Of a stretch of 64,000 nucleotides of DNA, positions 1 through 64,000 are shown one piece after another (the first letter of the stretch is position 1; each line of letters opens with the position of its first letter). Both the position numbers and the translations under genes were made by a program. The notes beneath the pieces were generated by a model. The model was not told where the DNA came from. It was given only the letters and a program-made list of their open reading frames with translations, and did no database searches. The stretch is from the NCBI RefSeq assembly GCF_000384215.1, contig NZ_KB913032.1:9199605-9263604 (forward strand), in the 5' to 3' direction. This stretch comes from Amycolatopsis alba DSM 44262 (lineage in GTDB: Bacteria > Actinomycetota > Actinomycetes > Mycobacteriales > Pseudonocardiaceae).

Positions 1-1
1 C

Positions 2-1003
2 GCGCTCGCGGCGGGCAACACCTTCGTCCTCAAGCCCAGCGAACTGACCCCGCACACCTCGATCATGCTGATGAAGCTGCTGACCGAGGCCGGGCTCCCC
101 GCCGGGGTCGCGAACCTGGTGCTCGGCGCCGGCGCGCAGGCCGGGGCGCCGCTGTCCGAGCATCCGGACGTCGACCTCGTCTCCTTCACCGGCGGCCTCG
201 TGACCGGGAAGGTCATCGCCGCCTCCGCCGCCGCCACGATCAAGAAGGTCGCGCTGGAACTGGGCGGCAAGAACCCGAACGTCGTCTTCGCCGACTCGGA
301 CTTCGACACCGCCGTCGACTACGCGCTGACCGCGGTGTTCCTGCACTCCGGGCAGGTCTGTTCGGCGGGCGCACGCCTGATCGTCCAGGAGAAGTGGCAC
401 GGGAAGTTCGTCGACGAACTCGTCCGGCGCGCCGAATTGATCCGACTGGGTGGACCTTTCGACCCGAAGGCTGAAACCGGTCCGTTGATCTCGGCGGCCC
501 ATCTGGAAAAGATCGAACGTTACGTCGCGAGGGCCCTGGAAGAGGGCGCCGTCCTGCGCACCGGCGGCAAACGCCCGGACGATGGCGGACTCGCCAAGGG
601 GCACTACTACCTGCCGACCATCCTCGACAACGTGAAGCAGGGCAGCAGCGCCGTCGTCGACGAATCGTTCGGCCCGGTGCTCACCGTCGAGACCTTCACC
701 GACGAGGACGACGCCGTCCGCATCGCCAACGACACGCACTACGGCCTCGCGGGCGCGGTGTTCACGTCGGACGCCTCCCGCGCGCAGCGGGTCGCGAACC
801 GGCTGCGGCACGGCACGATCTGGATCAACGACTTCCACCCGTATCTGCCGCAGGCGGAATGGGGCGGCTACAAGCAGTCCGGCTTCGGGCGTGAGCTCGG
901 CCCGACCGGACTCGCCGAATACGTCGAGGCGAAGCACATCTATCAGAACCTTCGGCCCGCACCACAGCGCTGGTTCTCCGGGGAGCCCGCAGCATCCGAC
1001 TAA
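2..1003 (+). CDS. Aldehyde dehydrogenase, NAD(P)-dependent, 5' end outside window
   Basis: The last 333 residues of an aldehyde dehydrogenase; the reading frame is open to the left edge. It oxidises an aldehyde to a carboxylate with NAD(P)+. The general-base Glu lies in LELGGK and the nucleophilic Cys in GQVCSAG, followed by the usual KQSGFGRELG stretch near the end. The stop is 16 bases before an APC permease, and a GMC alcohol oxidoreductase follows, so the operon can import an alcohol, oxidise it to an aldehyde and then to an acid. This resembles choline-to-betaine (BetB/BetA) gene sets, but other substrates such as amino-alcohols are possible. The family call is firm; the substrate is inference. 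Confidence 0.93.
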   Translation, partial: ALAAGNTFVLKPSELTPHTSIMLMKLLTEAGLPAGVANLVLGAGAQAGAPLSEHPDVDLVSFTGGLVTGKVIAASAAATIKKVALELGGKNPNVVFADSDFDTAVDYALTAVFLHSGQVCSAGARLIVQEKWHGKFVDELVRRAELIRLGGPFDPKAETGPLISAAHLEKIERYVARALEEGAVLRTGGKRPDDGGLAKGHYYLPTILDNVKQGSSAVVDESFGPVLTVETFTDEDDAVRIANDTHYGLAGAVFTSDASRAQRVANRLRHGTIWINDFHPYLPQAEWGGYKQSGFGRELGPTGLAEYVEAKHIYQNLRPAPQRWFSGEPAASD

Positions 1004-1019
1004 AGACGGGAAACTGCCG

Positions 1020-2531
1020 ATGAGCACTCCTTCCGATGACGGCCTGGCCGGTTTCGGCTACAAACAGGAACTCGAAAGAACACTCGGCAACTTCCACACC
1101 TTCGCCGCCGGGATCAGCTACATCTCGATCCTGACCGGCACCTTCCAGCTGTTCTACTTCGGCTTCAGCTTCGGCGGGCCCGCCTACTGGTGGTCGTGGC
1201 CGATGGTGTTCGTCGGCCAGCTGATGGTCGCGCTGTCCTTCGCCGAACTGGCCGCGCACTACCCCGTCGCCGGTTCGATCTACAACTGGTCGAAACGGCT
1301 CGGCAGCCCGCACGTGGCGTGGCTGGCGGGCTGGATGATGCTCACCGCGTCGATCGTCAGCATCGCGGCCGTGGCGCTGGCGTATCAGATCACGCTCCCC
1401 CAGATCTCGTCGTTCTTCTCCTTCTCCGGCGACAGCGCGGTGAACGCGGTCATCCTCGGCACCGCCCTGATCCTGTTCACCACGCTGGTGAACGCCTGGG
1501 GCGTGAAGCTGATGGCGCGGATCAACAGCGCCGGGGTGTTCATCGAACTGGTCGCCGCGGTCCTGCTGATCGTGGCGCTCGCGGTGAACATCACGCGCGG
1601 CCCCGACGTCGTGATGCAGACCAACAACACCGGCGCCGACCAGCCCTGGGGCTACTTCGGGGCGTTCCTGGTCGCCTCGCTCGCGTCGACCTACGTCATG
1701 TACGGCTTCGACACCGCCAGCTCGCTCGGCGAGGAGAGCCACGACCCGCGCAAGAACGCGCCCAAGGCGATCCTGCGCGCGCTGATCGCGTCGTTCGTCA
1801 TCGGCGGGCTCATCCTGCTGCTGGCGCTGATGGCCGTCGGCGACATCAACGACCCGCAGATCTCCACCGGCGGCCTGCAGTTCATCGTCCTCGACGTGCT
1901 CGGCAGCACCGTCGGCACGATCTTCCTGCTGGCCGTGGTCATCGCGATCACCGTATGCAACCTGGCCGTGCAGTCGGCCTCGATCCGGATGATGTTCGCG
2001 ATGGGCCGCGACAACAACCTGCCCGCGGGCAAGCATCTGGCGCGGGTCTCGCCGAAGACGAAGACGCCGGTGGTCCCCGCGATCGTGTCCGGGATCATCG
2101 CGGTGCTGATCCTGGTGGTCAACGTCGGCCAGCCGCAGATCTTCACGGTGATCACCAGCATCGGCATCATCATGATCTACCTGGCGTACCTGCTGGTCAC
2201 CATCCCGATGCTCATCAAGCGTCTCCGCGGGCAGTGGCCGCCGCCGAAGGTCGAGGGCGCCAAGTACTTCTCCCTCGGCAAACTGGGGCTTCCGGTCAAC
2301 ATCGTCGGCGTGCTGTGGGGTGGCGCGATCGTGGTGAACCTGGCGTGGCCGCGGCGCGAGGTCTACAACGCCACCGAGCCGTATCACTGGTACCTCGAAT
2401 GGGGGGCCGTGCTGTTCGTCGGCGCGGTGGCGGTCGTCGGTTTCGCGTATTACTGGTTCGTCCTGCGGCACAAGAGCGGCGTCCTGGCCGATCACGCCGC
2501 GGAAGCACATCCCGAGGAGGCAGCACAGTGA
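1020..2531 (+). CDS. APC-family amino acid/amine permease
   Basis: A 503-residue polytopic membrane protein with about 12 hydrophobic segments, of the amino acid-polyamine-organocation (APC) superfamily. The chosen ATG lies 16 bases after the dehydrogenase stop and gives a normal N-terminus (MSTPSDDGLAGFGY); longer readings of the frame would run into the upstream gene. The last codons overlap the GTG of the next gene by four bases (GTGA), so the two are probably translationally coupled. The likely role is import of the substrate of the flanking alcohol and aldehyde oxidising enzymes. The sequence alone does not fix the substrate. Confidence 0.9.
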   Translation: MSTPSDDGLAGFGYKQELERTLGNFHTFAAGISYISILTGTFQLFYFGFSFGGPAYWWSWPMVFVGQLMVALSFAELAAHYPVAGSIYNWSKRLGSPHVAWLAGWMMLTASIVSIAAVALAYQITLPQISSFFSFSGDSAVNAVILGTALILFTTLVNAWGVKLMARINSAGVFIELVAAVLLIVALAVNITRGPDVVMQTNNTGADQPWGYFGAFLVASLASTYVMYGFDTASSLGEESHDPRKNAPKAILRALIASFVIGGLILLLALMAVGDINDPQISTGGLQFIVLDVLGSTVGTIFLLAVVIAITVCNLAVQSASIRMMFAMGRDNNLPAGKHLARVSPKTKTPVVPAIVSGIIAVLILVVNVGQPQIFTVITSIGIIMIYLAYLLVTIPMLIKRLRGQWPPPKVEGAKYFSLGKLGLPVNIVGVLWGGAIVVNLAWPRREVYNATEPYHWYLEWGAVLFVGAVAVVGFAYYWFVLRHKSGVLADHAAEAHPEEAAQ

Positions 2532-4081
2532 CCGGAGAGTTCGACTACATCGTCGTCGGCGGCGGGACGGCGGGTTCGGTGGTCGCGGCGAGACTCTCGG
2601 AAGACCCGGACGTCACCGTGGCCCTCCTGGAAGCCGGGCCGTCCGATGTGGACGATCCGGCGGTGCTGGAACTGACCAAATGGATGGGCCTGCTGGAATC
2701 CGGCTACGACTGGGACTACCTGGTCGAACCGCAGGAATCCGGCAACTCCTTCCTGCGTCACGCCCGCGCGCGGGTGCTCGGCGGCTGCTCGTCGCACAAC
2801 TCGTGCATCGCGTTCTGGGCGCCCGCGGAAGACCTCGACGAATGGTCGTCGCTCGGCTTGCCCGGCTGGTCGGCCCAGGACATCTTCCCGCTGTACAAAC
2901 GTCTTGAGACCAACGACGGCCCCGGCGACCACCACGGCCGCTCGGGTCCGGTGACCATCCGCTCGGTGCCGCCGAACGACCCGACCGGCGTCGCGCTGCT
3001 GCAGGCGTGCGAGCAGGCGGGTATCCCGCGGACGGAGTTCAACTCCGGCAAGACCGTGACGCACGGCGCGAACTGGTTTCAGATCAACGCGCGCGAGGAC
3101 GGCACGCGCTCGTCGGCGTCGGTGTCCTATCTGCACCCGATCATCGGCAAGCGGCCGAACCTGGAGATCATCACCGGCGCGAGGGTCAAGCGGCTGCTGT
3201 TCGACGGCAAACGCTGCACCGGCGCGGAATACCTCGCCGACGACCTGATCCACGGGGTCCAGTTGCGCACGCGTCGCGAGGTCATCCTGTCCTCGGGCGC
3301 GATCGACACGCCGAAACTCCTGATGCTGTCCGGAATCGGCCCGGCAGCGCAGCTGCGCGAGGTCGGCGTGGACGTCCTGGTGGACTCCCCCGGCGTCGGC
3401 GAGAACCTGCAGGATCACCCGGAAGGCGTCATCCAGTGGGACGCGCTGCAGCCGATGACCACCGAATCCACGCAATGGTGGGAAATCGGCATCTTCACCA
3501 CCACGGAGGACGGCCTCGACCGGCCGGACCTGATGTTCCACTACGGTTCCGTGCCGTTCGACATGAACACCCTGCGGCACGGCTACCCGACGACGGAGAA
3601 CGGCTTCTGCCTGACGCCGAACGTCACGCGGTCGCGGTCCACCGGCACCGTGCGGCTGCGCAGCCGTGACTACCGGGACAAACCGAAGGTGGATCCGCGC
3701 TACTTCAGCGACGAGCACGACATGCGCGTGATGACCCACGGCATCAAACTGGCCCGCAAGATCGCCGAACAGCCCGCGCTGGACGAATGGGCGGGCACGG
3801 AACTGGCGCCCGGCCGGGACGTCAAGACCGACGACGAGATCGCGGACTACCTGCGCAAGACGCACAACACGGTCTATCACCCCTCGTGCACCGCGAAAAT
3901 GGGCGGCGACGACGATCCGCTGGCCGTGCTGGACTCCCGGCTGCGGGTACGCGGCGTCGAAGGCCTGCGGGTCGCCGACGGTTCGGCGATGCCGTTCCTG
4001 GTCGCGGTGAACCCGTGCATCACGACGATGGCGATCGGCGAGAAGTGCGCGGACATGCTGAAGGAGGACGCGCGCGCTTAG
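2528..4081 (+). CDS. GMC-family FAD-dependent alcohol oxidoreductase (choline dehydrogenase-like)
   Basis: A 517-residue glucose-methanol-choline oxidoreductase. The N-terminal FAD-binding motif is VVGGGTAGSVVAARL. GMC signature 1 is around residue 80 (RVLGGCSSHN) and signature 2 around residue 260 (SSGAIDTPKLLMLSGIGP). The C-terminal active-site pair is the His of YHPSCTAKMG and the Asn of AVNPCITTMA. It oxidises a primary alcohol to the aldehyde handled by the upstream dehydrogenase. The GTG start overlaps the permease stop. Family-level identity is clear; the choline substrate is only suggested by the company it keeps. Confidence 0.92.
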   Translation: MTGEFDYIVVGGGTAGSVVAARLSEDPDVTVALLEAGPSDVDDPAVLELTKWMGLLESGYDWDYLVEPQESGNSFLRHARARVLGGCSSHNSCIAFWAPAEDLDEWSSLGLPGWSAQDIFPLYKRLETNDGPGDHHGRSGPVTIRSVPPNDPTGVALLQACEQAGIPRTEFNSGKTVTHGANWFQINAREDGTRSSASVSYLHPIIGKRPNLEIITGARVKRLLFDGKRCTGAEYLADDLIHGVQLRTRREVILSSGAIDTPKLLMLSGIGPAAQLREVGVDVLVDSPGVGENLQDHPEGVIQWDALQPMTTESTQWWEIGIFTTTEDGLDRPDLMFHYGSVPFDMNTLRHGYPTTENGFCLTPNVTRSRSTGTVRLRSRDYRDKPKVDPRYFSDEHDMRVMTHGIKLARKIAEQPALDEWAGTELAPGRDVKTDDEIADYLRKTHNTVYHPSCTAKMGGDDDPLAVLDSRLRVRGVEGLRVADGSAMPFLVAVNPCITTMAIGEKCADMLKEDARA

Positions 4082-4090
4082 CTTCGTCCT

Positions 4091-4122
4091 GAAGGCCCCC
4101 TGGCTTCGGTCAGGGGGCCTTC
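4091..4122 (+). terminator. Terminator of the dehydrogenase-permease-GMC operon
   Basis: Perfect 12-bp inverted repeat, GAAGGCCCCCTG at 4091-4102 and CAGGGGGCCTTC at 4111-4122, with an 8-base loop. It starts 10 bases after the GMC stop codon and is followed by a short pyrimidine-rich stretch (TCGCTTTGCC). Confidence 0.85.
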
Positions 4123-4301
4123 GCTTTGCCCGAAAGCCAGTGGAACGGCCGCTGGGATGCCATTACCGTGCTGCCGGACCACGTCGTCCAGCCGAAGGCC
4201 TGCCGTTGTACACCCTGTGAGACCCCCGACTCGTCGCGTGTCGCGCCTGCGCGCCGCGCGTCCTTTTGCTGCGGACTTCTCACTGAAACGGGTGTATTCC
4301 T

Positions 4302-4871
4302 GTGCTCGAAACCTGGGTGGTCGAACCCACCTGCCTGCCTATGGTCCTGCGCCGGTGCCCTGCCTGCGCCTCCGGACGATTCCGGGCGAACGGCAAATTC
4401 CGGGTCAACGCCAACCACAAGCTCCTCGACGCCTGGCTCCTCGTGCTCTGCACCGGATGCGGGAACACCGCGAAACTCGCGATCCTGGAGCGGGTCAACG
4501 TGCGCTCCGTGCGACCTGAACTGCTGAACCGGCTGCACGAGAACGACCCCGGACTGGCGGCGGAACTCCTCGCCGATCCGACCGTGCTTCGCCGTAACCA
4601 CGTCGCCCTCGATTGGGGCGGCGCCTGGCGTCTCGACACCGGCGGGTCGGTTCTCGGGGACCCGCTCGAAGTCTCGGTTCACTTCGCGGCGCGGATCCCG
4701 GTCCGGCCGGTGCGGCTGATCGCCGAAGGGTGCGGTCTTTCGCGGGCCGAGGTCGAGAGCCTCCTCGCGGAAGGGAAGGTCGTTTCGGCGGTGCGGTTGA
4801 GCGGAAAGGTCTCTGGCGACTTCACCTTCACGCTTGGACCTGGTCTCAAAACTCGGCGTGTCGCTAGGTGA
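4302..4871 (+). CDS. DUF1062 family protein
   Basis: A 189-residue soluble protein resembling the DUF1062 family. Two Cys pairs near the N-terminus (RRCPACAS at about residue 18 and LCTGCGN at about 49) can form one zinc site. The C-terminal part (ARIPVRPVRLIAEGCGLSRAEVESLL) reads as a small helical domain. The start is GTG; the ATG at codon 14 is an alternative. It stands alone: 220 bases separate it from the upstream operon and about 115 from the cold-shock gene. The biochemical role is unknown. Confidence 0.75.
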   Translation: MLETWVVEPTCLPMVLRRCPACASGRFRANGKFRVNANHKLLDAWLLVLCTGCGNTAKLAILERVNVRSVRPELLNRLHENDPGLAAELLADPTVLRRNHVALDWGGAWRLDTGGSVLGDPLEVSVHFAARIPVRPVRLIAEGCGLSRAEVESLLAEGKVVSAVRLSGKVSGDFTFTLGPGLKTRRVAR

Positions 4872-4985
4872 ACCAACGGCCCGCCCCTGGCTCCGCACCG
4901 CCCGCCGGTGGGCCCGGCCCGACGGACCGGAGGTCTGTCAGGGAGACTGGGGGCCATTGCCCGCCCTCTCGACCTGGAGTCTTTG

Positions 4986-5933
4986 ATGCCGCAAGGGACC
5001 GTCCGTTGGTTCGACGCCGAACGAGGTTTCGGCTTCCTCGCGCCCGAGGACGGCTCGCCGGACGTGTTCGTGCACGCCTCCGAGATCGTCGGGGACAGCG
5101 GCGCGAAAATGCTCCGCGAGGGCCAGGCCGTCGTGTTCGAGGTCGGCGAGAACGACCGCGGGCCCCAGGCGCTGCGCGTTCGCGTCACCGCCGATGCGGC
5201 CACCGGCAGCGCCGTGGGCCTGCTCGGCACCGTCAACTGGTACGAGCCGGGCAAGGGGTACGGCTTCGCGTCGCCGGACGGCGGCGGCGCCGACATCTTC
5301 GTGCACAGCTCCGCCATCGTGACCGGCGGCGTGGTCACCGAGGGGCAGCGGGTGGCCTTCCTGATCGTCGAAGGCGAGCGCGGCCCGCAGGCCGGGCACG
5401 TGATCCCGCTGGGAGCAGGGGCAGGCTCACCCGCTGCGGCCGGTAGCGCGGACGGTGCCGACGGCACGGTGGCCTGGTACGACGAGGACAAGGGCTTCGG
5501 CTTCATCAACCCCGACTCCGGCGCCGGGGACGTCTTCGTGCACGCCCGTGCCCTGGCCGAGGGGCTGACGTGGCTCGCGGAGGGCGACCGCGTCGCCTAC
5601 GAGGTGACCAGTGGAGACAAGGGCCCGCAGGCCCGCGACGTGCACCTGGTCCGGGGCGCCGAGCCCCAGGCGGCGCCGCAGCGGTCGGCACCTGCCGCGG
5701 CCGCAGGGCCGGCGGCGCGGGACGTGCCCGTACGCGGCGGCGAGGGTGTCGTCGCGCGCTACGACGACGACCGCGGCTTCGGCTTCATCACCCCGGACGC
5801 AGGCGGCGACGATCTCTTCGCCCACGTGTCCGTGATCATGGGGTCGGAGCCGCTGCAGAAAGGTGACCGGGTCCGGTACACGGTGCGTCAGAGCGACCGG
5901 GGCCCGCAGGCCGACCGCATCGAACGCCTCTGA
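4986..5933 (+). CDS. Protein with four tandem cold-shock domains
   Basis: A 315-residue protein made of four complete cold-shock (OB-fold, single-stranded nucleic acid binding) domains at roughly residues 3-67, 80-141, 159-222 and 253-315. Each keeps the RNP1-like motif (RGFGF, KGYGF, KGFGF, RGFGF) and the RNP2-like motif (DVFVH, DIFVH, DVFVH, DLFAH), and each ends in a GPQA motif. Ala/Gly-rich linkers separate them, the longest before domain 4. Bacterial Csp proteins are normally single domains of about 67 residues. The chosen ATG has GGAG six bases upstream and begins directly with domain 1 (MPQGTVRWF). Likely an RNA chaperone or mRNA-binding protein. Confidence 0.88.
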
Positions 5934-6104
5934 AGAGACGGCCCCACCGATGGCTGATCACTTCCCGGCGGGAGTGCTCGTTCATCCCCGTCGATGGTGC
6001 CGTCATCAACGCGGCCGCAGCCTCCTCCAGGAGATCGATCTCCCTCGTGGTGACGGGGGCCCCTGCTCCGCGCTCAGAAGCTCCCAAACGAGTGAATGGA
6101 TGCG

Positions 6105-6555
6105 TTAGACCTGGTCGCAGGGCTCGATCTTCATGAGTCGGCGGACGTTGATCACGGTGCAGGCCAGAGTGGCGCGTTCGGTCCGGTCGTAGCGCAGCCC
6201 GAGGCGGTTGAACCGCAGCAGCCAGGAGATGGTGCATTCGACGACCCAGCGGACCCGGCCGTGGTGGCCGCGCACGGTCGGGTTCGTGTCCAGCAGCGGC
6301 TCGAACATCATGCTGTCGTGGGTGTTTGCCGCCGACACCATGATGTGCAGCGGTAGCCCGTTCGCGTCGCACAGAACGTGGTACTCGGAGCCGGCTTTAC
6401 CCCGGTCAGCTCGCCCCCTTTTCGACCGCACCGACACCGCGTCGATGCAGCCGGTCCCACACGCGGCGTCCTGCCACTCACGTAACCGCCGCCACGCGGC
6501 GTGCCCGGAACCGCATCCGAGCTGGGACCAGGACCGGCAGGTTACGCGGTGACAC
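6105..6555 (-). pseudogene. IS5-type transposase remnant, frameshifted and internally deleted
   Basis: The reverse strand reads as a DDE transposase of the IS5/IS112 group in two pieces. An N-terminal fragment (CGSGHAAWRRLREW) is followed by a frame break near the expected VWDRLH, then 110 residues in one frame. In that frame the first catalytic Asp region (DAVSVRSKRG) and the C-terminal Glu region (RWVVECTISWLLRFNRL) are present. The roughly 45 residues that normally lie between, carrying the second catalytic Asp (DKGYD), are missing: GHHGRVR joins directly to WVVE. It cannot be active. I could not define terminal inverted repeats or a target duplication. Confidence 0.82.
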
Positions 6556-6590
6556 CCTCAAGTTTTGAGACCAGGCCTTAACCGGTGAGA

Positions 6591-6635
6591 GGTGTGTGGA
6601 AATAGGGACATTCAACGTCCCTATTTCCACACACC
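6591..6635. repeat. Perfect 19-bp hairpin
   Basis: Arms GGTGTGTGGAAATAGGGAC (6591-6609) and its exact complement (6617-6635), with a 7-base loop. It lies between the transposase remnant and the HNH endonuclease gene. It has no T-tract and is richer in A/T than its surroundings. It could be a terminator for the remnant, an insertion-element end, or a genome repeat. Confidence 0.8.
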
Positions 6636-6805
6636 CCGTCGCGACCGGACCGGTCACGCGGCCCTGTATGAATTCCTGGCCAAATCCATGCGCTCTGCGT
6701 TGCCGGCCTTGTAGTGCGGTTTCACCCTTCAGTGGTCAATATGCAATGAGCGTTGTCGCTTAAAATTACGAACACTTAATGGTCGTATTTCGGTATTGTG
6801 GAGGG

Positions 6806-8047
6806 GTGTCCGAGACTCTCATTCCCGAACTGCCGCAGGAGCTGTGGCGTGCCGGCAAGCTGGAGCTTGCCCATGGCGCGACGCATCTGGTGCAGGTGAT
6901 CCGGGTCGCGTCCGCCTGCCTGGGGATGTATCTGGCGGAGGTCGAGACACGGGGCGCGGAAGACCTGTTCGGTCACGGGAACGCGGCCTCGTGGTTCGCC
7001 GAGATCGCCCGGATTTCGCTGGGTGACGCGCGGGACACGGTGAACCGGGCCCTGGCCCTGAACCCCGCCCCCGTGGCCGGTGGCGAGACGGCGGTGTTCG
7101 CGCCCGCGACCGCCGCCGCGGCCGAGGACGGCGCGATCGGGGACCAGCACATCGACCTCATCCTGGACATCCTCCGGAAAATCCCCGCCGGTGAGCGGGA
7201 GGGCGCGGACAAGATCCTCGCCGGCCTTGCCCGCCACGCCGGACCCAGAGAACTCGCCGAAGCCGGCGCGAACCTTCTCGCGCACCTGGACCCCGACGGG
7301 AACGAACCGAAGGACCCCGAACCCGCCCCGCCACGGCGGGAGGTGTTCGTCGAGCGCCGCGGAGACGGGTTCTGGAAACTCTCCGGTCTGCTGGACCCCG
7401 AGACCGGGGCCCGCACCGCGGCCATCCTGGACGCCCATGGGGCACGGCGGCCGGTCGATGAGTCCGGCCAGGCCGACCACCGGACCATGCCCCAACGCTA
7501 CGGCGATGCCTGGGCCGACGTCCTCGACCTCGCCACCGCCTGCCCCGACCAGCCCGGCACTGCCGGCTACCGCACGCTGGTGCACGTCACCGTCGGCCTC
7601 GACGCCCTGAAAACCGGGCTCGGGACCGCGTGCCTGGACTTCGTCGGCACCATCACCGCCCGCGAAGCCCGCCTGATGGCCTGCGACTGCCTCATGATCC
7701 CCGCCGTCCTCAGCACCGCCGGTGAACCCCTCGACGTCGGGCGGATGCGACGCTTCGTCACCCCCGGCCAACGCCGAGCACTCAACATCCGCGACGGCGG
7801 CTGCGCGTTCCCCGGCTGCCACCGGGCGCCGAAACACTGTCACGCACACCATATTCAGCACTGGGCAGACGGCGGACCCACCGACCTCCGCAACCTCGTC
7901 CTGCTCTGCTCGTTTCACCACCGGCTGATCCACCACGGCGACTGGCAGGTCCGGATCGCCGGAGACGGCATACCCGAATTCCTACCACCCCAATACCTCG
8001 ACCCCTTGCGACATCCCCGGCGCAACACCCTCCACCACGTCACCTGA
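6806..8047 (+). CDS. DUF222 / 13E12-type HNH endonuclease
   Basis: A 413-residue protein of the actinobacterial 13E12 repeat family: an N-terminal helical DUF222 domain (about residues 10-300) and a C-terminal HNH nuclease. The HNH part reads RDGGCAFPGCHRAP, then HAHHIQHWADGG, then NLVLLCSFHHRLIHHGDW, with the two Cys, the HxxHxxHW stretch and the final HH expected of the family. Such genes are multicopy in actinomycete genomes and often sit in mobile or variable regions, which fits the transposase remnant just upstream. The start is uncertain: GTG at 6806 lies immediately after GGAGGG, and an in-frame ATG at 6779 would add nine residues. The biological role of the family is not established. 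Confidence 0.88.
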   Translation: MSETLIPELPQELWRAGKLELAHGATHLVQVIRVASACLGMYLAEVETRGAEDLFGHGNAASWFAEIARISLGDARDTVNRALALNPAPVAGGETAVFAPATAAAAEDGAIGDQHIDLILDILRKIPAGEREGADKILAGLARHAGPRELAEAGANLLAHLDPDGNEPKDPEPAPPRREVFVERRGDGFWKLSGLLDPETGARTAAILDAHGARRPVDESGQADHRTMPQRYGDAWADVLDLATACPDQPGTAGYRTLVHVTVGLDALKTGLGTACLDFVGTITAREARLMACDCLMIPAVLSTAGEPLDVGRMRRFVTPGQRRALNIRDGGCAFPGCHRAPKHCHAHHIQHWADGGPTDLRNLVLLCSFHHRLIHHGDWQVRIAGDGIPEFLPPQYLDPLRHPRRNTLHHVT

Positions 8048-8129
8048 CCCCCGCATCACCGAGGAGCCCGCCAGCCACACCGGCGACGGGCCCCTCGGCA
8101 TGCCCCTCGACAACTCCGCACCCGCCAGC

Positions 8130-8495
8130 TCAGGGAACCGATTCCCGGATGACGGCCGGAGTGCCGCGATTTCCCGCTATCTGGTCCAGCGCCCACGCCT
8201 GCCCGAACTCGGCCAGCGCGGGCCCCGACCAATAAGCGGGAATCCTGATTCCCGACCACAGTGGCATTTTCGGCCCGTTCAGCGTTCCGTGGCTGACCTG
8301 AACCCGGACCGCGCCTTCCACCCAGGTGAAGACGAAATGGGCGTACATGAACATCCAGGCTTGCCTGCCCATCACGTCCCGTACGAGCACCGGCCCTTCG
8401 GATTGGTACGGCGCCGTGTAGATGACCTGTTTCCGGCCGTTCCGATAACTGATTTCCTGCGCCGTGACACCGGGAGGAAGCATCGACGGAAGCAC
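8130..8495 (-). CDS. Unrecognised 121-residue protein, coupled to the zinc microprotein gene
   Basis: I do not recognise this protein. The GTG start has GGAGG nine bases upstream, inside the last codons of the 30-residue gene, and only four bases separate that gene's stop from this start, so translation is probably coupled. The sequence looks globular and cytoplasmic, rich in aromatics (RQAWMFMYAHFVFTWVEGA, then YWSGPALAEFGQAWALDQ), with no signal peptide, membrane segment or Cys. The same frame stays open upstream to 8657, but that stretch overlaps the small gene in another frame and has no good ribosome site. The region is visibly richer in A/T than its neighbours, which suggests transfer. 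Confidence 0.62.
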   Translation of the reverse strand: MLPSMLPPGVTAQEISYRNGRKQVIYTAPYQSEGPVLVRDVMGRQAWMFMYAHFVFTWVEGAVRVQVSHGTLNGPKMPLWSGIRIPAYWSGPALAEFGQAWALDQIAGNRGTPAVIRESVP

Positions 8496-8499
8496 TCGC

Positions 8500-8592
8500 T
8501 CAGTCCTCCACGATGGTGATCGTGCCATGTCCGTCGCAACCGACACAGCCTTTGCCGTCACAATCTCCGCATACCGAAGTAAGATAGTCCAT
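8500..8592 (-). CDS. 30-residue Cys-rich microprotein with two DnaJ-type CxxCxGxG motifs
   Basis: A very short gene, ATG to TGA, 30 residues. Residues 8-23 are two back-to-back CxxCxGxG motifs (CGDCDGKG then CVGCDGHG), the signature of one zinc centre in the DnaJ Cys-rich domain; a seven-residue tail TITIVED follows. The start is well bounded because an in-frame TGA lies 33 bases upstream and no other ATG, GTG or TTG falls between. Its final codons hold the ribosome site of the 121-residue gene. A 7-bp inverted repeat lies 49-68 bases upstream. It probably binds one zinc ion and contacts a partner; the downstream protein is the obvious candidate. That it is translated is inference from composition. 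Confidence 0.6.
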   Translation of the reverse strand: MDYLTSVCGDCDGKGCVGCDGHGTITIVED

Positions 8593-8640
8593 AATCCGAA
8601 ACCCATTCGCGTCGAAAGCCCGTCAAGGGTCGCGAAACAG

Positions 8641-8660
8641 ACCTTGGAACACACCAAGGT
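8641..8660. promoter_or_regulatory. Operator-like inverted repeat upstream of the microprotein gene
   Basis: Perfect 7-bp inverted repeat, ACCTTGG (8641-8647) and CCAAGGT (8654-8660), with a 6-base spacer. It lies 49-68 bases upstream of the 30-residue gene on the reverse strand, in A/T-richer DNA. Position and symmetry suit a dimeric repressor site. No regulator gene is adjacent. Confidence 0.4.
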
Positions 8661-8799
8661 AAAAAGAATTCCACGCCCTCAGGAAAGTGTTCGCGGCACC
8701 CGCGTTATCCGATGAACACGAAACTCAAGTTAGCGAGCACTCCGGCACCTGGACAAGCCGAACGAAGCCAATCCATTCCGACGGTCTACAAATACACCG

Positions 8800-10005
8800 T
8801 TATTGCAACAATGCAACACATTCGACGTGCTGAGTCATCGGGAAAGCGTCGAAAGCACGCAGATCGACCAAACCGTATCCGTGCCCGGCGAACAGCGCGA
8901 TGTCCCTGGCCAGCGCCGCCGGGTCGCACGCCACGTAGACGATCCGGTCCGGCGATCCATCCACAATGGACTCGACGACGGCCTTCCCGGCGCCCTTGCG
9001 GGGCGGGTCGAGGACGACGACGTCGACCGGTTTCGGGGCGTCTGCCAGCAGGTGCTCGACGCGGCCGGAGCGCCAGCGGACCTGCGGGAGGTCGGCCAGG
9101 TTCTCCTCGCCGTCCGACACGGCGCGGCGGCCGGATTCGACGGCCAGGACGCGGCCGCGCGGGCCGACCTGCGAAGCGAGCACGGACGCGAAGAGACCGA
9201 CACCGGCGTAGAGGTCCCACGCCACGCCGCCACGCGGCGCCTCGGCCCACTCCGCGACGACGGCGGCGAGCGTGTCCGCGGCGGCCGGGTGGACCTGCCA
9301 GAAGCCGTGGGCGTCCATGCGCCAGTCGCGGCCGGCGGCGTGCTGGACGGCGAGACCGCCCGCGAGCTGCCGCGACTTGGTCTTCCCGTGGACCGTCGAC
9401 AGATCGCGCAGGTGCACGTGGCCTTCGCCGTCCTTGGTGACCTCGATTTCGCTGCCGGGCCGCCAGTTCCGCGACACGACGTCGTCGAGCGCGCCGGGGA
9501 CGGTGATCGGGCAGTCGTCGACCGCGATCACGCGGTGACTGTGGTGCGCCCGGAAACCCGCGCGGCCGTCCTTGCCCGCGACGAGCCGGACGCGGCTGCG
9601 CCAGTCCAGCGGCCCGCCGTCGAGCGCCTCGACGACGACCTCGCGTTCGATTCCGGCCAGCCTCTTCAGCTGCTCCATGACCACCGCGGCCTTGAGTTCA
9701 CGCTGATATCCGGGGGCGGCGTGCTGCCAGTCGCAGCCGCCGCACTCCCCCGGCGCCGCGAGCGCGCACGGCGGTTCCACCCGTTCCGGGGACGCTTGCA
9801 GGACCTCGATCGCGTCGGCGCGGCAGAACGAGCCGCCCTTGTCCTCGGTGACCGAGGCCAGGACCCGCTCGCCGGGCAGCGCGTGCCGCACGAACACGAC
9901 CCGGCCCTCCGCCCGCGCGACGCAGTGCCCGCCGTGCGCCACCGCGCCGACCTCCAGCTCGATCGTCCGTCCGAGCCATGTGCCGGTCGACGCGTCCACA
10001 CTCAT
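8800..10005 (-). CDS. TRAM-domain class I RNA uracil-5-methyltransferase (TrmA/RlmD family)
   Basis: A 401-residue SAM-dependent RNA methyltransferase. An N-terminal TRAM domain (about residues 8-65) is followed by an iron-sulphur type Cys cluster (PPCALAAPGECGGCDWQ, about residue 78). The SAM motif is DLYAGVGLFA, then DPPRKGA, and the catalytic Cys lies in VACDPAALARD. It methylates C5 of uridine in rRNA or tRNA. The ATG overlaps the stop of the upstream permease (ATGA), so the two are co-translated. It is the counterpart of Rv2689c in the conserved mycobacterial block. Which RNA position is modified cannot be read from sequence. Confidence 0.9.
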   Translation of the reverse strand: MSVDASTGTWLGRTIELEVGAVAHGGHCVARAEGRVVFVRHALPGERVLASVTEDKGGSFCRADAIEVLQASPERVEPPCALAAPGECGGCDWQHAAPGYQRELKAAVVMEQLKRLAGIEREVVVEALDGGPLDWRSRVRLVAGKDGRAGFRAHHSHRVIAVDDCPITVPGALDDVVSRNWRPGSEIEVTKDGEGHVHLRDLSTVHGKTKSRQLAGGLAVQHAAGRDWRMDAHGFWQVHPAAADTLAAVVAEWAEAPRGGVAWDLYAGVGLFASVLASQVGPRGRVLAVESGRRAVSDGEENLADLPQVRWRSGRVEHLLADAPKPVDVVVLDPPRKGAGKAVVESIVDGSPDRIVYVACDPAALARDIALFAGHGYGLVDLRAFDAFPMTQHVECVALLQ

Positions 10006-12029
10006 TCTGCTTTGTCCTTCGCTTTCTCGGGTTGCTTGGCCACCGGGGAGAATCCGCGCCGCACGTCGCCTGCCGCCGGACGCGCCTTCCGGTCGCGTTT
10101 GATCGCCTTTTCCGACGATTCGAGCTGCCACGGCACGCTGGTCACCATGACACCGGGCTGGAACAGGAGCCGTCCCTTGAGCCGCAGCGCGCTCTGGTTG
10201 TGCAGGACCTGCTCCCACCAGTGCCCGACCACGTACTCGGGGATGAACACGGTCACCACGTTGCGCGGATTGTCGCCGCGGACACGTTTCACGTAGTCCA
10301 GCACGGGCTTGGTGATCTCGCGATACGGCGACTCGATCACCTTCAGCGGCACCTTGAAATTGTGGTCGTCCCAGTCCTGGACGAGTTTGCGCGTCTCCAT
10401 GTCGTCGACGTTCACGGTGACGGCTTCGAGGACGTCGGGCCGCACGGCCTTGGCGTAGGAAAGCGCCCGCAAGGTCGGCAGGTGCAGTTTCGAAATCAGC
10501 ACGATCGCGTGGTTGCGGGAAGGCAATACGGCGGGCTTCCGCTCCATCTCGCGCAATTCCTCGGCGACCCGGTCGTAATGCTTCCGGATCGCCGTCATCA
10601 GGATGTAGATCGCCACCATCGCCGCGATCGCGATCCAGGCGCCGAGCAGGAACTTCGTGATCAGCACGATGACCAGCACGGTGCCGGTCATGGTGAGGCC
10701 GACGGCGTTGACCGTCTGCGAACGCCGCATCCGGCGCCGCACAGTCGGGTCGGTTTCCCTGGCCAGCAAGCGATTCCAATGCCGGATCATGCCGGCCTGG
10801 CTGATCGTGAAGGAGACGAACACCCCCACGATGTAGAGCTGGATGAGCTTCGTGACCTCGGCGTCGAACGCGATGATCAGCACCAGGGCGAACGCGGCGA
10901 GGAACAGGATGCCGTTGGAGAACGCCAGCCTGTCGCCCCGCGTGTGCAGCTGACGCGGCAGGTAGCGATCCTGCGCGAGGATCGAACCGAGCACCGGGAA
11001 GCCGTTGAACGCGGTGTTCGCGGCCAGCAGCAGGATGATGCCGGTGACGAAGGAGATGTAGTAGAACGCCGGGGTGAAGTCGGCGAACACCGCCTGCGCG
11101 ATCTGCGCGACGATCGTCTTCTGCTCGTAGCCCGCCGGGGTGCCCGTGAGCTGGGTTTCCGGATGCTCGGCGAATTTGACGTCGGTGATGATCGCCAGCG
11201 TGATGATGCCGACCAGCATCGTCACCGCGAGCACGCCCATCATCAGCAGCGTGGTGGCCGCGTTCTTCGATTTCGGCTTCTGGAACGCGGGGACTCCGTT
11301 GCTGATCGCCTCGACCCCGGTCAGCGCCGCGGCACCGGAGGAAAAGGTCCGCAGGAGCAGGAAGAAGAACGCGAAACCGGTCAAAGAGGCTTCTTCGTGC
11401 AATTCGAAGGTGGAGCTTTCGGCACGCATGTCGGCGCCGGACGCCGCCTCGATCAGCCCCCAGATCACCATGCCGAGAATGCCGAGGATGAACCCGTAGA
11501 CCGGGATGGCGAAGGTTTTGCCCGATTCGCGCACTCCGCGCAGGTTCAGCGCGGTCAGCACGACCACGATGACGACCGCGACGATCACCTTGTGCTGCGA
11601 CACCCACGGGATGGCCGAACCGATGTTCGCCACGCCGGACGACGTCGAAACCGCCACGGTGAGCACGTAATCCACCAGCAGCGCACTGGCAACGGTGAGC
11701 CCGAATTTGCCGCCGAGGTTGGTGTTGGCGACTTCGTAGTCACCGCCGCCGCTGGGATAGGCGTGCACGTTCTGCCGGTACGACGCGACGACGACCAGCA
11801 TGACGAGCGCGACGGCGACGCCGATCCACGGCGCGAACGCGTACGCGGACAAGCCCGCGACGCTGAGGGTCAGAAAGATTTCCTCAGGCGCGTAGGCGAC
11901 GCTCGACAACGCGTCGGACGCGAAAATCGGCAGCGCGATGCGCTTCGGCAGCAGCGTATGCGAGAGGCGGTCACTCCGGAATGGACGTCCGAGGACGAGC
12001 CGCTTCAATACGGTCGGGAACTTCGACAC
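10002..12029 (-). CDS. KimA-like APC-superfamily permease, probable K+ importer
   Basis: A 675-residue membrane protein with about 12 transmembrane helices (about residues 30-490) and a cytosolic C-terminal domain of about 180 residues. N-terminal signature: LPIFASDALSSVAYAPEEI. This is the YdaO/KimA-type branch of APC permeases; Bacillus KimA is a high-affinity potassium importer controlled by c-di-AMP. It is divergent from ceoB and ceoC, whose products are Trk-type K+ regulatory subunits, which supports a potassium role. It is followed by the RNA methyltransferase with an ATGA overlap. It is the counterpart of Rv2690c. Potassium as substrate is inference; older annotation would say amino acid permease. 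Confidence 0.82.
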   Translation of the reverse strand: MSKFPTVLKRLVLGRPFRSDRLSHTLLPKRIALPIFASDALSSVAYAPEEIFLTLSVAGLSAYAFAPWIGVAVALVMLVVVASYRQNVHAYPSGGGDYEVANTNLGGKFGLTVASALLVDYVLTVAVSTSSGVANIGSAIPWVSQHKVIVAVVIVVVLTALNLRGVRESGKTFAIPVYGFILGILGMVIWGLIEAASGADMRAESSTFELHEEASLTGFAFFFLLLRTFSSGAAALTGVEAISNGVPAFQKPKSKNAATTLLMMGVLAVTMLVGIITLAIITDVKFAEHPETQLTGTPAGYEQKTIVAQIAQAVFADFTPAFYYISFVTGIILLLAANTAFNGFPVLGSILAQDRYLPRQLHTRGDRLAFSNGILFLAAFALVLIIAFDAEVTKLIQLYIVGVFVSFTISQAGMIRHWNRLLARETDPTVRRRMRRSQTVNAVGLTMTGTVLVIVLITKFLLGAWIAIAAMVAIYILMTAIRKHYDRVAEELREMERKPAVLPSRNHAIVLISKLHLPTLRALSYAKAVRPDVLEAVTVNVDDMETRKLVQDWDDHNFKVPLKVIESPYREITKPVLDYVKRVRGDNPRNVVTVFIPEYVVGHWWEQVLHNQSALRLKGRLLFQPGVMVTSVPWQLESSEKAIKRDRKARPAAGDVRRGFSPVAKQPEKAKDKAE

Positions 12030-12126
12030 CGCAGAAGACTAACGGGCGACCCCCACGGTAGGTTCGGCGCTGGTATGTCTGGGTACCTGCGGACGGGTGA
12101 ACGTCCGAAAACTAAGGAGGCAGGGC

Positions 12127-12792
12127 GTGCACGTGGTGATCATGGGATGCGGCCGGGTCGGCGCATCCCTGGCCGCGGCGCTGGAGCGGCTGGGGCACGA
12201 CGTCGCCGTCATCGACAAGAGCAGGCAGGCGTTCCGGCGGCTCGGCAGTGACTTCCACGGTCAGCAGGTGGTCGGCGTCGGATTCGACCGGCAGGTGCTG
12301 ATCGAGGCCGGGATCGAACGCGCGGGTGCCTTCGCGGCGGTGTCCAGCGGCGACAACTCCAACATCATCTCGGCGCGGGTGGCCAGGGAGAACTTCGGCA
12401 TCGACAAGGTCGTCGCCAGGATCTACGACCACAAGCGCGCGGCGGTCTACGAACGGCTCGGCATCCCGACCGTGGCGACCGTGCCGTGGACGACCGACCG
12501 GTTCCTGCGCACCCTGCTGCCCGACGGCGTCGCCTCGGAGTGGCGGGACCCCTCGGGCAGCGTGGCGCTCCTGCAGCTCCCGTTGCACGAGAGCTGGGTC
12601 GGGCACAGCGTGCGCGACCTGCAGGACACCACCGGCGCGCGGGTCGCGTTCATCATGCGGTTCGGCACCGCGGTCCTGCCCGACACCAAGGCCGTGATCC
12701 AGGCGGACGACGTCGTGTACGTCGCCGCGAAATCAGGCACTGTCAGCGACGTGACCAGCGTCGCCGCTCGCGAACCGGAAGAGGAGAACTGA
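12127..12792 (+). CDS. ceoB: TrkA-family potassium regulatory protein CeoB
   Basis: A 221-residue RCK protein: an N-terminal Rossmann NAD-binding domain (MHVVIMGCGRVGASLAAALE) and a C-terminal TrkA-C-like domain (about residues 140-210). It is a cytosolic gating or regulatory subunit for K+ transport. The GTG start is preceded by AAGGAGG with a 6-base gap, a near-ideal ribosome site, so longer readings can be dismissed. Its stop overlaps the start of ceoC (TGATG). It is divergent from the KimA-like permease with 97 bases between them. No TrkH/TrkG channel gene is visible nearby. Confidence 0.9.
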   Translation: MHVVIMGCGRVGASLAAALERLGHDVAVIDKSRQAFRRLGSDFHGQQVVGVGFDRQVLIEAGIERAGAFAAVSSGDNSNIISARVARENFGIDKVVARIYDHKRAAVYERLGIPTVATVPWTTDRFLRTLLPDGVASEWRDPSGSVALLQLPLHESWVGHSVRDLQDTTGARVAFIMRFGTAVLPDTKAVIQADDVVYVAAKSGTVSDVTSVAAREPEEEN

Positions 12793-13448
12793 TGCGGGTC
12801 GCGATTGCCGGGGCCGGCGCGGTGGGCCGGTCGATCGCCGCGGAGCTGATCGACGGGCGCCACCAGGTGATGCTCATCGAACGCGAGGCCGACCAGTTCG
12901 AGCCGCACACCGTGGAGCAGGCGGACTGGGTGCTCGGCGACGCGTGCGAGGTGTCGATCCTGGAGGAGTCCGGGATCGAGCAGTGCGACGTCGTGATCGC
13001 CGCGACCGGCGACGACAAGGCGAACCTGGTGGTGTCGCTGCTGGCGAAGACCGAGTTCGCGGTGCGCCGGGTGGTGGCGCGGGTGAACAACCCGGCCAAC
13101 GAGTGGCTGTTCAACGACGCCTGGGGCGTCGACGTCGCCGTGTCGACCCCGCGGATGCTCGCGGCGATGGTCGAGGAGGCGGTGAGCGTCGGCGATCTGG
13201 TGCGGCTGATGACGTTCCGGCAGAGCCAGGCCAACCTCGTCGAACTCACCCTCCCGGAGGAGACCCCGCTGGCGGGCAAGGCCGTCAGCGAGATCAACCT
13301 GCCGAGGGACGCGGCGCTGGTGACGATCCTGCGCGGTGACCGGGTGATCGTGCCGCAGCCCGAGGACCCGCTGGAGCCGGGTGACGAGCTGCTGTTCGTG
13401 GCGACGTCGGACGTGGAGCCGGAGATCCGGACCGCGCTGGGATATTAG
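12792..13448 (+). CDS. ceoC: TrkA-family potassium regulatory protein CeoC
   Basis: A 218-residue RCK protein paralogous to the upstream gene: Rossmann motif IAGAGAVGRSIAAEL at the N-terminus, and a C-terminal TrkA-C domain with LTLPEETPLAGKAVSEI and EDPLEPGDELLFVA. It starts within the ceoB stop (TGATG), so one-to-one co-translation is likely. The pair probably forms a hetero-oligomeric RCK ring that senses NAD(H) or cyclic nucleotides and gates a K+ transporter. The neighbouring KimA-like permease is the nearest candidate partner. Confidence 0.9.
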   Translation: MRVAIAGAGAVGRSIAAELIDGRHQVMLIEREADQFEPHTVEQADWVLGDACEVSILEESGIEQCDVVIAATGDDKANLVVSLLAKTEFAVRRVVARVNNPANEWLFNDAWGVDVAVSTPRMLAAMVEEAVSVGDLVRLMTFRQSQANLVELTLPEETPLAGKAVSEINLPRDAALVTILRGDRVIVPQPEDPLEPGDELLFVATSDVEPEIRTALGY

Positions 13449-13457
13449 AAGCGGGGG

Positions 13458-14201
13458 TTACTGGTTCTCCGTGACGGGCGCCTGCGCGTACTTCGCGCGC
13501 AGGCGTGCCTCGGCCTCTTCGTCGGTCTCCTCGGCGGGCGCCTCTTCCGCGAGGGCCTTGAGGTGCTTGTCCGATCGGCGCACCGCCCAGACGACGGTGA
13601 GCAGGCCGAGCGCGTACAGCGGGTAGCCCATCGCGATCTTCGCGAAGGCCAGCCAGCCGGTGGAGTCCTCGTCGTAGAGCCAGCGCTGCACGATGAACCG
13701 GGCGCCGAAGATCAGCGCCATGGCGCCGGTCGCGATCGAATAGGCGACCAGCGACTTCTTGTCCTTGCGCCAGGCCTGGCCGCTGCCGTTGAGCGCGTTC
13801 CACACCACACCGGCGAGCGGCCAGCGCACGACGATCGACAGCACGAAGACGCCGAAGTAGACCAGGCTCGTCCAGATGCCGAACAGGAAGAAGCCCTTGG
13901 CCGAGCCTGTCCGGTAGGCGATGAACGCCGCGATCGCCACGCCGAAGAATCCGGAGATGGCGGGCTGCAGCGGCTCCTTGCGCACGACCCGCAGCACGGT
14001 GATCGCCACCGCGCTGCCGACCGCGGCCCAGATGCCGACCGTCAGTCCGAAGATGGCGTTCGCGATCACGAACACGATGACCGGCAGCGAGGAGTAGAAA
14101 AGTCCCGACAGCCCGCCCATCTGTTCCAGCAGGGTGGGCTGCGGCTTGTCCTCGTCCGGTTCCCCGGTCTTCTTCTGTTCGCCGCCGGCGGGTTCAGTCA
14201 C
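13458..14201 (-). CDS. DUF3159 family membrane protein
   Basis: A 247-residue integral membrane protein with a charged N-terminal tail, about six hydrophobic segments between residues 35 and 205, and an acidic Glu/Ala-rich C-terminal tail (LAEEAPAEETDEEAEARL). It matches the actinobacterial DUF3159 family (Rv2693c position). It converges on ceoC with nine bases between stops and lies nine bases after the OB-fold gene, so it is likely co-transcribed with that gene. Function unknown. Confidence 0.82.
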   Translation of the reverse strand: MTEPAGGEQKKTGEPDEDKPQPTLLEQMGGLSGLFYSSLPVIVFVIANAIFGLTVGIWAAVGSAVAITVLRVVRKEPLQPAISGFFGVAIAAFIAYRTGSAKGFFLFGIWTSLVYFGVFVLSIVVRWPLAGVVWNALNGSGQAWRKDKKSLVAYSIATGAMALIFGARFIVQRWLYDEDSTGWLAFAKIAMGYPLYALGLLTVVWAVRRSDKHLKALAEEAPAEETDEEAEARLRAKYAQAPVTENQ

Positions 14202-14210
14202 GATGCGGGA

Positions 14211-14591
14211 TCAACTCACAGGGCTCTGAAGTTCGTAATAGGGGTTGTAAAGCACCTTCTGACCATCACGTTCGGCCATCCGGCCGCGCACCTTGATGGT
14301 TCGTCCGGGTTCGATTCCGGGGATCCGGCGGCGTCCGAGCCAGATTAGCGTCACACCCTGGGTGCCGTCGAACAGCTCGGCCTGCAGTGTCGCCGCTTCG
14401 TTGGTCGGGCAGAGCTCCACGCTGCGGAGTCTGCCGAGCACCGTCACCTCTTCGCCCGACCGGCAGTCGCAGGCGCGCTGCGCGCCGCCCGCCTCGGACT
14501 TTTCGGACAGGTCGTCGGCGTCGAGATCCTCGACGTCGCTGGTCAGCTTGCGAACCAACCGGCTGAAGTAGCCGCCGTCTTTGGCGGGCAT
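14211..14591 (-). CDS. OB-fold nucleic acid-binding protein
   Basis: A 126-residue protein whose residues 45-120 read as an OB fold (EEVTVLGRLRSVELCP, LQAELFDGTQGVTLIWLGRR, KVRGRMAERDGQKVLYNP). It corresponds to Rv2694c. The N-terminal 40 residues are acidic and probably flexible. The start is the ATG of MPAKDGGYFSRLVRKL; the frame is open further upstream but without codon support. It is probably in an operon with the DUF3159 gene. It resembles the RecG-type wedge OB domain; the target nucleic acid is unknown. Confidence 0.8.
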   Translation of the reverse strand: MPAKDGGYFSRLVRKLTSDVEDLDADDLSEKSEAGGAQRACDCRSGEEVTVLGRLRSVELCPTNEAATLQAELFDGTQGVTLIWLGRRRIPGIEPGRTIKVRGRMAERDGQKVLYNPYYELQSPVS

Positions 14592-14693
14592 AACGGTGCT
14601 CCTGTGCTCCGGGGCCCCCGACTGAACGGCCCGTGCGTGATCCAGCGTAACTGTGTCCGGACCAGGACAACCTGTTTGGGAGAAGATCGCAAC

Positions 14694-15401
14694 GTGACCT
14701 CCGCTATTCCGCCTACGACGGCAGTAGTACTCCCCGGCACCGGGTCCGACGAAGTGTTCGTGCGCAGCGTGTTCTCCGGCCCGCTGCGGGCACTCGGCAT
14801 CCGGTTGCTCGCCCCGCCGCCGCCTCCGGGAGACCGGCTCGCGGACGGCTTCCTCGAAGAGCTGGACAGGCTGTCCGGCGAGCACGGTCCGCTGCTCGTC
14901 GGCGGCATCTCGTTCGGCGCGCACCTCTCGGCGGAGTGGGCGTCACGCAATCCCGGCCGCTGCACGGGCCTGCTGGCCGCGCTCCCGGCCTGGAACGGCC
15001 CGGCCGGGCGAGCACCCGCGTCGCTCGCCGCGCGGCTGTCAGCGGATCTGGTGGCCGAAAACGGGGTCGACGGGGCGCTGGCGAAATCGTCGGACGGCGT
15101 CCCCGAGTGGCTTTCGGCCGAACTCGGCCGGGCGTGGCGACGGCACGGCGACGGACTGGCGGCGAGTCTGCGCACGGCCGCGTCCCGTCCCGCCCCGGCG
15201 CTGGAGGACCTCGCGGGGCTCGACGTGCCCGCGGGGATCGGCGCGTGTGCGGACGATCCGATCCACCCGGCGGAGGTCGCCCGCGCGTGGGCGGCCGCCC
15301 TGCCCCGCGCCGAGGTCGGCGAGTCGACGCTCACCGCCCTCGGCGCGGACCGGGAATCCCTGGGCCGGGCGACCGTGCTGGCCTGGCTGCGGGCTCTTTA
15401 G
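14694..15401 (+). CDS. Alpha/beta hydrolase-like protein (Rv2695 type)
   Basis: A 235-residue protein with an alpha/beta-hydrolase nucleophile elbow GGISFGAHLS (Ser at about residue 67). An acidic motif ACADDPIHP follows at about 185. I could not place a convincing catalytic His in the C-terminal part, where ALGADRESLG occupies the usual region. The GTG start has GGAG upstream and agrees with the family N-terminus. The stop overlaps that of the convergent DUF3710 gene by four bases. Substrate unknown. Confidence 0.75.
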   Translation: MTSAIPPTTAVVLPGTGSDEVFVRSVFSGPLRALGIRLLAPPPPPGDRLADGFLEELDRLSGEHGPLLVGGISFGAHLSAEWASRNPGRCTGLLAALPAWNGPAGRAPASLAARLSADLVAENGVDGALAKSSDGVPEWLSAELGRAWRRHGDGLAASLRTAASRPAPALEDLAGLDVPAGIGACADDPIHPAEVARAWAAALPRAEVGESTLTALGADRESLGRATVLAWLRAL

Positions 15402-16051
15402 CCCTGCTGCTCCGCGATGTGCTGCGCGACGGCGTCGGGCAGCGTGATCGTCAGCGGGGTGCGGACCGGCATCGGCGCGTCACCGCGGTCGACGATGGTG
15501 TGCCGCACGATCTCGCGCAGCACCGCGGGCGCCTGCGACGCCTGCGACTGCGGCCCGGCGATGACGCCGCGGAGCATCCAGCGCGGGCCGTCGACCCCGA
15601 CGAACCGCAACGCGACGTCGCCGACGATCGCGGACAGCTCCAGTCCCCACTCCCCCATGCCGACCGAGACCTTGGCGCCGTCGGCCCGCAGCTGCTCGGT
15701 GAGCTCGGTGCTGACGTCCTTCCACAGGCCGCCGGACCGGGGCGCCGCGTAGCCGCTGACGGTGATCTGGCCCTGTTCCGTGACGACGTGCACCGCGCGG
15801 ACGCCGCCACTGTCGGGGTCCATCTCTACCTGGACCTGGGAACCGTCGGGCACCGGCACCTTCACCGAACCGAGGTCGATCCGCGGGATGCCGTCCTCGG
15901 GCGCGTCGGCGAGGTCGAACGGGCCGTCCGCGGTCTCCGACAGCTGCGGCTCGATCTCCTCGGCGCCGTCGTCCCCGGTGCGCTCCTCGACCTCGGGCGC
16001 GGCGTGCCGTCCGCTCGGCTTGGCCTCGCGCTTGCGTCCGAAAATCCCCAC
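15398..16051 (-). CDS. DUF3710 family protein
   Basis: A 217-residue protein of the actinobacterial DUF3710 family. A basic N-terminus (MGIFGRKREAKPSGRH) is followed by an acidic linker and a globular domain (about residues 55-210) with PDSGGVRAVHVV and PRWMLRGVIAG. It has no signal peptide or membrane helix. The GTG start shares one base with the dut stop (TAGTG), so it is translated from the dut message. Function unknown; the conserved link to dut suggests nucleotide or DNA metabolism, which is only contextual. Confidence 0.83.
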   Translation of the reverse strand: MGIFGRKREAKPSGRHAAPEVEERTGDDGAEEIEPQLSETADGPFDLADAPEDGIPRIDLGSVKVPVPDGSQVQVEMDPDSGGVRAVHVVTEQGQITVSGYAAPRSGGLWKDVSTELTEQLRADGAKVSVGMGEWGLELSAIVGDVALRFVGVDGPRWMLRGVIAGPQSQASQAPAVLREIVRHTIVDRGDAPMPVRTPLTITLPDAVAQHIAEQQG

Positions 16052-16533
16052 TAGTTCTCCGTTCCTTCCCTGGCTCCGGCTCCCAGTGTGGCGTGTCCGC
16101 CCGTGGAGCCATACCCTCCCTCGCCGCGCTCGGACGACTCGAGTTCGGCGACCTCGACGAACTCGGCCTGTTCGACCCGTTGCACGACCAGCTGCGCGAT
16201 CCGGTCGCCGCGGGTGAGCACGACCTTCTCGGAGAGATCATGGTTGATCAGGCAGACGCGGATCTCACCGCGGTACCCGGAATCGATCGTGCCAGGGGTG
16301 TTGACGACCGAGAGGCCGACACGGGCCGCGAGACCCGAGCGCGGATGGACGAAGCCCGCGTAGCCGGGCGGCAGCGCGATCGCGACGCCTGTCCCGACCA
16401 CGCCGCGTTCGCCGGGCGCGAGGACGAGATCCGAAGTGGTGACGAGGTCTGCGCCCGCGTCGCCGGGGCGCGCGTAGGCGGGGAGGGGGACCGATGGATC
16501 GATCCGGGAAAGCAGTACCTGAACGGTGGACAC
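16051..16533 (-). CDS. dut: Deoxyuridine 5'-triphosphate nucleotidohydrolase (dUTPase)
   Basis: A 160-residue trimeric-type dUTPase converting dUTP to dUMP and pyrophosphate, which keeps uracil out of DNA and supplies dTMP synthesis. All five motifs are visible: [16 protein letters not shown], the substrate motif with catalytic Asp ([14 protein letters not shown]), GDRIAQLVV, and the C-terminal Arg/Phe-type tail [12 protein letters not shown]. The GTG start ([12 protein letters not shown]) is preferred because upstream in-frame residues overlap the divergent gene's promoter. DUF3710 follows with a one-base overlap. Confidence 0.95.
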
Positions 16534-16557
16534 GGGCGGCGAGACTACCCTGAACAC

Positions 16558-17052
16558 GTGGGTGAAAGCGTGAACACGGCCGAAGGCGCCGCCGTCAAGC
16601 ATTCAGAGCGGCTCTACGTCCCGTGGTGGGGCTGGCCGCTGCCGCTGCTGGGCGGTGGGCTGCTGTCGGCGGAGATCGACATGGGCTATCCGGGTCTCCG
16701 CGGCTGGCTGCCGTACGTGGTGCTGATCCCCGCGGTGATCGCGCTGATGGTCTCCCTCGGCCGGTCCCGTGTCCGGGTGACCGGTGGCGCCGAGCCGGAG
16801 CTGTGGCTGCGCGACGCGCATCTGCCGGTGAAGTTCGTCGGCGACGTCGAGGTCATCGACAAGGAAGCGAAGCGCAAGGCGCTCGGCCGCGACGCCGATC
16901 CGGCCGCCTTCGTGCTGCACCGGGGCTGGGTCGGCCCGGTGGTGCGGGTCTGGCTCACCGACCCGGAGGACCCGACGCCGTACTGGCTGTTCAGCACCCG
17001 GCATCCGGAGAAGGTGGCGGCGCTGCTCCGTCAGCCCGCCTCCAAGCCCTAG
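16558..17052 (+). CDS. DUF3093 family membrane protein
   Basis: A 164-residue protein with two hydrophobic segments near the N-terminus (about residues 22-40 and 50-65) and a C-terminal soluble domain, matching DUF3093 (Rv2698 position). It is divergent from dut with only 24 bases between start codons, so the two transcripts are probably leaderless or have very short leaders. A second in-frame GTG at 16570 is an equally possible start. Function unknown. Confidence 0.8.
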
Positions 17053-17074
17053 ACGACAAGCCCTGGACGACGGA

Positions 17075-17105
17075 AAGGGGGCCGGCCACTGTGGCCGGCC
17101 CCCTT
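17075..17105. terminator. Bidirectional terminator between DUF3093 and DUF4193 genes
   Basis: Near-perfect palindrome: AAGGGGGCCGGCCAC (17075-17089) and its complement (17091-17105) around a single central base, followed by ATT. It lies between convergent genes, 23 bases after the DUF3093 stop and 54 bases beyond the DUF4193 stop, and can serve both. Confidence 0.8.
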
Positions 17106-17158
17106 ATTCCTGTTCAGTCCCCGAAACCCCTGTCGCGCCGTCCCCTGTGCCCGTAGGC

Positions 17159-17467
17159 TCAGGCGCAGTCGCGGCAGATGAGCCGTCCGCCACTCTCCTC
17201 GGCCAGCCTGCTGCGGTGATGCACCAGGAAGCAGACGGAGCAGGTGAACTCGTCGGCCTGCTTGGGCACGACCTTCACGGTCAGGTCCTCACCGGAAAGT
17301 CCGGAGAGGTCCGCGCCCGGCAGTTCGAAGTTTTCGGCGGTCGCGTCCTCGTCGACGTCCACGACGCCGGACTGGTTTTCGTTGCGCCGTGCCTTCAGCT
17401 CTTCCAACGAGTCTTCGGCCAGCTCGTCGGCTTCGCTGCGGCGCGGAGCGTCGTAGTCGGTCGCCAT
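17159..17467 (-). CDS. DUF4193 family small zinc-ribbon-like protein
   Basis: A 102-residue acidic protein of the actinobacterial DUF4193 family (Rv2699c). The C-terminus carries two Cys pairs, FTCSVCFLVHHRSRL and RLICRDCA, arranged as a zinc ribbon. The N-terminal half is rich in Asp and Glu and probably disordered. A ribosome site (GAGGGA) lies just before the ATG. It is widely conserved in Actinobacteria, but I know of no assigned role. Confidence 0.87.
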   Translation of the reverse strand: MATDYDAPRRSEADELAEDSLEELKARRNENQSGVVDVDEDATAENFELPGADLSGLSGEDLTVKVVPKQADEFTCSVCFLVHHRSRLAEESGGRLICRDCA

Positions 17468-17921
17468 TAGTCCCTCACCCCTGCGATGCTTTCGATGTCA
17501 GATGGCCCGGACCCGCGAGCGCGCGGCTCGTGAGTCCTTCGTGCCGCTGGTTAACGTCCCAGCGCCCCTGTTTGTGCCCGGCTGGGCAGTGAGCGAGGTC
17601 TCTCTTTTGCGCCTCTTACTGCCGCCTGAGCCCGCGAAGGGTAGCTCACGTCGATACCGGCTCTGCAACGAGTCAGACATAGCTGCGATTACGTCACCCA
17701 ACAGGGGGAACCCTGCTGTCAAGACGCCTGTCGTCCGAATGGGTTGCCCCCACGTCGGGTACCTCACCCCTTGGGCCCGGCCGCTTGCCCGGAGTGGCCA
17801 TCACGTGGTGCTATCCGGAGGCCCGCGCCGATCGCCTCCGCCGCAACGCATAGGCTGATCGGACACGACGGTGAGATAACGCACCGTCCGGGGATCCGGG
17901 CTTTGGGGAAGGGACTGGCAG
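17468..17921. other. 454-base gap between divergent DUF4193 and cei
   Basis: I see no convincing gene here. Two overlapping open frames (about 90 and 118 codons) lack ribosome sites, family resemblance and a conserved counterpart in the mycobacterial block. A 6-bp inverted repeat (CGCTGG 17545-17550, CCAGCG 17559-17564) is the only symmetry noted. The stretch must hold the promoters of both flanking genes; I could not assign clear -35/-10 boxes. Confidence 0.5.
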
Positions 17922-18605
17922 GTGGCGTCGGGGAACGGCATCGGGGACCGCGGGGCGAGGCCGTATCGCAAGCACAAGCCGCTGCCCGCTCTCATCGTGA
18001 TCGGGGTGCTGGCGCTCGGCGCGGTGATCGTCTGGGTGAACGTCGTGGCGAGCGGCGCCGACGTCGACGCCAAGGTCCGCTGCGATCCGCCGCCCGTCCC
18101 GCAGCAAGGTGTCACCTACACGCCGCTGGCGCACGACGGTCTCGACGACCGCGCGCCGGTGCCGCCGGACAAGGTCGCCGTCCAGGTGCTCAACGGCTCC
18201 CAGGTCCGCGGCCAGGGCGGCATCGCCACCAACACGCTCCGGGAGCTGGGCTTCACCCAGATTCTCGAACCCGCCAGCGACCCGGCCTACAAGAACGCGG
18301 AAGCCAAGTGCCGCGGCCAGATCCGCTTCGGAGAGAACGGCGCGGCCGCGGCCCGCACGCTGAGCCTCGTGATCCCATGCGCCGAACTGGTCAAGGACAA
18401 CCGCAAGGACGCTTCGGTCACGCTCACCACCGGCACCCTGCTCGGCGACATCCGCCCGAAGACGGAGGCCCGCAAGGTCCTCGAGCAGCTCACCCAGTGG
18501 TCGAAGGCGCAGCAGGGCAGCGGCGGCGGCGAGCAGTCCGCGGGCGGCGGTGCCCCGGTCATCGACCAGGCACTGCTGAAGGCCGCCCGCGAAGCGCCCT
18601 GCTGA
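17922..18605 (+). CDS. cei: Envelope integrity protein Cei (LytR C-terminal domain)
   Basis: A 227-residue protein with one N-terminal transmembrane helix (LPALIVIGVLALGAVIVWV, about residues 21-41) and an extracytoplasmic LytR_C domain (about residues 80-180, VAVQVLNGSQVRGQGGIA). Four Cys sit outside the membrane (VRCDPPP, AKCRGQ, IPCAEL and the C-terminal residue) and may form disulphides. It matches Rv2700, called Cei, needed for cell-envelope integrity in mycobacteria. GTG start. It converges on suhB with three bases between stops. Confidence 0.88.
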   Translation: MASGNGIGDRGARPYRKHKPLPALIVIGVLALGAVIVWVNVVASGADVDAKVRCDPPPVPQQGVTYTPLAHDGLDDRAPVPPDKVAVQVLNGSQVRGQGGIATNTLRELGFTQILEPASDPAYKNAEAKCRGQIRFGENGAAAARTLSLVIPCAELVKDNRKDASVTLTTGTLLGDIRPKTEARKVLEQLTQWSKAQQGSGGGEQSAGGGAPVIDQALLKAAREAPC

Positions 18606-18608
18606 TCC

Positions 18609-19427
18609 TCAGATGGAGGCCGCTCCCGAGTCGATGAGCGCCTGACGCAGCGGAGCCGCGATCGACGGCGCCACCGCGAAGGTCGCGTCCGGCCCGAGTT
18701 CGATGTCCTCCCCCGGCAGCGACACCAGTGCTCCCGCTTCGGCGGCGATGAGCGCGCCTGCGGCCCAGTCCCACTGTCCGAGGCCGTGCTCGACGTAGGC
18801 GTCCAGCCAGCCCGCCGCGACCGCGCACAGGTCCAGTGAGGCGGCCCCGTTGCGCCGGACGTCCCGCACCCTGGTCGCCAGTCCGGCGACGAACCGGGCC
18901 TGTTTCGCCCGCCGTTCCACCTTGTAGGCGAACCCGGTGCCGACGAGGGTCAGGTCGAGCCGTTCGGGGGCGTTGACCGACAGCCGCCGCCCGTCGAGGA
19001 ACGCGCCCTGCCCGCGCGCGGCGCTCCAGCGGCGTCCGCTGACCGGTTCGACGACGGCGCCCGCCACCGACACCCCGCCGACCTGCGCGGCCACCGACAC
19101 GGCGAACCACGGCAGCCCGTACAGGAAGTTCACCGTCCCGTCGATCGGGTCGACCACCCAGGTCACCCCGTCACCGGCGCTCCCGCCGCCCTCCTCGCCC
19201 AGCACGGCGTCGTCCGGCCGGAGCTCCGCGAGCCGGGCGCGCACCAGCCGTTCCGACTCGTGGTCCACCGCGGTCACCACGTCGGTGTCGGCGGACTTGG
19301 TGTCCACCCGCACCTCGCGGCCCGCGTTCATCCCGGTCCAGGCCTCGTGGACCAGCTCGGCGGCCTCGCCCGCGACACGCTCGGCGACACTCTTCAGCAA
19401 CGTCTCGTCAACTCCCACGTCCGCCAT
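18609..19427 (-). CDS. suhB: Inositol-1-monophosphatase (SuhB family)
   Basis: A 272-residue Mg-dependent inositol monophosphatase. The metal-binding motifs are [15 protein letters not shown] and, near the C-terminus, [16 protein letters not shown]. It hydrolyses inositol-1-phosphate to myo-inositol, which actinomycetes use for phosphatidylinositol and mycothiol. The ATG ([11 protein letters not shown]) is chosen because the longer in-frame extension overlaps ppgK. It is divergent from ppgK and corresponds to Rv2701c. Confidence 0.92.
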
Positions 19428-19491
19428 GTCACCACATCCGGTTAAAGTCTCCGAGGCAGGCTTCTGAATCGTGCGAGAAGGGACCACGTCC

Positions 19492-20256
<765 letters not shown>

Positions 20257-20267
20257 CGCGACCGGGT

Positions 20268-20290
20268 TGACATCCGCGCCATGGATGTCA
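20268..20290. repeat. 8-bp inverted repeat between ppgK and sigA
   Basis: TGACATCC (20268-20275) and GGATGTCA (20283-20290) with a 7-base spacer, starting 12 bases after the ppgK stop. It could be a weak terminator for ppgK or a regulator site in the 245-base sigA leader region. No T-tract follows. A TACAAT hexamer at 20364-20369 is a possible sigA -10 box, but I see no good -35. Confidence 0.35.
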
Positions 20291-20501
20291 CTTCGGCGGG
20301 TCGGACGGCGTGTCGCGCCCGCCGGGTGGTGGTCCGCGCCGCGACGCTGTCACGTATCGTCGTTACAATGGAACACGGCCCACGGCGGCGGCACCCACGA
20401 GAACGAGGGAAACCGCAGGCCGAGGGTGTTCCCCGAAGTTTGAGGCAGCCGAGACCATCACGCCTCGGCTCGTCATGATCGACCGCTGCGAAAGGGCGTA
20501 A

Positions 20502-21902
20502 GTGGCAGCCGCAAGAACCGCAACCCGAAGCGGGACGAAGACAGCGACCGCAACCGGCGAGCCGGCCGACGAGGCAGCCACCGGCGAGGCGAAGCCCGCT
20601 GCGCGCAAGACCGCCGCCAAGGCGGCAGGCGCGAAGAAGGCCCCGGCGAAGAAGGCTCCGGCCAAGAAACCCACCACCAAGGGTGCCAAGACCGAAGACG
20701 GCGACCCGGAAGACGGTCCCGGCGAGCTCGACGAAGCCGACCTCGAAACCCCGGATCTATCGGACCTCGAAGAGGTCGAGGTGGACGTCGTCGACGCGAC
20801 GGTCACCGAGGAGACGGAAGAGGACGCGGAGTCCGAGGAGGACGTCGAAGAGACGCCCGCCCGCGGACGCCGCACGTCGACCGACAAGAACGCCGGAAAG
20901 ACCTCCGACAACCCGGACTTCGTCTGGGACGAGGAAGAGTCCGAGGCGCTGCGCCAGGCCCGCAAGGACGCCGAGCTCACCGCTTCGGCCGACTCGGTCC
21001 GCGCGTACCTCAAGCAGATCGGCAAGGTCGCCCTGCTGAACGCCGAGGAGGAGGTGGAGCTCGCCAAGCGCATCGAGGCCGGGCTCTACGCCGCCGAACG
21101 CGTCCGCAACGCCGAGGAGGAGGGCGAGAAGCTCGTCACCCAGATGCGGCGCGACCTCAAGTGGATCGTGCGCGACGGTGAGCGGGCGAAGAACCACCTC
21201 CTGGAGGCGAACCTCCGGCTCGTGGTCTCGCTGGCCAAGCGCTACACCGGCCGTGGCATGGCGTTCCTGGACCTGATCCAGGAAGGCAACCTCGGTCTGA
21301 TCCGCGCGGTCGAGAAGTTCGACTACACCAAGGGCTACAAGTTCTCCACGTACGCCACCTGGTGGATCCGGCAGGCGATCACCCGCGCGATGGCCGACCA
21401 GGCCCGCACCATCCGTATCCCGGTGCACATGGTCGAGGTCATCAACAAGCTCGGCCGTATACAGCGTGAGCTGTTGCAGGACCTCGGTCGCGAGCCCACT
21501 CCCGAAGAGCTCGCGAAGGAAATGGACATCTCCCCGGAGAAGGTCCTCGAGATCCAGCAGTACGCCCGCGAGCCGATCTCGCTCGACCAGACCATCGGCG
21601 ACGAGGGCGACTCGCAGCTCGGTGACTTCATCGAGGACTCCGAGGCCGTCGTCGCGGTCGACGCGGTGTCGTTCACGCTGCTGCAGGACCAGCTCCAGTC
21701 GGTGCTGCAGACCCTGTCCGAACGTGAGGCGGGAGTGGTGCGGCTGCGGTTCGGCCTCACCGACGGCCAGCCGCGCACGCTCGACGAGATCGGCCAGGTG
21801 TACGGGGTGACCCGTGAGCGCATCCGGCAGATCGAGTCGAAGACGATGTCGAAGCTGCGTCACCCGTCGCGTTCGCAAGTGCTGCGCGACTACCTGGACT
21901 GA
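20502..21902 (+). CDS. sigA: Principal RNA polymerase sigma factor (SigA/HrdB)
   Basis: A 466-residue group 1 sigma-70 factor. The N-terminal 140 residues are an Ala/Lys tract followed by a very acidic stretch (region 1.1-like). Region 1.2 is at about 165-195. Region 2 (about 235-300) has [35 protein letters not shown] and [14 protein letters not shown]. Region 4.2 ([21 protein letters not shown]) is close to the C-terminus. It recognises housekeeping promoters. GTG start, with a GAAAGGG ribosome site. It closes the block conserved with M. tuberculosis (Rv2703). A terminator follows at once. Confidence 0.96.
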
Positions 21903-21919
21903 GTTTTAGTTCGCGAAAG

Positions 21920-21949
21920 ACCCCGTCACCCTTTCGGTGGCGGGGTTTT
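21920..21949 (+). terminator. Intrinsic terminator of sigA
   Basis: Stem CCCCGTCACC (21921-21930) and GGTGGCGGGG (21936-21945) with a 5-base loop, one G-T wobble pair and an outer A-T pair, followed by TTTTC. It begins 18 bases after the sigA stop. Confidence 0.9.
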
Positions 21950-21994
21950 CTGCGTCCGGTGTCGAAACGCGGCCTTCCCGTTCGACGCGTGGGT

Positions 21995-22513
21995 ATGACG
22001 AAACCTCACGCGACCAAGAACCTCGACCGTTACGGCTCCGCGGAACTGCCGTGGAGCCGCCCGCGCGACATCCTCGCCGAGGACACGCCGACCGCCGACC
22101 TGACCTTCTTCGTGACGACCGTGCGACCCGACGGTCGTCCGCACTCGGCGGGTGTCGGGGCGGTCTGGGTGGACGGCGCCCTGTATTTCAAGGGCGGGCC
22201 CGGCACCCGACGCTCCCGGAACCTGGCGGTGAACCCGGCGTGCGCCGTTTCGGTGCGGCTACGGGGTATCGACCTCACGCTGGAGGGCGAGGCGCACCGC
22301 GTCACCGACGCCGCGACCCTGGAGAAGGTGGCGGCGGTCTACCGGACCGGCGGCTGGCCCGCGACGGTGGAGGGTGACGCGCTCACGGCTCCTTTCAGCG
22401 CGCCCAGCGCGGGCCCGCCGCCCTGGCACCTGTACCGCCTCACCCTGCACCGCGCCATCGGCGTCGCGGGCGCCGAACCGCACGGCGCCACCCGCTGGGA
22501 CTTCGCCCCCTGA
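21995..22513 (+). CDS. Pyridoxamine 5'-phosphate oxidase-fold protein (FMN/F420-type split barrel)
   Basis: A 172-residue split-barrel protein: LTFFVTTVRPDGRPHSAGVGAVWVDGALYF (about residues 33-62), then the conserved RRSRNLAVNPACAVSV. Members of this superfamily bind FMN, F420 or haem and act as reductases or oxidases. The exact cofactor cannot be read here. The ATG of MTKPHATKNLD is preferred over an upstream in-frame GTG that falls in the sigA terminator region. It converges on the secreted-protein gene across the 21-bp repeat array. Confidence 0.78.
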   Translation: MTKPHATKNLDRYGSAELPWSRPRDILAEDTPTADLTFFVTTVRPDGRPHSAGVGAVWVDGALYFKGGPGTRRSRNLAVNPACAVSVRLRGIDLTLEGEAHRVTDAATLEKVAAVYRTGGWPATVEGDALTAPFSAPSAGPPPWHLYRLTLHRAIGVAGAEPHGATRWDFAP

Positions 22514-22521
22514 CTCCCGCG

Positions 22522-22657
22522 ACTCGCGTGATCAGGCACGTAACTCGCGTGCTTGGAGACGGAACTCGGGTGTGCGGCAGCCAGTCACGCGAGTTCCGCC
22601 TCTGATCACACGAGTTCCGCCTTCAAGCACGCGAGTCACGGCTCCGATCACGCGCGG
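22522..22657. repeat. Array A: 21-bp-pitch word array, inverted about a centre
   Basis: The words ACTCGCGTG (22522), ACTCGCGTG (22543) and ACTCGGGTG (22564) are followed by the inverted words CACGCGAGT (22586), CACACGAGT (22607), CACGCGAGT (22628) and a degenerate CACGCG (22649). Spacing within each half is exactly 21 bases, and the first three pairs are symmetric about 22579. The 12-base spacers differ between the halves, so this is not one simple hairpin. It fills the gap between two convergent genes, and the last word enters the end of the secreted-protein gene. See array B at 39784. Confidence 0.85.
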
Positions 22658-23847
22658 CCGGTCAAGGTGGTCCAGGGGACGTGCACGGTCACCCGTTCCC
22701 GGAGCTGCTCGTTCATCAGCCACAGCTCCCCCGTCGCGGGCCAGTACGACAGGTTCTGCGAGTTCACCGGCGCCTGGCCGCTCAGCCGCGACGTCGAGGT
22801 GCCGCCGACCCCGCCGTGCAGGCACGACGGGTGGTCGCCCGCCACCCCGGCGTACTCGGGGCACACCCCGGTCATCACGAAGTATCCGTTGCGCGCCACC
22901 GCTCCCTGCATGCCCCACACCGGCGACACGAACCCTTCCTTCGCGTGCACGGTCCCGTCGGCCGACACCTTGGGCAGGCCGGTCGCGCGGTCGAAGGGCC
23001 AGCGCAGCACCCGGCTCCCGGCCGCGTTGGAAATGTGCTCGGAAGTCACGATCGAGCCGTCACCGTGGTCGAAGGACATCGTCGACAGGCACGGCCGCGG
23101 CCCCGGCGCGTTGGTGCAGGACCCGCCGCCGGGGTACCAGTACGCGCCGATCTGCGGCATGGCGTAGTCGTAGAACGCCGCGTGGTACTTGCCGTCCGGG
23201 CCCTTCCCGACGACGCCGGAGCTGTCGTCGACCTTCCAGAAATGCGTCGTGTCGAAGACCCGCACCACACCGCCGGTGGTCGCGACGAACAGCCGGTTCC
23301 CGATCCAGGTCATGCCGTGCCCGTGTCCCTGCACGACGGCGAAGTTGTCGTCCGACGTCGGCTCGACGAGCAGCACGTGCCGGTAGCCCAGCCCGGTCGC
23401 GTCCACAAAGGACAGCCGGACCATGGTGTCGCCGGGGGTGTGCCACGACGTCGCGACGACCCGTTTGCCGCCGACCTTCCCGGTCGCCGCGTCGGCGTCG
23501 CCGGACCCGGTCAGTCCCTGCGGGATCCAGTCGTTGGTCTTGTCGTCATTGGCGTCCTCCCAGCAGAATCCCGCCGGTTTCAGCGCCGCCGCGAGATACG
23601 TGCCGTGGCACAGCGGCCGCGCCTTCCGGTTCGCCGTCGACAGGATCTCCGGCAGGCCACGCGCCGGGAGCTTCTTCTCCAGTGCGGCGATCCGCGCGCC
23701 GTAGACGTCGAAGGTCGTCCCGGACGTCCAGCGGAAGCCGTCGACCGTGGCCGCGTCCATCCGGGGGAAGGCGGCCGCGGCGGAGGCGACTCCGGGGATG
23801 AGGGCGAACACCAGCAGCAGCGAAGCGAGCAGTCCCAGCCTCTTCAT
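22648..23847 (-). CDS. Secreted protein of unknown function
   Basis: A 399-residue protein with a clear Sec signal peptide (MKRLGLLASLLLVFALIPGVASA, cut after about residue 23) and no further membrane segment. The mature part has six Cys (in PLCHG, GFCWED, GSCTN, RPCLS, GVCPE and PSCLHG), enough for three disulphides. It also has several short beta-rich stretches (WIGNRLFVATTGGVVRVFD) that read like propeller blades. I do not recognise a catalytic motif. The frame is open 22 codons further upstream, but the signal peptide fixes the ATG. Confidence 0.75.
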   Translation of the reverse strand: MKRLGLLASLLLVFALIPGVASAAAAFPRMDAATVDGFRWTSGTTFDVYGARIAALEKKLPARGLPEILSTANRKARPLCHGTYLAAALKPAGFCWEDANDDKTNDWIPQGLTGSGDADAATGKVGGKRVVATSWHTPGDTMVRLSFVDATGLGYRHVLLVEPTSDDNFAVVQGHGHGMTWIGNRLFVATTGGVVRVFDTTHFWKVDDSSGVVGKGPDGKYHAAFYDYAMPQIGAYWYPGGGSCTNAPGPRPCLSTMSFDHGDGSIVTSEHISNAAGSRVLRWPFDRATGLPKVSADGTVHAKEGFVSPVWGMQGAVARNGYFVMTGVCPEYAGVAGDHPSCLHGGVGGTSTSRLSGQAPVNSQNLSYWPATGELWLMNEQLRERVTVHVPWTTLTGRA

Positions 23848-23893
23848 GCCCGCGAGGTTCCCCGCCGCGCGCATAAGTTCGATACAAACCTTG

Positions 23894-24271
23894 TCAGGAC
23901 ACGGAAACTCCACGCTCGGCCAAGGATTCCTCGACGCGCAGCCGTTCGATCCCGCGGTCGAAACCCTCCGGCAGTTCGTCCAGCCGATGGTCGACTTCGA
24001 CCTCCCGGCAGGCCTGGACGAGCAGCGCGTCGTACGCCTGCCTGGTGCCGTGCCGCTTGACCGCGGAAGCGCCGGAAGGCAGTTCCGCCAGCAGCCGGTG
24101 CACCCGGCGCAGGTCGGCGGCGAGCTTCTCGATGGGCGGCCCGGCGGGCATCTCCGGTTCGCGGCGGCGGCGCCATCGGCGCAGGACGGCGGGCACCTTC
24201 AGCGCGCACCAGAAGAGCACCGACGGCGCCACGGCGACAACGGTGTACAGCGCGACCGGCCCGATGGCCAT
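23894..24271 (-). CDS. Small membrane-anchored protein of unknown function
   Basis: A 125-residue protein with one N-terminal hydrophobic helix (MAIGPVALYTVVAVAPSVLFW), then a basic turn (RRWRRRREP) and a helical, charge-rich cytosolic domain. The positive-inside pattern puts the C-terminal domain in the cytoplasm. It is divergent from the methyltransferase gene, with 63 bases between starts. I do not recognise a family. Confidence 0.6.
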   Translation of the reverse strand: MAIGPVALYTVVAVAPSVLFWCALKVPAVLRRWRRRREPEMPAGPPIEKLAADLRRVHRLLAELPSGASAVKRHGTRQAYDALLVQACREVEVDHRLDELPEGFDRGIERLRVEESLAERGVSVS

Positions 24272-24334
24272 GACTCATGGTAATCCCCGAGCGGAGCACC
24301 GGAGAACCCGCGAATCCGGGCTATATTCGCGACT

Positions 24335-25126
24335 GTGCTGACCGAGAGCTATCGCTACCCGGACACCGGCGACCACGTCACCGGGATGTTCATCCGACGG
24401 CACGAGCCCTACGACGGCTACTGGACGGCCAGCGAAGACCGCGCTCTCGGCAAGGTCGCCGGACAGCTCACCGCGATCCTCGGCCCGCGCGAGAAGGTCA
24501 AGGCACTCGACGCGGGCTGCGGCGAAGGCCGCCTCCTCCCCTGGCTCGCCCGGTTCTCCGCGGACGTCACCGCCGCGGACCCCGACCCGGACAGGCTGGC
24601 CAAGGCCCGCGAGACCGCCGTCGAGGACACCGAGTTCTCCTTCACCGTCTCGCCGATCACCGAACTGGACGGCGGACCGTACGACCTCGTGCTGTGCAGT
24701 CACGTCGTCCAGCACGTGCCGACGCCGGACGTGGCGCCGATCCTGCGGCGGCTTGCCGGGATCACCGCGCCCGGCGGCGTCCTGGTGCTGGCCCACAGCC
24801 GGTCGCCGATCGGGCGGGGCGCGTTCAGCCTCGACAGCGTCGACGACGGCGGCGAGGTCCGCTCCCGCCGCGTGTCACGCGAAACGTTCGACAAAGCGCT
24901 ACGCGACGGCGGCCCGGTGCTCCCGGTCCGCTACCTGGACCCGGCGGAGGTCGCCGCCGAAGCCGCCGAAGCGGGCTGGCGCACCGAGTGGGAGTGGACG
25001 TACCACGTCCTTGACGATCTCGGCCCCGCCGACGAGCACATCGACCGCGACGAACTGGTCAACGCCTCCGGCCCGCTGCGCCGTCACCTCGGCCGGGACC
25101 TGATCACCCTGCTGCGCCGCGCATGA
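24335..25126 (+). CDS. Class I SAM-dependent methyltransferase
   Basis: A 263-residue methyltransferase. SAM motif I is VKALDAGCGEGRLLPWLA (about residue 55), the acidic residue after beta-2 is in VTAADPDPDRL, and motif IV is YDLVLCSHVVQHV. It is GTG-started. The stop overlaps the start of the next gene (ATGA), so the two are tightly coupled; the partner is an unrecognised membrane-anchored protein. Nothing in the sequence tells the methyl acceptor. Confidence 0.8.
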   Translation: MLTESYRYPDTGDHVTGMFIRRHEPYDGYWTASEDRALGKVAGQLTAILGPREKVKALDAGCGEGRLLPWLARFSADVTAADPDPDRLAKARETAVEDTEFSFTVSPITELDGGPYDLVLCSHVVQHVPTPDVAPILRRLAGITAPGGVLVLAHSRSPIGRGAFSLDSVDDGGEVRSRRVSRETFDKALRDGGPVLPVRYLDPAEVAAEAAEAGWRTEWEWTYHVLDDLGPADEHIDRDELVNASGPLRRHLGRDLITLLRRA

Positions 25127-26322
25127 CCGCGGTCCTCCTCACCTTCGCCTGGGCGGTCCCGCTGTCCGGGCAGGAGGCGGAGAAGGTACTGGACGGCGGC
25201 CGGGACCGCGGGCTGCTGGCCCACCTCGACGGGAAACTCGGCGAGGAATGGACGGCCGCGGAGAACTTCCTCGCCAGCTACACGACCCCGCCACGGCGCC
25301 GGGTGCTGCGCAAGCGCACCGGTGGTTCCCGGTTGTCGATCCGCGTCGGCGCGGTCAGCCTGCCGTGCGAACTCGTCGTCACCTGGCATCCGGCCTATCA
25401 CGCGATGACGCTCGTCCTCGCCACCACGATCACCGGACCGGCAGCGGGCGGCGCGGCCGAATTCGATCTCGCCATCGCCGTCCTGCAGAGCCTTCAGGGC
25501 CGCGAGACGACCAGCGGGACGAACGGGCTGCACGGCGGCTACGGCGAGAAGACCTTCCCCTCGCTCCTCAAGGCCGTCACCCACATTTTCGAGGACCTGA
25601 CCAGGGGCTGCGGCCTGACCGAAGGGCTCGGCCGCAAGGGCTGGTGCGTCGAACTGCGGTCCCACGACGGGCACCCGCCCGCCCAGCGGGTCGCCGCCGA
25701 TCCCCGGCCGTACTACGGCATGGCGACCAGCGACGAGGGCTGGCGGTTCGTGCCCCGCGAAGTCGCCAGGGAGGCGCTCGGCCCGTCGTGGGGCACGCGC
25801 TCCTTCGTCGCCGCCTACACGATGGCGGGCGGGATCGTCTGCCTCAACAGCAAGGACGCCGACTACGTCGAGCAGCAGGGCGAGCTGATGAGCGGCCCGT
25901 TCGGCGCCGCCGAACCGTACTTCGGCATCGACAGTGACATCGGCGGGCTCGACCACGGGATGCTCTTCATCCTCGAACGGGTCCTGATCCGGATGGCACT
26001 GGCCGACCAGTGGCTGGTGTCGATGAAGAACTCCACGAGCCGCACCCGGCTGCTCCGGGGCTCACTCGACGACATCCTCGAAATGCTGCATTCCGTACTG
26101 CCGCCCGAGGTCGATTCTCTGGAGCGCCGCCTGGTCACCAGCATGGGCGTGGAGCGGATCATCGCCCAGCTCGACCGCCAGGCCGAGGCGATGGACGAAG
26201 AGACCAGGTACGCCTACGAGAACACGGTGAGCTCGCGGGTCACGCGGCTCACCGTGGTGACCGTCGTGCTGACGGTCGTCACCATCGTCCTCGGGATCCT
26301 GCAGGTGCTCGTGTCACTCTGA
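25123..26322 (+). CDS. Unrecognised 399-residue protein with C-terminal membrane anchor
   Basis: I do not recognise this protein. Residues 1-330 look soluble. Residues 300-375 are helical and charged (LRGSLDDILEMLHSVLPP, then VERIIAQLDRQAEAMDEE) and likely form a coiled coil. The last 25 residues are one hydrophobic helix (LTVVTVVLTVVTIVLGILQV), so it is a tail-anchored type. The coiled coil plus LTVVTV helix faintly recalls the CorA C-terminus, but the GMN motif is absent. It is translationally coupled to the upstream methyltransferase and overlaps the convergent membrane gene by nine bases. Confidence 0.6.
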   Translation: MTAVLLTFAWAVPLSGQEAEKVLDGGRDRGLLAHLDGKLGEEWTAAENFLASYTTPPRRRVLRKRTGGSRLSIRVGAVSLPCELVVTWHPAYHAMTLVLATTITGPAAGGAAEFDLAIAVLQSLQGRETTSGTNGLHGGYGEKTFPSLLKAVTHIFEDLTRGCGLTEGLGRKGWCVELRSHDGHPPAQRVAADPRPYYGMATSDEGWRFVPREVAREALGPSWGTRSFVAAYTMAGGIVCLNSKDADYVEQQGELMSGPFGAAEPYFGIDSDIGGLDHGMLFILERVLIRMALADQWLVSMKNSTSRTRLLRGSLDDILEMLHSVLPPEVDSLERRLVTSMGVERIIAQLDRQAEAMDEETRYAYENTVSSRVTRLTVVTVVLTVVTIVLGILQVLVSL

Positions 26323-26523
26323 CCGGCGGCGCTGCTTGCGGGAGCGTTCGGCGAACAGCAGCCCGACGCCCGCGGCCACCATCAGCGCGCTCGCGATCAC
26401 GTGCATCCCCGGCGGGAGCACGTGCAGCTGGACGAACCAGCTCGGTTCGCTGCTGCCCAGCAGCCGGTTGATCAGCCCGCCCCCGCCCTGCACCAGCAGG
26501 AGGATTCCCAGCAGTTCGATCAT
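26314..26523 (-). CDS. Small two-helix membrane protein
   Basis: 69 residues with two hydrophobic segments (MIELLGILLLVQGGGGLINRLLG and MHVIASALMVAAGVGLLFA) and a basic tail RSRKQRRRSE that should lie in the cytoplasm. The ATG overlaps the upstream membrane gene's stop (ATGA). The family is not recognised. It is probably a partner of the 195-residue membrane protein upstream. Confidence 0.6.
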   Translation of the reverse strand: MIELLGILLLVQGGGGLINRLLGSSEPSWFVQLHVLPPGMHVIASALMVAAGVGLLFAERSRKQRRRSE

Positions 26524-27107
26524 CGTCGCGCTCCTTCCTTGACCCGGTCGTCGTTCTTGGAGAACTCCTGCCACAGCGGTCCGGTGGCGAACCAGATGGC
26601 CGTCACGACCCCCATCCTCGGCAGCCAGTCCCACAGCGGCGCGACCTGTTCGGTGTCACCGACCATGAAGATCAGCAGGAGCAGCACGCCGGCGGCGAGC
26701 CCGCAGGCCAGCACGCATTTGAACCAGTCACGCCATTCGGCGCGCAGCTTCGCCCGTCCCGTCGGCTTGGGCGGCGGTGGCGGCCCGCCCGCGAACCGGT
26801 GAGCGAAGCGCGCGTCGGCCCACTTGATCATCGAGTGGCCGAACACCACGCTGAAGCCCAGGTACACCGCGGCGAGGCCGTGCACGAAGTTCGCCGTGGC
26901 GCCGTTGCGCAGGTCGATGACCGTCGCGACCAGGACGACCAGGTCGATCACCGGGGTCAGGAGCAGCAGCAGGACACTCGTCCGCTTCAGCTTGAGCAGG
27001 TAACGGGCCACGAGGCCGGCGACGATGGCGACCCAGAAGCCGATCTCCCCGCCGGCGACCACGGCCGCCATGGGGTTTTCCGCGATGAAGTCCCAGATCT
27101 TGTTCAC
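26520..27107 (-). CDS. Polytopic membrane protein of unknown function
   Basis: About 195 residues with roughly five hydrophobic helices and a Pro-rich cytosolic loop (GGPPPPPKPTGR) at about residue 112. GTG at 27107 (MNKIWDFIAENPMAAVV) is preferred. An in-frame ATG at 27170 would add 21 hydrophilic, Arg-rich residues but lies only 48 bases from the divergent kinase start. The stop overlaps the next small membrane gene by four bases. I do not recognise a family. Confidence 0.58.
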   Translation of the reverse strand: MNKIWDFIAENPMAAVVAGGEIGFWVAIVAGLVARYLLKLKRTSVLLLLLTPVIDLVVLVATVIDLRNGATANFVHGLAAVYLGFSVVFGHSMIKWADARFAHRFAGGPPPPPKPTGRAKLRAEWRDWFKCVLACGLAAGVLLLLIFMVGDTEQVAPLWDWLPRMGVVTAIWFATGPLWQEFSKNDDRVKEGARR

Positions 27108-27217
27108 CGGGTAAGCCTCGCCCACTCCGGCGCCTCGTCGCGTCGGCGTACGGACCGAGATCACCGTCATCAGTTAGTAGGACCCCGCCGCGCGTCCGGG
27201 TGTGCTGGGATGGGGCG

Positions 27218-28417
27218 GTGCCCACGTTCGTCCCGCGCCTGAACCACCTCGCCGAATGGAAACAGGACCTCGTCATCGCCTTCGGCACGTGGGTCCTCGG
27301 CGTGCTGGTCTACGTGAGCGGGATGCAGGTACTGCTGGCAGGCCGCGACGACACGCCGCTGTGGATCCGGCTGACCGAGCTGACCGTGCTGTGCGGGCTG
27401 GAGATGCTGCGCCGCAAGGTCCCGCTGGCGCTGCTCTGCGCGCTGGCCGTGCTCGCCGTGGACATCACGTTCGGCCCCTCGCTCCCGATCCTCATCGTCT
27501 TCACCGACTTCCTCTACGCGACGACGCTCTACGGTTCGCGGCGCACCAGCAGGCTGATGATCGGCGTCGCCGCGATCGGGACCATCGCGGTGGTCTGCGT
27601 GGCGCTCATCTTCGCCGACCAGTGGCGCACGGCGGTGCTGGCCGCGTTCGCCCTCCTGCCGTTCCTGGTCACCCCGGTGTGGTGGGCGGCCAACGTGCGC
27701 CAGCAGCGGGACATCGCCGACAGCGAGCGGGCGAACGCGGTGCAGCTGGCCACGATCGGCGAACTGGACCGGAAGGCCGCCGTGTCGGGGGAACGCTCGA
27801 AGATGGCGCGGGATCTGCACGACGTCATCGCCGGGCATCTTTCGGCGATCGCGATCCAGTCCGAGGCCGCGTTGTCGATGGCCACCGCCGACCCGCAACT
27901 GTCCAGGAAGGTCCTGGAATCGGTGCGGGAGAACAGTGTGAGCGCGCTGGACGAGATGCGCGCGATGATCGGGCTGCTGCGCGCGGATCCCTCCACAGGG
28001 GACGCCGAGATCGAACCGACCGCGCCCGCCCGGCTCGCCGAACTGTCCAAACTGGTCGAATCGGCGCGGGCGAGCGGGCTGGAGGTCGAGATCGGTTCCG
28101 TGCCGGACCGGTCCGGCGACCTGCCCGCCGCGGTCGACCTGACCGCGTACCGGATCGCGCAGGAGGCGCTCACCAACGCGGCCAAACACGCCGCGGGCGG
28201 CCGGGCCGTACTCGACATCCGTGCCGGCGGAGGCATACTCACCGTCGAAGTACGCAACGATCTTCGTCCCGGCTCCGGCTCGGGTGACGACGGCGGGACC
28301 GGACTCGGCCTGCTGAACATGCGGGAACGCGCCGCCGCGGTGGGCGGCACTCTCGCCGCCGGGCCGTCCGGCGGTGGCTGGCTGGTCCGCGCCGAACTGC
28401 CTCTGGAGGGGTCTTGA
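27218..28417 (+). CDS. NarL-type sensor histidine kinase
   Basis: A 399-residue membrane kinase of the HisKA_3 class. About five N-terminal transmembrane helices (residues 20-155) have no sizeable extracellular domain. Then comes the phospho-acceptor H-box MARDLHDVIAGHLSAIA (about residue 200) and an HATPase_c domain with YRIAQEALTNAAKHA and GTGLGLLNMRER. It phosphorylates the response regulator encoded next, whose TTG start overlaps this stop. GTG at 27218 follows a GGGATGGGG ribosome site; GTG at 27200 is the alternative. The stimulus is unknown; short sensor regions like this often sense membrane stress. Confidence 0.88.
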   Translation: MPTFVPRLNHLAEWKQDLVIAFGTWVLGVLVYVSGMQVLLAGRDDTPLWIRLTELTVLCGLEMLRRKVPLALLCALAVLAVDITFGPSLPILIVFTDFLYATTLYGSRRTSRLMIGVAAIGTIAVVCVALIFADQWRTAVLAAFALLPFLVTPVWWAANVRQQRDIADSERANAVQLATIGELDRKAAVSGERSKMARDLHDVIAGHLSAIAIQSEAALSMATADPQLSRKVLESVRENSVSALDEMRAMIGLLRADPSTGDAEIEPTAPARLAELSKLVESARASGLEVEIGSVPDRSGDLPAAVDLTAYRIAQEALTNAAKHAAGGRAVLDIRAGGGILTVEVRNDLRPGSGSGDDGGTGLGLLNMRERAAAVGGTLAAGPSGGGWLVRAELPLEGS

Positions 28418-29076
28418 GCGACGGGAACATCAAAGTGCTGGTCGCCGACGACCACGGCGCGATCCGTGCCGGGTTGATGATGATCCTCGGCAACGCCGAG
28501 GGCATCGAGGTGATCGGCGAGGCCGCGGACGGCGCCACCGCCGTCCGCCAGGCGAAGGCGCTGAAGCCGGACGTCGTGCTGATGGACGTCCGGATGCCCG
28601 GCGTCGACGGCATCGCGGCGACACGGGAACTGATCGCGGAGGGTCTGTGCGAAGTCCTCGTGCTGACCACCTTCGACCTCGACGAGTACGTCCACGCCGC
28701 GCTGCGGGCGGGCGCGGCCGGGTTCCTGTTGAAGTCGGTGGAAGCGTCACGGCTGATCGAGGCGGTGAAACTGGTCGCGGCAGGCGAAGGGGTGCTCGCG
28801 CCGCAGGTCACGCGGAAACTGATCGCCGCGTTCGCCGCGGGGACCCGCGAACCCTCCCTCGTCCCCGACGGGCTCGACGACCTGACCGAACGCGAACGCG
28901 AAGTGCTGGCGTGCCTGGGCGGCGGACTGTCCAACGCGCAGATCGGCACGCGGCTGCACATCGGCGAGACCACGGTGAAGACGCACGTCTCGCGGGTGCT
29001 GACGAAACTGGAACTGCGGTCGCGGGTGCAGGCGGCGATCCTGGCGCAGGAGAACGGCGTCGTCCTGGAGGGCTGA
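28414..29076 (+). CDS. NarL/LuxR-type response regulator
   Basis: A 220-residue regulator. The receiver domain (about residues 6-122) has the phospho-acceptor Asp in VVLMDVRMPG and the conserved Lys in FLLKSV. The LuxR helix-turn-helix (about 153-210) reads LTEREREVLACLGGGLSNAQI and GETTVKTHVSRVLTKL. The TTG start overlaps the kinase stop by four bases and has GGAGGGG directly upstream, so the pair is one unit. Targets are unknown. Confidence 0.9.
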   Translation: MSDGNIKVLVADDHGAIRAGLMMILGNAEGIEVIGEAADGATAVRQAKALKPDVVLMDVRMPGVDGIAATRELIAEGLCEVLVLTTFDLDEYVHAALRAGAAGFLLKSVEASRLIEAVKLVAAGEGVLAPQVTRKLIAAFAAGTREPSLVPDGLDDLTEREREVLACLGGGLSNAQIGTRLHIGETTVKTHVSRVLTKLELRSRVQAAILAQENGVVLEG

Positions 29077-29103
29077 ACTCCCTTCGTGCGACCGGAAGCC
29101 GAG

Positions 29104-29126
29104 GTTGCGAAAGTGGCTTTCACAAC
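29104..29126. repeat. Short copy of the GAAAGTGGCTTTC palindrome
   Basis: Imperfect inverted repeat: GTTG and CAAC outer arms and GAAAG/CTTTC inner arms around TGG, with one mismatch. It lies 28 bases after the response regulator stop. The core is the same as in the hairpins at 29174 and 46611. Confidence 0.6.
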
Positions 29127-29173
29127 CCCATCCCGCAGGCTTTCGCGCTCGGCTGCCGGCACGTTTGCCGGTT

Positions 29174-29238
29174 CCGGGTGTCGCGAAAGCCACTTTCGGG
29201 ACGTCCAGTGTCTCGAAAGTGGCTTTCGCGACACCCGG
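29174..29238. repeat. 25-bp perfect hairpin, GAAAGTGGCTTTC family
   Basis: The left arm runs 29174-29198 and the right arm 29214-29238, exactly complementary over 25 bases; the core is CGAAAGTGGCTTTCGCGAC on the right. The 15-base loop holds GGACGTCC. It lies in the 272-base gap between the response regulator and an APC permease. The same core and part of the loop recur at 46611-46663. No T-tract follows. Confidence 0.8.
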
Positions 29239-29348
29239 CACTGCCGGAGCGCGCTGGACCGGGGTGGGTCTTGAGCCCACCCCGTCCTGGACGGACTGAA
29301 GTCCCACCGATCTGCGAGGTGGGCGGCGATCTTCTAGCGTGAGCCTTC

Positions 29349-30806
29349 ATGCGGCGAACTCTGGACGTGGACGAGGTCCTGAAACGGCAGGACTCGGGTG
29401 AGCTGAAACGCCGCCTCAAAGCGCGCGACCTGATCGGGTTCGGGGTCGGCATCATCATCGGCACCGGGATCTTCACCCTCGCCGGTGTCGAGGCGAAGTC
29501 CCACGCGGGCCCGTCGGTCACGCTGTCGTTCGTGCTCGGCGCCGTCGTGGCCGGGATGGCCGCCCTCTGTTACGCCGAACTCGCCTCCAGCGTGCCGACG
29601 GCGGGCAGCGCGTACACCTACGCTTTCGCCACCCTCGGCGAGACCTTCGCCTGGATCATCGGCTGGGATCTGCTGCTGGAGTTCGCGCTCGGCGCGGCCG
29701 TCGTGTCGCGCGGCTGGTCCGGCTATCTCGCGAATCTGATGGGGCTCTCCCCCGAGTGGTTCGGCGAAGACGCGAAGGTGAACATAGGCGCGGTCGCGAT
29801 CATCGCCGTGCTGACCGTGATCGCCGTCATCGGGATCAAGGAGTCGGCGCGGGTGACGAATCTGCTCGTGCTGGTCAAGGTCGCGGTATGCGTGCTGATC
29901 CTCGCGGTCGGCGTGTTCTACATCCGCGGCGAGAACCTCACTCCGTTCATCCCGCCCGCCCAGCCGCCGACCGAGACGGCCGGAACCCTGCACCAGCCGA
30001 TCGTGCAAGCCGCGCTCGGACTCGAACAATCCGTCTACGGCATCGCCGGGATGGTGACGGCCGCCGCCGTCGTCTTCTTCGCCTACACCGGTTTCGAAGC
30101 GCTCGCCAACCTCGGCGAGGAGACCGTGAACCCGAAACGCGATCTGCGGGTCGGCATCCTCGGCGCGCTCGGTGTCTGCGCGCTGCTCTACATCGGGGTC
30201 TCGCTGGTGCTGACCGGGATGGTGCCGTTCGCCGAGATCGACACGGGCGCCCCGCTCGCCGACGCCTTCGACCGGGTCGGGCAGCACTGGGTGGGCGCGC
30301 TGATCTCGCTCGGCGCGGTCACCGGGCTGACGTCGGTGATGATGGTGGAACTGGTGACGATCGGCCGGATCGGGTTCGCGATGGGCCGCGACGGCCTGCT
30401 GCCGAAGAAGTTCGGTACCGCGCATCCGCGCTGGGGCACTCCGCACCGGATGACCATCGCCGGTGCCGTGCTGATCGCGGTGCTGGCCGCGTTCGTGCCG
30501 ATCTCCGAACTCGCCGACATGGTCAGCATCGGCGCACTGTCGGCGATGATCATCGTCGCGGTGGCCGTCCCGGTGCTGCGCAAGCGCCGTCCGGATCTGG
30601 AGCGCCCGTTCACCGTGCCGTTCTCGCCGTACCTGCCCATCGTGGCGGCGCTGGCGTGCTTCTATCTGATGCTCAACCTGGACGTGATGACGTGGCTGAG
30701 GTTCGCCGCGTGGCTGCTGCTCGGTCTGCTGATCTACGTCTTCTACGGCCGTAAGCATTCCCGCTTCGCGAAGGACGGCCTCAGCTCCACAGACCGGCCG
30801 TCGTGA
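29349..30806 (+). CDS. APC-family amino acid permease (cationic amino acid transporter type)
   Basis: A 485-residue permease with about 12 transmembrane helices. The N-terminal signature LIGFGVGIIIGTGIFTLAGV and the later FFAYTGFEALANLGEE belong to the CAT branch of APC transporters, which carry cationic or neutral amino acids. ATG start. The last 26 bases overlap the convergent gene at 30781. No enzyme gene is linked, so the substrate is open. Confidence 0.88.
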   Translation: MRRTLDVDEVLKRQDSGELKRRLKARDLIGFGVGIIIGTGIFTLAGVEAKSHAGPSVTLSFVLGAVVAGMAALCYAELASSVPTAGSAYTYAFATLGETFAWIIGWDLLLEFALGAAVVSRGWSGYLANLMGLSPEWFGEDAKVNIGAVAIIAVLTVIAVIGIKESARVTNLLVLVKVAVCVLILAVGVFYIRGENLTPFIPPAQPPTETAGTLHQPIVQAALGLEQSVYGIAGMVTAAAVVFFAYTGFEALANLGEETVNPKRDLRVGILGALGVCALLYIGVSLVLTGMVPFAEIDTGAPLADAFDRVGQHWVGALISLGAVTGLTSVMMVELVTIGRIGFAMGRDGLLPKKFGTAHPRWGTPHRMTIAGAVLIAVLAAFVPISELADMVSIGALSAMIIVAVAVPVLRKRRPDLERPFTVPFSPYLPIVAALACFYLMLNLDVMTWLRFAAWLLLGLLIYVFYGRKHSRFAKDGLSSTDRPS

Positions 30807-31434
30807 TCGCGGCGACGGCGGACTCGGTGTCGCCGTCGTCCACCACGACCAGCATCCGCTTCAGCGCCGCGGCCAGCCATTCCACCGGCTGGTCGTGCAG
30901 TCCGTGCCGACTATCCATAATGGACACCAGAGTTCCCTCGGTGCCGATCCGCATCCCGGCCACCAGAACGAATTGCGTCTCGGCCGGCCGCCAGCGGGAC
31001 GACCACAGCGGCGGGATACCGGTGTCGAGGTAGTCGAGCAGCGCACGCTCTGGTGTGTCGTGCGCGCCGAACTCGGCCGGGTCGACCTCCGCGATCACCG
31101 CGACCCTCGGCAGCGGCCACAGCGCGGCCAGGAGCATGAACAACGACTGCGGCGCCCACTCACCGGTCGCGGGCACCGCCACGAGCCGTCCGCCCGACAG
31201 CGTCCCGATCGCCCGCGACAGACCCTCCGGCGTGGCGCCCGCCAGTGCCGCGACCTCGTCCTGACCGGCGACGTCGAACCCCGCCGCGCGCAGGGCGGCC
31301 AGCGCCGTGAACGGCCCGGCGAGCCCGTCCTGCTGCGGGAGTTCGGCCCGCGCGACGGCGACGAGATGCTCGCCGCCGGGCAGCCAGCGGCGACCGGACA
31401 GACCCGTCCGGTCGCCGTCGATTCCGGACGACAT
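30781..31434 (-). CDS. Conserved hypothetical protein (DUF6885-like)
   Basis: A 217-residue soluble protein beginning MSSGIDGDRTGL. It carries HLVAVARAELPQQDGLAGPF and later EWLAAALKRMLVVVDDGDTESA. It reads like an actinobacterial family that I tentatively place with DUF6885; the assignment is from memory and weak. It has no membrane helix, signal peptide or metal motif. The start shares a base with the acetyltransferase stop (TGATG), so it is translated from the same message. Function unknown. Confidence 0.65.
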   Translation of the reverse strand: MSSGIDGDRTGLSGRRWLPGGEHLVAVARAELPQQDGLAGPFTALAALRAAGFDVAGQDEVAALAGATPEGLSRAIGTLSGGRLVAVPATGEWAPQSLFMLLAALWPLPRVAVIAEVDPAEFGAHDTPERALLDYLDTGIPPLWSSRWRPAETQFVLVAGMRIGTEGTLVSIMDSRHGLHDQPVEWLAAALKRMLVVVDDGDTESAVAAITTAGLWS

Positions 31435-31850
31435 CAGTCTTCGAACGTCCACGACTGCATGATGAACGGGCCCTCGTTCGCCGCCCCGGCCGCGGCGTAG
31501 GTGGCCAGCGCGGCGTCGTTGTCCGTTTCGACGCCGACCCACATCCCGCTGCAGCCGCGCTCCCGCGCGATCCCGGCCAGCGCGTCGACCAGATCGCGGC
31601 CGATCCCGCGCCGCTGGTAGTCCGGGCTGACGTCGAGTTCGTTGAGGAACATCTCGGTGCCCCTGTCCGGATGCGTCACCTCGGTGCCGGTGATCATCCC
31701 CGCGGGTTCGCCGTCCTCGTAGGCGATCAGGAGGTGGTTCTCCTCCCCCTCGAGGAACTTCGCGGACGCCGCAGGCCGCGCGGGCCCGTCGAACAGGTGC
31801 TCGGCGGCGACGACCTCTTCGACGGTACTGGCCCGCCGGATCTCGGCCAC
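31434..31850 (-). CDS. GNAT-family N-acetyltransferase
   Basis: A 138-residue GCN5-related acetyltransferase. The acetyl-CoA binding motif A is LDVSPDYQRRGIGRDLV (about residue 75), then WVGVETDNDAALATYAAAG. GTG at 31850 has GGAGG five bases upstream and is preferred over longer in-frame starts that overlap the EamA gene's end. It is coupled to the following DUF gene. The acceptor substrate is unknown. Confidence 0.85.
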   Translation of the reverse strand: MAEIRRASTVEEVVAAEHLFDGPARPAASAKFLEGEENHLLIAYEDGEPAGMITGTEVTHPDRGTEMFLNELDVSPDYQRRGIGRDLVDALAGIARERGCSGMWVGVETDNDAALATYAAAGAANEGPFIMQSWTFED

Positions 31851-31896
31851 GTGTCCTCCCGGTGCTCGAAGCGCCACAGGCTGGTCAGTATCCCGT

Positions 31897-32766
31897 TCAG
31901 AGGGGCGCCGAGTCATCACGTTTCACCGGAGAGCGCAGCGCCACCCCGGCGACGACGGCCAGCGTGCCGAGCGCCTCGGGCAGGGCCGGGACCTGCCCGA
32001 GCCAGAGGAACCCGATCACCCCGGCCGTGACCGGCAGCAACGCGAGCAACAGCGCGAACCGCGTCTGCCCCGCCTTGCGCAGGACCACCTGATCGAGTGC
32101 GTACGGCACGACGGTCGCGAGCACACTCACTCCGGCGCCGAGCAGCAGCAGACGTGGCGAACCCCACACCGCGCCGACGCTGAAGGCCAGCGGCGACAGC
32201 ACCACGGTGCCGACGGCGAACCCGACGGCCAGCCCGTCGATGCCGTTCCCGCCGTCCGCGACCCGCTTCCCGAGCAGGATGTACCCGGCCCAGGCGGCCG
32301 CCGCGGCCAGTGCGAAAAGCACGCCGAGCAGGCTGCCTTCGAGCCGGACGTCCGCGATGGCGAGCACCCCGGCCGCCACCAGCAGCAGCGCGAAGACGTC
32401 ACGCCGGGTCCGCGAACCGAACGCCGCCACCACCACGGGCCCGGCGAACTCGAGGGCGACCGCGGTACCGAGGGGCAGCCGCGCGATCGCCTCGTAGAAG
32501 AGCACGTTCATCCCGGCGGTGACGATCCCGAAAGTGCCCGCGAGCAGGAACGTGCGCCCGGTCCACGCCGAGCGGGGTGGCCTGCGCCACGCGAGGAGGA
32601 TCACCGCCGCGCCGAGACAGCGAAGCCAGGCCACCCCCGCGGGGGAGGCGACCGAAAAGAGACCTACGGCGATGGCCGCGCCCGCGTACATCGAAATTCC
32701 GCTGAGAACGAACAAGATCGGTGCCGGCAGGCTCGGGAGGCGGTTCCGGACGACTGCGATAGCCAC
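31897..32766 (-). CDS. EamA-family drug/metabolite exporter (RhtA-like)
   Basis: A 289-residue protein with ten hydrophobic helices in two EamA repeats (about residues 15-140 and 150-280), typical of the drug/metabolite transporter superfamily. It resembles RhtA/YdcZ-type amino acid or metabolite exporters. GTG start. It lies 46 bases upstream of the acetyltransferase gene on the same strand and may share its transcript. Confidence 0.83.
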   Translation of the reverse strand: MAIAVVRNRLPSLPAPILFVLSGISMYAGAAIAVGLFSVASPAGVAWLRCLGAAVILLAWRRPPRSAWTGRTFLLAGTFGIVTAGMNVLFYEAIARLPLGTAVALEFAGPVVVAAFGSRTRRDVFALLLVAAGVLAIADVRLEGSLLGVLFALAAAAAWAGYILLGKRVADGGNGIDGLAVGFAVGTVVLSPLAFSVGAVWGSPRLLLLGAGVSVLATVVPYALDQVVLRKAGQTRFALLLALLPVTAGVIGFLWLGQVPALPEALGTLAVVAGVALRSPVKRDDSAPL

Positions 32767-33030
32767 CCTCGCATGGTGCCTGACGTGGGAAAAGGCGGTT
32801 CGGCGGGGAGTCTTCTCCTACGTTGCGTGATTACGCTACGACATCCGAGGTAATTACCAGTGACAAATGAGACACCCGCACGGGAACACTTGCGGGCCGC
32901 CAAACGTCTGGAAGAGTGGAAGCACGAACACGGCGGGGCCGGGAACGAACGTTTCCGGCATCAGTGCCGAAGTGGTCGTAGCTGGATCGATGGCACCGGG
33001 TCACCGGTGCCGGGACGGAGGGAGACTCCA

Positions 33031-33210
33031 ATGACTTCACCGACGCTCACCCGCCCCGAACTGACCGCTGCCGACCGATGCGACCGGTGTGGAGCTGCAG
33101 CCCAGGTTCGAGCCATTCTCAGCACCGGTGGCGAGTTGCTCTTCTGTGGTCACCACGCCCGCGCACACGAAACGAAGCTCAAAGAAATGTCCGCGGACAT
33201 TCAGCGGTAG
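33031..33210 (+). CDS. DUF7455 family small zinc-binding protein
   Basis: 59 residues. Cys residues in ADRCDRCGAAA and LLFCGHHARAH form a CxxC...CxHH-type zinc site. It matches the short DUF7455 proteins found near sigB in Actinobacteria (Rv2708c position). The ATG has GGAGGGAG upstream; the longer in-frame reading from 32860 would add 57 residues of poor quality. A terminator follows. Role unknown. Confidence 0.83.
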   Translation: MTSPTLTRPELTAADRCDRCGAAAQVRAILSTGGELLFCGHHARAHETKLKEMSADIQR

Positions 33211-33231
33211 TCCACCAGTCCACGACCACCC

Positions 33232-33276
33232 GGCGGCCGGCTACTCCCCAGGGAGAGAGCCGGCCGCCCTGTTTTT
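33232..33276 (+). terminator. Intrinsic terminator of the DUF7455 gene
   Basis: Stem GGCGGCCGGC (33232-33241) and GCCGGCCGCC (33259-33268), a 17-base loop, then CTGTTTTT. It starts 21 bases after the stop codon. Confidence 0.87.
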
Positions 33277-33286
33277 CGCTCTCGAA

Positions 33287-33309
33287 AACATACGGACTGC
33301 ATGTATGTT
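33287..33309. promoter_or_regulatory. Putative TetR operator
   Basis: Perfect 7-bp inverted repeat, AACATAC (33287-33293) and GTATGTT (33303-33309), with a 9-base spacer, ending seven bases before the ATG of the hydrolase gene. An A/T-rich palindrome of this size over a start region suits the TetR-family repressor encoded as the second gene of this pair, giving autoregulation. Regulator assignment is inference. Confidence 0.6.
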
Positions 33310-33316
33310 AGTGGCC

Positions 33317-34177
33317 ATGACGACTGACATCCTTGGCGAGACGCACGAGGTGGACCTCGACGGCGCCCGCATCCGCTACCGCGACCTCGGCGAGGGCCCG
33401 CCCGTGGTCTTCGTGCACGGACTGCTGACCAACGGCCTGCTCTGGCGCAAGGTGGCCCCCGCGGTCGCCGACGCGGGCTTCCGCTGCCTGACCCCGGACT
33501 GGCCGCTGGGCTCGCACGAGATCCCGGTCCCCGGCGCCGACCTGACCCCGCCGGGGGGCGCCGCGCTCATCGCGCGGTTCCTCGAACTGCTCGACCTGAC
33601 CGACGTCACCCTGATCGCGAACGACACCGGCGGCGCGCTCACGCAGCTGCTCATGACCACGGCCCCGGAGCGGGTGGGCCGGGTCGTGCTGACCCCGTCG
33701 GACTGCTTCGACCACTTCCTGCCGCCGGCGTTCTCGGCGCTGGGCCCGCTGGCGCGGATCCCCGGCGGCACGCAGGTGGTGGTCCAGGCGTTGCGCTGGC
33801 GGTGGCTGCTGAAGACGACGGACTTCCTCTGGCTGACCAAACGTCCGGTCCCGGACCACGTCCTTGACGCGTACCTGCTGCCCAGCCGCCGGAGCCCGGA
33901 GATCCGCGACGATCTGTGCCGCTTCATGGCGAGCGTCGACAAGCGCTACACGCTGACCGCGGCCGAGCGCCTCCCCGCGTTCGGGAAGCCGGTGCTGCTG
34001 GTCTGGGCGCCCGAGGACAGGCACTTCCCGCTGTGGCTGGGCCGCAAGCTCGCCGGGGTCCTGCCGAACGCCGAACTGAAGACGATCGAGGACTCGTACA
34101 CGTTCGTGCCGGAGGACCAGCCGGAGCGGCTGAGCGACCTGGTGGTGGAATTCCTGCGTGCCCACGCCACGACGTAG
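33317..34177 (+). CDS. Alpha/beta hydrolase (dehalogenase/epoxide hydrolase-like fold)
   Basis: A 286-residue hydrolase. The oxyanion motif FVHGLLTNG is at about residue 35. The nucleophile position reads IANDTGGALTQ (about residue 101), so Asp takes the usual Ser place, as in haloalkane dehalogenases and epoxide hydrolases. The usual C-terminal His region reads EDSYTFVPEDQPERL and lacks an obvious His, so the mechanism is unclear. The start lies just after a palindrome that may be a TetR operator. The end overlaps the tetR-type gene by 20 bases. Confidence 0.8.
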   Translation: MTTDILGETHEVDLDGARIRYRDLGEGPPVVFVHGLLTNGLLWRKVAPAVADAGFRCLTPDWPLGSHEIPVPGADLTPPGGAALIARFLELLDLTDVTLIANDTGGALTQLLMTTAPERVGRVVLTPSDCFDHFLPPAFSALGPLARIPGGTQVVVQALRWRWLLKTTDFLWLTKRPVPDHVLDAYLLPSRRSPEIRDDLCRFMASVDKRYTLTAAERLPAFGKPVLLVWAPEDRHFPLWLGRKLAGVLPNAELKTIEDSYTFVPEDQPERLSDLVVEFLRAHATT

Positions 34178-34757
34178 CCAGACCGAACGATCGCGGTCGA
34201 CGCAGACCGCGTTGATCACCGCGGCGCGGAAGCTGTTCGCCGACCCCGGTTACGCCGCCGTGCCCGCCGACGAGATCGTCCGGGCGGCAGGCGTCACCCG
34301 TGGCGCGCTGTACCACCACTTCGGGGACAAACAGGGCCTGTTCCGCGCGGTGATCGAGCAGATCGAAACGGAGATCACCGAGGAGCTCAAGGCGTTCGCG
34401 CGGTCGGTGGACGATCCGTGGTCGGCGGCCATCGGCGCGCTGGGCCACTTCCTGGACCTGTGCCTGCGGCCCGAGGTGGTGCGGATCTCGCTCACCGACG
34501 CCATCTCCGTCCTCGGCTGGCCGGAATGGCGCGAGCTGGAGAACCGGTACGGACTGGGCCTGATCACGGAGTTCCTGGAGTCCGTCGCCGCGGAAGGGCG
34601 GCTGATCGACGGGCCGATCCCGGAACTGGCGCAGCTGGTGCTGAGCGCCTGCGCGGAGGCCGCGCTGATGATCGCGCACGCCGAAGACCCCGAAGCGGCG
34701 AAGGAGAAGTCCCTCGCCGCTCTGGTGGCCCTGCTCTCGGGTCTGGTGAAGACCTAG
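34158..34757 (+). CDS. TetR-family transcriptional regulator
   Basis: A 199-residue repressor. The helix-turn-helix (about residues 28-60) reads ADEIVRAAGVTRGALYHHFG, and the C-terminal ligand domain fills the rest. The GTG start overlaps the hydrolase gene by 20 bases, so the two are one unit. It probably represses this operon at the palindrome at 33287. The ligand is unknown, perhaps the hydrolase substrate. It converges on the ROK gene with a four-base overlap. Confidence 0.9.
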   Translation: MPTPRRSQTERSRSTQTALITAARKLFADPGYAAVPADEIVRAAGVTRGALYHHFGDKQGLFRAVIEQIETEITEELKAFARSVDDPWSAAIGALGHFLDLCLRPEVVRISLTDAISVLGWPEWRELENRYGLGLITEFLESVAAEGRLIDGPIPELAQLVLSACAEAALMIAHAEDPEAAKEKSLAALVALLSGLVKT

Positions 34758-35935
34758 ACGGTGTCCAGGATCATTTCGAACGCCGCCTCGGCCGCGCCCA
34801 GCAGCTTCACGTCCGCGCCGAGCGCCGAGCTCACGATCTGAGTCCCGCCGACGGCGCGGCTGACGAGACTCCGCCGCCGGACCTCGGCCGCCACCGTCCG
34901 CACGACCGAATCGGGCAGCACGGTGAGCAGGTCGCCCAGCACGACCAGCTGCGGGCCGAGCAGGTTGACCACGTTCACCAGGCCCAGCGTCAGCCATTCC
35001 GCGAACTCCGAGAGCCGTTCCTCGGCCGCGCGGGGGTCGCGGCCCAGCTCACGCAGCTCGAACAGGATCGCCCCGCGCGGGGTGTCCTCGGGCAGGTCGA
35101 GCGCGCGGCACAACGCCGCTTCGCCGACCTCGGTCTCCCAGCAGCCGCTGGACCCGCAGTAGCAGGGACGGCCGCCCGGCCGGATCGCCATGTGCCCGAT
35201 CTCGCCGACATAGCCCGCACCGCCACGCAGCGACGAGCCGTCCGCGATGATCCCTCCCCCGACACCGACGTCGGCGGAGACGTACACGGCGTCGGAGGAG
35301 CCCCGCGCGGCACCGCGCAGGTGTTCGGCGATGGCGCCGAGTTCGGCGTCGTTGCCGACCAGGACGGGAACGCGCAGCACACCGCCGAGCCGTTCCCCGA
35401 GCGCCACGTCGGTCCAGCGCAGGTTGGGCGCCTCGTGGACGTGCCCGTCCGCCCGGCGGACGACGCCGGGCACGGACACCCCCACGGCGATCGGCTGCAC
35501 GCCGAGATCGCCCGCCAGCACGGTGGTCGACTCGATCACGTGCGTGATCACCTCGTCGGCCTCCCGCATCCGGCCGCGGAGGTTCCAGCTGTTGCGCCCG
35601 AGGATCTGGCCGCCGAACCCGACCAGCGCGATCGCCACGTGTTCGACCTGGAGGTCGACCGCGAGCACCACCGCCGCGTGCGGCTGCGGCAGGACCAGGA
35701 GCGAGGGGCGGCCCGCCCCTCGTCCCGGCCTCGGGACCCGCTCCTCGACGACCCCCGCTTCCGCGAGGCCGTCGACGAGGGTCTTGATGGTGCTGCGGTT
35801 GAGCCCCAGCGAGGTGGCCAGGGTCGCCCTGGTGCTCGGGCCGCTGACGTGCAGCAACCGGAGCAGGGTCGTGCGGTTGTGCCTGCGCACCTCGTCTGGT
35901 CGTGCAACGGGTGTGCTGGTCACGGACTTCATCAT
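34754..35935 (-). CDS. ROK-family transcriptional repressor
   Basis: A 393-residue NagC/XylR-type regulator. The N-terminal winged helix (about residues 15-70) has LATSLGLNRSTIKTLVDGLAEAG. The ROK sugar-kinase fold follows, with zinc motif CYCGSSGCWE at about residue 250 and the glycine-rich SADVGVGGGII. It starts only 11 bases after the ABC permease stop on the same strand, so it is the last gene of the sugar importer operon and likely its autoregulated repressor. A candidate operator lies at 39482. Confidence 0.9.
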   Translation of the reverse strand: MMKSVTSTPVARPDEVRRHNRTTLLRLLHVSGPSTRATLATSLGLNRSTIKTLVDGLAEAGVVEERVPRPGRGAGRPSLLVLPQPHAAVVLAVDLQVEHVAIALVGFGGQILGRNSWNLRGRMREADEVITHVIESTTVLAGDLGVQPIAVGVSVPGVVRRADGHVHEAPNLRWTDVALGERLGGVLRVPVLVGNDAELGAIAEHLRGAARGSSDAVYVSADVGVGGGIIADGSSLRGGAGYVGEIGHMAIRPGGRPCYCGSSGCWETEVGEAALCRALDLPEDTPRGAILFELRELGRDPRAAEERLSEFAEWLTLGLVNVVNLLGPQLVVLGDLLTVLPDSVVRTVAAEVRRRSLVSRAVGGTQIVSSALGADVKLLGAAEAAFEMILDTV

Positions 35936-35946
35936 TCCATGCGGAC

Positions 35947-37407
35947 TCAGCGCGGCGACGCAGCCGCGCGGCGCCGGGACAGCGCGTCCACCGTTGCCGC
36001 GAGCAGCAGCACCAGACCGGTGACGATGTTGACCACCGCCGCCGACTGCTTGAGCAGGCCCAGCGCGTTCTCGACGACCGCGAGCACGAGACCACCGATC
36101 ACCGCGTCGACGACCCGCCCCTTGCCGCCGAACAGCGACGTACCACCGATGACGGCGGCACCGACCGCGAACAGCAGCGTGTTGAGGCCACCGGCCTGCG
36201 GGTCGACCGAACCGACCTTCGACGAGTAGACGATCGCGCCGACCGCCGCCACCGCCGAGCAGATGACGAACACCGACGCACGGATCTTCTCGACGTTGAT
36301 ACCGGCGCGGCGGGCCGCCTCGCGGTTGCCACCGACGGCGTAGATGTGGCGGCCGTACTGCGTGCGGTTGAGCACGTAGGTACCGAGCACCAGCAGCGCG
36401 AGCACGATCGGCACGACGTACGGGACACCCGAGATCACGATGTTCGGGTTGGGCGCGCGGTTCAGCGTCAGCAGGTACGTCGCGATCGCGGCGACCACGC
36501 CGATCGCGCCGACCTTGAACAGCACCATCGGCGTCGGCTGGGTGACCAGTCCGCGCTTGAGCCGCGAGAAATGCTGGCCCAGTGACACCGCGGCGAAACC
36601 GCCCGCGAAGACCAGGAAGAGGATCCAGCTGCCCAAAGTGGACAGATTGCCGTTGGCGACCTTGAACAGCACGTCCGAGGTGCTGATGCCGAGCGTGCCG
36701 CCCTCACCGATGAACTGGAGGATGACCCCTTGCCAGGCAAGGAAGAGCGCCAGCGTCACGACGAACGAGGGCATGCCGATCTTGGAGACGAGGAACCCGG
36801 TCAGGACACCGATCGCGCCACCGACGCTGATCGCGAGCAGGATCTCGATCCACGGGTTGGCCGCGGTTCCCGAGAGCACGAGCGCGATCGCGAGCACGGC
36901 GAACCCGACACCCGCCCAGATCCGCAGGATCACGCCGAGCAGACCGGCGATCGCGAGCACCACGAGGAACGTGATGAACACGCCGTTCCCCATACCGCCC
37001 AGCAGGTTCCCGTTGCGGACGTAATGCATCGCCAGCACCGCGGCGGTGACCCCGGACGCGGTACCCGCGGACAGGTCGATCTCGCCGAGCAGCAGCACGA
37101 ACACGATGCCCATCGCGATGATCGCCTTGCCGGCGCCCTGCGCCATCAGGTTCGCGATGTTGTTCATCGTCAGGAAAGTGTCCGACAGCGAGGCGAACAC
37201 GATCACCAGCACGAGCAGGCCGAGCAGCGCCGGGAGCGAGCCCAGCTGTCCCGCTTTGAGCCGGGAGAAGTAGTCACCGACGGCTTCGCGCGTTGACATC
37301 GATGTCGTGTCGATGCCGAAGTCCGTGATGGCCGCCGACGGGTTCAGCGCGGCGGCCGCGGACTTGCCCCCTTCCGGCGAAGCGGGCTTTGCAGGTGTCT
37401 CAGTCAT
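35947..37407 (-). CDS. Sugar ABC transporter permease (XylH/RbsC type)
   Basis: A 486-residue permease with more than ten hydrophobic helices and the family stretches LLGEIDLSAGTASG, GMPSFVVTLALFLAWQG and AVGGNREAARRAGI. Length and sequence fit XylH-like D-xylose permeases rather than the shorter RbsC. An N-terminal tail of about 50 residues precedes the first helix. It lies 23 bases after the ATPase gene. The chosen ATG (MTETPAKPASP) is inside a longer open frame whose upstream part overlaps the ATPase gene and is not coding. Confidence 0.88.
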   Translation of the reverse strand: MTETPAKPASPEGGKSAAAALNPSAAITDFGIDTTSMSTREAVGDYFSRLKAGQLGSLPALLGLLVLVIVFASLSDTFLTMNNIANLMAQGAGKAIIAMGIVFVLLLGEIDLSAGTASGVTAAVLAMHYVRNGNLLGGMGNGVFITFLVVLAIAGLLGVILRIWAGVGFAVLAIALVLSGTAANPWIEILLAISVGGAIGVLTGFLVSKIGMPSFVVTLALFLAWQGVILQFIGEGGTLGISTSDVLFKVANGNLSTLGSWILFLVFAGGFAAVSLGQHFSRLKRGLVTQPTPMVLFKVGAIGVVAAIATYLLTLNRAPNPNIVISGVPYVVPIVLALLVLGTYVLNRTQYGRHIYAVGGNREAARRAGINVEKIRASVFVICSAVAAVGAIVYSSKVGSVDPQAGGLNTLLFAVGAAVIGGTSLFGGKGRVVDAVIGGLVLAVVENALGLLKQSAAVVNIVTGLVLLLAATVDALSRRRAAASPR

Positions 37408-37430
37408 TTCCGGTTCTTTCTCGCCTCGTA

Positions 37431-38204
37431 CTAGAGGACGGCGGCTTCGGGGCGGGCAAGGCCGAGGTCGCCGGAGCGGCCCGCGGTGATCAGTTCCACG
37501 ACCTGGCCGTGGGTGACGTCCTTGGTGTGCACCTCGGCGACGAGACGGCCGAGGTAGAGCACCGCGATGCGGTCGGCGACCTCGAAGACGTCGGCCATGT
37601 TGTGGCTGATCAGCACCACACCGAGGCCCTGCTCCGCGAGGCGGCGGACGAGGTCGAGCACCTGACGGGTCTGCGCGACACCGAGCGCGGCGGTCGGCTC
37701 GTCGAGCAGGACGACCTTCGAGTCCCACAGCACGGATTTGGCGATCGCGACGGTCTGCCGCTGCCCGCCGGAGAGGGCCGAAACGGGCGTGCGGACGGAC
37801 TTCACGGTGCGGACCGAGAGCGAGGCGAGCGTCTCGCGGGCGGCCTTCTCCATGCTGGCCTCGTCGAGCAGCCATTTGCTGCCGCGTTCCCGGCCGAGGA
37901 ACATGTTCTGCACGATGTCGAGGTTCTCGGCCAGCGCGAGGTCCTGGTAGACGACCTCGATGCCCAGGTCCGCGGCGTCGCGCGGGCCGTGGATGTTCAC
38001 CGGCTTGCCCTGGAACGTCACCGTGCCCGAGTCGTAGCCGTGGATGCCGGCGATCGACTTGACCAAAGTGGACTTGCCGGCACCGTTGTCGCCGACCAGC
38101 GCGGTGACCTCGCCGGCGCGCACGTTGAAGTCCACGTCGTGGAGGACGTGGACCGGCCCGAAGCTCTTGTTCAGCTGCTTCAGTTCGAGGATGGGTTCAC
38201 TCAT
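37431..38204 (-). CDS. Sugar ABC transporter ATP-binding protein
   Basis: A 257-residue ATPase with a single nucleotide-binding domain: Walker A GDNGAGKST, signature LSGGQRQTVAIA, Walker B VVLLDEPTAA, switch His in LISHNM. Many carbohydrate importers of this class (RbsA, XylG) carry two such domains in one protein; the single-domain form, as in FrcA, works as a homodimer. It lies between the substrate-binding protein (79 bases upstream) and the permease. Confidence 0.9.
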   Translation of the reverse strand: MSEPILELKQLNKSFGPVHVLHDVDFNVRAGEVTALVGDNGAGKSTLVKSIAGIHGYDSGTVTFQGKPVNIHGPRDAADLGIEVVYQDLALAENLDIVQNMFLGRERGSKWLLDEASMEKAARETLASLSVRTVKSVRTPVSALSGGQRQTVAIAKSVLWDSKVVLLDEPTAALGVAQTRQVLDLVRRLAEQGLGVVLISHNMADVFEVADRIAVLYLGRLVAEVHTKDVTHGQVVELITAGRSGDLGLARPEAAVL

Positions 38205-38283
38205 GGGGTTCTCCCGGCTGGGTACCGGGCCGGAGCGCGCTGTGTCCGAGTGCGCCCCGGCCCGGTGGTCTGGGTTTGACGGG

Positions 38284-39420
38284 TCAGGAGATACCGAGCT
38301 GCGTGCACGCCGCGGCCAGGTCGCCGCCGCAGATCTCGGCGGCCTTGACGTAGCCCTGCGTCACGACCTCCTTGACACCGTCCTTGGTGGTCAGCTTCGG
38401 CTCGAGGAGCACGGACTTGACCTCGCGGTTGCCCTTCGGGTCCTTCGCCTTGCCGGTGGCCAGCGCGTCGGCGCCCGCCTTGTCGCCCTTGGCCAGCAGG
38501 ACGGCGAGCTTCGCCGCGGCCTCGGCCTCTTCCTTGATGGGCTTGAAGACCGTCATGTACTGGTCGCCGCGCAGGATCGCCATGAGGCCGTCCGCGGTGG
38601 CGTCCTGGCCGGTGACCGGGACCTTGCCGTTGAGGCCGTTCTTCTTCAGCACGGTGATGACCGCGCCGGCGAGACCGTCGTTCGCGGCGACGACGCCGTC
38701 GACCTTGCCCTTGTTGTCGGTCAGGATCTGCTCGAAGGTCTGACCGCCCTTCTGGTTGTCCCAGTTGTCGATGGCCTGTTCGCGCACGAGCTTGAGGTCG
38801 TTGCTGGCGAACTTCGGCTGCAGGACGGACTTCTGGCCGTTGGCGAACAGGGTCGCGTTGTTGTCGGTCGGGGCACCCTCGATCATGACGACCTCGGCGC
38901 CCTTCTTGTCCTTCAGCGCGTCGGCGAGGCCCTGGCCCTGCAGCTGGCCGACCTTCTCGTTGTCGAACGAGACGTAGTAGTCGGAGCTGCCGCCGAGGTT
39001 CAGGCGGTCGTAGTCGATCGTCGGGATGCCCGCGGCCTGCGCCTTGCGGGCGACCGCCGCGCCGACCTCGCCGTTGATGGCGGCGATGATCAGGACCTTG
39101 ACGTTCTGCGCGATCATGCCGTCGGCCAGCGTGGTGAACTTCTGGACGTCGCCCTGCGCGTTCTGGACGTCGGCGTCGAAGCCCGCGTCCTTGAGCGCCT
39201 TGGTCAGGAACGGCTTGTCGAAGGACTCCCAGCGCGCGGAGGTGGCGGTCTCCGGCAGGATGACACCGACCTTGCCACCGGCGGCGGCACCGCCGGGGGC
39301 GGGCGCGGACTGCGAGGAGTTGCCGCTGCCGCTCGAGTCGGCGGTGTTGGCGCCGCAGGCGGAGAGCACCAGGCCGGCGCCCACCGTCGCGGCGAGGAGG
39401 GTAAGGGTTCTGCTGCGCAT
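38284..39420 (-). CDS. Sugar ABC transporter substrate-binding lipoprotein (XylF type)
   Basis: A 378-residue extracellular lipoprotein. The signal peptide ends in the lipobox LSAC (Cys at about residue 22), followed by a Ser/Gly linker. The mature domain is a periplasmic-binding type 1 fold with GKVGVILPE, VLIIAAINGEVG, IPTIDYDRL and PVTGQDATADGLMAIL, close to D-xylose-binding XylF. GAAGGAACGAGG precedes the ATG. It is the first gene of the operon; a long palindrome lies 62-88 bases upstream. Xylose is the best guess for the ligand. Confidence 0.88.
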   Translation of the reverse strand: MRSRTLTLLAATVGAGLVLSACGANTADSSGSGNSSQSAPAPGGAAAGGKVGVILPETATSARWESFDKPFLTKALKDAGFDADVQNAQGDVQKFTTLADGMIAQNVKVLIIAAINGEVGAAVARKAQAAGIPTIDYDRLNLGGSSDYYVSFDNEKVGQLQGQGLADALKDKKGAEVVMIEGAPTDNNATLFANGQKSVLQPKFASNDLKLVREQAIDNWDNQKGGQTFEQILTDNKGKVDGVVAANDGLAGAVITVLKKNGLNGKVPVTGQDATADGLMAILRGDQYMTVFKPIKEEAEAAAKLAVLLAKGDKAGADALATGKAKDPKGNREVKSVLLEPKLTTKDGVKEVVTQGYVKAAEICGGDLAAACTQLGIS

Positions 39421-39481
39421 CCTCGTTCCTTCCGGATCTTGCTCGCGGGCGGCGATCCTGAGGGACCGGTCGCACCATCGC

Positions 39482-39508
39482 GCATATGTTGTGGGCGACA
39501 ACATATGC
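39482..39508. promoter_or_regulatory. Putative ROK-repressor operator
   Basis: Perfect 11-bp inverted repeat GCATATGTTGT (39482-39492) and ACAACATATGC (39498-39508) with spacer GGGCG, 62-88 bases upstream of the substrate-binding protein start. The A/T content stands out locally. It suits a dimeric repressor; the ROK protein encoded last in this operon is the natural candidate. Confidence 0.6.
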
Positions 39509-39676
39509 CGCCGAACGTGTTTCACGGAAGACAGCTGAATCGATTAAGCCTCATCAAATGGACACGGTTTGGCAACGTGGCCGTAGCAAGGCGTATGAAG
39601 TCTAGGTCCGCTGACGGTGTGACCGCCACCACTCACTCAGCGTGATCGGTGCAGCTCGGCTTCTCGGTCCGGGACC

Positions 39677-39699
39677 GCAATGAACGGTCCGTTCCTTGC
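39677..39699. repeat. GAACGG/CCGTTC hairpin, copy 1
   Basis: GCAATGAACGG (39677-39687) and CCGTTCCTTGC (39689-39699) pair with one mismatch around a single T. A sister copy lies at 40002. The two bracket array B. Confidence 0.6.
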
Positions 39700-39783
39700 A
39701 CGGGCGCGAAGGCGAGACGCACGGTCACCAGGTGCGGAGGGTGACCGGGCGTTCGTCGACGACTTCTGAACCGAACTGACGGT

Positions 39784-39937
39784 CACGCGTGGCTGGATGG
39801 ACGACACGCGTGATCCGACGGACGACACGCGTGCTTGGACGGACGACACGGTGTGCGGCCGGGTCCGCCGCGAGTCGTCCGCCTGAACACGTGTGTCGTC
39901 CATCCAGTCACGCGTGTCGTCCATCCATACACGTGTG
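39784..39937. repeat. Array B: 21-bp-pitch word array, inverted about a centre
   Basis: The words CACGCGTG at 39784, 39805 and 39826 and CACGGTG at 39847 are followed by inverted words at 39888 (CACGTGTG), 39909 (CACGCGTG) and 39930 (CACGTGTG). The pitch is exactly 21 bases in each half, and the pairs are symmetric about 39860.5. A degenerate CCGCGAGT at about 39868 fills the fourth inverted position. After each forward word come ATC, CTTGGA and TGCGGC in the second to fourth units, the same order as in array A. Units end in GGACGA. The array lies between the sugar importer promoter and the helicase 3' end. Confidence 0.85.
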
Positions 39938-40001
39938 TCGTCCGGGTCCAGCAGTCCGCACTCAAGACACTCACGCCCCCGACTCTCACCGCGCCCATGC
40001 A

Positions 40002-40018
40002 ATGAACGGGCCGTTCAT
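40002..40018. terminator. Hairpin after the helicase gene (GAACGG/CCGTTC, copy 2)
   Basis: Perfect 8-bp arms ATGAACGG (40002-40009) and CCGTTCAT (40011-40018) around one G. It lies 20 bases beyond the helicase stop on the reverse strand. It is short, without a T-tract, but well placed to terminate. Confidence 0.5.
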
Positions 40019-40037
40019 AGCGTTCGGTACGGGGCGG

Positions 40038-41792
40038 TTACCAGGTGCGGAGGGTGACGATGCGCTCTTCGAGCTGTTCCACCGTCGCCATCGCGGTCGG
40101 CGGCCCGCCGCAGATCCGGCGCAGCTCGTTGTGGATCGCGCCGTGCGGTTTCCTCGTCCGGTGATGGATCACGCCCACCAGCGCGTTCAGCTCCTTGCGC
40201 AGGGCGCCGAGCCGCTCGCTGACCGACTGCGACCGTACGACCGGCGCCGCCTCTTCGGCCTTGGGCTTGCGCCGCTTCTCGTCGGAGAGCTGCTCCTCCT
40301 GCCGCTTCCGCAGCAGGGCGCGGACCTGGTCCGGTTCGAGCAGCCCCGGCAGGCCGAGGTACTCCTGCTCCTCGTCGGAACCGGAGAACACCGCGGTGCC
40401 GAAGGAGTTGCCGTCGTAGATGACCTGGTCGAGCTCGGCGGAGGCGCCCAGCGAGGTGAACGCCTTCTCCTCCTCGCCCGGCTCGTCCTCGGTGCGGTTG
40501 GCCTGGGCGAGGAGTTCGTCCTCCCAGCCGTCCTTCTCGCGGTGCGGTTTGCCGAGGACGTGGTCACGCTGCGCTTCCAGCTCGCTGGCCAGTTCCAGCA
40601 GCACCGGCACGCTCGGCAGGAAGACCGAAGCCGTCTCGCCGGGTTTGCGCGAACGCACGTAGCGGCCGATGGCCTGCGCGAAGAACAGCGGCGTCGACGC
40701 GCTCGTGGCGTAGACGCCGACGGCCAGGCGCGGGACGTCGACGCCCTCGGACACCATCCGGACCGCGACCAGCCAGCGGTCGGTCGAATCGGAGAACTCC
40801 TTGATCCGCCCGGACGCCTTGGGATCGTCGGAGAGGACGACCGTCGGGGTCTGGCCGGAGAGCCGCTCCAGGATCTTGGCGTAGGCGCGCGCGGAGTCCT
40901 GGTCGGTGGCGATCACCAGGCCGCCGGCGTCCGGGATGCCGTTCGCGCGAAGCTGCGCGAGGCGCGTGTCCGCGGCCTGCAGCACCGCCGGGACCCACTC
41001 GCCCGCCGGGTCGAGCGCGGTGCGCCAGGCCCGCGCGTTCTGCTCGGCCGTCAGCGGCTCGCCGAGCCTCGCGGTGAACTCCTCCCCCGCGCTCGTGCGC
41101 CAGGAGGCCTCACCGGAGTAGGCGAGGAAGACGACCGGCCGGACCACGCCGTCGGCGAGCGCGTCGGCGTAACCGTAGGAATGGTCGGACTTGCTGCGCT
41201 GGAAGCCCGAACCGTCGGGCTCGTAGGTGACGAACGGGATCTGCGAGTCGTCGCTGCGGAACGGCGTCCCGGTCAGCGCGAGACGGCGGACGGCGGGCGT
41301 GAACGCCTCGCGGATCGCGTCGCCCCAGGACTTCGCGTCACCGCCGTGGTGGATCTCGTCGAGGATAACCAGGGTCTTGCGGTTCTCGGTGCGCACGCGG
41401 TGCAGCGTCGGATGCGCCGCGACCTGCGCATAGGTCACCGCGACACCTTGGTAGTCGCGGGAGGTCGCGCCGGCGCCGTTGCGGAAGTTCGAGTCGATCG
41501 CGATCCCCGCGGCCGCCGCCGAGGCGGCCCACTGGTGCTTCAGGTGCTCCGTCGGCGCGACGATGGTGATCTTCTCGATGGTCCGGTCGCTCAGCAGCTC
41601 GGCGGCGATCCGGAGCCCGAACACCGTCTTGCCCGCGCCCGGCGTCGCGACGGCCAGGAAGTCCTGCGGTTTCTTCGTCAGGTACTTCGTCAGCGCGCGG
41701 CGCTGCCAGGCACGCAGCGGGCGGGCGGTGCTGTCCTTCGCCGCGGGAGGCGCGCCCAGCTCGCCTCGATCGCGTTCAACCGTTTCCGCCAT
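40038..41792 (-). CDS. Superfamily 2 DEAD/DEAH-type helicase
   Basis: A 584-residue SF2 helicase. Motif I is ATPGAGKT (about residue 48), motif II VILDEIHH, motif III ALTGTPFR, motif V RMVSEGVDVPRL and motif VI AQAIGRYVRSR. The C-terminal 150 residues are charged and helical and not recognised. It belongs to a stand-alone actinobacterial group related to SSL2/RadD-like proteins, probably acting in DNA repair or unwinding. The ATG of MAETVERDR has AGGAGGGG eight bases upstream; an in-frame start seven codons earlier overlaps that site. Confidence 0.87.
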   Translation of the reverse strand: MAETVERDRGELGAPPAAKDSTARPLRAWQRRALTKYLTKKPQDFLAVATPGAGKTVFGLRIAAELLSDRTIEKITIVAPTEHLKHQWAASAAAAGIAIDSNFRNGAGATSRDYQGVAVTYAQVAAHPTLHRVRTENRKTLVILDEIHHGGDAKSWGDAIREAFTPAVRRLALTGTPFRSDDSQIPFVTYEPDGSGFQRSKSDHSYGYADALADGVVRPVVFLAYSGEASWRTSAGEEFTARLGEPLTAEQNARAWRTALDPAGEWVPAVLQAADTRLAQLRANGIPDAGGLVIATDQDSARAYAKILERLSGQTPTVVLSDDPKASGRIKEFSDSTDRWLVAVRMVSEGVDVPRLAVGVYATSASTPLFFAQAIGRYVRSRKPGETASVFLPSVPVLLELASELEAQRDHVLGKPHREKDGWEDELLAQANRTEDEPGEEEKAFTSLGASAELDQVIYDGNSFGTAVFSGSDEEQEYLGLPGLLEPDQVRALLRKRQEEQLSDEKRRKPKAEEAAPVVRSQSVSERLGALRKELNALVGVIHHRTRKPHGAIHNELRRICGGPPTAMATVEQLEERIVTLRTW

Positions 41793-42054
41793 GCGGTTCC
41801 CCTCCTCCCTCACCGAAACCCCTGGTCAATCGCCCTGTCACAAGCGAAAACCCCCACTTGGGTATCCGGCCGCGACGCCGGCGCCTGAGGTGAGGGCACT
41901 CCGAAGAGCCTACCTGCCGGTCTCGTGGAACGCCGGAAGCGCCACCCCCGTTGTCGGGTTACTCACCCGAAAACCCAGGGGTGGCGAGCCGAATGCCGCA
42001 GCATGGACCATGCTGGACACCGTCAAGGGCGCCCGGCGCCGGCGGAGGAGCTGC

Positions 42055-43179
42055 ATGAGCGAGGAGAACGGCCGGAACGAACCGGCCGCCGAGGCCGTGA
42101 AGGTCCGCAAGGGCCCGTTGCGCCTGCTCAGCCGCACGCTCAACAAGGCGTGGGAAGGCAACATCTTCTCCGAGGCCGCCGAGGCCGCGTTCTGGCAGAC
42201 GCTGTCGCTGCCGCCGCTGCTGCTGGGTCTCCTCGGCTGTCTCGGCTTCGTCGGCGACTGGTTCGGCCAGGAGGTCGTGACCGCGGTCCACGACCGGATC
42301 ATCACCTTCAGCAAGACGATCTTCAGCGACAACGCCGTCCACGACATCATCGAGCCGACGGTCAACAGCATCCTGTTCGTCGGCAAGGGCGAGATCGTCT
42401 CCGTCGGCTTCCTGATCTCACTGTGGGCGGGTTCGTCGGCGATGTCGTCGTTCGTCGACGCGATCACCGTGGCGCACGACCAGTACGGCGTCCGCAACGA
42501 CGTCTGGCAGCGGATCTTCGCGCTGCTGCTGTACCTGGCCGGGCTGGTCATCCTGGTGGTCGGGCTGCCGCTGCTGGCGATCGGGCCGGATCTGCTCCCC
42601 CAGTTCTTCCCGGCCAACTGGCGCGACACGGTGTCGTACTGGGTCGGCACGCTGTACTACCCGGTGCTGGCCGTGATGATCGTGTGGGCGCTGACGACGC
42701 TGTACAAGCTGGCCCTGCCGCGCAGGCTGCCGTGGCATCGCGGGCTGCCGGGCGCGATGCTCGCCATGGTCGTCTTCCTGCTCTCCAGCATCGGGCTGCG
42801 GATCTACCTGAACTGGATCACCAAGACCGGCTACACCTACGGCGCGCTCGCCGCGCCGATCGCGTTCCTGCTGTTGATGTTCTTCATCGGGCTCGCGGTG
42901 GTCGGCGGCGCCTACTTCAACAGCGCGATCCAGGAACTGTGGCCCGCCAAGGCGACGAAACGCCAGCGCCGGAAATGGCGGCGGCTGGAAATGGAACGCG
43001 CGGGCGAGCGGATCCGCGCCGAAGAGGGCCGCAAACTGTGGGAACGGACCACCGTCCCGCTCCGCCGTCCCCGCCAGAACGGCGATTCTCCCGAAAGTGA
43101 CGCCGAACACGCGTCGGAACAATCGGTGAACGAAGAAACGCAGAGCGAAACCGATCAGGTGACAGAACGGCGAAATTGA
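42055..43179 (+). CDS. YihY/virulence factor BrkB family membrane protein
   Basis: A 374-residue protein with about six transmembrane helices (residues 50-300) and a long charged C-terminal tail (RRKWRRLEMERAGERIRAEEG). It matches the YihY/UPF0761 family (Rv2707 position near sigB). Sequence features: EAAEAAFWQTLSLPPLLLG and GGAYFNSAIQELWP. The ATG has GGAGGAG just upstream; an ATG at 42010 is less likely. Function is not established; ribonuclease BN was an old misassignment. Confidence 0.87.
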   Translation: MSEENGRNEPAAEAVKVRKGPLRLLSRTLNKAWEGNIFSEAAEAAFWQTLSLPPLLLGLLGCLGFVGDWFGQEVVTAVHDRIITFSKTIFSDNAVHDIIEPTVNSILFVGKGEIVSVGFLISLWAGSSAMSSFVDAITVAHDQYGVRNDVWQRIFALLLYLAGLVILVVGLPLLAIGPDLLPQFFPANWRDTVSYWVGTLYYPVLAVMIVWALTTLYKLALPRRLPWHRGLPGAMLAMVVFLLSSIGLRIYLNWITKTGYTYGALAAPIAFLLLMFFIGLAVVGGAYFNSAIQELWPAKATKRQRRKWRRLEMERAGERIRAEEGRKLWERTTVPLRRPRQNGDSPESDAEHASEQSVNEETQSETDQVTERRN

Positions 43180-43313
43180 GGCCGGTCGGAGCACCGACTC
43201 ATCCCGAAGTCGTACTCCGATTCCACCCGTGGTGTGAATCCAGTCCACCCCCCACCATGAAAAGCTCGCGGTAATCCGCACGTTCCCGAGTTGTCTTTCT
43301 GGGGGATCCCGTC

Positions 43314-46300
43314 ATGTCCACGCTGGCCAGACTGAGCCTGCGCAACCGAAGTCTCATCGGGCTGCTCGCCCTGGTGGTGATCGGCTTCGGCGCCTTCGCC
43401 CTGCCGCAGCTGAAGCAGCAGCTGTTCCCGTCACTGCAATTCCCGCAGGCGCAGATCATCACGCCGTACGCGGGCGCGTCACCGGACGCGGTCGACCGCC
43501 AGGTCACCGAGCCGCTCGAAGGCGGCCTTCAGGGCCTGAAGGGGCTCGAAGAGCTGAACTCGACGTCGGCCGAGGGGCTTTCGCGGATCACCGCGCAGTT
43601 CGAGTTCGGCACCGACATCGACGCGGCCGTCGGGCAGATCCAGCGCGTCGTCGACGGGCTCAAGGCGCGGCTGCCGCAGAACAGCGAACCGTCGGTTTCG
43701 GCGGGCTCCACCGACGACCTCCCGGTCGTGCTGCTCGCCGCCGGGACCACCGGTGACCCGCAGGCGCTCGCGCCCGCGCTGACCGGGGAGGTCGCGCCGG
43801 AGCTGCGCAAGATCGACGGTGTCCGCGACGTCGACGTGACCGGCGCGCGGCAGCCGCGGGTCACCATCGCGCTGGACTACGCGAAGCTGGCCGCGGCGGG
43901 CGTCGACCCGTCGTCGATCGCCACCACGCTGCAGACCGCCGGTGCCGCGGTCCCCGCCGGGACGCTGACCGAGGGCGACAAGACGCTCACCGTCCAGGTC
44001 GGCGGCGGACCGACCACAGTGGACACGATCAAGAACCTCTACCTGACGCCGTCGGCCACCCCTGGATCGCGCTCCGGCGCACCCAAGCCGGTGCAGCTCG
44101 GCGACGTCGCGGACGTCCAGGCCGGGTTCGCGCCGCCGACGTCGATCACGCGCACCAACGGCAAACCGAGCCTCGGCCTGTCGATCACCATGGTGGAGAA
44201 CGGGAACGCGGTCGCGATCTCGGAATCGGTGCGGGACAAGCTGCCGGAGCTGTCGAAGAAGATCGGCGCCGAGATGAGCGTCGTGTTCGACCAGGGCACC
44301 CCGGTCAAGGACGCGATCAGCGGCCTGACCACCGAAGGACTGCTGGGGCTGGCGTTCGCGGTCATCGTGATCCTGCTGTTCCTGATGTCGCTGCGGTCCA
44401 CGCTCGTGACGGCGGTGTCGATCCCGCTCTCGGTGGTCGTGGCGCTGCTGGCGCTGTGGACCGGCGACCTGTCGCTGAACCTGCTCACCCTCGGCGCGCT
44501 CACCATCGCCATCGGGCGGGTGGTCGACGACTCGATCGTGGTGCTGGAGAACATCAAACGGCATCTGGCGTACGGCGAGGAGAAGCAGCGCGCCGTCCTC
44601 GACGGGGTGCGCGAGGTGGCGGGAGCCGTGACCTCGTCCACCCTCACCACCGTCGCGGTGTTCCTGCCGATCGCCTTCGTGGGCGGGTTCGTCGGCGAGT
44701 TGTTCTCGCCGTTCGCGATCACGGTCACCGTGGCGCTGCTGGCGTCGCTGCTGGTCTCACTGACGATCGTGCCGGTGATGGCGTACTGGTTCCTCAAGCC
44801 GCCCAAGACCCCGGCGAACGAGCACGAGGCCGAGCTCACGCGGCAGGCGGCCGAGGACAAGGAGCGCCGCGGGCCGCTGCAGCGCGGGTACGTGCCGGTG
44901 ATCCGGTTCGCCACCCGGCGCCGCGTCACCGTGGTGCTGCTGGCGCTGATCATCTTCGGCGGCACGGTCGGGCTGGCGTCGCAGCTGAACACGAACTTCC
45001 TCGACCAGTCCGGCTCGACGACGCTGAGCCTGTCGCAGAAGCTCCCGCCCGGCACCAGTCCGGAGGCCAAGGAGAAGGCCGCCGGCGCGGTGGAGCAGGC
45101 GCTCGCCGCCGAACCGGCCGTCGAGACCTACCAGGTCAGCATCGGCGGGGGCAGCTTCTTCGGCGGTGGCGGGACGGCGACCAGCATCCAGGTCACCGTC
45201 GCCAAGGACACCGACCTCGACGCGCTCTCGGATCGGCTGCGGGGCAAGCTGGCCAAACCGGAACTCGGCGAGGTCAAGATCGGCGCGGAAGCGGGCGGGT
45301 TCAACTCGGACCAGGTCTCGATCACCGTCACCGCACCGAACGAGGGTGCGCTGAAACCGGCCGCCGAGCAGATCCGCCAGGCCCTGTCCGGGGTGCCGGG
45401 CCTGACCGAGGTGACCAGTGACCTCGCGCAGGGTTCACCGCGCGTGCAGGTCGAGGTCGACGCCGCCAAGGCCGCCGCGAGCGGGCTGTCGGCGACCACA
45501 ATCGGCCAGATCGCGAACCAGGCCATCGCCGGCCGCACGGTGACCCAGCTGCCGGTGGACGGTCAGCGCACGGACATCGTGCTGCGGGCGGGTTCGGCCC
45601 CGGTGTCGGTGGACGCGGTCAAGGCGCTGCCGATCCCGAGCGCGACCGGCGTCGTCCGGCTGGACTCGGTCGCAAACGTGTCCACAGTGGACGGACCGGC
45701 CGCGGTGCACCGCACCTCGGGCGAGCTGAGCACCACGGTCACCGCCAAGAACACCGGCGCGGACCTGGCCGCCACCACGAAGGCCATCCAGTCCAAATTG
45801 GACGGCCTGACCCTCACCGGCGGTGCGGCGTACAAGCTCGGCGGCGTCAGCGAGGACCAGCAGGAGGCCTTCGGGAACCTGTTCCTCGCGCTGCTGGCCG
45901 CGGTCGCGATCGTGTACCTGATCATGGTGGCGACGTTCCGCAGCCTGATCCAGCCGCTGATCCTGCTGGTGTCGATCCCGTTCGCGGCGACCGGCGCGAT
46001 CGGGCTGCTGCTGGCCACCGGGACCGCGCTGGGCCTGCCCGCGCTGATCGGGATGCTGATGCTCGTCGGCATCGTGGTGACCAACGCGATCGTGCTGATC
46101 GACCTGATCAACCAGTACCGGGCCTCGGGGATGAGCATCACCGACGCCGTCGTCGAAGGCGGCAGGCGACGGCTGCGGCCGATCCTGATGACCGCGGCGG
46201 CGACCATCTTCGCGCTGATCCCGATGGCGCTCGGCCTGACCGGCCAGGGCGGGTTCATCGGGCAGCCGCTGGCGATCGTGGTCGTCGGCGGGCTGGTCAG

Positions 46301-46448
46301 CTCGACCCTGCTGACGCTGATCCTGGTGCCGACGCTGTACACGATCGTCGAGACGCGGAAAGAGAAGCGTCGCGCGAAGAAGGCGGCCCGCCGGTCTCCT
46401 TCGGAAGCGCCGGCCTCCGAGACGCTGACGCCGGAGCCGACCGCGTAG
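43314..46448 (+). CDS. RND-family efflux transporter (AcrB/SwrC-like)
   Basis: A 1044-residue pump of the HAE-1 type. It has one N-terminal helix, a large extracytoplasmic porter region (about residues 35-330), a helix bundle with IGRVVDDSIVVLENIKRH, a second porter region (about 560-860) and a second helix bundle. Two internal repeats are evident. It is proton-driven and exports drugs or lipids. No membrane-fusion or outer-membrane partner gene is adjacent, as for Bacillus SwrC. The ATG follows TGGGGGATCCCGTC. A 14-bp terminator follows. Confidence 0.9.
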   Translation: MSTLARLSLRNRSLIGLLALVVIGFGAFALPQLKQQLFPSLQFPQAQIITPYAGASPDAVDRQVTEPLEGGLQGLKGLEELNSTSAEGLSRITAQFEFGTDIDAAVGQIQRVVDGLKARLPQNSEPSVSAGSTDDLPVVLLAAGTTGDPQALAPALTGEVAPELRKIDGVRDVDVTGARQPRVTIALDYAKLAAAGVDPSSIATTLQTAGAAVPAGTLTEGDKTLTVQVGGGPTTVDTIKNLYLTPSATPGSRSGAPKPVQLGDVADVQAGFAPPTSITRTNGKPSLGLSITMVENGNAVAISESVRDKLPELSKKIGAEMSVVFDQGTPVKDAISGLTTEGLLGLAFAVIVILLFLMSLRSTLVTAVSIPLSVVVALLALWTGDLSLNLLTLGALTIAIGRVVDDSIVVLENIKRHLAYGEEKQRAVLDGVREVAGAVTSSTLTTVAVFLPIAFVGGFVGELFSPFAITVTVALLASLLVSLTIVPVMAYWFLKPPKTPANEHEAELTRQAAEDKERRGPLQRGYVPVIRFATRRRVTVVLLALIIFGGTVGLASQLNTNFLDQSGSTTLSLSQKLPPGTSPEAKEKAAGAVEQALAAEPAVETYQVSIGGGSFFGGGGTATSIQVTVAKDTDLDALSDRLRGKLAKPELGEVKIGAEAGGFNSDQVSITVTAPNEGALKPAAEQIRQALSGVPGLTEVTSDLAQGSPRVQVEVDAAKAAASGLSATTIGQIANQAIAGRTVTQLPVDGQRTDIVLRAGSAPVSVDAVKALPIPSATGVVRLDSVANVSTVDGPAAVHRTSGELSTTVTAKNTGADLAATTKAIQSKLDGLTLTGGAAYKLGGVSEDQQEAFGNLFLALLAAVAIVYLIMVATFRSLIQPLILLVSIPFAATGAIGLLLATGTALGLPALIGMLMLVGIVVTNAIVLIDLINQYRASGMSITDAVVEGGRRRLRPILMTAAATIFALIPMALGLTGQGGFIGQPLAIVVVGGLVSSTLLTLILVPTLYTIVETRKEKRRAKKAARRSPSEAPASETLTPEPTA

Positions 46449-46466
46449 ACCTGGAGGCGGGGAAGG

Positions 46467-46503
46467 AAGGCACGCCGGGCCGGTGGGACGCCCGGCGTGC
46501 CTT
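46467..46503 (+). terminator. Terminator of the RND transporter gene
   Basis: Perfect 14-bp stem AAGGCACGCCGGGC (46467-46480) and GCCCGGCGTGCCTT (46490-46503), 9-base loop, 18 bases after the stop. Confidence 0.88.
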
Positions 46504-46610
46504 TCGCCGCTTCGCGTTTAGCCCGGCGGGCGAGTGGTGAGGGACGGTTCTATTGAGGGGTAAGGCAAGTGTGGCGTGCTGCTTCGCTCACCCACCTGCC
46601 GACTTCGGGT

Positions 46611-46663
46611 GTCGCGAAAGCCACTTTCGGGACGTCTGATGTCCCGAAAGTGGCTTTCGCGAC
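46611..46663. repeat. 23-bp perfect hairpin, GAAAGTGGCTTTC family
   Basis: The left arm runs 46611-46633 and the right arm 46641-46663, exactly complementary, with loop GTCTGAT. Arms and most of the loop match the hairpin at 29174. It is the first of three long hairpins in the 455-base gap between the convergent RND and secreted-protein genes, a gap that holds no gene. Confidence 0.85.
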
Positions 46664-46706
46664 GTTTCCGAGGCTCTGTCGCCACCGAAGACCGCAAGAC
46701 CTGAGG

Positions 46707-46751
46707 TGAAGGGGACTTTCCGCTCGTGTGTTGAGCGGAAAGTCCCCTTCA
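46707..46751. repeat. 19-bp perfect hairpin in the RND/secreted-protein gap
   Basis: The left arm starts TGAAGGGGACTTTCC at 46707-46725 and the right arm ends GGAAAGTCCCCTTCA at 46733-46751, with loop GTGTGTT. All 19 base pairs are perfect. It sits 43 bases after the previous hairpin. Confidence 0.83.
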
Positions 46752-46780
46752 GCATGCTCATCGCCGGACGGGGTCCAGGG

Positions 46781-46835
46781 TGTCTCAAGGGGCCCCTTCA
46801 GGACGCTCAACGTCCTGAAGGGGCCCCTTGAGACA
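46781..46835. repeat. 25-bp perfect hairpin in the RND/secreted-protein gap
   Basis: The left arm 46781-46805 and right arm 46811-46835 are exactly complementary (outer TGTCTCAAGG, inner CAGGACG), with loop CTCAA. Each arm also contains the self-palindrome GGGGCCCC. It ends 68 bases before the secreted-protein stop on the opposite strand and may terminate that gene. Confidence 0.83.
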
Positions 46836-46903
46836 TGCGCTCTCGACGCTGACCAAGATCCGGTACCGGGAGGCCGCGCACTACTCACGAGAACCAGCGC
46901 GGC

Positions 46904-47740
46904 TCACGCTTTCCGGAACCGCCAGGTCTTGCTGTCGAAGGCCACGCACCACGAAGGCGACAGCACGACGACCCGCAGCGTCCCGTCGGCGGCGACGTCG
47001 ATGCCCTCGGTCTCGAAGTTCCCGCTGCAGGTGCTCTTCAGCGGCAGCTGCCCCAGCGAGGTCACCCGCCCGGTCACGTCCGAACCGGACAGCGCGCCGG
47101 AGAGATCCACCTGCAGCAGCGGCTTGGTGGTCCCGAACAGCGAGCCTTCGGGGTCGTCGGACGAGCACAGCAGGCGCGTCGCGGTGACGAAGTCGCAGCC
47201 CTGGATGTCCCGCACCGGCTTGTCGAGCCGGATCGCGGACGAGTACGGCAGGTTCGCCGACGGGTCCGTGTGCGCGACGCCGGGCATCGGGTGCACGAGG
47301 AGCCGGTCCATGGTGCCCCACTCGCCCGCCACCATCCAGCGTGCGTCGGGCGTCACGGCGGCGAACGAGTTGTTGTTCGCTTCCCACGACTCCAGCGCGT
47401 GTTTGTAGTTCGCCCATTTCCCGTCGGGCGACTCGACGCGGAAGAGTTTCTCTCCCCTGTCGTCACGCTGGTACGGCTCGACGTACCAGCCCTGGGCCGA
47501 GCCAGGGTCGCCGACGTGGCTCCAGCCCTTCGAGGAGAGGTCCACGGGAACGGTGGTGATCCCGGTGTAGCGGTAGATCGTCCCGGAAGGCCGTTCGATG
47601 GTGGCCAGGCCCTGGCCCTCGTCGAGCGGGCGGGCGTTGTCCGAACCGACCGTGGTCCAGCCTGTGACGGCTTGGGCGGCGGCGGGTGAGAACACCGCGA
47701 CCAACGCGGCGATGGCGAGCACGATCCCGGTTCTACGCAT
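46904..47740 (-). CDS. Secreted protein of unknown function
   Basis: A 278-residue protein with a Sec signal peptide (MRRTGIVLAIAALVAVFSPAAAQA, cleavage after about residue 24). The mature domain has four Cys (QGCDF, RLLCSS, STCSG, SWCVAF) and beta-rich repeats (WMVAGEWGTMDRLLVHP, LLQVDLSG), suggesting a beta-propeller or sandwich. I see no enzymatic motif. It is monocistronic; three long hairpins lie downstream. Confidence 0.72.
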   Translation of the reverse strand: MRRTGIVLAIAALVAVFSPAAAQAVTGWTTVGSDNARPLDEGQGLATIERPSGTIYRYTGITTVPVDLSSKGWSHVGDPGSAQGWYVEPYQRDDRGEKLFRVESPDGKWANYKHALESWEANNNSFAAVTPDARWMVAGEWGTMDRLLVHPMPGVAHTDPSANLPYSSAIRLDKPVRDIQGCDFVTATRLLCSSDDPEGSLFGTTKPLLQVDLSGALSGSDVTGRVTSLGQLPLKSTCSGNFETEGIDVAADGTLRVVVLSPSWCVAFDSKTWRFRKA

Positions 47741-47762
47741 GAAGGCTCCGTCCCGGCGGGGT

Positions 47763-47791
47763 TTCGCTGGCGGGTACTGATTACCAGCGAA
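47763..47791. repeat. 8-bp inverted repeat with nested GGTA/TACC symmetry
   Basis: TTCGCTGG (47763-47770) and CCAGCGAA (47784-47791) enclose GGTA-CTGAT-TACC. It lies 23 bases upstream of the secreted-protein ATG and downstream of the DUF3039 stop, so it may be that gene's terminator or an operator for the secreted protein. Confidence 0.35.
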
Positions 47792-47863
47792 GACCGGGAC
47801 GGGCAGCCACCATGTGAAGGATTTTCAGATTTTGTCCGGTTTCGGACACCGGACGGTCAGGTG

Positions 47864-48106
47864 TCAGTCGCCGGGCTTGAGACCGTCGTAGATCTTCTTG
47901 CAGTCCGGGCAGACCGGCGAACCGGGCTTCGCCGACTTCGTCACCGGGAAGACCTCGCCGCACAGCGCCACCACGTGCGTGCCCATGACCGCGCTTTCGG
48001 CGATCTTGTTCTTGCGCACGTAGTGGAACATCTTCGGCGCGTCGTCATCGGTGCCGTCGGTGCCCTCGGGACGGGTATCCGGCTTCGGAAGGGTCTGTGT
48101 ACTCAC
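47864..48106 (-). CDS. DUF3039 family protein
   Basis: An 80-residue protein with a flexible N-terminus and a conserved core KMFHYVRKNKIAESAVMGTHVVALCGEVF, then VCPDCKKIYDGL. The Cys in ALCGE and the CPDC pair form a probable zinc site. It matches actinobacterial DUF3039. GTG start; longer in-frame readings overlap the divergent spo0M gene. Function unknown. Confidence 0.83.
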   Translation of the reverse strand: MSTQTLPKPDTRPEGTDGTDDDAPKMFHYVRKNKIAESAVMGTHVVALCGEVFPVTKSAKPGSPVCPDCKKIYDGLKPGD

Positions 48107-48164
48107 CCCTCCATAATGCCCCAAATCCTCCTGCGCACACCGGCGACCTGGCAGGATCTCGCCC

Positions 48165-48971
48165 ATGTTCCAGAAGGTGCTCGCGACATTCGGTTCGGGC
48201 GGGGCGAAGATCGACGCCCGGCTGCTCGACCGCACGGTGTTCCCCGGCAGACCCCTGCGCGGCGAGGTCCTGCTGCTCGGCGGTGAAGTCGATCAAGAGA
48301 TCAACGGTCTCTCGGTGAAGCTGCTCGCCCGTGTCCAGACGCCGGACGAGCGCGAACCCGGCGTCGAGGACCTCGAATTCGGCACCCAGCAGCTGGCGGG
48401 CAGCGAGCGGATCGGACCGGGCCAGCAGGTCCGGATCCCGTTCGAGGTCGCCCTGCCGTGGGAGACGCCGATCTCCAGCGTCTTCGGCAAGCCGCTGCAC
48501 GGGATGGCCGTCGGCCTGCAGACCAGCCTCGACATCGCGAACTCCGTCACCGACCCGGTCGACGTCGACGGCGCCGCGATCGAGCCGCTGCCCGCGCAGA
48601 AACGGATACTGGACGCCTTCAGCCGGATCGGCTTCGTCTTCCGGGAGGCCGTACTGGAACGCGGCCGGATCAACGGTGCGACGCAGCAGCTCCCGTTCTT
48701 CCAGGAGATCCGCTTCACCCCCTCGCCGCGGTTCGCGCCCGCCTTCACCTCCGTGGCGGTGACCTTCCTGTCCTCGTCGTCGGAGACGCAGGTCGTGCTG
48801 GAGGTGACCAAGCGGGTCCGCGTGTCCAAGAGCGGCGGCTTCGGCGGACGCGGCCAGGAGTTCCTCGGCCTGTTCAAGGTCGACCACGCCGCGCTGGACC
48901 GGGTCGGCTGGGAGCCGCAGCTCGAAGGCTGGCTGCACGAGGTCGCCAAGTCGCGCGGGATCTTCGACTGA
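48165..48971 (+). CDS. Spo0M-like arrestin-fold protein
   Basis: A 268-residue protein of the Spo0M/SpoOM family: MFQKVLATFGSGGAKIDARLL at the N-terminus, then an arrestin-like beta-sandwich, with EFLGLFKVDHAALDRVGWEPQ near the end. In Bacillus Spo0M influences sporulation and cell division; in actinomycetes its role is not defined. It is divergent from DUF3039. The stop overlaps the HD gene start (TGATG). Confidence 0.87.
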   Translation: MFQKVLATFGSGGAKIDARLLDRTVFPGRPLRGEVLLLGGEVDQEINGLSVKLLARVQTPDEREPGVEDLEFGTQQLAGSERIGPGQQVRIPFEVALPWETPISSVFGKPLHGMAVGLQTSLDIANSVTDPVDVDGAAIEPLPAQKRILDAFSRIGFVFREAVLERGRINGATQQLPFFQEIRFTPSPRFAPAFTSVAVTFLSSSSETQVVLEVTKRVRVSKSGGFGGRGQEFLGLFKVDHAALDRVGWEPQLEGWLHEVAKSRGIFD

Positions 48972-49615
48972 TGGACTGGCCGACCGCGATCACCCGGCTC
49001 GGTGGCGACCACCGGATCGCCGCCGTCGCGTGGAACGACCTCCAGACCCGCTACGCCGAGCCGCATCGCCGCTATCACGATCTGCGGCACGTCACGGCCG
49101 TCGCCCGCGACAGCGGGGCCCTCGCCGTCGCCTTCGGCCTGAGCTCACGGGAGCGTGCCCTCGTCGCCATCGCCGCCTGGACGCACGACGTCGTCTACGA
49201 CGCCCGCCCCGGCGAGGACGAGCAGGCCAGCGCGGCCTGGACCCGCGAGGAGCTCACCAACGCACGGGTCCCGGCGGCCGAAGTCACCCGCGCGGAGGAC
49301 CTGGTCCTGAGCACCATCCACCACTCAGCCCCGGACGACGACCTCCTCGCCACCGCCTTGCTCGACGCCGATCTCGCGATCCTCGGCTCCCCGCCGTCGA
49401 GCTACGCCGAGTACGCGAACGGTGTCCGGGAGGAGTACTCGATCTACTCCGACGAAGACTGGCGCACGGGCCGTGCGAGCGTGCTGGAGAACCTGCTGGC
49501 CCGGCCTCGGCTGTATCGCAGCGACATCGCGCGGGCACGCTGGGAGAGCAAGGCACGCGAGAACCTGGCGAACGAACTGACCCGCTGGCGTGACGCGGAC
49601 CCACATCACCGATGA
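48971..49615 (+). CDS. HD-domain phosphohydrolase-like protein
   Basis: A 214-residue protein with the HD metal-binding pattern: His in RRYHDLRHV (about residue 36), the HD pair in AAWTHDVVYD (about residue 72), and a later STIHH and LLDADLAILG. These suit a metal-dependent phosphohydrolase. It is co-translated with spo0M and lies nine bases before psuG. A nucleotide substrate would fit the pseudouridine genes that follow, but this is contextual. Confidence 0.82.
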   Translation: MDWPTAITRLGGDHRIAAVAWNDLQTRYAEPHRRYHDLRHVTAVARDSGALAVAFGLSSRERALVAIAAWTHDVVYDARPGEDEQASAAWTREELTNARVPAAEVTRAEDLVLSTIHHSAPDDDLLATALLDADLAILGSPPSSYAEYANGVREEYSIYSDEDWRTGRASVLENLLARPRLYRSDIARARWESKARENLANELTRWRDADPHHR

Positions 49616-49624
49616 TGTTCGTCC

Positions 49625-50542
49625 GTGACTCCGCAACTGTCCCTTCACGAAGAGGTCGCCTCCGCCCTCGCCGCCGGTGATCCCGTCGTCGCGCTGGAGA
49701 GCACCATCCTCTCCCACGGTCTCCCGCCCGGCCGCAACCTCGACGTCGCGCGACGGCTGGAGAAGGTCGTGCGCGACGGCGGCGCCGTCCCCGCGACCAT
49801 CGCCGTGCTCGACGGCGTCCCGCTGATCGGCCTCACCGGCGAGCAGCTGGAACGTGTCTGCGCGCCCGGCGCGGACCTGGACAAGCTCTCCCTGCGCGAC
49901 ATCGGCCCGGCCGTCGGCCTCGGCCGCTCCGGGGCGACGACGGTCGCGAGCACCGCGGCACTGGCCGCCGCGGCCGGGATCGGCATGTTCGCCACCGGCG
50001 GGCTGGGCGGCGTGCATCAGGGCGCGGCGCTGAGCTGGGACGTCTCGGCGGATCTGGGCGTACTCGCGAAGGTGCCGACCACGGTCGTCTGCTCCGGGGT
50101 GAAGTCGGTGCTCGACATCGCCGCGACGCTGGAGCTGCTGGAGACCAACTCGGTGCCTGTGCTGGGCTACCGCACCGGCGAGTTCCCCGCGTTCTACCTC
50201 CGCTCGTCCGGGTTCGAGGTGCCGTGGCGGGTCGACGACGCCGCGCAGGCCGCCGCCGTCATCGCGGCGCACCGCGCGCACGCGGAGTCCGGGGTGCTAC
50301 TGGCGAACCCGATCCCCGAAGCGTCCGAAATGGACAAAGAACTGCACGACCGGCTACTCGCCGAAGGACTGGAACTCTTGAAATCGCAAGGGGTGCACGG
50401 CAAGGACGTCACACCGGTGCTGCTGGAGCATTTCCACACCGCGAGCGGCGGCGTGAGCCTCGACGCGAACGAGGCGCTGGTGCTGTCCAACGCGGAACTG
50501 GCCACCGAGGTGGCCGTCGCGCTCGCCGGGAACGCGGCATGA
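49625..50542 (+). CDS. psuG: Pseudouridine-5'-phosphate glycosidase
   Basis: A 305-residue enzyme that splits pseudouridine 5'-phosphate into uracil and ribose 5-phosphate, breaking a C-C glycosidic bond. Family motifs: VVALESTILSHGLP at the N-terminus, SGATTVASTAALAAAAGI, FATGGLGGVHQGA, and NPIPEASEMD near the end. GTG start. The stop overlaps the kinase gene (ATGA), completing the two-step pseudouridine catabolic pathway. Confidence 0.93.
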   Translation: MTPQLSLHEEVASALAAGDPVVALESTILSHGLPPGRNLDVARRLEKVVRDGGAVPATIAVLDGVPLIGLTGEQLERVCAPGADLDKLSLRDIGPAVGLGRSGATTVASTAALAAAAGIGMFATGGLGGVHQGAALSWDVSADLGVLAKVPTTVVCSGVKSVLDIAATLELLETNSVPVLGYRTGEFPAFYLRSSGFEVPWRVDDAAQAAAVIAAHRAHAESGVLLANPIPEASEMDKELHDRLLAEGLELLKSQGVHGKDVTPVLLEHFHTASGGVSLDANEALVLSNAELATEVAVALAGNAA

Positions 50543-51426
50543 GCGGCGGTGGCAGCGGTGGCATTGTCGTCGTCGGTGACGTCGGCCTCGACGTGGTCGC
50601 GCGGCACGAAGGCCCCATCCCGCACGGCGGTGACATCCGCGCGAAGGTCCACTTCACCAGTGGTGGCGCGGGCGCGAACACCGCGCTGTGGCTGCGGGCC
50701 GAGGAGGCGGAGACCACGCTGATCGCGCGGATCGGCGACGATTCCGGCGGCCGCATGGTGAAGAGCGAACTGGAGGCGGCCGGGGTGCGCTGCGAGTTCG
50801 CCGTGGACCCCGAGGACCCGACGTTCTGCGTCGTGGTGCTCGTCGACGGCGCCGGTGAGCGGAGCATGCTCGCCGACCGCGGCGCGAACGCGAAGTTCGC
50901 TCCCGAGGACATCACCGAGCAGGCGCTGAGCGGAGCGAGTCACCTGCACCTCTCGGGCTACGTCCTGCTGTACCCGTCTTCGCGGCCCGCGGCGCTCGCC
51001 TCGCTGGCGGCGGCGAAGAAGGCAGGGCTGACGACGTCGGTCGACCCGCAGGCGGCGACGCTGATGACCGATCCGGCAGCCTTCCTCGACGACGTGCGCG
51101 GCGTCGACCTGCTGATGCCGAACACGAGCGAACTGGTCGCGCTGACCGGGTCGAGCGATCCCGAGGCGGCGAAGGAACTGCTGGACTACGTCGGCGAGGT
51201 CGTGGTCACCGCCGGACTCGACGGCGCCAGCTGGGTGGACGCGAGCGGCACCATCACCTCGGTGCCAGCGCAGCCCGCGGACTGCGTCGACTCCACCGGC
51301 GCGGGGGACGCCTTCGACGCCGGGGTGCTGGCGGCGTGGCTGCGCGGCGAGTCCACCGTGGAGGTCCTTCGGGCCGGTACCCGCCTCGGCGCCCGCGCGG
51401 TCGCGAAGGTCGGCCCGCAGCCTTAA
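50539..51426 (+). CDS. psuK: PfkB-family kinase, probable pseudouridine kinase
   Basis: A 295-residue ribokinase-family enzyme. The N-terminal sugar-binding part has HFTSGGAGANTALWL, and the C-terminal ATP signature is CVDSTGAGDAFDAGVLA with the catalytic Asp. The four-base overlap with psuG makes pseudouridine the likely substrate: the kinase forms pseudouridine 5'-phosphate for PsuG. PfkB sequences alone rarely fix the sugar, so the symbol rests on context. Confidence 0.82.
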   Translation: MSGGGSGGIVVVGDVGLDVVARHEGPIPHGGDIRAKVHFTSGGAGANTALWLRAEEAETTLIARIGDDSGGRMVKSELEAAGVRCEFAVDPEDPTFCVVVLVDGAGERSMLADRGANAKFAPEDITEQALSGASHLHLSGYVLLYPSSRPAALASLAAAKKAGLTTSVDPQAATLMTDPAAFLDDVRGVDLLMPNTSELVALTGSSDPEAAKELLDYVGEVVVTAGLDGASWVDASGTITSVPAQPADCVDSTGAGDAFDAGVLAAWLRGESTVEVLRAGTRLGARAVAKVGPQP

Positions 51427-51453
51427 CCCCGCAGCCTTAGCCCCATGGCTTAA

Positions 51454-51508
51454 GTCCGTGAAGGACTCCTTGAGGGACTCTGAGTCCCTCAAGGAGTCCT
51501 TCACGGAC
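51454..51508. terminator. 55-base perfect palindrome after psuK
   Basis: The left arm 51454-51480 and right arm 51482-51508 are 27 bp and exactly complementary around a single T. It begins GTCCGTGAAGG and has GAGGGACTC-T-GAGTCCCTC at the centre. It lies between the convergent psuK and DUF3099 genes and is probably a bidirectional terminator. A sister copy lies at 58296. Confidence 0.82.
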
Positions 51509-51533
51509 TCGCGTGGTGCACGCGCGAAACGCG

Positions 51534-51908
51534 TCAGCCACCGTCGATGACGCGATGCGTGGTGCCTTCGATGCGGGTCGGCTCGGCCTGGTAGCGGTTG
51601 ACCGTCTCGCTCTTGCGCGGCGGCCGGTCGTTGGCCACCAGGACGGCGATCCAGGGCAACGGGATCGAGATCGCGATCAGCGCCAGCGCGAGCCACCAGG
51701 TCTGGTAGAAGATCCCGGCGAGGATGAGGCACGGGATGCGGAACGACATCATGATGATGTACTTCCGCTTGCGTTTGGCGAGCTGCTCTTCGTAGGACGG
51801 GGCGGCTTCGGTGATCAGCACCGGAGCGGGTTCCCTCGGTTCGGGACCGTGGGCGGGCGCGTTCACAGCACCACCTCCGGCTTCCATGCTCCCACTCCCC
51901 GCGCTCAT
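51534..51908 (-). CDS. DUF3099 family membrane protein
   Basis: A 124-residue protein matching DUF3099 (Rv2709 position near sigB). A disordered N-terminus, a basic stretch YEEQLAKRKRKY, two hydrophobic helices (about residues 52-70 and 72-92) with PLPWIAVLVANDRPP, and a polar tail. The ATG overlaps the amidohydrolase stop by four bases; a second ATG seven codons in is possible. Function unknown. Confidence 0.83.
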   Translation of the reverse strand: MSAGSGSMEAGGGAVNAPAHGPEPREPAPVLITEAAPSYEEQLAKRKRKYIIMMSFRIPCLILAGIFYQTWWLALALIAISIPLPWIAVLVANDRPPRKSETVNRYQAEPTRIEGTTHRVIDGG

Positions 51909-53176
51909 CCGATACCTGGGTGGGTGAACCGGTGCAGGGCCGCGACCACGAGTGTCTCGACGCCGGCCGAGAGCGTCGGATGCGGGATCGGCGCGAAGAG
52001 CGGCGAGTGGTTCGAAGGGATGTCCTGCTCGAACCGCCCGGCGGTCATCGCGGCGATCACCTTGTCCGCGTCCAGCCCGCCGACCAGCCAGAACACCGAC
52101 GGCACCCCGGCCGCGCGGCCGAACTCGCTGAAGTCCTCGCTGCCGGTGACCAGCGGCGCGGGCATGACGCGGCCCTCGCCGAAGTGGCCGAGGAAGGCGG
52201 CGGTGAGGTCTTCGGTGGCCGCATCGTCGTTCTCGGTGACCGGGAACGTGCCGATCCGCTCGATCTCCGGCGGTTTCGGCGCGCCCGCGGTGGCGGCCTC
52301 GCCGTGGACGATCCGTTCGACGGCCGCGACGACCTTCTCCCGCACGGCCTGGTCGAACGACCGGATGTTGACCTCGAGGACGGCGTGGTCGGCGATGATG
52401 TTGTGCGCGGAGCCGACGTGCAGCGAGCCGACGGTCACCACCGCGGATTCGGTCGCCGAGATCTCCCGCGACACGATGGTCTGCAGCTTGAGCACGACGG
52501 ACGCGGCGAGCACGGCGGGATCCACCGTCGTCTCGGGGCGCGAGCCGTGCCCGCCCCGGCCGTGCAGGGTGATGCGCAGCGCGTCGGTGGCCGCCATGAT
52601 CACGCCGGGCCTGGTCAGCACCCAGCCCGCGGGACCGGGGACGACGTGCTGGCCGAGGACGACGTCGGGTTGGCCGGCGGGCCCGAAGACCCCGTCCCGG
52701 ACCATGCCGACGGCGCCGTCGCCCGCCTCCTCGCCCGGCTGGAACACGACCATCAGCGTGCCGGACCAGTGCGCACGTCCGGACGCGAGCAGCGAGGCGG
52801 CGCCGGAGAGCCAGGTGGCGTGCATGTCGTGGCCGCAGGCGTGCATGACCGGGACGTCACGGCCGTCGGCGTCGACCCCGCGCGCGGTGCTCGCGTACGG
52901 CAGGCCGGTCTTCTCCTCGACCGGAAGCGCGTCGATGTCGGCGCGCAGCATCACCTTCGGGCCGGGCCCGTTGCGCAGCACGCCGAGGACACCGGTGCGC
53001 CCGATGCCGGTGTGCACCTCATAACCGTCGGCCTCCAGGCGCCGCGCCAGTTCGGCGGCGGTGCGGGTTTCGGCGAACGACAGCTCCGGGTGCCGGTGGA
53101 GGTCGATGTACAGGTCTTCCAATCCGGGCAGCGCCGCCTTCAGCGGTGCCAGGACACTTTCGAGGCTCACGACCAC
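51905..53176 (-). CDS. M20-family amidohydrolase
   Basis: A 423-residue metalloenzyme of the M20D group (hippurate/IAA-amino acid hydrolase type). The metal and catalytic motifs are MHACGHDMHATW (about residue 111), FQPGEEAGDGA (catalytic Glu), LGQHV and, near the end, TGSEDFSEF. The dimerisation lid begins at HGRGGHGSRPE. It hydrolyses an N-acyl amino acid or similar amide. It starts with GTG, and a nearby in-frame GTG two codons later is equally possible. Substrate unknown. Confidence 0.88.
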   Translation of the reverse strand: MVVSLESVLAPLKAALPGLEDLYIDLHRHPELSFAETRTAAELARRLEADGYEVHTGIGRTGVLGVLRNGPGPKVMLRADIDALPVEEKTGLPYASTARGVDADGRDVPVMHACGHDMHATWLSGAASLLASGRAHWSGTLMVVFQPGEEAGDGAVGMVRDGVFGPAGQPDVVLGQHVVPGPAGWVLTRPGVIMAATDALRITLHGRGGHGSRPETTVDPAVLAASVVLKLQTIVSREISATESAVVTVGSLHVGSAHNIIADHAVLEVNIRSFDQAVREKVVAAVERIVHGEAATAGAPKPPEIERIGTFPVTENDDAATEDLTAAFLGHFGEGRVMPAPLVTGSEDFSEFGRAAGVPSVFWLVGGLDADKVIAAMTAGRFEQDIPSNHSPLFAPIPHPTLSAGVETLVVAALHRFTHPGIG

Positions 53177-53197
53177 ATCCTGGCAGTATTACCCACC

Positions 53198-54694
53198 GTG
53201 AGCACATCAGCCGCCCTCCCCGACCTGTCCGACGACGTCTGCGCGAGGCTGCGGGACGCCTTCCGCCGGACGGGTTACGACGCCGACGGCGTGGTCGACA
53301 CTCTCGGATCGGCGCACTCCGCCCTCGGGCGCGGCGAACCCGAACTCGCTTATCGCGCGACCCGCGACTCCGGCGACCTCGGCACGCTGATCCGGTTGTT
53401 CCTCCTTGGCTCGACCGAAGCGGAGAAGGATGTCGAGGCCGCTTTCGCGCCGCTGTCCCTTGACGACGCTGTCGCCGCCACGCTGCTCGTGCCCGCCGCC
53501 GACGGCTACCGGGCGGGCCTCGACGTCCGTCCGCACGGAGACGACGAAGGCTCGTGGTGGGTCGTCGCCGACCTCGACGCCGACATCCTGGGCACGACCG
53601 TGCCCGAGGACCACGTGCTCGGCGTCGGGCACGCCTCGCTCAGCCTGATCCGGGCCACCAGCCGCCGCGAGGTCGGCACCCTGCTCGACGTCGGCACCGG
53701 CAACGGCGTCCAGGCGCTGCACGCCACCCGGCACGCGAAGAAGGTCACCGCGACCGACGTCTCGGCGCGGGCGCTGGCGCTGGCCGCGGCCACCTTCCGG
53801 CTCAACGAGCTGGACGTCGAACTCGTGCGGGGCGAATGGTTCGCGCCGGTCGCGCGGCGCCGGTTCGACCGGATCGTCTGCAATCCGCCGTTCGTGGTCG
53901 GCCCGCCGCGGGTCGACTACACCTACCGCGACTCCGGTCTCGCCGGTGACGACGCCAGCGCGCTCGTCGTGCGGCAGCTTCCCGGCTTCCTCAACGAAGG
54001 CGGCAGCGGCCAGCTCCTGGCGTCCTGGCTGCACGTCGAGGGCGAGGACTGGGGCGATCGGGTGACCCGCTGGCTGCCCGCGGAGACCGACGCGTGGTTC
54101 GTCCAGCGGGACATCGCGGATCCGGGCCTGTACGTCGGCACGTGGCTGCGCGACGCGGGCATCGACCCCCGCTCCCCCGAAGGCCGCGCGAAATCCGGCG
54201 ACTGGCTCGACTGGTTCGCCGAAAACAACGTCCAGGGCATCGGTTTCGGCTTCGTCACCCTCCGCCGGGCGGACGGCGCGACACCGACGATCGTGTGCGA
54301 GGACCTGCGTCAGGCCTACGACGACCCGCTGGGCGCCGAGGCGGCGAACTGGCTGGATCGGGTGGAATGGCTGCGCGCCAACGGCGAATCCCTCCTCGAT
54401 GTCCGGTTCCGGGTCCCGGAAAGTGTCCTTCTCGAGAGCGTCGCCGAACCGGGCGAGGAGGGCTGGGCCACGACCGTCCAGCGGCTGCACCGCACCGACG
54501 GGCCGGGCTGGTCGCACGAGGTCGACGAACTCGCCACCCGGCTGCTCGCGGGCTGCCGGGGCGCGCTGCCGCTGGAGGACCTGATCGTGCTCCTGGCGGC
54601 CGCTCAGGGCCTCGAACCGGAGGAACTGGCCGAAGCCGCGCTGCCCGTCGTGCGGGAACTGGTCCGGCACGGCATGCTCCTCCCCGCCGCCTGA
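53198..54694 (+). CDS. SAM-dependent methyltransferase with NPPF motif (RsmC/PrmC-like)
   Basis: A 498-residue protein. An N-terminal region of about 150 residues precedes the Rossmann methyltransferase domain with SAM motif LLDVGTGNGVQAL (about residue 165) and catalytic motif CNPPFVVGPP (about 228), as in enzymes methylating amide or base nitrogens (PrmC, RsmC, TrmN6). A C-terminal domain of about 110 residues ends in a helical stretch. GTG start, 21 bases from the divergent amidohydrolase start. The target could be rRNA or a protein Gln. dtd overlaps its stop. Confidence 0.83.
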   Translation: MSTSAALPDLSDDVCARLRDAFRRTGYDADGVVDTLGSAHSALGRGEPELAYRATRDSGDLGTLIRLFLLGSTEAEKDVEAAFAPLSLDDAVAATLLVPAADGYRAGLDVRPHGDDEGSWWVVADLDADILGTTVPEDHVLGVGHASLSLIRATSRREVGTLLDVGTGNGVQALHATRHAKKVTATDVSARALALAAATFRLNELDVELVRGEWFAPVARRRFDRIVCNPPFVVGPPRVDYTYRDSGLAGDDASALVVRQLPGFLNEGGSGQLLASWLHVEGEDWGDRVTRWLPAETDAWFVQRDIADPGLYVGTWLRDAGIDPRSPEGRAKSGDWLDWFAENNVQGIGFGFVTLRRADGATPTIVCEDLRQAYDDPLGAEAANWLDRVEWLRANGESLLDVRFRVPESVLLESVAEPGEEGWATTVQRLHRTDGPGWSHEVDELATRLLAGCRGALPLEDLIVLLAAAQGLEPEELAEAALPVVRELVRHGMLLPAA

Positions 54695-55119
54695 TGCGGG
54701 CGGTGGTGGCGCGGGTCATGGAAGCGAGCGTGACCGTCGGCGACGAGGTGACGGGCGCCATCGACGAGCCGGGTTTGCTGGTACTGCTGGGAATCCACGT
54801 CGACGACGACGTGTCGAAGGCAGTCACGATGGCACGCAAACTGCACGAAGCTCGCATACTTCGCGACGAAGAGTCCTGCGCCACCACCGGTGCCCCCCTG
54901 CTCGTCGTCAGCCAGTTCACCCTCTACGGGGACACCCGCAAAGGCCGCCGTCCGTCGTGGACGGCGGCCGCGCGCCCGGAAATCGCCGAACCGCTCGTGA
55001 CCGCCGTCGTCGACGCCTTGCGCGAACGCGGCGCGCGGGTCGAGACCGGCCGGTTCGGGGCCATGATGGCGGTCCGGAGCGTGAACGACGGTCCGTTCAC
55101 CCTCCTGATAGAGGTCTAG
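54694..55119 (+). CDS. dtd: D-aminoacyl-tRNA deacylase
   Basis: A 141-residue proofreading enzyme that frees tRNA from D-amino acids (and glycine mischarged on tRNA-Ala). Family motifs: MRAVVARVMEASVTVG at the start, VVSQFTLYGDTRKGRRPSW in the middle, and the C-terminal NDGPFTLLIEV, the Gly-Pro motif with Phe where Val is common. The ATG overlaps the upstream stop (TGATG). It is followed by the sigB promoter region. Confidence 0.94.
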   Translation: MRAVVARVMEASVTVGDEVTGAIDEPGLLVLLGIHVDDDVSKAVTMARKLHEARILRDEESCATTGAPLLVVSQFTLYGDTRKGRRPSWTAAARPEIAEPLVTAVVDALRERGARVETGRFGAMMAVRSVNDGPFTLLIEV

Positions 55120-55217
55120 ACCACCCGGTTTCTCCCGCGCGCGGTCATTCTCAGGAAAAGCTCAGGGTTGGTCGAGCAACGTCCCAGGTCAGCCGCCCGT
55201 CTCTCCTATAGCGGCCG

Positions 55218-55243
55218 GGAACGTTTTCGGACCTCCCGGCGTT
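55218..55243 (+). promoter_or_regulatory. Candidate ECF (SigR/SigH/SigE-type) promoter for sigB
   Basis: GGAAC at 55218-55222 and GTT at 55241-55243 are separated by exactly 18 bases, matching the GGAAT/C-N18-GTT form used by SigR (Streptomyces) and SigH (mycobacteria) for thiol-oxidative and heat stress. It lies about 120 bases upstream of the sigB ATG. Mycobacterial sigB is known to be under SigH and SigE. The match is short, so chance is possible. Confidence 0.5.
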
Positions 55244-55364
55244 GAGCAGAGTGTCCAGCCAAGCTGGGCCGACGAGGAGTAGCGGGTTTTCCACAGGGCT
55301 TGCTACGCCGAGGCGGATCCGGCGGACAACCGCAGCACGTTCAGCCCGTGACCGGGGAGGCAGA

Positions 55365-56405
55365 ATGTCAGTCCAGACTCTCGAACGCGAAGCGCGCGGG
55401 ATTCGCGAGCGCCGTATCCCGGCGCAATCCACCCAGGAGCCGGTGAGCACGGTGAGCACGGGGGTGCTCACCGATGCCGACCTCGACGCACAGAGCCCCG
55501 CCGCGGACCTCGTTCGCGTGTACCTCAACGGAATCGGCAAGACGGCGCTGCTGTCCGCCGCCGACGAGGTCGAGCTGGCCAAGCGCATCGAAGCCGGCGT
55601 GTTCGCCCAGCACATGCTGGACACGGCCGAAAGCCTCACGCCGAAGCGGCGCTCGGAGATGTCCGCGCTCGTGCGTGACGGCCACGTCGCGAAGAACCAC
55701 CTGCTGGAGGCCAACCTCCGCCTCGTGGTCTCGCTCGCGAAGCGCTACACCGGCCGGGGGATGCCGCTGCTCGACCTGATCCAGGAGGGGAACCTGGGTC
55801 TGATCCGCGCGGTGGAGAAGTTCGATTACTCCAAGGGGTTCAAGTTCTCGACCTACGCCACCTGGTGGATCCGCCAGGCCATCACCAGGGGGATGGCCGA
55901 CCAGGGACGCACCATCCGGCTGCCGGTCCACCTGGTGGAACAGGTGAACAAGCTGGCCCGCATCAAGCGGGACCTGCACCAGCAGCTCGGCCGGGACGCC
56001 ACCCACGAGGAACTGTCCGCGGAATCGGGCATTCCGGCGCACAAGATCTCCGATCTGCTCGACCACTCGCGTGACCCGGTGAGCCTCGACATGCCGGTCG
56101 GCACCGAGGAGGACGCCCCGCTCGGTGACTTCATCGAGGACTCCGAGGCGACCGACGCCGAGAGCGCCGTGATCTCCGGTCTGCTCCAGGACGATCTGCG
56201 CCGCGTGCTCGCGACGCTGGACGACAGGGAGTCCCAGGTGATCCGCCTGCGCTACGGCCTCGACGACGGCCAGCCGCGCACGCTCGACCAGATCGGCAAG
56301 CACTTCGGGCTGTCGCGTGAGCGCGTTCGGCAGATCGAGCGAGAGGTCATGTCGAAGCTTCGTCAGGGTGAGCGGGCAGACCGCCTGCGCGCCTACGCTT
56401 CGTAA
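55365..56405 (+). CDS. sigB: Group 2 sigma factor SigB
   Basis: A 346-residue sigma-70 factor lacking the long acidic N-terminus of the principal factor at 20502. Region 1.2 begins at about residue 45. Region 2 is nearly identical to SigA ([49 protein letters not shown]), and region 4.2 is [21 protein letters not shown]. In mycobacteria SigB serves stress and stationary-phase promoters overlapping those of SigA. GGGGAGGCAGA precedes the ATG. Confidence 0.94.
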
Positions 56406-56629
56406 TCCTCACTGAGCCTTTCGGCGCGGAAAAAGCAACACCCGTTCGGCAGCGTTGACTTATGACCTGCGTCACGAGACCGTCGAGCAGGTCGAAAGTC
56501 TTCGCGGTCGGGCGTTCGCGCCCGGATCGCTTTCCACGGGAGGTCGGGTCCGTCGGGGTGGGCCCGGCCTCCCGAATTCTTTGTCGGTACCGTGAGCAGG
56601 TTCCCGATGCCGGCAAAGGAGCCCGCGAA

Positions 56630-58288
56630 GTGGCGCCCACCACGTTCCAGCACACCGAAGTCCTTCCGCTCGCCAAGGACACCCGCACCGAATACCGGCT
56701 TCTCGGCACCGAAGGTGTCGAGGTCGTAAAGGCCGCGGGCCGGAAGTTCCTCAAGGTCGAGCCCGAGGCGCTGACCAAGCTCGCCAAGACCGCGATCACC
56801 GACATCCAGCACCTGTTGCGCACGTCACACCTCGCTCAGCTGCGGGCGATCGTCGACGACCCCGAGGCCAGCGGCAACGACCGGTTCGTCGCGATGGACC
56901 TGCTGCGCAACGCGGCGATCTCCGCCGGCGGCGTCCTCCCGATGTGCCAGGACACCGGCACAGCGATCGTGATCGGCAAACGCGGCGAAGGCGTGCTCAC
57001 CGGCGCTGACGACGAGCGCGCGCTGTCGCGAGGTGTTTTCGACGCCTATCAGGAGCTGAATCTGCGCTATTCGCAGATGGCGCCGGTGAATTTCTGGGAT
57101 GAGCGGAATACCGGGACCAACCTGCCCGCGCAGATCGAGCTTTATCACAAAGACGGTCAAGGCGACCCCAGCTACGAATTCCTGTTCATGGCCAAGGGCG
57201 GCGGCAGCGCGAACAAGACTTTCCTCTATCAGGAAACGAAAGCGGTCCTGAACCCGAAGCGGCTCGCGAAGTTCCTCGACGAGAAGCTGCGCAGCCTCGG
57301 CACCGCCGCGTGCCCGCCGTACCACCTCGCGATCGTCGTCGGCGGCACGTCGGCGGAGTTCAACCTGAAGGTCGCGAAGCTGGCCTCCGCCCGCTATCTC
57401 GACGACCTCCCGACCGAGGGATCCGAACTGGGTCACGGTTTCCGCGACGTCGATCTCGAACAGCAGGTGCTGGAGATGACGCGCCAGTTCGGCATCGGCG
57501 CGCAGTTCGGCGGCAAGTACTTCTGCCACGACGTCCGCGTGATCCGCCTGCCGCGGCACGGCGCGTCCTGCCCGGTCGGGGTGGCCGTCTCGTGCTCGGC
57601 CGACCGCCAGGCGAAGGCGAAGATCACCGCCGACGGCGTGTTCCTGGAGCAACTGGAACGCGACCCGGCCCGGTTCCTGCCGGACGTCACCGAAGACGAC
57701 CTGTCCGACGAGGTGGTGACCGTCGACCTGAACCGCCCGATGACCGAAATCCGCGCCCAGCTCTCGCAGCTTCCGGTGAAGACGCGCCTGTCGCTGACCG
57801 GCCCGCTCGTCGTCGCCCGCGATATCGCGCACGCGAAGATCGCCGAGCGGCTCGACGCCGGTGAAGAGATGCCTCAGTACCTTCGCGACCACCCCGTGTA
57901 CTACGCGGGCCCCGCGAAGACGCCCGAGGGCTACGCGTCGGGTTCCTTCGGGCCGACCACCGCGGGCCGCATGGACTCCTACGTCGAGCAGTTCCAGGCC
58001 GCCGGCGGCTCGCTGGTGATGCTGGCGAAGGGCAACCGGTCCAAGAAGGTGACCGCCGCGTGCAACGAGCACGGCGGGTTCTACCTCGGCTCGATCGGCG
58101 GCCCGGCCGCGCGGCTCGCGCAGGACTGCATCAAGAAGGTCGACGTGCTCGAGTACGCCGAACTGGGGATGGAAGCGGTCTGGAAGATCGAGGTCGAGGA
58201 CTTCCCCGCGTTCATCGTCATCGACGACAAGGGCAACGACTTCTTCGAGGCCACTTCGGAACCGGTGCTGCAGATCAGCTTCCGCTAG
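56630..58288 (+). CDS. Class I (iron-sulphur) fumarate hydratase
   Basis: A 552-residue enzyme of the TCA cycle interconverting fumarate and malate. It is the single-chain class I type with both domains fused. The 4Fe-4S ligand Cys lie in [11 protein letters not shown] (about residue 106), KYFCHDVRV and VAVSCSAD, with conserved [11 protein letters not shown] and [17 protein letters not shown] in the C-terminal domain. The GTG start has AAAGGAG eight bases upstream; the longer open frame back to 56462 lacks coding character. Such fumarases are typically oxygen-sensitive. Confidence 0.92.
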
Positions 58289-58295
58289 TTCCTTG

Positions 58296-58350
58296 GTCCG
58301 CGAAGGCCTCCTTGAGGGACTCTGAGTCCCTCAAGGAGGCCTTCACGGAC
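58296..58350. terminator. 55-base palindrome after fumarase, sister of the 51454 copy
   Basis: Arms of 27 bp (58296-58322 and 58324-58350) around a single T, with one mismatch. The centre GAGGGACTC-T-GAGTCCCTC is identical to the copy at 51454. The base pair after GAAGG is C-G here and A-T there, a compensatory change. It begins eight bases after the fumarase stop, between convergent genes. Confidence 0.83.
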
Positions 58351-58358
58351 TTCTGCCG

Positions 58359-58877
58359 TTACCGCATCTGCTTCAGCACGACGGTCCGCTCACCCAGCGG
58401 CGCCGAAAGCGCCACCGAGATCACCGGATGCCGGATGTCCATGGTGCACATCTGGCCCGTCTGGCCCTTCAGTTCGGTCAGGTTGACGGTGACCCTGGTC
58501 CCGTCCTGCTGCGCGGCCTCCGCCGTCGCGTGCCCGCAGCCACCTTCCTGGCCGCGGACGTTCAGGATCGTCCCGCCGTTGCTGGTGTACACCTCGCGCG
58601 GGTAGTCCGCCGGCAGCGCCGACGCGTCGAGCTGCTTGTCCGGCAGCTTGGCGCTGCCCTCCGGGACCTCCTGCCGCGGCGCGCCCGGCTGCCCTGGCAG
58701 GCTGCCCGGCACGGACGGCGCCGAAGAAGACGGCGGCACGGTCGGCGACGGCGGCACGGTACTCAGGGTGCCGCTACCGGGTCCGGCCGCGGGTTCCGCT
58801 GCCTGGTTCTGCGCCCCGCAAGCGGATACCGCAACGACGATCAGGCCAAGGCCGATGACATTCGTTAAGTACCTCAT
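58359..58877 (-). CDS. Small lipoprotein, paralogue of the neighbouring gene
   Basis: A 172-residue lipoprotein: signal peptide, then lipobox VSAC with Cys at about residue 20. A long Pro/Ser/Gly-rich linker (residues 25-85) leads to a C-terminal domain of about 85 residues. That domain ends QMCTMDIRHPVISVALSAPLGERTVVL, matching QMCPQVIRYAVLPVKLAEPLGSRTVVL of the gene at 58921. Two further Cys (GGCGHA and QMC) may form a disulphide. The ATG (MRYLTNVIGL) is fixed by the signal peptide. Family and function unknown. Confidence 0.75.
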   Translation of the reverse strand: MRYLTNVIGLGLIVVAVSACGAQNQAAEPAAGPGSGTLSTVPPSPTVPPSSSAPSVPGSLPGQPGAPRQEVPEGSAKLPDKQLDASALPADYPREVYTSNGGTILNVRGQEGGCGHATAEAAQQDGTRVTVNLTELKGQTGQMCTMDIRHPVISVALSAPLGERTVVLKQMR

Positions 58878-58920
58878 GCGGCTAGGACGGAACGGGACGG
58901 CCGTGGGGTTGCACATGATC

Positions 58921-59397
58921 TCAACCCGCTTCCAGGACGACGGTCCGCGAGCCGAGCGGCTCGGCGAGTTTCACCGGCAGGACGGCGTAGCGGATGACCT
59001 GCGGGCACATCTGGCCCGGTTTGCCGTGGTCGATCTTCACCTTGACCACGACCTGTCGCGGGTTCTGATCGGCGAGGTTCGCCGTCGCCTCGTCGCAGCC
59101 GCTCAGTTCGATGTGCACGTTCAGGCCGCCGTTCTCCGCGCTGACCTGCGCGGGCACTTTCGCGTCGACCTGGCCCGGCGGCAGCATCTTGTCCATCGGC
59201 GGCGGGCCGACGGTCGGCCGCGACATCGGCGGTTTCGCGACCGGCGGGCTGGCCGGGAGCGAGGTGGGCAGATCCGAGGGTGTGGTGACGACCGGTGGGG
59301 TGCTCGTGTTCGCCGGTGCGCCCTGGCCGCCCGCGCCGCAGGCGGCCAGGGCGGCGAGCACGAGCCCCGCGCCCAGCGTCTTCGCTGCGTTCTTCAT
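58921..59397 (-). CDS. Small lipoprotein, paralogue of the neighbouring gene
   Basis: A 158-residue lipoprotein with lipobox LAAC (Cys at about residue 20), a Pro/Ser/Thr-rich linker and a C-terminal domain of about 80 residues. Cys in LSGCDEAT and GQMCPQV align with those of the gene at 58359, and both proteins end with an RTVVL motif. The two genes are 43 bases apart on the same strand and arose by tandem duplication. They are probably surface-exposed on the outer face of the membrane. Confidence 0.75.
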   Translation of the reverse strand: MKNAAKTLGAGLVLAALAACGAGGQGAPANTSTPPVVTTPSDLPTSLPASPPVAKPPMSRPTVGPPPMDKMLPPGQVDAKVPAQVSAENGGLNVHIELSGCDEATANLADQNPRQVVVKVKIDHGKPGQMCPQVIRYAVLPVKLAEPLGSRTVVLEAG

Positions 59398-59448
59398 GGC
59401 GGCAAGACGGAACGAGCCCGGTGAACGGTTGCATCAACGCTGTGTCGT

Positions 59449-60246
59449 TCAACGCTGGGCGGCCCGCCCGCGGGCCAGTCCGAGGATCACCACCCCGGCG
59501 AGGGTGACGGCCAGCAGCAGCACCGTGCTCGCCGACGCCAGGAACACCTGACCCCGGTCCGTGAGCGCGAAGATGCTCGCGGGAAGGGTGCGCCAGTCCG
59601 GCGGGTACAGCATCATCGTCGCGCCCAGTTCGCCCATCGACATCGCCAGCGCGAGACTCGCCGACGCCGAGATCGACGGCAGCAGGACCGGCAGCCGCAC
59701 CCGCAGCAGCACCCGGACCGGCCCCGCGCCGAGGCTCGCCGCGGCCTGCGCCAGCAGCGGGTCCATCCGCGCGATCGCGGCGGAGACGGTGCTGAAGGAG
59801 AACGGCAGCAGGATCATCACGTGTCCCAGCAGCACGATCCAGCGTGTGCCGTTGAAGGCCAGCGGCGGACGGCTGAACGCGACCAGCAGCGCCAGTCCCA
59901 GCACCACCGACGGCACCGCGATCGGCAGGTGGAACAGGGTGTCGACGGCCTTCCGCACGCGCGGCCCGGCGGCGGGCGCGGCGAGCGCGGCCCAGGTTCC
60001 CAGCAGCACCGAGACCATCGACGCGATGACCCCGGTCTGGATGCTCACCGAAAGACTCGCGAACGTCTCACCGGAGAACGCCTGCGCGAAATGCGAGCCG
60101 GTGAGCGCGCCGGGCAGCAACCCCGTCCAGTTCCCGGCGACCGAGGCCAGCACGATCATCAGCAGCGGCGCCAGCACGATCGCGGTGAACAGCACCGCGA
60201 ACACCGCCCACAGCAGGAAACGGCTACGTTTCGTCCACAGCAGCAC
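59449..60246 (-). CDS. ABC transporter permease, phosphonate-type (PhnV-like)
   Basis: A 265-residue permease with six helices and the BPD signature region around AAASLGAGPVRVLLRVRLPVL. It forms the channel with the overlapping upstream permease (23-base overlap). Gene order and the adjoining hydrolase and oxidoreductase point to 2-aminoethylphosphonate uptake, as in PhnSTUV systems. It is the last gene of the operon. Confidence 0.85.
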   Translation of the reverse strand: MLLWTKRSRFLLWAVFAVLFTAIVLAPLLMIVLASVAGNWTGLLPGALTGSHFAQAFSGETFASLSVSIQTGVIASMVSVLLGTWAALAAPAAGPRVRKAVDTLFHLPIAVPSVVLGLALLVAFSRPPLAFNGTRWIVLLGHVMILLPFSFSTVSAAIARMDPLLAQAAASLGAGPVRVLLRVRLPVLLPSISASASLALAMSMGELGATMMLYPPDWRTLPASIFALTDRGQVFLASASTVLLLAVTLAGVVILGLARGRAAQR

Positions 60247-61078
60247 GACGGCCTCCGTTCGTCAGTCGCCGGTAGATTCCGTACAGGGCGAGGGAGAACA
60301 CGACGTTGACCACCGCGATGACACACGCCTGCGGGAAGTCGAACGTGACGATTCCCTTGCCGTAGACCAGCATCGGCAGTGTCGTGACGTCCTTGGCACC
60401 GAGGAACAGCACGATGCCGAACTCGTTCATCGCCAGCAGCATGGTCAGGCAGGCACCGGAAGCCAGCGACGGCAAGGCCTCCGGCAGGATCACCTGACGC
60501 AGCACCCGGCCGGGTTTCGCGCCGAGGCTGGCCGCGACCTCCATCTGCGCCGACGACACCTGACCGAACGCGGCGAGCGCCGGCCGCAGCACGAACGGCG
60601 TGTAGAAGGTGATCTCCGCCAGGAGGATCCCAAACGGCGAGTACAGGAATCCGCCCGCGCCCAGGATGCCCGCGCTGCCGTAGATGAAGGTGAACGCGAG
60701 CGCGATGAGGAACGACGGGAACGCGAGCACGGTGTCCACCAGCCGCGAAAGCGTCCGCGCGCCGGGGAACGGCACGAAAGCGATCACGAGCGCGAGGAAC
60801 GTCCCGAGCACGACGCAGCCCGCGGTGGCGCCGAGCGCGAGTGCGACGGTCTTCCAAGCCGCGTCCCGGAATTCCGCCGAGCCCAGGACGTCCAGCCACA
60901 CCGAAAGACCGAATTCGCCGGTCTTCGACTCCAGGGACTGCAGGACGACCAGCACGAGCGGGTAGCCGAAGAAGCCGAGCAGGACGAGCACCGGCGGCAG
61001 CAGGAGCCAGCCACGGCCGGGCTGTTTCTCCCGCCGCCGCGCCGGTGCCGTCGCCGCGGCCAAGGCGAGGCCGGTCAT
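60224..61078 (-). CDS. ABC transporter permease, phosphonate-type (PhnU-like)
   Basis: A 284-residue permease with six hydrophobic helices and EAA-loop AASLGAKPGRVLRQVILPEAL. ATG overlaps the ATPase stop (ATGA). Residues upstream in the same open frame belong to a shadow of the ATPase gene. It pairs with the permease encoded next. Confidence 0.85.
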   Translation of the reverse strand: MTGLALAAATAPARRREKQPGRGWLLLPPVLVLLGFFGYPLVLVVLQSLESKTGEFGLSVWLDVLGSAEFRDAAWKTVALALGATAGCVVLGTFLALVIAFVPFPGARTLSRLVDTVLAFPSFLIALAFTFIYGSAGILGAGGFLYSPFGILLAEITFYTPFVLRPALAAFGQVSSAQMEVAASLGAKPGRVLRQVILPEALPSLASGACLTMLLAMNEFGIVLFLGAKDVTTLPMLVYGKGIVTFDFPQACVIAVVNVVFSLALYGIYRRLTNGGRRAAVDET

Positions 61079-62136
61079 CCGACACCCACCAGCGGGCAAC
61101 CGTCCGGAATGGACACTCCGACCCGCTCCCCCACGCCGGGCAGCCCTTCGACGTCCGGCACCTCGGCGCGGACCTCGCCGCCGTCGTGCGCCAGCTCCAG
61201 GTCGAGCCGGAAACCCGTTCCGCGCCACTGGACACCGCGCAGCACGGCGGGCAGCGCGCCGGGGGCGTCCACCGCGGTGACCCCGACCCGGTGCGGCCGG
61301 ACACCGAGTGCCACGGACTGCCCCGCCCGGAACGTCCCGGACGGGTCGGCGGCCAGTTCACGGTCACCGAGCCGGACCCTGGTGCCGTCGGGCTGGATCA
61401 GTTCCACCGGGATGAGGTTGGACGCGCCGAGGAAGCTCGCGGTGAACTCCGTCGAGGGACGCTGGTAGAGCTCGCGGCTCGGCCCGAGTTCGACCAGTTT
61501 CGAGTCACGCATGACGGCGATCCGGTCGGCCAGCGCGAGCGCCTCGCCCTGGTCGTGGGTGACGTAGATCAGTGTGGTGTCGGGAAGTTCGGCGCGCAGC
61601 CGCAGCAGTTCCGCGACCATGTCCTCGCGCAGGGCGGCGTCCAAAGCGGACAGTGGCTCGTCCAGCAGCAGCACGCGCGGCCGGATCGCCAGTGCCCGTG
61701 CGAGCGCGACGCGCTGCTGCTGGCCACCGGAGAGTTCACGCGGGTAGCGACGGGCGTACTTGCCCATCCCGACCAGCTCCAGCGCTTCGGTGACCCGGCT
61801 CGCCGTCTCCGCTCGCGGCGTTTTCCTTGCTTTGAGGCCGAAAGCGACGTTGGCCTCGACCCGCATGTGCGGGAACAGCGCGTAGCTCTGGACGACCACG
61901 CCGAGCCCGCGGCGGTGCGGCGGCAACTCGGTGACGTCCTCGCCGTCGAGCAAGACCCGGCCGGTGCTCGGCACGACGAAGCCCGCGAGCGCCTTCAGGG
62001 CCGTCGACTTGCCGGAACCGGACGGCCCGAGCATGGCCAGGGTCTCCCCTCTCGCCACGGTGAGATCCAGTGGCGAGAGGGCGGTCGTCCGGCCGAAGCG
62101 GACGGACACCCCGCGGAACTCGACCGCCGGGGTCAT
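61075..62136 (-). CDS. ABC transporter ATP-binding protein, phosphonate-type (PhnT-like)
   Basis: A 353-residue ATPase: Walker A GPSGSGKST, Q-loop VVQSYALFPHM, signature LSGGQQQRVALARAL, Walker B VLLLDEPLSALD, switch His in THDQGEAL. A C-terminal TOBE-like domain (about residues 270-350) is present as in PotA/FbpC-type importers. The start overlaps the binding-protein stop (ATGA). Confidence 0.9.
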   Translation of the reverse strand: MTPAVEFRGVSVRFGRTTALSPLDLTVARGETLAMLGPSGSGKSTALKALAGFVVPSTGRVLLDGEDVTELPPHRRGLGVVVQSYALFPHMRVEANVAFGLKARKTPRAETASRVTEALELVGMGKYARRYPRELSGGQQQRVALARALAIRPRVLLLDEPLSALDAALREDMVAELLRLRAELPDTTLIYVTHDQGEALALADRIAVMRDSKLVELGPSRELYQRPSTEFTASFLGASNLIPVELIQPDGTRVRLGDRELAADPSGTFRAGQSVALGVRPHRVGVTAVDAPGALPAVLRGVQWRGTGFRLDLELAHDGGEVRAEVPDVEGLPGVGERVGVSIPDGCPLVGVG

Positions 62137-63152
62137 CGGCCCACGGCCTTCTTGTACGCGACGAGGTCGGCGTCGAGCTTCGCGAGGACGGCGTTCCAGT
62201 CGGGCTGCCAGATCTCGACGCCGTCGAGGGCGGCCTTCACCTTGTCCGCGCGCGGGCCGGACGGGGTGACGTCGGTCCGCGACGGGGCACCGAAGGCGTC
62301 GACGGCCTTGCCCTGCACCTCGGGCGAGAGCAGGAAGTCCAGGAACTTCTTGGCGTTCTCGGCGTGCGGGGCGTTGTTCACGAGACCCGCGTAGTACGGG
62401 AGGGCGAAGGTGGACCGCTTGCCCTGCGCGTCGGCCGGGAAGAAGATTTCGAAGCCACCGCTCTTCTCGATCGAGGCGAGGTTCATCTGCACGTCGCCGT
62501 TGGCCACCAGGATCTCGGCTTTGGCCACCTTCGGCTGGAGCTTGCCGGTGGAGGACGACGGGCCGACGTTGTTGGCTTCGAGCTTCGCGAGGTAGTCGAG
62601 CGCGCCCTGGTCGCCGAGGACGTGCTGGAGCTGCAGCAGGACCGCGGTGCCGTCGCCCGCCTCGCCGGGGGTGGAGTACTGGAGCTTGCCCTTGAGCGCC
62701 GGGGCGAGGAGGTCGTCCCAGGTCTTGGGCGTGGCCTGCGGGTTGCGGATGAAGCTGAGGTAGTTGTTCATGACGGCGAAGTAGCGGCCCTGGCCGTCCT
62801 TCTGCCCGGCGGGGACCTGGTCGATCCCGGCCGGTGCCGTGGTGGCGAGCAGGCCCTGCGACGCGGCCCGCTGGATGAACGGCGGGAGGGTGACCAGGAT
62901 GTCGGCCTGGGTGTTGGCCTTCTCCTTCTCCACCCGCGAAGCGACCTCGCCAGAGCCCGCGGTCACGGCCTGGACGGTGATGCCGGTCTTGGCCTTGAAC
63001 TCCTCGATACGCTGGGCGTACCAGTCTTCGAGACCGTCCACTGTGTACAGCGTGACGGTCTGGTCGCCGGACGCGCCGCCGGCGGTACCGCCACAGGCGG
63101 CCAGGGTGAGAGTGAGCAGCCCGGCGAGGGCGGCGGCCGCGAGTTTCTTCAT
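62133..63152 (-). CDS. 2-aminoethylphosphonate-type substrate-binding lipoprotein (PhnS-like)
   Basis: A 339-residue extracellular binding protein: signal peptide and lipobox LAAC (Cys at about residue 20), then a type 2 periplasmic-binding fold with VTLYTVDGLEDWYAQRIEEF, YFAVMNNYLSFIRNP and YYAGLVNNAPHAENAKKFLDFL. It is close to iron(III)/aminoethylphosphonate binding proteins. The neighbouring phosphonatase-like gene favours a phosphonate ligand. Confidence 0.85.
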   Translation of the reverse strand: MKKLAAAALAGLLTLTLAACGGTAGGASGDQTVTLYTVDGLEDWYAQRIEEFKAKTGITVQAVTAGSGEVASRVEKEKANTQADILVTLPPFIQRAASQGLLATTAPAGIDQVPAGQKDGQGRYFAVMNNYLSFIRNPQATPKTWDDLLAPALKGKLQYSTPGEAGDGTAVLLQLQHVLGDQGALDYLAKLEANNVGPSSSTGKLQPKVAKAEILVANGDVQMNLASIEKSGGFEIFFPADAQGKRSTFALPYYAGLVNNAPHAENAKKFLDFLLSPEVQGKAVDAFGAPSRTDVTPSGPRADKVKAALDGVEIWQPDWNAVLAKLDADLVAYKKAVGR

Positions 63153-63168
63153 GTCGTCAAAGCTCCTT

Positions 63169-63843
63169 TTAGGACAGCAGGGCGGGGAGGTCGCGGACGG
63201 ATTCGAGGACGTGGGTGGCGCCGGCGGCGTCGAGTTCCGGCTTCTTCGCCGATCCGGTGAGCACCCCGGCGACGATCGACGCCCCTGCGGAGAGCCCGGT
63301 CTGGACGTCGGAAGGGGTGTCACCGGCGACGGCGATCCGTCGGACGTCGGTGATTTCGAGCCGCAGCGCGGCGGTGAGGACGAGGTCGGGGAACGGGCGG
63401 CCGCGGACACCCTCGCCCGGCGCCAGCACGGTGTCGGCGAGGCCGTGCCAGCCCAGCGCGTCCAGGATCGCGTTCTGGGTGCTCGCGGCGAAACCGGTGG
63501 TGAGGGCGACCTTCACCCCTTGGGCGCGCAGCTGCTGGATCGTTTCCTCGGCACCGGGGATCGGTTCGCAGTGGCCGTCGGCGACGAGTTTTCCGTAGGC
63601 GTCCTGGAAGGCGGTGTTCGCGCGCTGGGCTCGTTCCTCGTCCCCGTCGAGCAAGGCGCGGAAGACGACGATCTTGGACTGGCCCATGGTTTCGACGACG
63701 TAGTCGACCATTCCGGCGTACCGGTTGTCCTCTTCGGACACTCCGACGGCGGCGATCGCGGCGGTGAAGGCGCGGATCACCAGGCCGTCGTCGGCGACGG
63801 TGGTGCCGGCCATGTCCAGGACGACGAGTTCGGTGTTCACCAT
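63169..63843 (-). CDS. Phosphonatase-like HAD hydrolase
   Basis: A 224-residue HAD-family hydrolase of the PhnX-like group. The nucleophile Asp is in VLDMAGTTV (residue 10), matching the DxAGT form of phosphonoacetaldehyde hydrolase. MGQSKIVVFRALL (Lys 57) aligns with the MGxxKxxxxRAL stretch that holds the Schiff-base Lys of PhnX. Motif II is LTTGFA and the acidic motif IV VAGDTPSDVQTG. It would split phosphonoacetaldehyde into acetaldehyde and phosphate. The ATG overlaps the upstream FAD oxidoreductase by seven bases. Confidence 0.87.
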   Translation of the reverse strand: MVNTELVVLDMAGTTVADDGLVIRAFTAAIAAVGVSEEDNRYAGMVDYVVETMGQSKIVVFRALLDGDEERAQRANTAFQDAYGKLVADGHCEPIPGAEETIQQLRAQGVKVALTTGFAASTQNAILDALGWHGLADTVLAPGEGVRGRPFPDLVLTAALRLEITDVRRIAVAGDTPSDVQTGLSAGASIVAGVLTGSAKKPELDAAGATHVLESVRDLPALLS

Positions 63844-64000
63844 GAAAGCTCCTCGGCGGTGTCTTCGGCGATGGCGGGGGAACAGGTCATGCCCCGGCCG
63901 CCCGGCCCGGTGACGAGCCAGGCGTTGTCCGCGACGCGGGCGCGGTGGACGATCAGGGAGGTGTCGGTGGTCTGGGCGTAGACCCCGGCCCAGCGGCGGG
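63837..64000 (-). CDS. FAD-dependent oxidoreductase of the phosphonate cluster, N-terminal part outside window
   Basis: The last 54 residues of a D-amino acid oxidase-like flavoprotein; the frame is open to the right edge. The visible end (RRWAGVYAQTTD, VTGPGGRGMTCSPAIAEDTAEEL) is the C-terminal FAD-site pattern of a group that is encoded beside PhnX-like hydrolases. It probably deaminates or demethylates aminoethylphosphonate oxidatively, giving phosphonoacetaldehyde for the next enzyme. Seven-base overlap with that gene. Confidence 0.78.
   Translation of the reverse strand, partial: RRWAGVYAQTTDTSLIVHRARVADNAWLVTGPGGRGMTCSPAIAEDTAEELSW

Follow-up and report, generated by a model that had tools for sequence, protein, structure and literature searches.

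A dispersed repeat family at gene 3' ends of Amycolatopsis alba and a possible role of its array B in ending transcription

The 64,000-nucleotide stretch of the Amycolatopsis alba genome analysed here (the window) carries two arrays of inverted 21-bp units, A and B, which are two members of one repeat family dispersed through the genome. Array B is a copy of this 3'-end repeat, of which the genome holds at least 58, and on its modelled structure and its position it may act, as a tentative reading, as a bidirectional transcription terminator or insulator. What is observed is the family itself, the pitch of its words, its usual inverted layout in this genome, its placement at 3' ends and between convergent genes, the duplication of whole elements, and other long hairpins that stand at orthologous gene ends. 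There is no settled account of how transcription ends with weak U-tracts in high-GC actinobacteria, particularly where genes converge; this family marks gene ends by the dozens in half of the 80 genus genomes, beside or replacing other hairpins.

Layout of the two arrays and their genome-wide family

In array B, at positions 39784-39943, words of the CACGCGTG type follow each other every 21 bp and are inverted about the centre (Table 1). Three words of the first arm are exact and the fourth, in slot 39847, is the degenerate CACGGTGT; the inverted words read CACGTGTG at 39888, CACGCGTG at 39909 and CACGTGTG at 39930, and the lattice slot at 39867 is degraded to CCGCGAGT. Each half makes an arm of 67 nt, and the two arms are 81% complementary. 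The hexamers following the words are GCTGGA, ATCCGA, CTTGGA and TGCGGC in array B and ATCAGG, CTTGGA and TGCGGC in array A, array B having one extra outer unit (GCTGGA). The unit tails are CGGAA or CGTAA followed by CTCGCGTG in array A, and GGACGA followed by CACGCGTG in array B. This layout had been described in an earlier sequence-only reading and it held on inspection: all words of array B lie where they had been placed, a fourth inverted slot included, array A (read over 22523-22656) has the same plan, the order ATC, CTTGGA, TGCGGC is common to both, and the unit tails differ. Single words with at most one mismatch are rarer in the window than expected by chance (41 versus 91).

Table 1. 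Arrays A and B and the genes next to them (positions in the window)
Feature	Coordinates	Strand	Remarks
Array B, first arm	39784..39853	+	words 39784, 39805, 39826 exact, 39847 degenerate; 21-bp pitch; B-type tails GGACGA
Array B, apex region around the inversion axis	39854..39866	.	TGCGGC module starts at its edge; similar apex module in other arrays
Array B, second arm	39867..39943	-	slot 39867 (CCGCGAGT) and inverted words 39888, 39909, 39930
Array A, A-type family member, inverted, between convergent genes	22523..22656	.	same plan as B; fold z -7.55
Helicase-like gene (ResIII, DEAD)	40038..41813	-	stop codon 100 bp from array B
Sugar-binding ABC transporter protein (Peripla_BP_4), next gene downstream	38284..39420	-	start per codon-usage caller; 363 bp from B
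PNPOx-like gene	21995..22513	+	ends 9 bp before array A
ORF without Pfam match, converging on array A	22648..23874	-	end overlaps outermost degenerate word of A

The whole-genome scan that this reading had proposed found the word pair CWCGYGTG-N13-CWCGYGTG 257 times (133+124 matches) in the 9.81-Mb genome, and the reversed-pattern control gave 0+0; the pair at this spacing is far commoner than chance would give. The same pitch emerges when no pattern is imposed: among intergenic repeated 9-mers in 17 evenly spaced 20-kb stretches, lag 21 is represented by 69 pairs and lag 42 by 28, the next lag having 13. The array set comprises 58 members, read from 59 clusters (one array had been counted in two loci), and by word orientation 33 of them are inward, 7 outward, 7 complex and 11 one-armed. 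Each arm mostly has 2-4 units of 21 bp around an 8-bp near-palindromic word, and two tail subtypes, ..CGGAA+CTCGCGTG and GGACGA+CACGCGTG, are both common and also occur mixed within arrays.

The common origin of A and B proposed in the sequence-only reading is supported insofar as both belong to this family; the proposed constraint on the ordered variable bases is not supported. Only 1 of 48 arms with three words has ATC-CTT-TGC, and that one is array A; array B and L041 (at 12685) show the same series and went uncounted, each having one word that is too degenerate. From outer to inner unit, ATC precedes CTT 13 times and CTT precedes ATC 10 times, and these family-wide counts rule out the ordered hexamers as a code. 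The hexamers are drawn from a small vocabulary (ATCAGA, CTTGRA and others). A slot preference does speak for the earlier proposal, CTT being found in 19 of 68 hexamers in slot 2 and 3 of 48 in slot 3 (p=0.0035). Several arrays share TGCGGC at the apex, where sequences such as CCGCACACCCGAGTGCGGC recur, and this accounts for its last place in both A and B.

Whole elements are also duplicated. A 321-bp query around one B-type array matches copies at 95%, 89% and 95% (272 nt), and its outer 60-nt palindrome is found in dozens of places, with 120 matches overall. One composite element of 320 bp (L194, at G000:C1:3442559-3442879; also L195 and L196) joins a B-type array to a palindrome of about 60 nt on one side (GTCGTGAGCGGTCAGGACGG..). 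The element would spread by copying. Whole elements of about 320 bp lying elsewhere at 89-95% identity are what is expected of a REP-like repeat, selfish or neutral and functionless in itself, which is simply tolerated behind stop codons, insertions close to promoters being eliminated. Such a repeat is a real alternative to a role in ending transcription, although on the evidence as a whole we doubt it somewhat. The exactness of the pitch despite wide divergence of the tails argues against it: in a search that left the spacing open, the words were separated by exactly N13 in 49 of 50 pairs of one genome (G072) and 26 of 29 of another (G003).

The exact pitch, kept while tails differ between genomes, also suits another explanation, in which a protein binds each 8-bp word along one face of the helix, 21 bp being two helical turns, and the resulting lattice blocks RNA polymerase or insulates, with the hairpin as a by-product. 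Words facing each other across the inversion axis are spaced by 21, 41-42 or 62-64 bp in 35 inward arrays, which were hand-picked from the 58, the palindromic axis word being assigned by eye in a few and arrays with odd spacings, complex and one-armed arrays being left out; the peaks of the pooled lags between inverted words lie at 63, 84 and 42. However, a few of the genome's own arrays have other spacings, of 10 (L007), 45 (L051) and 94 (L012), and the phasing may follow from palindromic words together with shared descent. A recurrent palindromic axis in G323 (N20, 28 bp) lies off the 21-bp lattice as well, and no candidate protein was found, one family (Y1 transposase) having been examined. 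We regard a binding lattice as unlikely.

Position at gene ends and distribution among genomes

Array positions were read against gene calls from a purpose-written codon-usage caller (757 genes, 84% coding), which are not an annotation. All 58 arrays except L012 could be placed: 34 lie in convergent, 20 in tandem and 3 in divergent gaps, the last of which may be miscalls. They are found mostly behind stop codons, and three of the 57 overlap a called gene end by 9-20 bp. Compared with 195 array-free gaps of at least 150 bp (23 convergent, 102 tandem, 70 divergent), arrays are in excess between convergent genes (p=1.4e-12) and in deficit between divergent ones (p=1.7e-6). Within tandem gaps the array is closer to the upstream stop in 16 of 20 cases (p=0.012); within convergent gaps a median of 34 bp separates the exact-match core from the nearer stop, and at array A the two converging genes end 9 and 12 bp from the core.

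BIMEs of enterobacteria have been proposed as gyrase or nucleoid-protein sites that relieve supercoils. The convergent placement and the alternating orientation of the arrays would fit sites of this kind, acting between convergent genes, yet near-absence from 40 of the 80 genus genomes would be odd for a general need, and we consider this explanation very improbable.

The gene end occupied by array B (the B slot) has a word pair within 330 nt in 9 of the 80 genomes, 7 of which belong to the 19-genome clade of the window. Each of the remaining 12 clade members has another long hairpin in this slot (score at least 38), whereas outside the clade a hairpin of that score is present in 6 of 61 genomes and absent in 55. 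At the corresponding A slot, where hairpins were read by eye, the 19 genomes comprise 4 with A-type arrays, 2 with B-type arrays, 7 with other hairpins, 4 with a different neighbour gene, 1 that is empty (16-bp gap) and 1 that was not classed; the upstream gene of G014 was matched by a short piece only. Array length varies between species, as G074 has five or six units per arm versus three or four in the window, and both arms lengthen together. The other hairpins in all 12 array-less clade members, and arrays at both orthologous slots in several species, are points against a neutral repeat. Three of the seven array carriers in the clade (G074, G052 and G063), however, have both an array and another long hairpin in the same gap, so replacement of one by the other is not strict. 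This sharing of gaps by unrelated hairpin families, seen in the window's own genome also, weakens the reading of the array as a terminator and strengthens that of a neutral repeat.

Other long hairpins in this genome likewise favour convergent gaps, with 20 of the 40 outside genes found there versus 19 of 130 gaps; the survey covered 17 even stretches and the window and gave 45 hairpins, 5 of them inside genes. Those in the window lie at 29171-29241, 46611-46663, 46707-46751, 46781-46835, 51453-51509 and 58296-58350, and some are members of families with further copies in the stretches sampled (GTGAAGGCCTCCTTGAGGGACTC.., GTCGCGAAAGCCACTTTCGGGAC..).

The exact A-type pattern, when sought in named genomes, matched in Amycolatopsis only (19 stretches). 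Counting the window's own, 51 of the 80 genus genomes have one word pair or more, and the copy number is bimodal even among close relatives, with 0-6 pairs in 40 genomes and 22-436 in the other 40 (reversed control, 0-3). The 40 rich genomes require 9 changes on a helicase-gene tree, versus 27.1 in shuffles, and at least 5 are forced by well-supported branches, which indicates several wholesale gains or losses of the family. The sister species G034 and G042 within the clade have 4 and 0 word pairs, versus 41-436 in the other 17 members, and other hairpins occupy their B slot; this scarcity reflects either wholesale loss there or gain in the other clade members. Six array-poor genomes were sampled for another word in 19 stretches of 20 kb (G024, G069, G030, G005, G042, G034), and lag 21 is absent from their eight top lags; in G034, lag 42 (7 pairs) is found among other lags. 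Carriage by plasmids or phages was rejected, array B having no match among plasmids and array A none among phages.

In a survey of the order, 36 of 298 genomes had a match, many of them single and no commoner than in the reversed control, and three genomes of other genera (G217, G323 and G355) had tens of matches. The pitch is kept there while the tails differ, the word itself being fixed by the search pattern. In six other genomes 21 arrays (23 loci minus two shifted duplicates) are distributed as 12 convergent, 9 tandem and 0 divergent. The inverted-repeat score is at most 12 in 14 of these 21, compared with medians of 28 for the arrays of the window's genome and 9 for random stretches, and 8 of 12 tested arrays fold no lower than z -2.0 on either strand.

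These distributions bear on more than one reading. The bimodal copy number, even in close relatives, suits a neutral repeat; genome-wide presence or absence also fits a trans-acting factor, and arrays without hairpin potential at the same 3' ends would be expected of a binding lattice. Going further, the sequences would allow a two-part system of the Pseudonocardiaceae, in which a dedicated protein would read CWCGYGTG every two turns and close transcription from both sides. On gain or loss of this protein a species would acquire or purge its arrays wholesale, and unrelated hairpins would take over the gene ends. Such a candidate protein is hypothetical and the arrays, if the idea is true, would be the visible half; we judge it distinctly improbable.

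Predicted folding and the ending of transcription

The RNA of array B is predicted to fold at -137.3 kcal/mol (z -11.05) and that of array A at -93.4 kcal/mol (z -7.55). When every third of the 58 arrays was sampled, 15 of 20 had z values of -3.9 or lower, and the predicted stems have a median of 60.5 nested pairs with flanks included (58 arrays). In seven orthologs of array B 95.7% of cells stay paired, through sequence conservation; no covariation was found among these seven, as 1 of 40 pairs is altered on both sides and shuffles do equally well. The arms of one A-type array pair no better with each other than with arms of different arrays (p=0.50), while the corresponding value for B-type arrays is p=0.038. 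Compensation between arms as proof of RNA structure was accordingly discarded, being absent within A-type arrays and in the B orthologs. The two results together make pairing look like a property of the family consensus and of the orientation of the arms that is not separately maintained in each array. Both the lack of covariation in the B orthologs and the lack of arm matching in the A type are what a neutral repeat predicts. The A or B tail subtype agrees between the arms of the same array, which common descent explains equally well. Of 50 positions tested, one (position 15) showed an anti-match between arms (p=0.0056), which is not significant after correction.

No Rfam family matched the window at gathering score; below that score the hairpin gave miRNA-type and VA RNA matches, the best with an E-value of 0.001. 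A search of both strands for terminator-like sites with a T-run gave none at A or B.

In the proposed mechanism, the inverted arms would allow RNA from either strand to fold into one very long hairpin, the units would pair in the cell, and RNA polymerase would stop at the array without a U-tract. Where the neighbouring genes converge, the array would close transcription from both sides. The fixed word and pitch could be readable by a protein as well. A role in ending transcription is supported by the convergent bias, the position near stop codons, the stable predicted folds and the other hairpins at the same gene ends; counter to it are the absence of a T-run, the absence of covariation and the one-way arrays that occupy the same places elsewhere. 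Mycobacterial RNA polymerase is said, in the title of one paper, to need a U-tract. According to a Term-seq study of Streptomyces, terminators there have few Us together with the longest and most stable hairpins, the A-tracts typical of bidirectional terminators are virtually absent, and Rho may act more often (PMC12207403). An array serving as a terminator would suit an actinobacterium in the light of these stable hairpins with few Us. Sister species that have the array, another hairpin or nothing at one gene end constitute a natural experiment on transcript ends.

Known repeat systems and the surroundings of array B

The arrays, with their predicted GC-rich hairpins, resemble actinobacterial intrinsic terminators in hairpin stability and in position, shortly after a stop codon or where two genes converge; for such terminators the Streptomyces study reports weak U-tracts (PMC12207403). 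The array stems differ in being far longer and built of repeats, in having no T-run at A or B and in forming a dispersed sequence family. An array may work like a canonical intrinsic terminator, but it is not one, as it has no U-tract.

REP and BIME elements are similar to the arrays in their high copy number, extragenic location, alternating orientations, ability to form hairpins and patchy occurrence among relatives. Unlike these single palindromes of 20-40 bp, the array is built of 21-bp tandem units. In the REP literature a REP is a palindrome of 20-40 bp, one end of which carries an unpaired tag, GTAG or CGTC. B-type tails contain GACG/CGTC, which is missing from most A-type tails, and the predicted hairpin of array B has its CGTC in a paired position. 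The Y1 transposase (IS200/IS605-type, PF01797) was found in 0 of 80 genus genomes by a search that detects it in 5 of 14 control genomes, and RAYT mobilisation was rejected on this result; the family is REP-like, but no RAYT-type transposase was found for it in these genomes. The word Amycolatopsis is absent from the main texts of two REP papers, and none of the matches listed in the open-access literature describes the 21-bp repeat.

Iteron and operator arrays have a helical pitch and lie at origins or promoters. Their likeness to the present arrays is a short near-palindromic word every two helical turns; the present arrays, in contrast, lie behind genes, amount to 257 word pairs and have no known binding protein. 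The exact two-turn pitch of a conserved word is present in the family and is not kept across the 28-bp axis of G323.

Several minor features surround array B. An open frame that crosses the array reads like a repeat protein, which calls for caution by annotators. About 315 bp downstream there is a second copy of the helicase-like gene's 3' end and of the palindrome that follows it, with array B between the copies. The duplicated pieces are 39722-39759 / 40035-40072 and 39677-39699 / 39999-40021, with identities of 84% and 87%, and they are probably what is left of a partial duplication. The palindrome GCATATGTTGT-N5-ACAACATATGC, at 39482-39508 in front of the sugar-binding protein gene, is possibly an operator of the transporter operon; the same palindrome precedes that gene in many of the 30 B-slot loci read and in several more in the reading of the 80 genomes.
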